Source of the DNA: a virus
Reading direction: 5' to 3' (one strand)
Virus record (IMG/VR): IMGVR_UViG_3300031841_002574
Span: 1-29,211 of that record
Length of the DNA stretch: 29,211 nt
The notes under the pieces are model-generated. The model saw only the letters and a program-made list of their open reading frames with translations, was not told the origin of the DNA and did no database searches. Positions 1 to 29,211 of this stretch are shown here, piece by piece. A program made the position numbers and the translations under genes. The number at the start of each line of letters is the position of its first letter. Within the stretch, counting starts at the first letter, position 1.

Positions 1-68
1 TTCAACCCGACGACGTCAAACGAGATTCCTCAATGTGACTGGAGTTCAGACGTGTGCTCTTCCGATCT
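1..68 (+). other. Illumina P7-side adapter (not biological)
   Basis: Bases 35-68 match the TruSeq index adapter, ending in the familiar CTCTTCCGATCT. Bases 27-34 sit where an 8-base index belongs, and 21-26 (CGAGAT) match the end of the P7 primer. Bases 3-20 match P7 only with several mismatches, as expected from low-quality read ends. This is library sequence left on the contig. An apparent minus-strand frame running through it translates adapter and should not be annotated. Confidence 0.97.
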
Positions 69-80
69 GGTAATGCGAGT
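69..80 (+). repeat. cos: Left copy of 12-bp terminal repeat; filled-in cos overhang
   Basis: GGTAATGCGAGT follows the adapter directly and recurs as the last 12 bases before the adapter at the other end (29185-29196). Lambda virion DNA has 12-base 5' overhangs, which end repair would turn into just such a terminal duplication. The next bases here, CGCGG then a T run, resemble the CGCGGG-TTTT that follows the lambda overhang. GTCGCGG occurs on both sides of the joined site (29179-29185 and 79-85). The cos assignment is inference, but fits the adapters, the repeat length and the terminase genes next door. Confidence 0.8.
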
Positions 81-118
81 CGCGGCGTTTTTTCAGAGTT
101 TGTAATTATTGAAACCAT

Positions 119-148
119 TTGAACACGTTTAAGAAATAATATTATAAG
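119..148 (+). promoter_or_regulatory. Candidate sigma70-like promoter upstream of terminase genes
   Basis: A TTGAAC at 119-124 and a TATAAG at 143-148 are separated by 18 bases in an AT-rich stretch between cos and the first late gene. The -10 matches consensus at five of six positions and the -35 at four. AT richness alone could produce this, and late genes may instead be read from a distant promoter through cos in the circular genome. Confidence 0.3.
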
Positions 149-177
149 AGATTGATTTGAAATAATAAAAGGCTCAG

Positions 178-618
178 ATGATGGCAAAAGAGACCCAAAA
201 AACACGCAAACCGACCACCGGAGGCGTCATAATTGGCTCGAGTTACGATGTTGCACGTACTCGCAAGATGAATGCAGACGCTGAAATATCAGAATTGGAG
301 CTCGAACGCATTAGAGGCACCCTTTGCCTGACAGATGACGTTGTTACAGCATGGGAAACAGTGCTTCAGGCGGTAAAAGCAAAGTTTTTGTCTATTCCAA
401 CGAAACTTGCCCCAGTTGTGGCTAATGAAAGTGACGTTGCCGTTGTGAAAGAGCATTTGGAACAACAAATACGAGAAGCACTAACTGAAATGGCTAATTA
501 TCAACCAAAAGTTGACCCAACTAAAACGGCGGCTTCAGTTGATAGTGAGCCTGAAGAAAAAGAGGCACCCAAACGCAAAGTTGGACGACCTCGTAAAACA
601 CAGGCAATGAAAAAATGA
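178..618 (+). CDS. Terminase small subunit (Nu1-like)
   Basis: Probable DNA-recognition subunit of the packaging terminase, which binds near cos and recruits the large subunit. The 146-residue protein has a charged helical core (about residues 25-110) that resembles Nu1-type small subunits, notably the stretch around LRG/IRG...V..W...L..VKAKFLSIPTKLAP. An acidic linker follows, then a basic tail with GRPRK (about 137-141), which looks like an AT-hook and could add minor-groove DNA binding. Two tandem ATGs (178, 181) follow AAAAGG; the second has better spacing. It lies about 100 bases from cos, and its stop overlaps the large-subunit start (ATGA). That gene order is the lambda arrangement. 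Confidence 0.85.
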   Translation: MMAKETQKTRKPTTGGVIIGSSYDVARTRKMNADAEISELELERIRGTLCLTDDVVTAWETVLQAVKAKFLSIPTKLAPVVANESDVAVVKEHLEQQIREALTEMANYQPKVDPTKTAASVDSEPEEKEAPKRKVGRPRKTQAMKK

Positions 619-2456
619 CCCAACTAGACCCATCCATAAGAGAGACCGCCCTTCAAAGGTTTGGTGTTGCAATGCGGCAACTACAGCCTCCTCCAAGATT
701 AAGTGTTGCAGAGTGGGCAGACTTAGAGCGTCGGCTCGATAGTCAAACCTCAGCGGAGCCGGGGCGTTGGATTACAGCAAGGGCAGAATATCAAAGAGGC
801 ATTATGAATGCTTGCAGTGACCCAGCCGTTAAAGAGGTCGTTCTTATGTCGGCGGCACAATTAGGTAAGTCTGAGATATTGTTAAACACCATCGGCTTTT
901 TCATGTCTCACGACAGTTGCCCGATTCTTATGTTGCAACCTACTTTGGACATGGCTCAATCCTTTTCTAAAGACAGAATTACAAACGGTTTACTTCGGTC
1001 GACTCCAGCTTTGAGGGGCAAAGTAAAAGACAGTAAAGCAAAGGATGCTAACAATACCACTTTGCACAAGATATTTCCCGGCGGCTCAATAAGTATAGTT
1101 GGCGCAAACTCTAGCTCTAGCTTGGCTAGTAGGCCTATAAGAATTGTTCTGTGTGATGAGGTGGACAGATACCCACCTAGTGCAGGTGAAGAGGGGGACC
1201 CTATCTCACTTGCCAAAAGGCGTAGTGCGACATTTTGGAACCGCAAAATTATAGAAGTCAGTACCCCAACAAATGCGGGGGCAAGCCGTATTGAGACCGC
1301 CTATGAAGAGTCAGACCAGCGTAAATTTATGGTCCCTTGTTCTGATTGTGGACATCATCAAGAGCTAAAATGGGCTTCAGTAGAATGGACTGACCCAAAA
1401 CACCCTCATTTTATTTGCTCTAAGTGCGGCTCATGTTGGGATGATGCGATGAGATACCGAGCTATTTCAAAAGGACATTGGAAGGCACAAAAACCGTTTA
1501 ACGGGATTGCGGGTTTTCATTTGAGCGCCCTTTATTCACCTTGGGTTGTGCTAGCGGATGCGGTGGAAGAGTTTTTAGCCGCAAAGAAGGACCCAATGCG
1601 TCTTAAAACATTCGTGAATACTTTTCTTGGTGAGAGTTGGACCGACCAAGGGACGGGCGTTGAGGATGACGTAATAGCAGGTCGGGCCGAGGATTATGAA
1701 GGCATACCGGAACAAGTAGTGTTGCTTACGGCTGGGGCTGACGTTCAAGATGATAGGTGCGAAATAACGGTTGTTGGTTGGGGGGCAGGAGAGGAGAGTT
1801 GGACAATTAGCCATGACATAATTTATGGTGACCCTTCAAGTCCTAAACTTTGGAAGCAAGTTGATGAGATATTACTGCAAACGTATGAGCACCCTATAGG
1901 TCCACCCATGATAATACGGTCAACGTGCATTGACTCCGGCGGTCACTTTACCCGGTCGGTTTACAATTACGCTAAGACTAGAGCGGGTCACAGGGTATTC
2001 GCTATTAAAGGGGTCGGAGGCGAGGGAAAACCGATTGTTGGACGTCCTAGTAAAAATAACATTGGGAAAGTGCCATTATATCCCGTGGGTGTTGATACTG
2101 CAAAAGAGCTTTTCTATGCTCGACTTAAGATGACAGAATTTGGCCCCGGCTACTGTCATTTTCACGACAGATTAGACGAGGAACACTTCAAACAATTGAC
2201 GGCAGAAAAGCAAGTTATACGCTATCATAAAGGTTACCCAAAAAGAGGTTGGATTAAAACAAGGACAAGGAACGAAGCGTTAGATTGTCAGATATACGCA
2301 ATTGCAGCGTTGAGCATATTGAATGTGGACTTAGACAAGGTTGCGTCAAACTATTTCAGTGCTATAAATACAACATCCTCTGCCGAAGGGGCACAAGCGA
2401 ATAAAGCTCAGGCACGAAATAGGCGAAGGGGTGGATTTGTTAATAGTTGGCGGTGA
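615..2456 (+). CDS. Terminase large subunit, GpA family
   Basis: Packaging motor and cos nuclease; uses ATP to drive DNA into the prohead and cuts concatemers. The 613 residues match the length of GpA-type enzymes. A Walker A-like SAAQLGKSE is at about 79-87 and Walker B IVLCDEVD at about 177-184. A four-cysteine zinc-binding insert (CSDCG...CSKCG) lies around 243-272, as is usual in this family. The C-terminal nuclease half opens with GADVQDDRCEI near 375. The start overlaps the small-subunit stop by four bases, implying coupled translation. A GpA-type enzyme predicts cos packaging, which agrees with the 12-base terminal repeats. Confidence 0.97.
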   Translation: MTQLDPSIRETALQRFGVAMRQLQPPPRLSVAEWADLERRLDSQTSAEPGRWITARAEYQRGIMNACSDPAVKEVVLMSAAQLGKSEILLNTIGFFMSHDSCPILMLQPTLDMAQSFSKDRITNGLLRSTPALRGKVKDSKAKDANNTTLHKIFPGGSISIVGANSSSSLASRPIRIVLCDEVDRYPPSAGEEGDPISLAKRRSATFWNRKIIEVSTPTNAGASRIETAYEESDQRKFMVPCSDCGHHQELKWASVEWTDPKHPHFICSKCGSCWDDAMRYRAISKGHWKAQKPFNGIAGFHLSALYSPWVVLADAVEEFLAAKKDPMRLKTFVNTFLGESWTDQGTGVEDDVIAGRAEDYEGIPEQVVLLTAGADVQDDRCEITVVGWGAGEESWTISHDIIYGDPSSPKLWKQVDEILLQTYEHPIGPPMIIRSTCIDSGGHFTRSVYNYAKTRAGHRVFAIKGVGGEGKPIVGRPSKNNIGKVPLYPVGVDTAKELFYARLKMTEFGPGYCHFHDRLDEEHFKQLTAEKQVIRYHKGYPKRGWIKTRTRNEALDCQIYAIAALSILNVDLDKVASNYFSAINTTSSAEGAQANKAQARNRRRGGFVNSWR

Positions 2457-2460
2457 ATAA

Positions 2461-3042
2461 ATGGCAAACCTTTTCGACGCAGCAAATGCCCCGGTAGGAG
2501 TTCCCGAGGAGGTATTTGTTGGGGATTTTATCCAATTCAAAATTACCGAATATAGCAGCAGTTATGACAACAGCTTGTTTACCATGCGTTTTGTCGCTCG
2601 GATTGCAACGGGAGCCAACACCGAGTTTACCGTAACGGCAACTGCCTCTGATAACGATTATTTGTTTACTATACCAAGTGCGACGAGTGCGAATTACACC
2701 GTCGGACATTATCATTACCAATTAGAAATTGAGCGTGACTCCGATAACGAGCGAATAATCATTGACCGTGGACAATTGGACGTTTCCACCGACTATGACA
2801 ACAACGTTGATGTTAGAGAACACTGCGAAATCATGGTCACCAAGATTGAGTCTATTCTTGAGGGTCGGGCTGATGCGGATGTAGACAGTTACTCAATTAA
2901 AGGACGCTCTTTGTCCAAAATGAGTATTACTGATTTGCTCCAATGGCGGGATTATTACAGGCGGGAAGTAAACGAAATTAAGAAACGTGAACGCATCAAG
3001 CATGGCCGACGCACCAAATCGACACTTTTGGGAAGGTTTTAA
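2461..3042 (+). CDS. gpW-like head-tail connector with N-terminal beta domain
   Basis: A 193-residue protein between terminase and portal. Residues about 15-112 are rich in alternating hydrophobic and polar residues and look like an all-beta domain. Residues about 117-175 are two helices with a YSIKGRSLSKMSITDLL motif. That motif recalls gpW, the lambda head-completion protein that seals the portal (its YRSLAEMKALR-like stretch). The tail is strongly basic. In lambda gpW lies in the same place between A and B and is only about 68 residues, so here the gpW-like part appears fused to an extra beta domain. The connector role rests on position and this motif. Confidence 0.65.
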   Translation: MANLFDAANAPVGVPEEVFVGDFIQFKITEYSSSYDNSLFTMRFVARIATGANTEFTVTATASDNDYLFTIPSATSANYTVGHYHYQLEIERDSDNERIIIDRGQLDVSTDYDNNVDVREHCEIMVTKIESILEGRADADVDSYSIKGRSLSKMSITDLLQWRDYYRREVNEIKKRERIKHGRRTKSTLLGRF

Positions 3043-3045
3043 AGA

Positions 3046-4539
3046 ATGGGCATTTTTGACTTTTGGACTAACCCAAAGAAAGAAAAGAATAGAAAACAAA
3101 AGCACCTTTACAGGAGCTATGGCGGTGCTGATTCTGGTCGTTTGTTTAGTGATTTTGTAGCTTCATCATTCTCTGCAGATAGTGAGTTAAAAACCGCCCT
3201 TCCAATATTACGTAACCGAAGCCGGGACCTTGCCCGTAATAATGAATATGCAAAACGCTTTCTCAACCTGATAAAAACTAACGTTGTCGGCGAGGCTGGG
3301 TTTTCCATGCAAGTCAGAGCCCGAAATGCTGACCGTTCACTAGATGTTGCAGGGAATGCGATTGTAGAAAATGCTTTTACCTCATGGTCAAGACTAGGTA
3401 ATGTTGATGTTACTGGGCGGCTAAGTTGGTTGGATTGTCAAAGAGTTGTTGCTGAAACGCTCGCTCGTGATGGTGAGGTATTCATAAAGAAGATTACTAA
3501 CCGTCGCTTCAAAGATAACTTTACGCTGCAGTTCCTAGAAAGTGACCTTGTAGATGACCAAAAGAACGGGCGTAATGAAGAAAACGGCAACGAAATAAGA
3601 ATGGGTGTTGAGTTGGACGAGTTCCACCGCCCAGTTGCTTATTACACTTTAGTCAATCATCCCAACGACTCTTTCCGCTATACACCAACAAATAGGCGGC
3701 ACGTAAGAGTCCCAGCCGACCAAATGATTCACTTGTTTATGCCGACCCGAACGCATCAAACGAGGGGCGAGCCATTTATGGCCCCAGCCATTGCCTCAAT
3801 TAAAATGTTGCATGGATACCGTGAGGCTGAGTTAGTGGCGGCAAGAGCGGCAGCAAGTAAATTTGCAGTTCTAACAAGTCCAACAGGTGAGGACTTTGTA
3901 GGCGATGATACGACTGACCAAGACCGCCCAATAATAGATTTTGAGCCAGCTAGCGTCTTTCAGTTGCCTGAAGGTCAGGACCTAAAGCTAATAGACCCAA
4001 CGCACCCAACCTCAGCATTTGATGACTTTGAAAAAGCCGTTTTACGTGGCATCGCATCAGGGTTAAACGTAAGCTATACGAGCCTTTCAAATGACCTAAC
4101 CGGAGTCAGTTATTCTTCAATCAGGCAAGGAACGATTGAAGAGAGGGACCATTACCGACTCCTGCAATCGTTTATTATCGAGCACTTTTGCGAGCCCGTG
4201 TTTAGAAGTTGGCTAAATGCCGCAATGAGTGCGGGTAATATTCCCTTGCCTGTGAGCAAATATGAGAAGTTTTCTGACAACGTGCATTTCCGGGGGCGTG
4301 GCTTTGCTTGGGTTGACCCACAACGTGAAATCAACGCAAACGTCACCGCCCTTAATCATGGGATTGTGAGCCTTAGCGATATTGCAGCAAACTATGGGCG
4401 GGATGTTGAAGATGTATTTGCACAAATACAAGCCGACAAAGAGCTTGCTGAGCGCTATAATCTTAGCTTTGCTCTTGAGCCATTTGGTGACAAAGCACCC
4501 GTGCAAGCCGAAATAGAAGGGGGCGAGGATGGCGACTGA
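3046..4539 (+). CDS. Portal protein, lambda gpB family
   Basis: Forms the dodecameric ring at one capsid vertex through which DNA enters and leaves, and is the docking site for terminase and connector. The 497-residue length and typical stretches mark the lambda-type portal family: a basic N-terminus, LRNRSRDLARNNEYAKRFL near 60-78, DGEVFIK near 150, and RGIASGLNVSYTSLSNDL with YSSIRQG near 340-365. The start follows GGAAGG. Its last bases overlap the start of the capsid polyprotein by 11, so head genes are probably translated in a coupled way. Confidence 0.95.
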   Translation: MGIFDFWTNPKKEKNRKQKHLYRSYGGADSGRLFSDFVASSFSADSELKTALPILRNRSRDLARNNEYAKRFLNLIKTNVVGEAGFSMQVRARNADRSLDVAGNAIVENAFTSWSRLGNVDVTGRLSWLDCQRVVAETLARDGEVFIKKITNRRFKDNFTLQFLESDLVDDQKNGRNEENGNEIRMGVELDEFHRPVAYYTLVNHPNDSFRYTPTNRRHVRVPADQMIHLFMPTRTHQTRGEPFMAPAIASIKMLHGYREAELVAARAAASKFAVLTSPTGEDFVGDDTTDQDRPIIDFEPASVFQLPEGQDLKLIDPTHPTSAFDDFEKAVLRGIASGLNVSYTSLSNDLTGVSYSSIRQGTIEERDHYRLLQSFIIEHFCEPVFRSWLNAAMSAGNIPLPVSKYEKFSDNVHFRGRGFAWVDPQREINANVTALNHGIVSLSDIAANYGRDVEDVFAQIQADKELAERYNLSFALEPFGDKAPVQAEIEGGEDGD

Positions 4540-7270
4540 CTTTCCCACTAAAGGCGACGATAAAAAGATTAGCTTACGTAATAGCCAATATCCGCAATTT
4601 GATTTTGATTTTGCCGAAGGAATCAAAGAGGACAACAAAGAAGTTTGGGGTACGGGTGGCAATATCCGAGGAAATGAAGCTTACCAGTTTTGGAAAAAAG
4701 CAAGAGCGGGAGAGGAAACCGAAGGCGTTTTAGATTGGATAAAAGAGCGTGAGGCTTGGGCGGCTCGTCACTTTGAAGATGGGGCACAATTCAAAGATGG
4801 AAGCAAAGAACCCAACAAGTCTAACGTGGCTGGAGTTGTTGCACAAATAAAATGGGGGGTAATTGGAACGCTTGGTGAGCAAGGAATGAAAGACGTTCTG
4901 CTTGAGCTAATTAAAAAGCTTGAAGGACGCAAAGATGATGAGCGGGGCTTTTCCGATTTAAGCTCATCAGTCCAAGAGGGACTGACTAACAAAGTCAAAG
5001 AACACAACGAGGAAGTCGGAGATACCGCCTCGAAAAGAACGAATGTGAGAACACTGGCGGCAGTATTTGAGCGTGGCATAGGAGCCTATAAAACAAACCC
5101 TCAATCAGTGCGTCCAAACGTCAAATCACCGGAGCAATGGGCTTACGCTCGCGTAAATTCATTTTTGTTTGTATTAAGAAATGGACGCTTTCAGGGTGGC
5201 AAACATGACACAGATTTGCTACCATCGGGGCACCCTTTATCAACGAAGGAACGAAAAGTGACAGAAATTACCGAGCGGCATATTCAGTCTATAGAAGAAA
5301 CTGAGGACGCATACATTATCACTTACGGCAAATCTATGCCGGAAACTGAGTCGGATGATGAGCGCATGGGTCACGATGACGAGGAGATGAAGGGCGAGGA
5401 CATGGAGCGTCTGGACCGAGGCTCAATGTTGAAAAGATATTACCACGACTCGAAAAGCGGCATAGTTGATGAGGAAATGCGCCGTGTCAAAGTGGGTGTT
5501 TCTAGTGAAGAGCCCGTTGAGCGTGAGTTTGGAATGGAAGTTATAGACCATGACCCGGAAAGCATGAATTTAACATTTCTCAATTCGGGACGTGCACCAT
5601 TATTATTAAACCACGATTTAAATAGACAAATCGGGGTTGTTGAAGAGGTTAAGATGGACGTAGAGGCGCGTCGACTCCGCGCTATTGTTCGCTTTGGAAA
5701 AAGTGACGAGGCTACTGAAGTCTACAACGATGTTTTGGATGGAATACGCCAGAACATTTCAGTCGGTTATCGTATAGATGGCCGAGTAAAGCGTGATGGA
5801 GACTCAGACGATACCGTAAGAGTCAAAACTACGCCTATGGAAATTAGCATTGTTTCAGTGCCAGCGGACCAGTCAAGTTCAGTTGGCGTTGGGCGGTCAG
5901 TTTCCGCTTCCCTGCAAACTTCAGACAGTAAGGAGACAAAAACCATGTCTGACAATACCCCAGAAGTAGGGGTTGACCTTGAAGCAGCGAAGGCCGAAGC
6001 GGTCCGGGCTGCACGCAAGAACGACTCCGAAATCTTGGCAATCGCTGCCAAGCACAACAAGCGCGATATGGGTGAAAAAGCCATTCGCGAAGGTCTAAGC
6101 ATTGACCAATTCAGAGGCGAGCTCCTCAACGCGATTGAGGACACAAAAGCACTAGACAACAACCCAGCCGTGGTTGACGCTTCACCAAAAGAGAAGCGCA
6201 GCTATTCGCTTGGTCGTATGGTGCAAGCTCAAATTAGCGGAGACTGGCGCAACGCTGGCTTCGAGCGTGAAATTAACGACGAAATCGCTCGTAGCGTTGG
6301 ACGTTCTGCAGAGGGCGTTTATGTTCCAGACTTCGCATGGCAACAGCGCGGTCCGCTATCAACAGCGGCAACAGGCGGCTCAGGCTCAGAAGTTGTTTTT
6401 GATGACTTCGTACCAACTGAGCACCGTGGCGACATGTTCATTGAAGCCCTAAGAGCAAATCAAGTTCTTGGTGGACTCGGTGCAACATACATGAGCGGCC
6501 TAACCAACAGAGTTAAAATGCCAAAGCTCGCAACAGGCGCAAACGCTGCTTTCGTTGAAGAATTGGCCGATGTTGGCGACGGTGCTGGAACTGATGGAGC
6601 GTTGACTCTACAGCCACGTACAATGGGTAGCTTTGTTGACTTGAGCCGTTTGCTCGCACTTGAAAGTGTACCAGCAATTGAGCAAATCATCCGCGATGAC
6701 CTACTAAGGTCTGCGGCTGACCGGACTGAGTTTTACGCAATCCAAGGCTCAGGCTCAAGTGGTCAACCAACCGGAATCCTGAACACTTCGGGCGTTAACA
6801 ACCTCGACATCTCATCAGGAACCGACGTTGACTCACTAACTTGGTCAGACATCATCAACCTTGTTAAATTGGTTGAAGAGGACAACGGCATTGTGAACGC
6901 TGGAGCCGCTGGCTTCTTGTCACACCCAGCCGTGAAGTCAAAGCTGGCAAGCACGGTTCGCGTGTCATCAACTGACTCCGTGATGCTCTTGAACGACCCT
7001 TGGAATAACCTCTACGGTTACCCAGCAGCGTTCACTAGCAACGTACCAACAACTCTTGACCCCGGTGACGGCGGCAACGACGCATCAGCACTTATCTTTG
7101 GTGACTTCTCACAATTGATAATTGCCCAGTTTGGTGCACCGTCAATCTTGGTTGACCCATATTCCGGCTCTAAAGCTGGAACGGTTCGCATGGTTCTTCA
7201 TGCGGAGCTAGACGTAGGTGTACGTCACGCAGTTAGCTTCGGCATCACCGACGAGGTGAGCATTGCTTAA
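4529..7270 (+). CDS. Head polyprotein: N-terminal phage domains + S78-type prohead protease + HK97-fold capsid
   Basis: A 913-residue fusion. Residues about 10-115 hold a domain with NIRGNEAY...REAWAARHF...AGVVAQIKWGV, which I recognise from many phage proteins but whose function I do not know. Residues about 165-245 contain SPEQWAYARVNSFL...DTDLLPSGHP, another recurrent phage segment. An acidic linker leads to a prohead protease (about 305-460) with likely catalytic His362 in LLLNHD and Ser411 in NISVGY. Residues about 473-605 resemble a scaffold-like delta domain, and from about 607 the capsid fold begins. Protease and capsid are usually separate genes. Maturation presumably needs cleavage inside this chain, or separate synthesis from the internal start at 5945. 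Confidence 0.9.
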   Translation: MATDFPTKGDDKKISLRNSQYPQFDFDFAEGIKEDNKEVWGTGGNIRGNEAYQFWKKARAGEETEGVLDWIKEREAWAARHFEDGAQFKDGSKEPNKSNVAGVVAQIKWGVIGTLGEQGMKDVLLELIKKLEGRKDDERGFSDLSSSVQEGLTNKVKEHNEEVGDTASKRTNVRTLAAVFERGIGAYKTNPQSVRPNVKSPEQWAYARVNSFLFVLRNGRFQGGKHDTDLLPSGHPLSTKERKVTEITERHIQSIEETEDAYIITYGKSMPETESDDERMGHDDEEMKGEDMERLDRGSMLKRYYHDSKSGIVDEEMRRVKVGVSSEEPVEREFGMEVIDHDPESMNLTFLNSGRAPLLLNHDLNRQIGVVEEVKMDVEARRLRAIVRFGKSDEATEVYNDVLDGIRQNISVGYRIDGRVKRDGDSDDTVRVKTTPMEISIVSVPADQSSSVGVGRSVSASLQTSDSKETKTMSDNTPEVGVDLEAAKAEAVRAARKNDSEILAIAAKHNKRDMGEKAIREGLSIDQFRGELLNAIEDTKALDNNPAVVDASPKEKRSYSLGRMVQAQISGDWRNAGFEREINDEIARSVGRSAEGVYVPDFAWQQRGPLSTAATGGSGSEVVFDDFVPTEHRGDMFIEALRANQVLGGLGATYMSGLTNRVKMPKLATGANAAFVEELADVGDGAGTDGALTLQPRTMGSFVDLSRLLALESVPAIEQIIRDDLLRSAADRTEFYAIQGSGSSGQPTGILNTSGVNNLDISSGTDVDSLTWSDIINLVKLVEEDNGIVNAGAAGFLSHPAVKSKLASTVRVSSTDSVMLLNDPWNNLYGYPAAFTSNVPTTLDPGDGGNDASALIFGDFSQLIIAQFGAPSILVDPYSGSKAGTVRMVLHAELDVGVRHAVSFGITDEVSIA
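5945..7270 (+). CDS. Nested major capsid protein from internal start (candidate)
   Basis: An in-frame ATG at 5945 (residue 473 of the fusion) is preceded by AAGGAG at 5930-5935, nine bases away. That is among the best ribosome sites in the window although it lies inside an open frame. Initiation here would give 441 residues: a delta-like scaffold segment of about 130, then the HK97 capsid fold. This is a normal precursor size for the family. Codon choice shifts near this point towards C-ending codons (AAC, GAC, TTC, ATC), as expected of a very highly expressed product. Nested starts in head genes are known, as in lambda C/Nu3. Separate expression is inferred. Confidence 0.6.
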   Translation: MSDNTPEVGVDLEAAKAEAVRAARKNDSEILAIAAKHNKRDMGEKAIREGLSIDQFRGELLNAIEDTKALDNNPAVVDASPKEKRSYSLGRMVQAQISGDWRNAGFEREINDEIARSVGRSAEGVYVPDFAWQQRGPLSTAATGGSGSEVVFDDFVPTEHRGDMFIEALRANQVLGGLGATYMSGLTNRVKMPKLATGANAAFVEELADVGDGAGTDGALTLQPRTMGSFVDLSRLLALESVPAIEQIIRDDLLRSAADRTEFYAIQGSGSSGQPTGILNTSGVNNLDISSGTDVDSLTWSDIINLVKLVEEDNGIVNAGAAGFLSHPAVKSKLASTVRVSSTDSVMLLNDPWNNLYGYPAAFTSNVPTTLDPGDGGNDASALIFGDFSQLIIAQFGAPSILVDPYSGSKAGTVRMVLHAELDVGVRHAVSFGITDEVSIA

Positions 7271-7282
7271 CTAGCATTTATT

Positions 7283-7310
7283 GAGGGGTGGGGCTTCGGC
7301 TCCACCTCTT
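7283..7310 (+). terminator. UUCG-loop hairpin after capsid gene; partial terminator or processing site
   Basis: A 12-bp stem (three or four G-U pairs included) closes a TTCG tetraloop twelve bases after the capsid stop. It is followed only by CTCTTAATTT-like sequence, not a clean T run. Such a hairpin could reduce read-through or protect the capsid mRNA 3' end, making capsid mRNA more abundant than tail mRNA. No alternative promoter is evident downstream, so full termination seems unlikely. Confidence 0.5.
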
Positions 7311-7326
7311 AATTTAGAGGTGATTT

Positions 7327-7524
7327 ATGAAAGTAGAGATTTTGACTAAATCATTTATCGGCACGGGTGCTAACCTCATGCCCGGTCAAGTGCACGATTT
7401 AGACGATGCGATAGCTCAACGGCTAATAGACCGAGGGCTAGCTAAAGAGATAAAGAAGGCAAAGCCCAAGCCCAAAAAAACAAACCGGGCAGTAAAGAAG
7501 CTTACAACACCTGAGGACGAATAA
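7327..7524 (+). CDS. Small head-region protein, unknown function
   Basis: A 65-residue basic protein just after the capsid gene and its hairpin, with AGAGG seven bases before the ATG. The N-terminal half (MKVEILTKSFIGTGANLMPG, then DLDDAIAQRLIDRGLA) resembles small proteins commonly found after capsid genes, in which a short beta segment is followed by a LI.RG.A helix. The C-terminal half is a lysine/proline-rich tail. Its stop overlaps the next start (TAATG). A minor head or connector role is suggested by position only. Confidence 0.7.
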   Translation: MKVEILTKSFIGTGANLMPGQVHDLDDAIAQRLIDRGLAKEIKKAKPKPKKTNRAVKKLTTPEDE

Positions 7525-7835
7525 TGCCGATTGAAGCCGCCGCTGACCGTGCAATATTCTTTGACGCTGATGAATTCGGCGTTGCGGCTACTTATACCCC
7601 AGATGGAGGGGCGGCAACTACAGTAAATGGCATTTTTGATAACCCGCAATTGAGCAAGGGTGCAACCGATATGCTAGACATAACAACACCCCAGCCAGAG
7701 TTTGAATGTCGTAGCGCGGACGTGCCAAATGTAGCAGAAGGCGATACATTAGTAATTAACACGGTCAGCTATATTATACGGGCAGTTATGAATGACGGCA
7801 CGGGCGTTTCAACCTTAATGTTGGAGCGTAGCTAA
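7524..7835 (+). CDS. Head-tail joining protein (FII-like)
   Basis: A 103-residue beta-rich protein in the position of lambda gpFII, between capsid and tail terminator. The sequence FFDADEFGVAATYTPDGGAATTVNGIFDNP is typical of the phage head-tail attachment family, which forms the ring to which the finished tail binds. The DTLVINTVSYIIRAVMNDGTGVSTLMLE end fits the same fold. It overlaps both neighbours at TAATG junctions, so its translation is probably coupled to theirs. Confidence 0.75.
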   Translation: MPIEAAADRAIFFDADEFGVAATYTPDGGAATTVNGIFDNPQLSKGATDMLDITTPQPEFECRSADVPNVAEGDTLVINTVSYIIRAVMNDGTGVSTLMLERS

Positions 7836-8278
7836 TGGCTCATGTTCGCAAACAAATAAGAGACCGAATAGCAACACTTGTTACTGGACTCACTACGACA
7901 GGCTCAAACGTCTATAAAATGCGGCGTTATGCTTTAGACCAAGACAAGTTACCCGCCGTAGTTGTTTATACAAATGACGAGAGCTCCGCATTGCAAACTA
8001 TGGGCAGTGTAAACCTTGACCGGGTTTTGTCTGTATCAGTTCAAGCTTTTGTCAGTGGTTCATCGACCACCGTGTTTGATACACTAGACACGATAGCCGT
8101 TGAGATTGAAGAGGCTATTGCTGCAGACTTTACCCTTAATGGATTAGCCAAGCGATGCCATTTAACAGGAACTAACGTTGATATTAACCCAGAAGCGGAA
8201 AAAGCAATTGGTGATATAACCCTGACCTATGAGGTAGTATATAGAACAACAATCAGCGACGTGGAGACTGCAAAATGA
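7835..8278 (+). CDS. Tail terminator (gpU-like)
   Basis: A 147-residue protein likely to cap the tail tube and define tail length. The opening MAHVRKQIRDRIATLVTGLTT, followed by Y.....LPAVVVYTNDE and alternating strands, is typical of gpU-type minor tail proteins. Its place after the head-tail joining gene and before the tail tube supports this. The start overlaps the previous stop, and its own stop overlaps the next small gene (ATGA). Confidence 0.8.
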   Translation: MAHVRKQIRDRIATLVTGLTTTGSNVYKMRRYALDQDKLPAVVVYTNDESSALQTMGSVNLDRVLSVSVQAFVSGSSTTVFDTLDTIAVEIEEAIAADFTLNGLAKRCHLTGTNVDINPEAEKAIGDITLTYEVVYRTTISDVETAK

Positions 8279-8430
8279 AAACCGTGAGGTTATATAAAAA
8301 TGGGTACACGGCACTTGCGCCAGAGGTAAATGTGCCGTATTTACTGAAAGCAGGTTATAGCTTGGAAGAGCCACAACCTGAAACTGAGTTAAACGAAGAA
8401 ACCGAAGAAACCGAGTTGGAGACTGAATAA
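8275..8430 (+). CDS. 51-residue acidic protein between tail terminator and tube genes
   Basis: The short frame starts with an ATG overlapping the previous stop and ends in a TAATG overlap with the tail tube gene, so it fits the operon exactly. The first 30 residues (MKTVRLYKNG... VPYLLKAGYSLEEP) look like a small folded unit of the kind seen in head-tail accessory proteins with a terminal LL.AGY motif. The last 17 are almost only Glu, Thr, Leu and Asn in an ET/EET repeat. I do not recognise a function. Confidence 0.7.
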   Translation: MKTVRLYKNGYTALAPEVNVPYLLKAGYSLEEPQPETELNEETEETELETE

Positions 8431-8816
8431 TGCCTGTACACGCCGGAGTAGAAGGTACTGTAAAAGTAGGCAGTGACACAATAGGCGAGGTCACTAGCTT
8501 TACTATCGACCACACCGCAGACACCGTTGAGACAACTGCCATGGGGCAGAGTTTCAGGTCAAGAATTGTAACACTTCAAAGCTTTTCTGGAAGTGTTGAA
8601 GTATTCTTTAACGAGAGCGACGCTGGACAAACTGCCGCAACCGTTGGCTCATCCCTTACATTTGAGCTTTACCCTGAAGGTGCCGACTCTGGAGACACCT
8701 ATTTTTCAGGCACCGGGTTAGTAACAGGTAAGAGCGTAAACAGCACCGTTGACGGTATGGTAACGCAAACCATCAGTTTTGAAGGAACTGGAGGGCTTAC
8801 AACTACAACCGTTTAA
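8430..8816 (+). CDS. Major tail tube protein
   Basis: A 128-residue beta-rich protein likely to stack as hexameric rings to make the tail tube. GVEGTVKVGSDTIGEVTSFTIDHTADTVETTAMGQSF and the later TFELYP...YFSGTGLVTG... TQTISFEGTGGL match the style of small siphophage tube proteins. It follows the tail terminator and precedes the G/GT chaperones, the standard order. Translation starts at a TAATG overlap with the acidic small gene. Confidence 0.85.
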   Translation: MPVHAGVEGTVKVGSDTIGEVTSFTIDHTADTVETTAMGQSFRSRIVTLQSFSGSVEVFFNESDAGQTAATVGSSLTFELYPEGADSGDTYFSGTGLVTGKSVNSTVDGMVTQTISFEGTGGLTTTTV

Positions 8817-8832
8817 TTAATTAGGAATTGAG

Positions 8833-9174
8833 ATGAGTATAAAAGATAGAATTAAACAACGTGTAGACCGTCGCAGTACAGTATCAGTTCCCGAGTGGGG
8901 AGAGGATGGACAGCCAGAGGTTATTTACTTTGGTCCTCTTGTTGCTCGGGAATTAGACCAAATCCAGCGGAGACATAATAACTTTTTGGCTGACCCATCA
9001 TTACAGGGCATGATTGACCTGATAATTTTGAAGGCTCAGGACTCAGAAGGTAATAAGATTTTCAACGTTGGAGACAAACCGACTCTGATGCGTGAAGAGG
9101 TGCAAATTATATCTCGTGTGGCCGCTGAGATGTTATCAACCGAAGGGTCACCTGAAGAGTTGGGAAACGATTAG
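8833..9174 (+). CDS. Tail assembly chaperone G-like
   Basis: A 113-residue protein between the tube and tape measure genes, the position of lambda gpG. It is charged and helical (ARELDQIQRRHNN..., LMREEVQIISRVAAEML). In this family G coats the tape measure during tail assembly. AGGAA precedes the ATG. Near the end of the frame GGGAAAC is positioned in the correct register for -1 slippage, three bases before the TAG. A minority of ribosomes should therefore continue into the downstream T frame. Confidence 0.85.
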   Translation: MSIKDRIKQRVDRRSTVSVPEWGEDGQPEVIYFGPLVARELDQIQRRHNNFLADPSLQGMIDLIILKAQDSEGNKIFNVGDKPTLMREEVQIISRVAAEMLSTEGSPEELGND

Positions 9175-9338
9175 AGAAGGACCCTTTTTTATTAAACCTT
9201 ATGACGTTAGCGGATAGGCTGGGTAAAACATTAGATGAAATATTAGATATAACCCTAGAAGAATATCATTTATGGATAGCATATTGTAAAATTGACGCTG
9301 AACGTTACAAGTCAATGGACGAAGTGAAGAAAAGGTAA
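8833..9338 (+). CDS. GT-type fusion chaperone made by -1 ribosomal frameshift
   Basis: The -1 frame is open from 9156 to the TAA at 9336-9338. Slippage on G-GGA-AAC (9162-9168) would join 112 residues of G to 56 of T, giving about 168 residues. The T part (RLEKDPFLLNLM, then ADRLGKTLDEILDITLEEYHLWIAY...) has an LGKTLDEIL..TLEEY pattern that I associate with tail chaperone T domains. T might also start separately at ATG 9201, but no good ribosome site precedes it. In lambda the GT fusion links the tape measure to tube subunits. Confidence 0.8.
9162..9168 (+). promoter_or_regulatory. GGGAAAC -1 frameshift slippery site
   Basis: The heptamer reads G GGA AAC in the G frame, the classic X XXY YYZ form; lambda uses GGGAAAG at the same place. 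The G-frame stop lies at 9172-9174. An AAGGG at 9143-9147, 14 bases upstream, could act as a Shine-Dalgarno-like stimulator, as known for dnaX at a shorter spacing. I see no convincing downstream pseudoknot. Confidence 0.85.
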
Positions 9339-9343
9339 GCGTC

Positions 9344-11173
9344 GTGGCAGTTGTTTCCCCAGAAGTTCTTTTTAGGCTAAAGGCTGAGTTTAAGGGGCAA
9401 TCCGAGCTCGACAAAGCTATTAGTAGCACCCAAAAACTACAAAAAGGTTTTGATAATGTTGGAAGGGCTGCCCAAAGGCAAGCTCGTGTTTCTAACGATA
9501 ACACTAAAGCAACAAACCGGAATCGGATGGCATTTAACCAAATCGGATTCCAGATAAACGACTTTTCAACACAAATGCAAAACGGGGCAAAGTTTAGCAC
9601 CGCATTCAGTCAGCAGATTGGTCAGCTTGGTTTTGCTATGAGTATGCTGGGCGGCAAGGCTGGCTTAATTGGTGGCATCTTAGGTGGTATAGGCGGCACT
9701 GTTTTATCTCTTGCCGTTATGTTTGGTCAAAAGTTGGTGCCTAGTATATTTGGGGCTCAAAATGCTTTAAATGAAGCGGTAGATGCTTTAAGCGGCGTTT
9801 CTTTTGCGACAGATGCAACAAGCACGGCACAAGGAATTTTAGGGCGTGTTATGGACACGACCACAGGAAAAATAAAAGAGCAAGATGCCGCTCTTGTTGC
9901 TTTGGCTAGAAGTGAGCTAATTGTTGGCGAGGCTTTAGCTAAAACTAGGGCTCAAGCTTCTAGGCAGAGACTTGAAGAGTTGGCTAAACAGCGTGAAACT
10001 GTAATGCGTGGGTTTGGCGGTCAATTAGAATTAGGCGGGACGGGCTCATTACTGGGTGGGATGACTGAAATAAAAGGCCCAACAATACAGGCTGCCATAG
10101 CATTTGCAGCTCTCAATGGGCAGGTGGAAGTTGCTCAAGACCAACTTATGAGAGCCTCAGAAAGTGGACAGATTCTCGCTAAGGATTTGGCGGAACTCGC
10201 TCCTTTAATTGCCGAATTTGGGGTGGAATCGGCTAATGAGGCGATGTTTAGAGATGCAAGGAGGGCATTGGATACTCAAACCGCTTTTTCGGAGGGCGAA
10301 GAAAAAGCGGCTGAAGCTACAAGAACAAGAACAAGAGAATTAACCGCACTTCAAAGAGGATTGAACGGCATCAGTGAAGCCGTGACTAACTTACAACGTC
10401 GCTTCGAGAGCGGAGCTATTACTGAGGCTCAATATACTCAAGGGCTCGCGAGTCAATTAGTATTACGAGACAGATTAAACGAAGAGCATAAAACGGGAAT
10501 AGATATTCTAAATGAATATGCTTCAACGGCTGATAGTGCGGCTAAAAAAGAACGAGACTTGATGGCTGAACGATTCACCGCCTTAGTTGAAATGAACGAT
10601 ATGATTAGGGCAAAACAAATTGAGGCATTAAAGAGTAGAGGGGCAGAAGCTAGAGAGGAAGCGAAAAACCTTGAGCAGTCATTTATAGCAATCGGCACAA
10701 CTATTTCCGGCATATTCAAAGGGCTTATTACTGGGGCGCAATCATTTGGTGATGCAATCAAGTCAATTATAGGAACAGTAATTGATGAGTTATTCCGCTT
10801 GTTCGTTGTTCAGCAAATCGTCGGCTTTGTTAGCGGAGCCTTTCAGAGTGCCTTAAGTGGTCCCGGAAAAGTGGCAGGAGCCGCAAAGAGTGGAGGCTTA
10901 GTTGGCGGCGGCGGTGCTGGAGGAAGCATTATGGGCGGCAAAATGGGTAGCGGCGGCATAATGTCGGCTAGTATGATGAGTGGCAAGGGTGGCATTGGTG
11001 GGGGAGCTGCCGGAATGGTCATAAACGTTGATGCTAGAGGCTCAACTGACCCAGCGGCAGTAAAGCAGCAAGTGCAAAAAGGTATTTTAGAGGCTGCCCC
11101 ATCTATTATTGCGGCGGCAGAAGCTAGCACCATCAACACCTTAAAGAGACCTAGATTGGCGGGGGCTATCTAA
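9344..11173 (+). CDS. Tail tape measure protein
   Basis: A 609-residue protein that should set tail length and travel with the DNA during injection. It starts at GTG 9344 after AAAAGG. The first 80 residues are helical and basic. A Gly-rich hydrophobic stretch (about 95-130) and another (about 455-500, with IKSIIGTVIDELFRLFVVQQIVGFV) are typical of tape measures, and the C-terminus is a Gly/Met-rich low-complexity region. Long coiled-coil-like helices lie between. At roughly 0.15 nm per residue it predicts a tail of around 90 nm. It is the longest tail gene after the J-like one. Confidence 0.9.
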   Translation: MAVVSPEVLFRLKAEFKGQSELDKAISSTQKLQKGFDNVGRAAQRQARVSNDNTKATNRNRMAFNQIGFQINDFSTQMQNGAKFSTAFSQQIGQLGFAMSMLGGKAGLIGGILGGIGGTVLSLAVMFGQKLVPSIFGAQNALNEAVDALSGVSFATDATSTAQGILGRVMDTTTGKIKEQDAALVALARSELIVGEALAKTRAQASRQRLEELAKQRETVMRGFGGQLELGGTGSLLGGMTEIKGPTIQAAIAFAALNGQVEVAQDQLMRASESGQILAKDLAELAPLIAEFGVESANEAMFRDARRALDTQTAFSEGEEKAAEATRTRTRELTALQRGLNGISEAVTNLQRRFESGAITEAQYTQGLASQLVLRDRLNEEHKTGIDILNEYASTADSAAKKERDLMAERFTALVEMNDMIRAKQIEALKSRGAEAREEAKNLEQSFIAIGTTISGIFKGLITGAQSFGDAIKSIIGTVIDELFRLFVVQQIVGFVSGAFQSALSGPGKVAGAAKSGGLVGGGGAGGSIMGGKMGSGGIMSASMMSGKGGIGGGAAGMVINVDARGSTDPAAVKQQVQKGILEAAPSIIAAAEASTINTLKRPRLAGAI

Positions 11174-11763
11174 TGGCGACAATTACTCTACCAACAACAC
11201 CAAACCCAGCATCAATGACATGGAAATTAGTTTATCCAAGTCAAACAAACGTAAGCCCTTACACCGGGGCTCGGCAAGTCTTAGGCTCAAATCGTGGTTG
11301 GTGGGAATGCACCGTTGAGTATCCTCCGATTGTAGGGGCTTCTAATATTAGCCCTTGGCGTTCTTTTATTGCTCAAATGAGGGGTCAAGTTAATACATTC
11401 CAACTACCAGTAGACCCCACGGCTCAATCCTCTGCCTCTGCTAGCCCGTTAGTGAATGGTGCCAACCAAACGGGGCGGAGCATTGTTTGTGATGCATGGC
11501 CAGCGTCGGCGACTACTTTAACAGCGGGGCAATATGTAACGATAAACAACCAGCTATTACAGTTGACGGCAGACGTTACAGCCGACGGCTCAGGGAATGC
11601 TACCTTAAGCATTGAGCCCCCAGTGCGTAGTGCCCCGGCTGACAATGCGGCGATTGAATTTAAAAACCCTTTTGCCTTAATGTATTTAATAGAGGAACCG
11701 ACTTTGAGCGTGGGTATAGGTGACGTTTACTCTCTCTCATTAACAGCCCGTGAGGCTTTCTAA
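11173..11763 (+). CDS. Distal tail / minor tail protein
   Basis: A 196-residue protein just after the tape measure, where distal tail proteins lie. It contains WKLVYPSQTNVSPYTGARQV, a tryptophan-rich WWECTVEYPPI, then WRSFIAQMRGQVNTFQLP and a beta module with DVTADGSGNATLSIEPPVR. I recognise this combination from minor tail proteins of many Gram-negative siphophages. It probably joins the last tube ring to the hub. TAATG overlaps at both ends indicate coupling. Confidence 0.7.
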   Translation: MATITLPTTPNPASMTWKLVYPSQTNVSPYTGARQVLGSNRGWWECTVEYPPIVGASNISPWRSFIAQMRGQVNTFQLPVDPTAQSSASASPLVNGANQTGRSIVCDAWPASATTLTAGQYVTINNQLLQLTADVTADGSGNATLSIEPPVRSAPADNAAIEFKNPFALMYLIEEPTLSVGIGDVYSLSLTAREAF

Positions 11764-12476
11764 TGGTTGCGGCAGCAACACAAGCGGCACTTGAGGCTAA
11801 TGAACTTCAATGGAGGCTTTTATTGTATGCTGACATTGCAGGGGATGAGCTGCGAGCGACAACGGGCATTTATGATAAGACAATAAGCGGCTCTGGCGAT
11901 AGCGAGCTAGACGGCTCTTATTTTAGCATAAATCAAGATTTAGTGGAATTGTCACCCGTAACACACAATGAGTCGGGGTCCAATTCTGTTACTGTAACTC
12001 TAAATGGAATACTTGTTGCAGTTGAGGCTATTGAGGATACTTCAGGGTCAGTCATTACTCAAGATGATGGTGAGACAATAACTATTAGGTCAACCGCCCT
12101 TTTACAAAACCTAGGACAGAATGCACGTTGGCAAGGACGCACCGCCCGGCTTTGGTTTTATCTAGTAGATGCTGATGAGGCACAAATTGGCACTGAATAT
12201 GTGGCCTATTACACGGGCTTTATGGATGATGTGAAAGTGTCAGGCGATGCTCGGTCTCAGCAAATATCTATGACAATTGAAAACTATATTGTCTCTCTAA
12301 CTGGGGCATCAAACAAAACTTACCAAATGCAAAGTGAGTTTGACTCACGAGATAACAGCGCGGCGGCAACACTTGGCGCAGCAAATGGAATTGCGGGTGG
12401 TGTTATATCCGGTGCAGGAGGAGGCGGTGGTGGTGCCGGAACAGATACAGATACCACAAGGCGGCAGCTACTATGA
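11763..12476 (+). CDS. Tail tip / hub protein
   Basis: A 237-residue protein between the distal tail protein and the NlpC/P60-like protein. The N-terminal helix (AALEANELQWRLLLYADI) is followed by beta-rich sequence with GRTARLWFYLVDADEAQI and YYTGFMDDVKVSGDARSQQISMTIEN. This recalls hub-type proteins found at the same locus in lambda-like and gene-transfer-agent tail clusters. It ends in a glycine run and a short polar tail. A tail-tip role is inferred mainly from order. Confidence 0.6.
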   Translation: MVAAATQAALEANELQWRLLLYADIAGDELRATTGIYDKTISGSGDSELDGSYFSINQDLVELSPVTHNESGSNSVTVTLNGILVAVEAIEDTSGSVITQDDGETITIRSTALLQNLGQNARWQGRTARLWFYLVDADEAQIGTEYVAYYTGFMDDVKVSGDARSQQISMTIENYIVSLTGASNKTYQMQSEFDSRDNSAAATLGAANGIAGGVISGAGGGGGGAGTDTDTTRRQLL

Positions 12477-12865
12477 CGAGAAATAGCAACTGGGAAATGT
12501 TACTTGCTGACTATCTTAGAAGCAACCAAGCAACACCTTTTGCATGGGGCTCGCATGATTGTTGCACATTCACAGCGGGGGCAGTGGAGGCAATTACCGG
12601 AGAGGATAAAATGCCAGAGTTCCGAGGGTCCTATAACACGGCTCTAGGAGCGGCTCGAGCTTTGGGTGATAAAACCCTTGAAGACATTTTAGATACTAAA
12701 TTTGACGAAATACCTATTGGGTTTGCCCAAAGGGGAGATATTGCATTGATGGGAGATGCAATAGGTGTTGTAGATGGTGGCTTTGCTTATTTTGTAGGTG
12801 AGGAGGGATTAGAAAAGATAAACCGCAAAGAATGGGACAAAGCTTGGGGAGTTGGTCGTGGGTAA
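12473..12865 (+). CDS. NlpC/P60-like tail protein (DUF6950 type)
   Basis: A 130-residue protein with WGSHDCCTFTAGAVEAITG (about 25-43) followed by RGSYNTALGAARAL. These are hallmarks of the small phage tail proteins grouped as DUF6950, thought to be related to NlpC/P60 cysteine peptidases. Cys30 or Cys31 would be the nucleophile. In lambda gpK holds the equivalent place before the tip protein genes. It may cut peptidoglycan during entry or act only in tail-tip assembly. The start overlaps the previous stop (ATGA). Confidence 0.75.
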   Translation: MTRNSNWEMLLADYLRSNQATPFAWGSHDCCTFTAGAVEAITGEDKMPEFRGSYNTALGAARALGDKTLEDILDTKFDEIPIGFAQRGDIALMGDAIGVVDGGFAYFVGEEGLEKINRKEWDKAWGVGRG

Positions 12866-15170
12866 GGTTGTAAAAGGAATTATAGGTGTTGGATTCCTTG
12901 CCCTTGCTACTTTTGCAACGGGTGGATTAGCAACAGCTTTAGGCACGGGTTTATTAAAGCTTGGAATACTTACTAAAGGCTTTTTTGTCGCAACTGGGTT
13001 AGCATTAACCACAAGTGCATTAATACCTATGCCAAAAATACCAAGGAGTCAGTTAAGCAGACTGAATGCACGGCTAGACCCTAACGCATCTCGTAAAGGT
13101 GTAGTTGGAGAAACTGCATTGCCAATTGACTTACGCTACCATGAAGGGAGCGGCGAGAATCAATCGACAATTAGCTATATTCTCTCATTGGCTGCCCACA
13201 CAATTGAAAGCGTTGATGAGATTTATTTTGAGGACAAGAAAGCATGGGATTCGACCAGCGGAGTCACCTCAACTTACAAGGAGGGAAGTGATTCCTATAT
13301 TACAGCGGTTGATGTTGTTTTAGAGGGGAACGAGAGTAATTATGTAAGTGTAGGCACTGGGTGGGGTAGCGATGACCTGTTGTTTGGTTGTGCTTATATA
13401 CACATTCAAATTAAACGGGATGGATACACCAAAAAGACTCAATCACCTTTAGTTCAAGGATTACCTAGCCGTATAACCATCAGAGGCAAAGGGGCTAAAC
13501 TTTACGACCCAAGACTCGACTCCACAGTATCAGGAGGTAGTGGCTCGCACCGTGCAGATGACCAAACAACTTGGGGTAGTTACAATGATGCGGATGACAA
13601 AAATAACCCGGTGCTGCAATTGTTGTTTTTCCTACTTGGATGGAAGATTAACAATAAATTGAGCATTGGTTGCGGCGTTCCTCCCGCTAGACTTGACCTC
13701 GAGAGTTTTATTACTGCTGCCAATATTGCGGACGAATCTGTGACATTAGAGGATGGCTCAACACAGAAAAAATATAGGTCAGCGGGAACCTTTGGCGACT
13801 CTGATGACCGAATGGGAGTTATTGAGACATTCCTAACAAGCATGAATGGCACCTTGAGAGATGAGGGCGGCAAGCTAACCCTTCACCTTTTCAAGAATGA
13901 TTTGACCGTGCCCGTGTTGCAATTTGTTGATGATGATGTGTTGTCAGAGTTTAACTTTGACCAAACCGGAGGGGGTATAAGCGAAAATAAAAATGTAATT
14001 AGAGGCAGATATACCGACCCATCGGACCAAGCACTTTACCAACAGGCAGAATATAACCAACAAAGCATAGACAGTTTAGACGATATTGAGCGCGTTATGA
14101 GCTTTGACTTGCCATTTATTGAGGATGGACGGCGAGCACAACGAATAGCAAAACAGGCGTTGCAGAGGCAGCAATTCAGAGCACAATTCCAAGCTACCTT
14201 CAGTGCTAAGGCTTTGGGTTGTGAGGTGGGCGACTTTGTAACCCTAAGTTTTACACCTCTAGGTTTTAACAACAAATACTTCCGAGTCATAAGCAAGGAA
14301 GTAAGAGTTGATGGGCAAGTGCCATTAATACTGCTTGAAGAGGACCCGGTGATTTATAGCTGGGATAGAGAGGACACTGCCCCGGTTGTACCAAGCTTAG
14401 GCACTGTATATGAGCCTCTTAATAACAGCATAACACAAGGTGACCTTGCCGTTGCTAACACCGTTGTTACATTCACTGAAGTTCCCCCGGTAGAAATACA
14501 AGCGGACTCAGAAGGCACAACAACAACAGCCCTTCCAGTCACAACAGACATAACAACATTTATTGGAGGTGTGGCTCAAACCTCTGGAGTTACTTTGGGC
14601 TCAGTCACTTCAACAGGTGGGATAACCGCTAGTGCTTCAGTATCTAGTGGAGTTGTCACAGTTAGTATTTCTGCCGCTGATGCTTCCGGTAATATTACCG
14701 TTCCTATTATTGTTGGCGGCATAACCTACAACCGCACGGTGCACATTACTAGAACACTAGCCGCCCCGATAAGTGGAGGAGAAAGTGGCTCAACAAGCTT
14801 TACTGACCAAAGTTGGACAAACATTAGCACCACAAGTTACATTACGGTTACTGATGCTGATAGCATAGTTAGGTCAGACTCAAGCGGTGATTTACGATTT
14901 AGTGCGAGCGCGGCTTATACTGGGACGGGAACGGCTCAAATACTAGCCCAGTATTCAACCGATAATGTCTCATTTACTGATGTTGGAACGGTAAGCACGG
15001 GAACGGCAGCAAGTGGAATTGAGTCGCCGGGCTTTGTATCTATTGCGGCAACCACTGTTGCAACGGGTAGCAATAACACAGATTTTTATGTAAGACTAAG
15101 AGCTAAGAGGCAAAGTGGTTCCGGCACTCTTTCTTGGGCTGGCGCAAACTTTACAGTTAAGCAACCATAG
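12858..15170 (+). CDS. J-like central tail tip / host specificity protein
   Basis: The best start is GTG 12858, eight bases after GGGGAG and overlapping the previous stop, giving about 770 residues. The first 55 residues are hydrophobic and Gly-rich (GFLALATFATGGLATALG...), like the gpI-type segment fused to many J-like proteins. A long hub region follows, with RRAQRIAKQALQRQQF and ALGCEVGDFVTLSF (about 430-465), typical of J/GTA-type tail proteins. From about 515 the sequence becomes Thr/Ser-rich repeats and beta domains suited to receptor contact. It should sit at the tail tip and take part in adsorption. Confidence 0.85.
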   Translation: MGKVVKGIIGVGFLALATFATGGLATALGTGLLKLGILTKGFFVATGLALTTSALIPMPKIPRSQLSRLNARLDPNASRKGVVGETALPIDLRYHEGSGENQSTISYILSLAAHTIESVDEIYFEDKKAWDSTSGVTSTYKEGSDSYITAVDVVLEGNESNYVSVGTGWGSDDLLFGCAYIHIQIKRDGYTKKTQSPLVQGLPSRITIRGKGAKLYDPRLDSTVSGGSGSHRADDQTTWGSYNDADDKNNPVLQLLFFLLGWKINNKLSIGCGVPPARLDLESFITAANIADESVTLEDGSTQKKYRSAGTFGDSDDRMGVIETFLTSMNGTLRDEGGKLTLHLFKNDLTVPVLQFVDDDVLSEFNFDQTGGGISENKNVIRGRYTDPSDQALYQQAEYNQQSIDSLDDIERVMSFDLPFIEDGRRAQRIAKQALQRQQFRAQFQATFSAKALGCEVGDFVTLSFTPLGFNNKYFRVISKEVRVDGQVPLILLEEDPVIYSWDREDTAPVVPSLGTVYEPLNNSITQGDLAVANTVVTFTEVPPVEIQADSEGTTTTALPVTTDITTFIGGVAQTSGVTLGSVTSTGGITASASVSSGVVTVSISAADASGNITVPIIVGGITYNRTVHITRTLAAPISGGESGSTSFTDQSWTNISTTSYITVTDADSIVRSDSSGDLRFSASAAYTGTGTAQILAQYSTDNVSFTDVGTVSTGTAASGIESPGFVSIAATTVATGSNNTDFYVRLRAKRQSGSGTLSWAGANFTVKQP

Positions 15171-15177
15171 GTGAAAC

Positions 15178-16539
15178 ATGGCGGTAATTAATAATCTAAC
15201 AGATACTTTTACAGGGGGCACAACTCAGGTTGCAATCAAGATGAATGTTACCGACACGTCCTCAGCGTCGGATTCAGAGTTGATTGCCTTACAGGTTGGC
15301 AGCACTGACCAATTTACAGTGCGTAAAGATGGGCAGGGATACTTTGCGTCGAATTTGGGTGTAAATACGACATCCCCAGCACAAAAAATTCACGCTGCTA
15401 ATGCTGGGACAACTTATGTAAGAGCAGAAAATACAACGACAGGCGTTATCTCAGACTTTGGAACAAACTCTACTGGGACAGCCATATTAAATAGGTCGGA
15501 TGACCCTATTTTATTTTACACCAATACAACTGAGCGTATGCGTCTTGACTCGACGGGGCTGGGCATCGGAACTGACTCACCCGCTACAATAACAGCTGGA
15601 ATTACGGCTCTATCCATAAGTGACTCTGGCGGTAAAACCACAGGCGATAAAATAGGCGAGTTAAACTTTATTACCAATGATGGCTCGTTTACTGGCACAT
15701 ATTCAGACGGCATAGGCGCGGCAATCAATGCTGTGTCAACCTCTGGAACTGGGGCAGCTTATGGTCTGACATTTACTACGGCGACCACCACAGGCTCGAA
15801 CAGGGCAGAGCGTTTGAGGATAACCGAAACTGGACTGATAGGCATCGGAGTCTCGAGTCCTAATAGAACTTTATCGGTAAACTCAGGCACAATCGATGTC
15901 GTGGCACAATTCGAAAGCTCAGATAGCGGTGCATATATAGCCTTAAAAGATGACTCTACCAGCAGTGCCACTGCCGTTATGATTGGTGCGATTGCCGATG
16001 ATATGCGTTTTGATGCGGGTGATATTGAACGCATGAGAATATTAAGCGGTGGTGGTCTTGTTATAGGTAAAACAGCCGACAATACTACAGATGATGGACA
16101 CGTTTTAGGTGATGCGGGATATTTATATACTACCCGAAACGGCAATATTTGCCATGTGTTAAATCGTAAGGGGACTGAAGGGGACATTGTCCAATATCGT
16201 AATGACAACGTAACAGTAGGAAGCGTTAGTATTGCGGCAAGCAGCACCTCTTACAATACCTCATCCGATGCGAGATTAAAGCACGACATTGTAGATGCTC
16301 CAGAGGCATCTGACCTAATCGACGGCATACAAGTTCGCAGCTTTAAGTGGAACATAGACGATAGCGAGCAACGCTATGGTATGGTTGCTCAAGAGCTAGT
16401 GGAAGTCGCACCCGAAGCGGTTACTGGAGAGCCTGAAGGCGACGAGATGATGGCAGTGGACTATAGCAAGTTGGTGCCAATGTTGGTAAAAGAAGTTCAA
16501 TCCTTAAGAAAACGTGTTGCAGAGCTGGAAGGAAACTAA
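15178..16539 (+). CDS. Tail fibre with C-terminal S74 intramolecular chaperone
   Basis: A 453-residue fibre protein. Motifs such as GVNTTSPAQKIHAA, GIGTDSPA and GIGVSSPNRTL are the beta-strand repeats often found in trimeric fibres. The C-terminal 91 residues are a peptidase S74 chaperone: SSDARLKHDI at 362-371, RYGMVAQEL and a final VQSLRKRVAELE coiled coil. In this family the chaperone cuts itself off just before the catalytic serine, here probably Ser363, after the trimer folds. This is a likely host-range determinant. It begins seven bases after the J-like gene. Confidence 0.92.
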   Translation: MAVINNLTDTFTGGTTQVAIKMNVTDTSSASDSELIALQVGSTDQFTVRKDGQGYFASNLGVNTTSPAQKIHAANAGTTYVRAENTTTGVISDFGTNSTGTAILNRSDDPILFYTNTTERMRLDSTGLGIGTDSPATITAGITALSISDSGGKTTGDKIGELNFITNDGSFTGTYSDGIGAAINAVSTSGTGAAYGLTFTTATTTGSNRAERLRITETGLIGIGVSSPNRTLSVNSGTIDVVAQFESSDSGAYIALKDDSTSSATAVMIGAIADDMRFDAGDIERMRILSGGGLVIGKTADNTTDDGHVLGDAGYLYTTRNGNICHVLNRKGTEGDIVQYRNDNVTVGSVSIAASSTSYNTSSDARLKHDIVDAPEASDLIDGIQVRSFKWNIDDSEQRYGMVAQELVEVAPEAVTGEPEGDEMMAVDYSKLVPMLVKEVQSLRKRVAELEGN

Positions 16540-16540
16540 A

Positions 16541-16867
16541 ATGGCGGTTACATGGACTATATCGCAGCTAGACAGACATCCTAGCAAGGATGGACTGAGT
16601 GACGTTGTATTTTGCGCCCACTGGAGAGCAAGAGATACTGAGACAGTTGAGGGGGTCGAATATATAGGCGACGCTTATGGAACGGCAGCATTTGGTGACC
16701 CAGACCCAGATAGCTTTACGGCCTATGCCGATATTACCGAAGCAGATGCGATTGCTTGGACAAAGGCGGCTTTAGGCGATGAGAAAGTGGCATCAATAGA
16801 GGCAAGCATCGGACAACAAATAACCGAATCAAAGACTCCAACTGTTAAAACTGGGGTCCCTTGGTAA
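16541..16867 (+). CDS. Small fibre-associated protein (DUF7936-like)
   Basis: A 108-residue protein starting at ATG 16541 with GGAAGG upstream; an upstream in-frame start inside the fibre gene is less likely. VVFCAHWRARDTETVEG, FTAYADITEADAIAWTKAALG and the final TPTVKTGVPW follow a pattern I know from small proteins beside tail-fibre genes of marine phages. The function is unknown. It may be a fibre cap or assembly factor. It follows the S74 fibre with no gap. Confidence 0.65.
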   Translation: MAVTWTISQLDRHPSKDGLSDVVFCAHWRARDTETVEGVEYIGDAYGTAAFGDPDPDSFTAYADITEADAIAWTKAALGDEKVASIEASIGQQITESKTPTVKTGVPW

Positions 16868-16871
16868 TGTC

Positions 16872-17081
16872 ATGACTGATGGGGAGCGCCTTGCCAAAAT
16901 AGAAGCAATCCTAGAACGGGTTGAGGAGCGGGTGGATGCGTTATGCGAAGCCCACGCTAAGGACGTTGCAGAATTGGCGCACCTCAAAAGCAAAGGAAGC
17001 GGCATATTAATCGGGGTAGCATTAGCGGCTGCGGCTGGCGGTGCTTCTCTTTGGAACGTAATATTAACGTGGTTGGAATAG
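16872..17081 (+). CDS. Small membrane protein with coiled coil (holin-like or XhlA-like)
   Basis: 69 residues: a charged N-terminal helix (about 5-35, IEAILERVEERVDALCEAH) followed by one hydrophobic segment (about 42-66, GILIGVALAAAAGGASLWNVILTWL). This shape is typical of XhlA-type phage proteins that accompany holins. It lies right before the endolysin gene. It may help permeabilise or regulate permeabilisation of the inner membrane. The ribosome site is weak. Confidence 0.65.
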   Translation: MTDGERLAKIEAILERVEERVDALCEAHAKDVAELAHLKSKGSGILIGVALAAAAGGASLWNVILTWLE

Positions 17082-17084
17082 GTT

Positions 17085-17555
17085 ATGGCGTTTAAATTAA
17101 GTACTAGGTCAAAGGGTCGGCTGAATGGGGTGCATCCCCTAATGAAAAACACTGTAGAGCGAGCCATTACGCTTACGAGAGTCGACTTTGGAGTGACCGA
17201 AGGTTTGCGTAGTTTATCCCGGCAAAGGCAGATGATTGAGCAGGGTAGAAGCCGGACCATGAAAAGTTATCATTTACCGCAAGATGACGGCTATGGTCAC
17301 GCAGTTGATTTAGTCGCTTACATTGACGGTGAAATATGTTGGGATTTAGCATTATATGATGACATCGCCGACGCTATGAAGCAAGCGGCTAAAGAATACG
17401 ATGCACCTATACGCTGGGGGGCGGCTTGGCACATTAACGATATAACCGAATGGAACGGCACAATGGAGGAAGCGATGAATAGTTACATCGACCTCAGACG
17501 TTCCCAAGGTCGGCGGCCATTTATTGACGGTCCTCATTTCGAGTTACGAATTTAG
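17085..17555 (+). CDS. Endolysin, M15 family peptidase
   Basis: A 156-residue zinc peptidase expected to cut peptide stems of peptidoglycan (L-alanyl-D-glutamate or D-Ala-D-Ala type). Likely metal ligands are His63 in SYHLPQDDG, Asp75 in GHAVDLVA and His151 in DGPHFEL. EGLRSLSRQRQMIEQG (about 39-54) is also typical of the family. There is no signal peptide, so export would depend on a holin. It is flanked by small membrane proteins, with spanin genes downstream. Confidence 0.92.
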   Translation: MAFKLSTRSKGRLNGVHPLMKNTVERAITLTRVDFGVTEGLRSLSRQRQMIEQGRSRTMKSYHLPQDDGYGHAVDLVAYIDGEICWDLALYDDIADAMKQAAKEYDAPIRWGAAWHINDITEWNGTMEEAMNSYIDLRRSQGRRPFIDGPHFELRI

Positions 17556-17566
17556 GAGTACTAATT

Positions 17567-17797
17567 ATGGACGCTATCAAAAAAGCTTTCACAGGTAAGG
17601 ACAACGAAACGATTGATTTGGGCCGTTGCCTTTGGGCTATAACTTGCCTTTTTTTCTGCGGTGCGTCGGTCTACGCGATTATGCAAGGTCAACCGTTTGA
17701 GCCAGTAAACTGGGGAACGGGCGCTGCGGCACTGTTAGCGGGTGGCGGAGGTGCAATAGGCTTGAAAGCTAAAACCGAGCCTAAGAGCGATGGATGA
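17567..17797 (+). CDS. Putative holin, two transmembrane segments
   Basis: 76 residues with two hydrophobic segments (about 23-40, LWAITCLFFCGASVYAIM, and about 51-66, GTGAAALLAGGGGAIG) and a charged C-terminus, the shape of a class II holin. AGGAG precedes the ATG. It comes eleven bases after the endolysin gene. A holin forms holes in the inner membrane at a set time to release endolysin. Which of the three small membrane proteins here is the true holin cannot be told from sequence. Confidence 0.7.
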   Translation: MDAIKKAFTGKDNETIDLGRCLWAITCLFFCGASVYAIMQGQPFEPVNWGTGAAALLAGGGGAIGLKAKTEPKSDG

Positions 17798-17945
17798 ATT
17801 TGCTGATTTAATAGGGAGTTTATTTCCAGTCGCTCTTGCGTTTATCACTTTAGTCGTGGTTTTGGCAAAGATGGAAGTCCGTATTGGCGTGGCAGAGGAA
17901 AAAATTAAGGCTTTATTTGACCTCTGGAACTCTAAGGAGAAGTGA
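17790..17945 (+). CDS. 51-residue single-pass membrane protein in lysis block
   Basis: Begins eight bases before the stop of the holin candidate and ends at a TGATG overlap with the Rz-like gene. It has one hydrophobic segment (about 10-27, SLFPVALAFITLVVVLAK) and an amphipathic, charged C-terminal helix (VRIGVAEEKIKALFDLWN). It is shaped like a small holin or antiholin. The tight overlaps make it very likely real. Confidence 0.65.
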   Translation: MDEFADLIGSLFPVALAFITLVVVLAKMEVRIGVAEEKIKALFDLWNSKEK

Positions 17946-18391
17946 TGCTGCCTTTTGGTAATCCTATCACCCTTTACATTGGAGCGGCTGCCGTTGTAGC
18001 TAGTGCTATAGGCGGTTATACCGTTAGGGGTTGGCAATGCGATGCGGCCTATGCGAAAGCGTTAGAGGCGGCACAAGAAGAACGGGAGCGAATGCAAGAT
18101 GAGATTGATGAAAAGGGACGAGATTTTGAGGAAGCCCGAAATCAAGCCAATGCACTGGCAACCAACAGGAGAGCGAATATCCGCACTGTTTACCGGGACG
18201 TTCCCGCTCCTCCTAGTTCTTGTGAGCCTCCTGATTCTGTTATCCGCATGCTCACGGGCGCAATCGACAGTAGTAATGCCACCGCCTCCGGTGAATCTAA
18301 AGAGCAATTGCGAGGCACTGGAAAAATTACCGACTCCGTTTTTAGACCCAGAGAGGGCGATATGGGAGAGCCAACTGATAGCGAAATATAG
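17945..18391 (+). CDS. Rz-like inner-membrane spanin
   Basis: 148 residues from ATG 17945 (a GTG lies directly before it). An N-terminal membrane anchor (about 8-28, ITLYIGAAAVVASAIGGYTV) precedes a charged periplasmic helix rich in Glu and Arg (EAAQEERERMQDEIDEKGRDFEEARNQ), the usual i-spanin shape. With the lipoprotein encoded in another frame inside it, it should bridge both membranes and fuse them at the last step of lysis. This implies a host with an outer membrane. The C-terminal third is polar and Ser/Thr-rich. Confidence 0.8.
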   Translation: MLPFGNPITLYIGAAAVVASAIGGYTVRGWQCDAAYAKALEAAQEERERMQDEIDEKGRDFEEARNQANALATNRRANIRTVYRDVPAPPSSCEPPDSVIRMLTGAIDSSNATASGESKEQLRGTGKITDSVFRPREGDMGEPTDSEI

Positions 18392-18455
18392 TCAATGTAG
18401 CCTGAAACACAGGCTGACAATAGAGGCATGGCTTGCAGCTATAAAAGAGGAGTAG
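18150..18455 (+). CDS. Rz1-like outer-membrane lipoprotein spanin, nested in Rz
   Basis: 101 residues from ATG 18150, in the +1 frame of the Rz-like gene and extending 64 bases past it. A long hydrophobic signal (PLLLVLVSLLILL, about 19-31) ends in an LSAC lipobox with Cys34 as the lipidated residue. The mature protein has the proline-rich MPPPPV typical of Rz1. A longer in-frame extension upstream exists but would bury the signal peptide. Rz1 should bind Rz in the periplasm. Confidence 0.85.
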   Translation: MHWQPTGERISALFTGTFPLLLVLVSLLILLSACSRAQSTVVMPPPPVNLKSNCEALEKLPTPFLDPERAIWESQLIAKYSQCSLKHRLTIEAWLAAIKEE

Positions 18456-18473
18456 CAAGCCGGGGGGTTGGCG

Positions 18474-19205
18474 ATGAGTAAAATATTATTTTACGATATA
18501 GAAACACGGCCAATGGTCGTGGAGACTTGGGGATTAAGAGACCAAAACATCGGGCTAAATCAAGTGCGTGAGTGGGGCGGTACTCTTTGCGTTGCTGCTA
18601 AATGGCTGGGTAAAAGTAAGGTATATTTTTTCGCAGACTGGCAAGACGGCCACAAAGGGATGCTTGAGGGACTCCATAGCCTATGGAGCGAGGCAGAGGC
18701 TATTTGCGGATATAACAACATGGCATTTGATGATAAGGCTATGAGGGGGGAGTTTATTAAAAATGATATGGACCCACCGCCGCCCGTTGTATCAATCGAC
18801 CTCTATAAGACGGTCCGCAATCAATTTAGGTTTGATAGCAATAAACTAGACCATGTGTGTTATTTGTTAGGGCTAGGCTCCAAGTTAAAGCACGACGGGC
18901 ATGAGTTGTGGTCCCGGGTGTTGGATGGTGACGAGAAAGCTGAAAAGCTTATGGAGCGTTATTGTAAGCAAGATACCAGACTTACAGAAAAGCTCTATAA
19001 AAAGATGAAACCTTATATTAGGAATCATCCGCATCTAGGAGATGGGAACCATTTAGCTTGCCCAGCTTGCGGCTCTCTAAGTGCACAAAAACGAGGGCAT
19101 AGATTTACAAGGGCTCAAAAAATACAGCGGCTTTTTTGCTTGGATTGCTGCCATTGGTATGATGGGGCAAGCAAGAAACGTCCAAAACGAGAGATGGGAT
19201 GGTAA
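18474..19205 (+). CDS. DEDDy-type 3'-5' exonuclease with C-terminal zinc ribbon
   Basis: 243 residues from ATG 18474 after a G-rich ribosome site. DnaQ-like motifs are visible: Asp8 and Glu10 in FYDIETRP, GYNNMAFDD with Asp86, and YCKQDTRL (a Y-x3-D motif) near 160. The C-terminus has CPACG and then CLDCC, a likely four-cysteine zinc ribbon, and a basic end. The substrate is unknown; single-stranded DNA or RNA are both possible. It is the last clear gene of the late block, unlike typical early placement of phage nucleases. Confidence 0.85.
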   Translation: MSKILFYDIETRPMVVETWGLRDQNIGLNQVREWGGTLCVAAKWLGKSKVYFFADWQDGHKGMLEGLHSLWSEAEAICGYNNMAFDDKAMRGEFIKNDMDPPPPVVSIDLYKTVRNQFRFDSNKLDHVCYLLGLGSKLKHDGHELWSRVLDGDEKAEKLMERYCKQDTRLTEKLYKKMKPYIRNHPHLGDGNHLACPACGSLSAQKRGHRFTRAQKIQRLFCLDCCHWYDGASKKRPKREMGW

Positions 19206-19405
19206 AGATGGATAAGCACCCAACACAGTACACCTCCGAAGAGGTTATGGCTTTAACCGACAAATTATTTATTAAGGCTAGCAATATTGAGGATGATGAG
19301 CAAAGGCGATTGATGCGTGAGGCGGCGGCTTTGCTTCTCAATAGGGAAACAACGATAATTCAGATTAGATTGATGCTTGGACCGTTTAAAGACGGGATTA
19401 GTTAA
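19199..19405 (+). CDS. Small protein of unknown function
   Basis: 68 residues, overlapping the exonuclease stop by seven bases; an alternative ATG lies at 19208. It is helical and charged (SEEVMALTDKLFIKASNIEDDEQRRLMREAAALLLNRE) with no recognisable motif. Its end overlaps the end of the only minus-strand gene by eight bases, tail to tail. Confidence 0.6.
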   Translation: MVKMDKHPTQYTSEEVMALTDKLFIKASNIEDDEQRRLMREAAALLLNRETTIIQIRLMLGPFKDGIS

Positions 19406-19661
19406 TTATTTGACGCAAGTGATTAAGTTGGGCGGCGGTTAAATTGTGGTACTCTTTAATATATTTTACCACCTCGTCCCCAGCTTGCAGAGCCTCACTA
19501 TCTCTTAAATGATATTCATCATCAGGGCATGACATTGAGTAAGCCCGGTGGCTAGCTTGCGCTGCCGAATCAATAAGCTCCCCTAAGCTTTTCTCACGAA
19601 TGGCTAGCGGCTGCCCATTTAGGTTTATGTCCATGATGTTTAGCTTAACTTGTGTTGCCAT
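19398..19661 (-). CDS. Lone minus-strand gene, unknown function
   Basis: 87 residues from ATG at 19661-19659, with TTGGAG suitably placed upstream on the minus strand. It is mainly helical (REKSLGELIDSAAQASHRAYSM, LTAAQLNHLRQIIN) with no clear helix-turn-helix. It is the only leftward gene and lies opposite a small HTH gene, the place where lambda-like phages keep a repressor. I do not recognise it as one. It could be a regulator or a small early protein. Confidence 0.65.
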   Translation of the reverse strand: MATQVKLNIMDINLNGQPLAIREKSLGELIDSAAQASHRAYSMSCPDDEYHLRDSEALQAGDEVVKYIKEYHNLTAAQLNHLRQIIN

Positions 19662-19678
19662 AAGCAAGACTCCAAGTA

Positions 19679-19719
19679 GGGGGCTAGGCTAAGGGAATGG
19701 AGGAAAGGACCTAGCCCCC
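19679..19719. repeat. Perfect 10-bp inverted repeat in divergent leader
   Basis: GGGGGCTAGG at 19679-19688 is repeated inverted as CCTAGCCCCC at 19710-19719, with a 21-base purine-rich loop. It lies just before the ribosome site of the minus-strand gene. There is no T run, so it is not a standard terminator in either direction. It may be a leader structure or attenuator. Confidence 0.6.
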
Positions 19720-19725
19720 AGAGAA

Positions 19726-19739
19726 CGCGCCTTAGCGCG
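19726..19739. repeat. Short GC hairpin CGCGC-CTTA-GCGCG
   Basis: A perfect 5-bp stem with a four-base loop, seven bases beyond the larger inverted repeat. The two together may form a tandem leader structure. No T run follows. Confidence 0.5.
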
Positions 19740-19773
19740 GATTCGCTGTCGATTGTGTAGCATTACAAAAACA

Positions 19774-19794
19774 AATGATAAATTGCAAATCATT
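19774..19794. promoter_or_regulatory. Candidate operator/promoter region between divergent genes
   Basis: AATGAT and ATCATT form a dyad with a nine-base spacer in an AT-rich stretch between the minus-strand gene and the HTH gene. A TTGCAA at 19783-19788 is itself a palindrome and could be a -35 for either direction. I cannot assign -10 boxes with confidence. The HTH protein next door is the natural candidate binder. Confidence 0.35.
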
Positions 19795-19855
19795 ACTTGT
19801 TTTAAAGAAAAATGTGTGCAACTTAACAATATCGCATGATTTGATAGGACATAAA

Positions 19856-20035
19856 ATGGAAGCACTAAGCCCATCGGAAATTGAGATGAGAGCGGCAATG
19901 GCTGGGTTAGCCATGGCTGAGATATTTAGGAGGTCGGGAGTTTCCCCAAGTTCTTTTCACCGTGCAAAGAGGGGTGAGGGTGATATGCGCCCGGTCACCA
20001 TATTTAAGCTTATGAAAGCAATAGAAGGGAATTGA
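19856..20035 (+). CDS. Small helix-turn-helix regulator (Cro-like)
   Basis: 59 residues from ATG 19856 with AGGAC upstream; an in-frame ATG at 19775 would run through the operator-like region and is less likely. AMAEIFRRSGVSPSSFHRAKRGEGDMRPVTIFKLMKAIEG is a plausible helix-turn-helix (about 17-55). It is the first gene of the rightward early operon and directly precedes the recombination genes. It probably controls early transcription. Confidence 0.7.
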   Translation: MEALSPSEIEMRAAMAGLAMAEIFRRSGVSPSSFHRAKRGEGDMRPVTIFKLMKAIEGN

Positions 20036-20036
20036 T

Positions 20037-20600
20037 ATGAGTGAGGAAAAGTCAGAGTTGATTAGTGCTCTTGCAAAGGTGTTGCCTATGGTTGGCGGCG
20101 TAAAGAAAAACAGCCGCAACCCGCACTTTAAAAGTAAATATGCGGACCTATCAAATATAATAGAAGCAATACGACCGCTAGCTAATGAAGGGGTATGGTA
20201 TAGGCAAGCACTGAGACAGTGTACGGGCGGCGTAGAGGTAGAAACCTTTTATATTGGGTTTGGGCAGGAGATAAGTGCCGGAACTCTATTTATGCCAGCG
20301 GACCGGGGGAATGCTCAAGGGTATGGCTCGGCTTTAACGTATGCTAGGCGGTATGCTTTACAAACGGCGTTTGGATTAGCGGCAGAGGATGATGACGGCA
20401 ACGCTGCCAGCAAACAACCAAGTAATCTAATAAGTAAAGAACAATGCGAAGAATTAAACGCATTGATAAAAGTGAGTGGAAGCGAACCTCTAAAATTTAA
20501 TCAGGCTTTTGGTGTTCTTGGTGTTGCACAATTGCCAGCCGCCCGATTTGAGGAGGCAAAGCAAGCATTGAATAGGAAAATAAAAACGCAAAAGGGATAG
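20037..20600 (+). CDS. ERF-family single-strand annealing protein
   Basis: 187 residues. NPHFKSKYADLSNIIEAIRP (about 28-47) and YGSALTYARRYALQTAFGL followed by AAEDDDGN (about 100-127) are the signature blocks of the ERF recombinase family. These proteins anneal complementary single strands made by a partner exonuclease, allowing phage recombination and genome circularisation or concatemer growth. The partner nuclease is the next gene, five bases on. It follows the HTH gene with a one-base gap. Confidence 0.93.
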   Translation: MSEEKSELISALAKVLPMVGGVKKNSRNPHFKSKYADLSNIIEAIRPLANEGVWYRQALRQCTGGVEVETFYIGFGQEISAGTLFMPADRGNAQGYGSALTYARRYALQTAFGLAAEDDDGNAASKQPSNLISKEQCEELNALIKVSGSEPLKFNQAFGVLGVAQLPAARFEEAKQALNRKIKTQKG

Positions 20601-20604
20601 GACA

Positions 20605-21228
20605 ATGATTGAACAAAGAACGACTGAATGGTTGCAGGAGCGATGCGGTAAAGTGACCGCCTCTCGAATTGCTGATGTTATGGCAAAGACTAAGAGCGGC
20701 TATGGACAAGCCCGTATAAATTACATGGCCGATATAATAGCCGAGCGATTAACTAATGAGCCCAAGCCGAGTTTTATGACCTCAGCGATGCAATGGGGTG
20801 TTGATACTGAGCCGCAAGCAAGAGCGATGTATGAACTGCAAACCGGGAAAGATGTTGTTGAGGTTGGATTTATCAAACACCCAGAGATAGAATGGACAGG
20901 GGCTAGCCCGGATGGATTAATTGATGATGATGGCCTAATTGAGATTAAATGCCCAAACACTGCAACGCATATTAGCACGTTACTAGAGTGCAAGATTGAT
21001 AAAAAGTATTTACTTCAAATGCACTGGCAAATGATATGCACACAGCGGCAGTGGTGCGACTTTGTGAGCTTTGACCCAAGGTTGCCGCCGCAAATGCAAT
21101 TACACGTCCAAAGAGTTACACTTGATGATGAATTAGCAAAGGAGGTTGAAAACGAGATTAAAGAGTTTTTATCGCAAGTAGACGAAAAGATAGAGGCACT
21201 ATGTGCTAAGTATGTGGAGAAAATATGA
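20605..21228 (+). CDS. YqaJ/lambda-exonuclease-type recombination nuclease
   Basis: 207 residues matching the lambda Exo length range. Expected catalytic residues are visible: Glu69 in WGVDTEPQAR, Asp103 in ASPDGLI, and Glu113 and Lys115 in LIEIKCP. QMHWQM follows (about 138-143). It should resect 5' strands of double-stranded ends to load the ERF protein encoded just upstream. AGGAC lies before the ATG. The stop overlaps the next gene. Confidence 0.93.
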   Translation: MIEQRTTEWLQERCGKVTASRIADVMAKTKSGYGQARINYMADIIAERLTNEPKPSFMTSAMQWGVDTEPQARAMYELQTGKDVVEVGFIKHPEIEWTGASPDGLIDDDGLIEIKCPNTATHISTLLECKIDKKYLLQMHWQMICTQRQWCDFVSFDPRLPPQMQLHVQRVTLDDELAKEVENEIKEFLSQVDEKIEALCAKYVEKI

Positions 21229-21479
21229 TGAATAGATTAGATGCGCTAGCCGTGCGTGAGTCCAACGGCAAAAGTTATTTTACTAAAATTGGAGTCGCAT
21301 TCCCAAATAAGGACGGGAAGGGCTTTGCGGTGTTGCTGGACGCAATCCCAGCTTCAACCGATGGACAATTCAAAATAATGTTGCGCGAGCCCCTAGACAA
21401 AGAGGGCGGAGCTCGTAACATGGCACCCCCAGCTAGACCACAACCTAGCCGGGACTTAGATGACGAGATACCATTTTAG
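21225..21479 (+). CDS. Small protein with SSB-like acidic C-terminal tail
   Basis: 84 residues. The body (SYFTKIGVAFPNKDGKGFAV...FKIMLREP) belongs to a small family I have seen on plasmids and phages without a firm function. The end, DLDDEIPF, closely matches the tip of bacterial single-strand binding protein, whose DDDIPF-like tail recruits repair proteins. A Pro/Arg-rich linker precedes it, as in SSB. Being third in the ERF/exonuclease operon, it may bind single-stranded DNA or mimic the SSB tail to recruit host factors. Confidence 0.75.
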   Translation: MMNRLDALAVRESNGKSYFTKIGVAFPNKDGKGFAVLLDAIPASTDGQFKIMLREPLDKEGGARNMAPPARPQPSRDLDDEIPF

Positions 21480-21488
21480 GGGGTTACA

Positions 21489-21821
21489 ATGCTAGGGCAC
21501 GTCCCGAATGAGGCTTACGCTTACGCTAAACACTTGGCGCAATATTTGAACGACGCACAAGATATAAGGATTAAGACTAAGAATAGCTTTGAGGGACGGT
21601 CCCCCATTGTAGAGGTAATTCAGGTTTGGATTGACGAAAGGCAGAGAAGAAAAGTGGTTTGGAGAAATCGGGCAGAGAAGCCCTTAAATGATACGTACAA
21701 CAAACACGTTGGGGCTTTTGATGTTGACCGCAGACATTACGAACAAATGAGAAAGGCAAGTGCTACTTTGGCAAAGGCGGTGCAATTGCAGGGCGGCCAT
21801 AATAAGGTCAAAAAGAGGTGA
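21489..21821 (+). CDS. Unknown protein in recombination operon
   Basis: 110 residues with a GGGGG ribosome site. It is basic and helical at both ends, with a beta-like centre (SPIVEVIQVWIDERQRRKVVWRNR). No motif is recognised. Its stop overlaps the GTG start of the VRR-NUC gene, so it is co-translated with DNA-processing genes. Confidence 0.65.
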   Translation: MLGHVPNEAYAYAKHLAQYLNDAQDIRIKTKNSFEGRSPIVEVIQVWIDERQRRKVVWRNRAEKPLNDTYNKHVGAFDVDRRHYEQMRKASATLAKAVQLQGGHNKVKKR

Positions 21822-22168
21822 GACCTGAAACGGTCATACAGCGACAAATTAAAGATTATTTAGAGGTGCTGGGGTTTTATGCCGTCCATGTACCTAATGG
21901 GGTTGTATTGGGCGGTAATGCCCGGCAGAGAGCAATTCAAATGGCTGCTCTAAAAAGGGACGGCTTCAAAGTAGGCTTCCCTGATTTAATCGTATATCAT
22001 ACCAACGGCAGGGTTGCGCACATTGAGGTAAAGACTCCGACCGGGAGGCAATCAGATAAACAGAAGGAATGTCAGGCCGCCTTGGAGGGTCTGGGTCACC
22101 TTTACGTTATTTGTCGCTCAGTTGAGGACGTGGAGGCGGCATTTCGTGAGTGGCAGTGGATTAATTAA
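21818..22168 (+). CDS. VRR-NUC domain nuclease
   Basis: 116 residues, a stand-alone VRR-NUC domain. VGFPDLIVY with Asp56, HIEVKTPTGRQS with Glu70 and Lys72, and QRQIKDYLEVLGFYAVHVPNG at the start are the standard blocks of this PD-(D/E)XK family. Such small phage enzymes are proposed to cut branched DNA during replication or recombination. GTG start, overlapping the previous stop (GTGA). Confidence 0.92.
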   Translation: MRPETVIQRQIKDYLEVLGFYAVHVPNGVVLGGNARQRAIQMAALKRDGFKVGFPDLIVYHTNGRVAHIEVKTPTGRQSDKQKECQAALEGLGHLYVICRSVEDVEAAFREWQWIN

Positions 22169-22634
22169 GACCTTTGCGGACGGGTCAACGATTGAGTTTG
22201 ACCAAGGCAATTTTGATGGTTGGTGCGTTTACCTAAATAAACCCGATGGGAGCAGATATGCACCCACAGACAAATATTATTTCTACATCATACGTAAACT
22301 AGCAGAACGGCATGGTAGCGGCTTACTATGGGACTTGTTCTATAGGATGTACCGCAAAACCACCAAAGAAATAGACCCGGTTATATTGGATGGCATAACA
22401 ACCTTTGCGGACAAGGTGGCTCCGCATTCCATACAATGTGACATAGCTTTTACCTGCGTCTATTTAGGTATGATTGCAGAGAATAACAAGGAGAGGACTA
22501 AGCTTGGCTCAGACATAAAGTTTATTGCCATGTATCAATTGCTAATAAAGAATATGCCAGTTGATGAGGTCGTGAATTGGTCGAGAGGTAAAGGCTGGCA
22601 TGAGCTCAGAACATATTTCGAGAAAATATTCTAA
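22146..22634 (+). CDS. Unknown phage protein (DUF7004-like)
   Basis: 162 residues from GTG 22146, ten bases after GGAGG, overlapping the nuclease gene by 23 bases. KTFADGSTIEFDQGNFDGWCVYLNKPDGSRYAPTD... resembles a family of uncharacterised proteins with the same opening that I tentatively link to DUF7004. The rest is helical and ends in WSRGKGWHELRTYFEKIF. I can state no function. It is the last gene before the small-gene cassettes. Confidence 0.7.
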   Translation: MSGSGLIKTFADGSTIEFDQGNFDGWCVYLNKPDGSRYAPTDKYYFYIIRKLAERHGSGLLWDLFYRMYRKTTKEIDPVILDGITTFADKVAPHSIQCDIAFTCVYLGMIAENNKERTKLGSDIKFIAMYQLLIKNMPVDEVVNWSRGKGWHELRTYFEKIF

Positions 22635-22645
22635 TACGCTTGACC

Positions 22646-22665
22646 GTAACGGCAGAATGCGTTAC
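22646..22665. promoter_or_regulatory. Dyad GTAACG-N8-CGTTAC, copy 1
   Basis: A perfect 6-bp dyad with an eight-base spacer, alone in an intergenic gap, 34 bases before the next ATG. The same hexamers with the same spacer recur at 23713-23732, 35 bases before another ATG. The 20-bp size suits a dimeric DNA-binding protein; an RNA hairpin is also possible. Confidence 0.65.
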
Positions 22666-22699
22666 TTACGAATCATCAACAAGAGGAAAGGAAAATAAA

Positions 22700-22969
22700 A
22701 TGAACATCACTCACTTTGAACAGCAAGCTCTCAACGCAATTTCGACAGATTGCTTCTTGGAGGGCGCGGAGGGCACTGAAGCTGTAGGAATAGAGCTTTG
22801 GGCTGACTGCGCTGCAGAACACATTCTAGATAACACAGACATCACAAAATCTCAGCTCTCTGGTGTTGTTTCTTCGCTTATTAAAAAAGGTTTACTCAAC
22901 TTTCATGGAGCTGGGCGGGACTCTGGTTGGTCACTTACTGAAGAAGGCGCTAAGGCGATTTGGGGATAA
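22700..22969 (+). CDS. Small winged-helix-like protein
   Basis: 89 residues from ATG 22700 after the repeated leader AGGAAAGGAAAATAA. ITKSQLSGVVSSLIKKGLLNFHGAGRDSGWSLTEEGAKAIW resembles the recognition helix and wing of a winged-helix protein (about 48-88). It may be a small regulator, but the family is not recognised. It is preceded by a GTAACG-N8-CGTTAC dyad and followed by a TTCG hairpin. Confidence 0.7.
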   Translation: MNITHFEQQALNAISTDCFLEGAEGTEAVGIELWADCAAEHILDNTDITKSQLSGVVSSLIKKGLLNFHGAGRDSGWSLTEEGAKAIWG

Positions 22970-22976
22970 CACTAAC

Positions 22977-22990
22977 GGGGCTTCGGCCCC
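22977..22990 (+). terminator. GGGGC-TTCG-GCCCC hairpin (cassette boundary)
   Basis: A 5-bp GC stem with a TTCG tetraloop, seven bases after a stop codon. It is followed by CACC, not T residues. The same element recurs at 23263 and 24141. It probably marks or protects an mRNA 3' end more than it stops transcription. Confidence 0.5.
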
Positions 22991-23016
22991 CACCAATAAG
23001 AGGAAAGGAAAATAAT

Positions 23017-23256
23017 ATGAGAACAATGGAAATGATTTGGGCAGATGACAATATGACTGGACACAACCCCTGCGCAGTTTGCGGAAGGGAAATGAAGGGA
23101 GGCAACCACTATGCAGTCCACGTTATAGATGGCGGCGATAACATCCTTCATCCCGAGGATGAGGACGAATATATTGACGATGGCGGCGATATGTATTGGC
23201 ATCCAGTCGGCCCTGAATGCAGGAAGAAGTTTGGAACGTTTGCCGTAAAGAACTAA
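23017..23256 (+). CDS. Small cysteine-containing protein, possible zinc binder
   Basis: 79 residues from ATG 23017, behind a second exact copy of the leader AAGAGGAAAGGAAAATAA. NPCAVCGREMKGG (Cys-x2-Cys), a conserved-looking HYAVHVIDGG and VGPECRKKF give three cysteines plus histidines, a likely small metal site seen in other short phage proteins of this style. A strongly acidic stretch lies between. The function is unknown. Confidence 0.7.
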   Translation: MRTMEMIWADDNMTGHNPCAVCGREMKGGNHYAVHVIDGGDNILHPEDEDEYIDDGGDMYWHPVGPECRKKFGTFAVKN

Positions 23257-23262
23257 CACATA

Positions 23263-23278
23263 GGGGGCTTCGGCCCCC
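23263..23278 (+). terminator. GGGGGC-TTCG-GCCCCC hairpin (cassette boundary)
   Basis: A 6-bp GC stem with a TTCG loop six bases after a stop codon, followed by CACC and then the next ribosome site. Same form and same position in its cassette as the hairpin at 22977. Confidence 0.5.
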
Positions 23279-23298
23279 ACCTTACTCGGAGATACGAA

Positions 23299-23529
23299 AT
23301 GAGAGCAATTAATCTAAAAGAAATACCTCCAGTCCCAGAGGGTGCTATGGGATGGCGTAGAAGTTTACGCAGAGGGTCAATATATCACGCTCATTCAATG
23401 GGGCATCCTATTTGTGGCTCTTCTGTTTATCTCGACAGAAATAAGTCTGAAGAACTAGAGAGCCTTGGAGATATGCACTACTGGGGAGTTTGTTCTAGGT
23501 GTTTTAACAAAAGCAAAAATGCCAGATAA
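23299..23529 (+). CDS. Small protein of unknown function
   Basis: 76 residues with CGGAG before the ATG. It is basic, with HPICGSSVYLD and YWGVCSRCFNK giving a CxxC plus an upstream Cys and His residues, so a metal site is possible. It lies between two cassettes and overlaps the next small gene by eleven bases. Confidence 0.6.
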   Translation: MRAINLKEIPPVPEGAMGWRRSLRRGSIYHAHSMGHPICGSSVYLDRNKSEELESLGDMHYWGVCSRCFNKSKNAR

Positions 23530-23686
23530 CAAAGGACGCAAACCACCCCACGAGTACGTAGATATAAAGTTACGCAACGGCTGGGTGGTCAGGAATACCG
23601 AGAGCATCAAGTGGCGATGGAAGCCGTGGCCGGAGGGTGATAGTCCCGGCGATATCGTGCAATGGCAGAAGGCAAAGGGCAGTTAA
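23519..23686 (+). CDS. Small tryptophan-rich protein, unknown
   Basis: 55 residues from ATG 23519, overlapping the previous gene. YVDIKLRNGWVVRNTESIKWRWKPWPEGDSPGDIVQW looks like a small beta fold. Similar short proteins with KWRW..WP..G.. motifs appear in many phages. The function is unknown. There is no strong ribosome site, so it probably depends on coupling. Confidence 0.6.
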   Translation: MPDNKGRKPPHEYVDIKLRNGWVVRNTESIKWRWKPWPEGDSPGDIVQWQKAKGS

Positions 23687-23712
23687 AAATAATTTTCACA
23701 AGGGGGTTGCAA

Positions 23713-23732
23713 GTAACGATGAGTAGCGTTAC
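23713..23732. promoter_or_regulatory. Dyad GTAACG-N8-CGTTAC, copy 2
   Basis: An exact repeat of the hexamers and spacing at 22646, with an unrelated spacer sequence. It lies in the 81-base gap before the next cassette gene. A changing spacer with constant half-sites points to a protein-binding dyad or a structured RNA, and not to simple duplication. Confidence 0.65.
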
Positions 23733-23767
23733 AAGGGGTTATTGATTCGGAAGGAAAGGAAAACAAA

Positions 23768-24133
23768 ATGCGAGATGAAATATCAGGTGGCAACCCATTT
23801 GTTAGACAATCAAACCCCTCTAAAGGTTTGCAGTTTGTGTACGGTAAAGCTGCCAGCGAAAAACACGCTAAGAAAATCGACAGATTTGTTGAATTGCTGA
23901 TTAGGCGTAAAATGCGCTTGGGCGGCCCTGAACAGGAAGTGAAATCTTTGGAAGTCAAAAGTAAAGGGAAATACACTTATTTTCAGTTAACAGTAGGAGA
24001 CAAGGACTCGCATATTGGAAAGTTAAGAAATGTTCTTATCGGCCCTCGTGGAGGCTGGAGACTTCTTAATGCTGCAACGAAAAAGCATAGCCGAGGCCGC
24101 TATAACTGCCTCTCGGCTTTGACAAAATACTAA
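23768..24133 (+). CDS. Basic protein of unknown function
   Basis: 121 residues behind a third version of the purine-rich leader (AAGGAAAGGAAAACAAA). It is highly basic, with helical ASEKHAKKIDRFVELLIRRKMRLGG and a later GPRGGWRLLNAATKKHSRGRYN, so nucleic acid binding is plausible. No family is recognised. A GTAACG-N8-CGTTAC dyad precedes it and a TTCG hairpin follows. Confidence 0.65.
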   Translation: MRDEISGGNPFVRQSNPSKGLQFVYGKAASEKHAKKIDRFVELLIRRKMRLGGPEQEVKSLEVKSKGKYTYFQLTVGDKDSHIGKLRNVLIGPRGGWRLLNAATKKHSRGRYNCLSALTKY

Positions 24134-24140
24134 GAACAAT

Positions 24141-24155
24141 GGGGCCTTCGGCCCC
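24141..24155 (+). terminator. GGGGCC-TTC-GGCCCC hairpin (cassette boundary)
   Basis: A 6-bp GC stem with a tight loop just after a stop codon, again followed by CACC and a ribosome site. Third member of the early-region hairpin set, differing by a base insertion in the loop-side stem. Confidence 0.5.
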
Positions 24156-24176
24156 CACCAACTTGGAGGATATGAT

Positions 24177-24371
24177 ATGAGATATAAAGTTAGAGAAACA
24201 CCAAAAGCATTTTGGCCGTACAGGGTTATAGATACAAAGCTAATATGTACAGGAAAACACCTGATGCGGAGCATGTGGTATGTCGGAGCCCATAGCAGGG
24301 AGGAGGCCGAAGAATTGGCCGCTTGGTATGAGGCAAATCCAATAAAGTATAGGGGGGAATTTGTATGCTAG
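24177..24371 (+). CDS. Small protein of unknown function
   Basis: 64 residues with TTGGAGG before the ATG. YKVRETPKAFWPYRVIDTK, then WYVGAHSREEAEELAAWYEANP has the look of a strand followed by a helix, common in short phage accessory proteins. It overlaps the next gene by seven bases. Confidence 0.6.
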   Translation: MRYKVRETPKAFWPYRVIDTKLICTGKHLMRSMWYVGAHSREEAEELAAWYEANPIKYRGEFVC

Positions 24372-24577
24372 GACATCTAGGTAAAAGATGGGCAAAGCAA
24401 GCCGGGCTCTGCCTATATTACGACACAGGCTTTGAGGCTTGGTGTTTGTACGAGCCAAAGACTAACAATAGAGATGACGCTATTTGGTATAGCAAAAAGG
24501 ACTTTAGAGAACTGCCCCAGCCGTGCTTTATGGATGACATAAGTAAGATGCGGGTTCGCAGTGGGATAGGAGGATAA
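24365..24577 (+). CDS. Small protein of unknown function
   Basis: 70 residues with GGGGGAA upstream. It has three cysteines and many aromatic residues (LCLYYDTGFEAWCLYEP, DDAIWYSKKDF). No motif is recognised. It overlaps the previous stop and ends one base before the MqsA-like gene, so the two are in the same transcript. It is not similar to MqsR as far as I can see. Confidence 0.6.
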   Translation: MLGHLGKRWAKQAGLCLYYDTGFEAWCLYEPKTNNRDDAIWYSKKDFRELPQPCFMDDISKMRVRSGIGG

Positions 24578-24578
24578 G

Positions 24579-24995
24579 ATGGACGAATTGAACGAGCTTT
24601 TGGGCTTAGAAGACCTTCCCGAAGGAGCCATTTGCGAATGCGGCACGCAGGACTATGAAGAATTGCATGAGCAACAAAAGTTGTTTGTCGATGGTCAAGA
24701 TGTTTACGTCGACGTTATTGTAATCCATTGCAAAATATGTGGATGCAAAGAGACTGATGAGCGTGCTGAACAGGCAAGGCATATAGCAGTATGCGAGGCA
24801 AGAAAACTTTTGACACCTGATGAGATACGCACAATCCGAGAAGAACTAGGAGATTCAGTTCAATCTTTTTCCGAAAGAACTGGCATTTCCACTGCGTCTA
24901 TCGAAAAGTTCGAAAAGGGCCGAGTTTTTCAGAGCGATAGTCAGGATAATGTACTCAGAATGATAAATATCAGAGATGAAAGAGAAGGAGGTTAA
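24579..24995 (+). CDS. MqsA-like protein: zinc ribbon plus HTH, without visible toxin
   Basis: 138 residues. The N-terminal half has CECG (about 19-22) and CKICGC (51-56), a YgiT-type zinc ribbon. The C-terminal half is an XRE-type helix-turn-helix: LTPDEIRTIREELGDSVQSFSERTGISTASIEKFEKG (about 78-114). This pairing is characteristic of MqsA antitoxin-family repressors. No MqsR-like toxin lies beside it. It may repress phage or host promoters, or block host MqsR-type toxins. GGAGG lies before the ATG. Confidence 0.8.
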   Translation: MDELNELLGLEDLPEGAICECGTQDYEELHEQQKLFVDGQDVYVDVIVIHCKICGCKETDERAEQARHIAVCEARKLLTPDEIRTIREELGDSVQSFSERTGISTASIEKFEKGRVFQSDSQDNVLRMINIRDEREGG

Positions 24996-24996
24996 A

Positions 24997-25086
24997 ATGG
25001 AAGTATGGATTGCATGGTGCATTGGGGTTGCCGTTCTTTGTTGGCAGATAGACAAAGAGTTTGCAGAAAGGAGTAAACGCAAATGA
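24997..25086 (+). CDS. 29-residue membrane peptide
   Basis: Starts one base after the previous stop with a near-perfect AAGGAGG ribosome site, and its stop overlaps the next start (ATGA). The N-terminal half (VWIAWCIGVAVLCW) is a short hydrophobic span, and the rest is charged. The strong translation signal and overlap argue that it is real. The function is unknown. Confidence 0.6.
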   Translation: MEVWIAWCIGVAVLCWQIDKEFAERSKRK

Positions 25087-25226
25087 GCGATATGAAACGT
25101 CTAATTGAGATTGATGGGGAGCTTAGGAGATATGATGAGTTAAAGGCTCCCCTTATCAAAGAGAGGGAAAGAATTAAGACTAGGATAAGAGTCCGTAAGC
25201 ATAGGGCGGCACAAGCTGTTAGTTAG
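25083..25226 (+). CDS. 47-residue basic coiled-coil peptide
   Basis: Begins at an ATGA overlap with the membrane peptide. It is almost wholly a charged helix (KRLIEIDGELRRYDELKAPLIKERERIKTRIRVRKHR) with a basic end. No family is recognised. It could bind nucleic acid or a partner protein. It is kept because of the exact overlap and clean spacing within the operon. Confidence 0.55.
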   Translation: MSDMKRLIEIDGELRRYDELKAPLIKERERIKTRIRVRKHRAAQAVS

Positions 25227-25234
25227 GATATAAG

Positions 25235-25399
25235 ATGAAAAAGACAATTATAGTTGGGGTAAGTATGGTTGCAGTTGGTTATTGCGTTTGGACGATAGCC
25301 AGAAACAAAAACATAATACTCAACCCTTTTGGAGAGTTAGAGATTGACTGGAATGGCGGTGACCTTTTCGGAATGGGGGTTGTAGACGATGACAAGTAA
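25235..25399 (+). CDS. 54-residue membrane-anchored protein
   Basis: Starts after AGGAT and overlaps the replication gene by eleven bases. Basic residues, then a hydrophobic span (TIIVGVSMVAVGYCVWTIA, about 4-22), then a polar C-terminus predict an inner-membrane peptide with a single pass. The function is unknown. Confidence 0.6.
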   Translation: MKKTIIVGVSMVAVGYCVWTIARNKNIILNPFGELEIDWNGGDLFGMGVVDDDK

Positions 25400-26057
25400 A
25401 ATGCCGTGGTTCCGCTTATACCACCGCATCATTGACGATGATAAACTGAGACTTTTAGCCTTTGAGGACCGTTGGCACTTTGTCGCTCTATGTTGCCTAA
25501 AATGTGAGGGGCTACTTGATGAAGAGGACGATGAGCTGACCCGGCGTAAGGTCTCAGTGAAGCTTGGTGTAGATACGAGAGAGCTTGAGGAAATATCCCG
25601 GCGATTACGTGAGGTAGGATTACTTGATGAGGGCTTAAATCCGAGAGCTTGGGATGACCTACAGTTTGTTAGTGATGACGCTGCAAAGCGGATGAGAGAG
25701 TATCGGAAACGTAAGAAAAAGAAGGTGCGTGCGTCACCGTTACGTAACGGTCACGTAACAGTTACGGCCCAAGATAAAGATAAAGATAAAGATAAAGAGA
25801 AGGGAAGCAGCAATTACTTTTTTAGTGGTTCCACAATTCAATTGAATGAGAAAGACTTTAAAACGTGGAAAAAGAGCTATCATGGGATAAGCGATTTAGA
25901 GGCGGAGTTGCAGACGATTGATAATTGGTGGCAAGGTCAGGATGAGGCTAAACCTAAGAATTGGTTTTATCGCACTAGCCAAATGTTGAATAAGCGACAT
26001 CAAGAGCGGCTGGGTGATAAGAAAGCAAAAGGGGGTGAGGCATGGCCGATTTGTTAG
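25389..26057 (+). CDS. Phage replication initiator-like protein (O/DnaT-like)
   Basis: 222 residues. WFRLYHRIIDDDKLRLLAFEDRWHFVALCCLKCEG...LGVDTRELEEISRRLREVGLLDEG (about 7-80) is a winged-helix type start common in phage replisome organisers. A basic linker follows (YRKRKKKK), then DKDKDKDKEKG encoded by tandem GATAAA repeats. A C-terminal helical domain (ELQTIDNWWQGQ...KPKNWFYRTSQMLNKRH) may contact the helicase. It lies directly before primase and helicase genes. A dyad cluster and AT-rich repeats within its gene resemble a lambda-type origin. Confidence 0.75.
   Translation: MTSKMPWFRLYHRIIDDDKLRLLAFEDRWHFVALCCLKCEGLLDEEDDELTRRKVSVKLGVDTRELEEISRRLREVGLLDEGLNPRAWDDLQFVSDDAAKRMREYRKRKKKKVRASPLRNGHVTVTAQDKDKDKDKEKGSSNYFFSGSTIQLNEKDFKTWKKSYHGISDLEAELQTIDNWWQGQDEAKPKNWFYRTSQMLNKRHQERLGDKKAKGGEAWPIC
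25737..25796 (+). other. Candidate replication origin within initiator gene
   Basis: CCGTTACGTAACGG (25737-25750) is a perfect 14-bp palindrome. ACGTAAC occurs at 25742 and again 11 bases later at 25753, and GTTAC follows at 25761, giving four half-sites in 27 bases. Four GATAAA units (25773-25796) adjoin. Iterons next to an AT-rich run inside the initiator gene is the lambda ori plan. Function is inferred. Confidence 0.45.
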
Positions 26058-26434
26058 TTGAGTTCCCAAGACGGGCAGGCAAACACATTTGCCCTAGTTG
26101 TGGACCGACTAGAAGAAATAAGCAGGATAAAAGTTTAAGTGTAACAGCAGATAAAAGCGGTTGGGTTTGTTTTTGCCATAACTGCGGAGCAAGGGGTTTT
26201 GACAATGGGATTGCACCAAAGACACAAGGAATGGATAAAGGCGAGAGGGTTGGACCCAGCATTAGCAGAAGCGCTAGGGCTGGTAACAAAACAAGAAGCA
26301 GGGGGGAACTGGCTAGTAATTCCCTACTTGGAAAACGGCCAAGCAATAAATCACAAATACAGACTGACCAAAGAGAAGCGGCACCGCATGGACGCAGACG
26401 CTCCGCTAGCTTTGTGGAACGTCGACTCACTTAA
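26042..26434 (+). CDS. Primase zinc-binding domain protein, overlapping helicase gene in another frame
   Basis: The first 52 residues are a primase-type zinc domain: HICPSCG (Cys17, Cys20) and FCHNCGARGF (Cys45, Cys48), with KSLSVTADKSGWVC between. In T7 gp4-like enzymes this domain is joined to the TOPRIM/helicase part. Here the helicase continues in the +1 frame from about 26199, while this frame stays open for another 78 codons of Arg/Ser-rich sequence that looks non-functional. So it is either a separate small protein with an overlapping tail, a frameshifted fusion, or an assembly indel. It overlaps the replication gene by 16 bases with a strong GGGGGTGAGG site. Confidence 0.75.
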   Translation: MADLLVEFPRRAGKHICPSCGPTRRNKQDKSLSVTADKSGWVCFCHNCGARGFDNGIAPKTQGMDKGERVGPSISRSARAGNKTRSRGELASNSLLGKRPSNKSQIQTDQREAAPHGRRRSASFVERRLT

Positions 26435-27635
26435 AGAGGTAGCGGTAAAGGAAGGTAAGGCACCCCTAGTAATTTGTGAGGGGGAATGGGACGCACTGGC
26501 AGTAATACAAGCTGGGCATCCTTACGCCGTGAGCGTTCCTAATGGAGCCCCTTCATCTGCTACCGCTGATGTGGAGACAGCCAAGCGGTACGACTGGGTA
26601 GATAGACACGCTGACGCTTTAGCTGGGGTCAGGCAGTTCATATTAGCAACCGATGGTGATGAAGCAGGGCAGCATTTGAGGGCTGACTTGGTAGCACTGT
26701 TGGGGGCGGACCGTTGCAGCTTTTGCGAATATCCCGAAGGCTGCAAAGACTTAAACGAGGTACTGCAACAATACGGTCAGGAAGCAGTCGTAAAGTGTAT
26801 AACCACGGCCAAACCTTACCCAGTTAAAGGATTATATCGGCTAGACGATTTCCCAGAAAAAGGAGAGGTACGCAGTTATGACACGGGAATTGCCAGCCTA
26901 GACGAGCTCATGCAAATTGTTCCCGGAACTTTAACCGTGTTCACGGGTTACGCAAACATGGGCAAATCAACGCTTATGAATGTGTTGATGGCTAGAGCCC
27001 TAACCCACCATTTCCCAGTTTGTATTGCCAGCTTTGAGACTGACGTTAAGCCTATTCTGATGAATGGGTTGATGAGTTCTATATTGAATTGCCCACCGCA
27101 TGAAATCGCGAGACATCCTAAATATAAGACGGCTGAGGGTGTTTTAAATGATGAACTAACAATTATTAGTCAGGCGGTTGAAGAGGACTCTGAGATGGAC
27201 CTTGAGGAGTTCCTTAACCTTTGCCGGGTGGCAGTCGTTCGGCATGGTGCTAAAATGATTGTGCTAGACCCTTGGAATGAGCTCGAGCATAAACGCCGGC
27301 GGGATGAAACAGAAACAGAATATATTGGACGGGCAATCAGAGCAATTAAACGATTTGCTAAACAATACGATGTTGCCTTTTGGATTGTTGCTCACCCGAC
27401 AAAACCACAAGAGGGTAAAAGCAAGGTGCCCGGCTTATATGACATCAGCGGAAGTGCTAACTGGGCAAACAAGGCAGATTATGGCTTAGTATATCACCGG
27501 GGCGTAATAGATGGGGTCCCTGATAATGTTGCACAAGTAATAGTCACAAAAGTTAGAATGGGGTTGCCCGGCAATAAGGGAATGATAAAACTTGCCTATG
27601 ATACAAGTACAAGCACATTCATTGAGTATTTCTAA
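26205..27635 (+). CDS. TOPRIM primase-helicase (T7 gp4/Twinkle-like)
   Basis: 476 residues from ATG 26205, eight bases after AAGGGG; a TTG at 26199 is an alternative. TOPRIM residues are Glu92 in ICEGEWDALA and Asp150/Asp152 in LATDGDEAG, with VSVPNGAP at 109-116 typical of these enzymes. A RecA-type helicase follows, with Walker A GYANMGKST (about 248-256) and Walker B-like MIVLDPWNE near 345. It should unwind the fork and, together with the zinc domain, make RNA primers. The N-terminal zinc domain is encoded in a different, overlapping frame. Confidence 0.9.
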   Translation: MGLHQRHKEWIKARGLDPALAEALGLVTKQEAGGNWLVIPYLENGQAINHKYRLTKEKRHRMDADAPLALWNVDSLKEVAVKEGKAPLVICEGEWDALAVIQAGHPYAVSVPNGAPSSATADVETAKRYDWVDRHADALAGVRQFILATDGDEAGQHLRADLVALLGADRCSFCEYPEGCKDLNEVLQQYGQEAVVKCITTAKPYPVKGLYRLDDFPEKGEVRSYDTGIASLDELMQIVPGTLTVFTGYANMGKSTLMNVLMARALTHHFPVCIASFETDVKPILMNGLMSSILNCPPHEIARHPKYKTAEGVLNDELTIISQAVEEDSEMDLEEFLNLCRVAVVRHGAKMIVLDPWNELEHKRRRDETETEYIGRAIRAIKRFAKQYDVAFWIVAHPTKPQEGKSKVPGLYDISGSANWANKADYGLVYHRGVIDGVPDNVAQVIVTKVRMGLPGNKGMIKLAYDTSTSTFIEYF

Positions 27636-27643
27636 GGTGTTGT

Positions 27644-28162
27644 GTGGGTAAGAGGTCAAACTTCGAGAGAGTAGAGAGAGATTATTACCCTACACCCTAC
27701 AAGGCGATAATACCGCTTTTAAGTCACCTACAGCCAAACACTACATTTAGTGAGCCTTGCGCTGGGGATGGTCGGCTGGTTGAGAACTTAGAAGAACACG
27801 GGCATAAGTGCGTCTATTCCGCTGACATTGAGCCACGGCAGAAATGGATAAGAAAAGCCGATGCCATGAGATACCAAGCCCGTAATGAGCATGTGATAAT
27901 TACTAATCCACCTTGGAACCGGGACATCCTACACACATTGATTAACGTATTCGCCAGACAAAAGCCGACGTGGTTATTGTTTGATTCCGACTGGGCTTAT
28001 ACACTTCAGGCAAAACCATACTTGGGTAGATTAAAAAAGATTGTTACAATAGGCCGGGTCAAATGGATTGAAGGCAGTAAGAACACTGGCAAGGATAATT
28101 GCTGCTGGTATTTGTTTGAGGCTTTAGAGAGCGATACAATAAGATTTTATGGCAAGGGGTAA
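27644..28162 (+). CDS. Adenine-type DNA methyltransferase
   Basis: 172 residues, GTG start after AAGGTG. SAM-binding motif I EPCAGDGRL (about 37-45) and catalytic motif IV TNPPW (about 87-91) mark an N6-adenine-type enzyme. It is short and lacks an evident target recognition domain, as in several phage orphan methyltransferases. No restriction enzyme is adjacent, so protection from host restriction or marking of DNA is more likely than a restriction system. YYPTPYKAI near the start is common in this group. Confidence 0.85.
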   Translation: MGKRSNFERVERDYYPTPYKAIIPLLSHLQPNTTFSEPCAGDGRLVENLEEHGHKCVYSADIEPRQKWIRKADAMRYQARNEHVIITNPPWNRDILHTLINVFARQKPTWLLFDSDWAYTLQAKPYLGRLKKIVTIGRVKWIEGSKNTGKDNCCWYLFEALESDTIRFYGKG

Positions 28163-28165
28163 TTC

Positions 28166-28345
28166 ATGGCCGATGCGTGTAAAAACTGCCGTTGGTATTG
28201 GCAAGCACCAACAAACACGCATGGGTATTGTAAGCTAGACCCTCCCGTGTTTACGCACGTTGAAGAGGGTACACAGCGCCCCATGTTCTTTAATCCGGTA
28301 GTTGGTCCCAATAATCATTGTTCGCACTTTGAGGCTGACAAATGA
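28166..28345 (+). CDS. 59-residue cysteine-rich protein
   Basis: Runs from ATG 28166 and overlaps the next start (ATGA). CKNCRWY, YCKLDPP, GTQRP and HCSHFE form the four-cysteine pattern of a small phage family that probably binds zinc or an iron-sulphur group. Its function is unknown. It closes the early operon. Confidence 0.75.
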   Translation: MADACKNCRWYWQAPTNTHGYCKLDPPVFTHVEEGTQRPMFFNPVVGPNNHCSHFEADK

Positions 28346-29139
28346 TTTTATTCGAAGCGGACACCCCAGACCTTAGCGCCATAAAAAAAGCGTTTGAGAA
28401 CAACGCGAGGGATATGTCACGCACCGTTATATTCGCTTTAAGTGATACAGTTGACGATTTGCATGATGCACAAAACAAAGAGTTCAATCGGGCTTTAGAC
28501 ATTAAGACGCCGTACATGAGGCGGTCCCTGATGCGAGCCTATCCAACAGGTAAAGGGACTATTCTGCGTAAGAATAGGTCACCTAAGGGGGGAATACCGT
28601 TTGCTCCTAAGAGATTGAGAGCTAGCATTGATAACGCTGGAACATTTCACAACCCGGAGTCTGGTAGGGCTAAAAGCCATTCACCTGATAAAATTGTAAG
28701 CCATCATGTGTTTGGTGGTCAGCGTAGAATGAAACCGAATGAACAAGCATTGAAGGTGCCATTCAGTCAAAGCTTGATAATAGCTAAACATAACAACCCG
28801 TTTAAAAATGCTGCTGGCAACATACCAGCCGGACGTTATCGTACAATCATCAGTCAAATATCTAAACGAGAAGGCAGAGCTGGGCAGTTCTTTACCATGT
28901 ACAAAGGAGGCCAACCTTTCATGATTGCTAAGAGGCCGAAGGGTGGGCAACTTCAATTCGCTTTGGCTTACGGTGACCGAGCATCCTACAAACCAAGATA
29001 TAAGTTTTATGAGGTGGGAAGACGCATAGCAGTTCAGAAGTTTGCGGGTCATTACAACCGAATAATGAGTAAGACTATCCTTAAGCGTTACAAAAGCATT
29101 CGGACGAGAAGCGTTAGAGGCGCTAGAATTGCCACATAA
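28342..29139 (+). CDS. Phage virion-associated-type protein (minor tail Z-like), unknown role
   Basis: 265 basic residues. An N-terminal helix (DMSRTVIFALSDTVDDLHDAQ) leads to IKTPYMRRSL, then HHVFGGQRRMKPNEQAL, NAAGNIPAGRYRTIISQIS, GQPFMIAKRPKG and YKFYEVGRRIAVQKFAGHYNRIM. I know this order of motifs (F..PT..T..S, GG.R..K..E..L, D..GN, YDVGRR) from a broad phage family sometimes likened to minor tail protein Z. It is the last gene before cos. In the circular genome it is upstream of the terminase genes, away from the other structural genes. Confidence 0.65.
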   Translation: MILFEADTPDLSAIKKAFENNARDMSRTVIFALSDTVDDLHDAQNKEFNRALDIKTPYMRRSLMRAYPTGKGTILRKNRSPKGGIPFAPKRLRASIDNAGTFHNPESGRAKSHSPDKIVSHHVFGGQRRMKPNEQALKVPFSQSLIIAKHNNPFKNAAGNIPAGRYRTIISQISKREGRAGQFFTMYKGGQPFMIAKRPKGGQLQFALAYGDRASYKPRYKFYEVGRRIAVQKFAGHYNRIMSKTILKRYKSIRTRSVRGARIAT

Positions 29140-29184
29140 ATACACTTTTTGCAACGGGTCCTTCCGCGTGCCGCCACCGTCGCG

Positions 29185-29196
29185 GGTAATGCGAGT
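29185..29196 (+). repeat. cos: Right copy of 12-bp terminal repeat; filled-in cos overhang
   Basis: GGTAATGCGAGT ends exactly where the adapter begins and equals 69-80. The bases before it (CGCG) mirror the CGCG after the left copy, giving partial rotational symmetry as in lambda cosN. The two copies represent one site in the circular or concatemeric genome. Bases 29140-29184 hold no gene and probably belong to the cos region. Confidence 0.8.
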
Positions 29197-29211
29197 AGAT
29201 CGGAAGAGCGT
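29197..29211 (+). other. Illumina adapter remnant (not biological)
   Basis: AGATCGGAAGAGCGT is the start of the TruSeq read-through adapter on the P5 side. With the P7-side adapter at the left end, it shows that the contig spans a molecule with two real ends. Confidence 0.97.

Follow-up and report, generated by a model that had tools for sequence, protein, structure and literature searches.

RepA of pPS10, pi of R6K and RepE of F are each a single winged-helix initiator with related boxes at the origin and at operators, and each is autoregulated. The iterons of lambda O are not known to serve as operators of other genes. Each iteron, located inside O, is an inverted repeat of 19 bp, and O proteins exist as dimers (PMC7466680); for Rep of pSK639, an autoregulatory role was suggested from the position of its boxes (PMC5703833). 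In the papers searched, GTAACG/CGTTAC sites are not described for any phage.

The DNA analyzed here (the window) is a linear virus contig of 29,211 bp from IMG/VR, a marine, roseophage-like virus record. Its terminase is 58–61% identical to those of the Roseobacter phages CRP-406, CRP-811, CRP-821, CRP-822, CRP-823, and CRP-831, which have been described as a family-level CRP-822-type group (PMC12629253). The replication module has other affinities than the terminase, and relatives of its primase-helicase, with up to 70% identity, belong to an unrelated set of phages. The primase-helicase gene (26199–27635, + strand, annotated from a TTG at 26199; phrog_239, E 2e-83; Toprim and DnaB_C) was used as the query to collect relatives. 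We recognized no repressor or integrase gene in the window. At the left end, bases 35–67 are an exact match to the Illumina TruSeq adapter on the reverse strand (33 of 33 bases), so that the record as far as about base 67 stems from library preparation and not from the phage.

A scan of the whole window showed exactly two exact copies of GTAACG-N8-CGTTAC, at 22646–22665 (dyad 1, spacer GCAGAATG) and at 23713–23732 (dyad 2, spacer ATGAGTAG), neither with an assigned strand. The unit is a 20-bp mirror image with two half-sites of six bases and a spacer of eight. Both copies are intergenic, at gene leaders and outside coding sequence. The gap to the following ATG is 34 bases for dyad 1 (ATG at 22700) and 35 bases for dyad 2 (ATG at 23768), and each ATG has a purine-rich Shine-Dalgarno/ribosome-binding site. 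No third copy with fewer than two mismatches is present in the window; the next best, at 16210, has two mismatches and lies within a gene. An earlier model-made reading of the same DNA (the sequence-only reading) had reported the two copies, their different spacers, a distance of about 34 bases to the ATG and the lack of a third copy with this spacing, all of which our measurements confirm. What it had not reported is a TTGNNN hexamer directly 5′ of both dyads: the −35-like TTGACC at 22640–22645 (+ strand) abuts dyad 1, and TTGCAA at 23707–23712 (+ strand) abuts dyad 2. A generic sigma-70 scan called no promoter at either dyad, TTGACC included, and the −10 elements nearby are poor (TACTTA and TACAAG).

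The hexamer alone is not over-represented in the window (13 found, 9.2 expected). In order-2 Markov simulations, a repeated 6+6 dyad with a spacer of 8 was seen in 0.75% of the simulated windows, and one with any spacer from 3 to 15 in 11%. A repeated dyad with both copies fully intergenic was obtained in 0 of 400 simulations, because only 2.8% of the 20-mers of the window are intergenic according to a gene set that was assigned by hand. The pair by itself is only suggestive; the pair together with its position is not due to chance.

Behind dyad 1, the gene at 22700–22969 (+ strand; phrog_25342, E 1e-5) encodes an 89-aa protein that is predicted to adopt a MecI/BlaI/MarR-like winged-helix fold, a point also absent from the sequence-only reading, and is a candidate regulator. 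Its Pfam matches (MarR_2/DUF7343) are all below the cut-off. The AlphaFold2 model, built from one sequence, has a pLDDT of 75 with an HTH and a two-strand wing, and Foldseek relates it to MecI/BlaI (TM about 0.6, E about 0.07–0.15). The Serratia phages MTx, Hera, and WR01 encode the same domain as the N-terminal part of a protein of 344 aa; we saw no exact dyad in the stretches fetched from these phages. Behind dyad 2, the gene at 23768–24133 (+ strand) encodes a 121-aa orphan to which homology searches assigned no family. The gene directly upstream of dyad 1 (22122–22634) encodes a strong DUF7004 member (Pfam E 6e-45). No relative of the genes at 22122, 22700, and 23768 was found in the searched viral contigs, and the dyad gene region is not kept in 80 primase-helicase relatives, 80 terminase relatives or the 5 CRP roseophage genomes examined. 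The same gene string contains near-identical GGGGC-TTCG-GCCCCC hairpins at 22977–22991, 23263–23278, and 24141–24156. They are located directly after stop codons and ahead of the next ribosome-binding site, with no T-run on the + strand, and most small-gene junctions of the dyad region carry either a hairpin or a dyad.

The half-sites of the dyads occur again in an O-like replication-initiator gene (25389–26057, + strand; phrog_17247 and phrog_3926, "replication initiation protein"), which holds four GTAAC/GTTAC boxes in 27 bp. The two hexamers are indeed back to back (CGTTACGTAACG) at 25738–25749, where the sequence-only reading had placed a candidate origin, and the cluster, which has no assigned strand, extends as CGTTACGTAACG-GTCAC-GTAAC-A-GTTAC to 25765. 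None of these boxes is in the N8 arrangement. Directly after them comes a purine-rich, AT-rich repeat, (GATAAA)n, at about 25771–25805 (+ strand), which is what one would expect next to an origin of the lambda type; at this place, (GAGACA)n is found in relatives. Two hallmarks of lambda-type origins are seen in the window, namely repeated boxes within the initiator gene and an AT- and purine-rich stretch alongside. The layout GTAACG-N5-GTAAC-GTTAC is found in four relatives (L011, L041, L056, and L061), and that of the window, GTAACG-N5-GTAAC-A-GTTAC, corresponds to the L011 layout with one extra base. Judging from sequence and layout, 25738–25765 is a probable origin inside the O-like gene.

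We use the term O-like for position and architecture only. The lambda O family is absent from the Pfam matches of the protein, which also showed no sequence match to RepA_N/Rep-type initiators. The product is predicted to consist of a winged-helix N-terminal domain, a basic helix, a disordered linker and a C-terminal domain, with residues 10–90 modeled by AlphaFold2 at a pLDDT of about 90; the linker corresponds to the region of the origin boxes. In Foldseek searches with the N-terminal domain, the plasmid initiators 4pql, 5kbj, and 4pta were among the best six matches, although weakly (E 0.09–0.25). The protein aligns at 20–31% identity with both initiator subfamilies that are encoded upstream of the same helicase.

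Among the relatives, the gene before the primase-helicase is usually initiator-like, and its boxes differ with the initiator subfamily. Counting sequences, some of which are so closely related (L056/L061) that the independent events are fewer than six and nine, and with subfamilies assigned by hand, GTAACGTTAC is present in 6/8 members of the subfamily starting SRWFRHYAGM and in 0/9 of the subfamily starting WFRxYxExLDDPKVQ, while GAAACGTTTC is present in 0/8 and 9/9, respectively. Several of the GTAACGTTAC boxes are preceded by GTAACG-N5. Outside initiator genes, 1,053 kb contained GTAACGTTAC 0 times and GAAACGTTTC only twice. The boxes occur in all three reading frames and the change between them is symmetric in both half-sites, which indicates a constraint at the DNA level that follows the initiator type. 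In the full records of phages with GTAAC origin boxes (e.g., G013–G016), no such dyad lies outside the origin, so that a regulatory use is not general among these initiators. For the sister box, GAAACG, nine phages likewise gave no noteworthy dyads beyond the origin.

Other initiator genes have repeats of their own. Those of L012, L022, L040, L064, L006, and L008 contain repeated heptamers of the GGGACA, GGGGCAA, and GCGTTCC types, which could serve to predict further origins. A helix-turn-helix, initiator-like gene of L158 carries four tandem AGTTCA-N5-TGAACT palindromes (2025–2113), probably another origin within an initiator gene with a different box. Tandem 18-bp repeats of the ACGCGTCGCCGGAGACCC type are found at L069:4000–4240.

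Three further phage contigs carry the dyad. When 2.9 million viral contigs were scanned for TTGNNN followed by the dyad, 42 had a hit. Nearly all of these hits fall within long open frames and were put down to chance, and only L186 and L195 were accepted; the hits in L170 and L192 were rejected as they look coding, and L202 is a possible further case of the dyad leader. In L186 and L195, the arrangement TTGAC[C/T]-dyad-AAGGGGTCATCAA-RBS-ATG precedes a 76-aa gene, and 29 bases separate the dyad from the ATG. The TTGACC of the window occupies the same position as their TTGAC[C/T], and the bases downstream share TCATCAA (dyad 1) and AAGGGGT (directly after dyad 2) with both contigs. The genes concerned form a two-gene cassette encoding 76 aa and 52 aa, without known family (L186:191–579, − strand; L195:2131–2519, + strand), which is antisense to the structural genes and common to two phages whose terminases differ. 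Apart from L195, no contig gave a homologue of the L186 cassette protein. By their structural genes, L186 is closest to L015, L041, and L038, and L195 to L017 and L078. All five were found by the primase-helicase of the window, and since they carry this same gene, the L186 and L195 dyads are in phages of the replication type of the window. Both contigs end without their replication region. The first gene of L186 sits 0.7 kb behind the helicase in L015, and the L186 replication genes would therefore adjoin, beyond the contig end.

The third contig, L247, came from a second scan in which the TTG requirement was dropped. It has three exact N8 dyads (at 1220, 1298, and 2591) in 1.4 kb, compared to 0.03 expected. 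Two of them lie within 110 bp before an O-like initiator gene and one lies about 38 bp before the GTG of another small gene; a fourth dyad, with an N7 spacer, is inside the linker of the initiator gene. A-tracts are present in two of the L247 spacers. No sequence similarity was detectable between the O-like proteins of L247 and of the window, and in phages with a weak match to the L247 initiator (nd4 and a fecal contig) no arm was common to the upstream region and the gene. Since the dyad itself was the query that led to L186, L195, and L247, independent support comes only from what else they show: the additional copies in L247, the context of the start codon, and the group of phages to which L186 and L195 belong. 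The phages that carry the dyad are of unlike base composition (46% vs. about 61% G+C).

Most likely, given their sequence and placement, the dyads are docking sites for a phage DNA-binding protein that controls both small genes. The sequence-only reading had suggested such a protein for the internal cassettes and perhaps for replication. This suggestion finds partial support: the dyad stands before small genes in unrelated phage contigs as well, the hexamer is part of a probable origin whose layout is common to relatives, and no host regulon of such sites was seen. Its proposal that the HTH proteins encoded at 19856 and 24579 are the binders did not find support. By tblastn, neither matched any of the 80 primase-helicase relatives, and the 24579 protein had no match in phage records either; the upstream region of the 19856 gene itself has no dyad. 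The O-like initiator (25389–26057) and the winged-helix protein at 22700 are better candidates.

We consider it a serious possibility, a little short of an even chance, that the O-like initiator, with its predicted winged helix, binds the dyads as operators too. This reading is based on the identity of the dyad half-site with the half-site of the origin boxes. The geometry of a dimer also fits, because the 19-bp inverted repeat of the lambda O iteron, recognized by a protein that exists as dimers, is nearly of the size of the dyad. In its favor we also count the intergenic placement of both sites, the copies in L247, L186, and L195, the pairing of box type with initiator type, the predicted winged helix, and the lack of a host regulon. 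Against it speak the phages that have GTAAC origin boxes but no dyad elsewhere, the origin boxes of the window outside the N8 arrangement, the dissimilar O-like protein of L247, the L186 and L195 contigs that end before their replication region, the weak plasmid-initiator matches, and the poor −10 elements with no called promoter. We infer one protein at both kinds of site, promoters in front of the cassettes, and the sign of the effect. The dyads would be 20-bp inverted-repeat operators for a dimeric phage-encoded protein, one at the promoter of each of the two small early-gene cassettes, and the likeliest binder would be the O-like initiator, since GTAACG/CGTTAC half-sites also make up its own probable origin. 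With rising amounts of the initiator, the origin boxes would become occupied and replication would start; the solitary dyads would be filled as well. With the dyads directly behind the −35-like TTGACC and TTGCAA, occupancy would most simply repress the cassettes, and their expression would be tied to the onset of replication. More tentatively, the initiator may moonlight in transcription and control separate cassettes of small genes by way of solitary dimer sites of the origin type. In phages of this initiator group, replication onset would then set the timing of accessory expression, and a cassette would join the system by carrying the box.

The alternative that survives best, although we regard it as unlikely, is a dedicated phage regulator. 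The best candidate would be the 22700–22969 winged helix, acting as a repressor both on its own gene and on the second cassette; the 24579 HTH protein is a weaker one. The model of the 22700 product is a small winged helix that resembles the MecI/BlaI/MarR repressors, a gene directly behind its operator is the classic layout of autoregulation, and several relatives (L070, L074, and L020) have cI/Cro-type operators at the same place behind TTGAC. However, these operators have spacers of 3–5 and not 8, and searches for a homologue of the 22700 protein gave no hit in the viral contigs and none in L247, L186, and L195, though these three carry the dyad. The match between dyad arm and origin box would also have to be a coincidence, which we estimate at roughly 0.2% for a 5-mer.

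Less probable still, the dyads could be the control regions of mobile, moron-like small-gene cassettes that bring their promoter along between phages and are served by a regulator common to many phages of these hosts, with the likeness to the origin being secondary. In favor of this, two different phages have the TTGAC-dyad-leader in front of the same 76-aa/52-aa pair, which in both is antisense to the neighboring structural genes. In L247, however, the dyads flank the initiator gene itself and not a cassette, and the cassettes of the window are co-directional with their neighbors and share no protein with the L186/L195 cassette.

We give little credence to the idea that the dyads act in RNA, each as a 5′-leader hairpin with a 6-bp stem and an 8-nt loop that serves translation, processing or stability. 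Both leaders do fold to exactly this hairpin (−7.1 and −6.3 kcal/mol), and GGGGC-TTCG-GCCCC hairpins stand at other junctions of the same gene string, but the z-scores of the leaders are modest (−0.7 and −1.8). Moreover, the stem letters are constant across phages without covariation, the same letters are found in the origin in other arrangements, and the dyad would not be transcribed if TTGACC is a −35 element.

Sites of a host transcription factor used by phages would explain the same site in phages of unlike base composition, yet we rejected this very improbable idea: 398 Pseudomonadota genomes hold 28 sites in total, never more than 2 in one genome and fewer than for the reversed control pattern, and all 30 hits of a genome-wide TTGACN-dyad scan look coding or random, so that neither search gave a regulon. 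A coincidence of two dyads, the least probable reading of all, was rejected as well: any repeated 6+6 dyad is frequent enough in simulated windows, but not the intergenic pair, and chance leaves the matched ATG distance, the arm shared with the origin box and the recurrence in L247, L186, and L195 unaccounted for.

If the O-like initiator is the binder, replication initiation would be directly linked to the transcription control of accessory genes in little-studied phages from marine and other environments, and both the origin and the regulated genes could be recognized by a short box that is easy to search for (GTAACG, with GAAACG as its counterpart in the sister group). Even with another binder, the boxes that differ between subfamilies point to probable origins in phages without a culture and yield predictions of initiator specificity.

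Compared to known systems, the dyads resemble cI/Cro operators in being inverted repeats directly behind a −35-like TTGAC, as in L070, L020, and L074. They differ in their spacer (8 vs. 3–5) and in not being clustered at a divergent promoter: neither dyad has a divergent gene pair, and the divergent region of the window (19668–19855) has no dyad. Among the relatives, L048 (4257–4976), L057 (6539–7275), L046 (4382–5085), and L026 (4732–5275) have pairs of inverted repeats, spaced by about 33–35 bp, that border a gap of about 0.5–0.7 kb on one side or on both. This arrangement is typical of cI/Cro immunity regions, and most of these phages have arms of their own. With phage morons, the small genes share a leader of their own and, in L186 and L195, the antisense orientation to structural genes; the genes of the window are instead co-directional, without a clear promoter-terminator unit. 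With the lambda origin, several features are shared. The boxes lie inside the initiator gene, a purine-rich, AT-rich stretch adjoins them, and an inverted-repeat unit of about 20 bp (19 bp in lambda) suits a dimeric initiator; the initiator family and the box sequence are different, and the window has in addition two solitary dimer-type sites at gene leaders. In the autoregulating plasmid Rep systems, the operator controls rep, whereas the dyads of the window precede other small genes, and those of L247 the initiator gene; what the proposed system would share with them is its logic, one winged-helix initiator acting at the origin and at operators.
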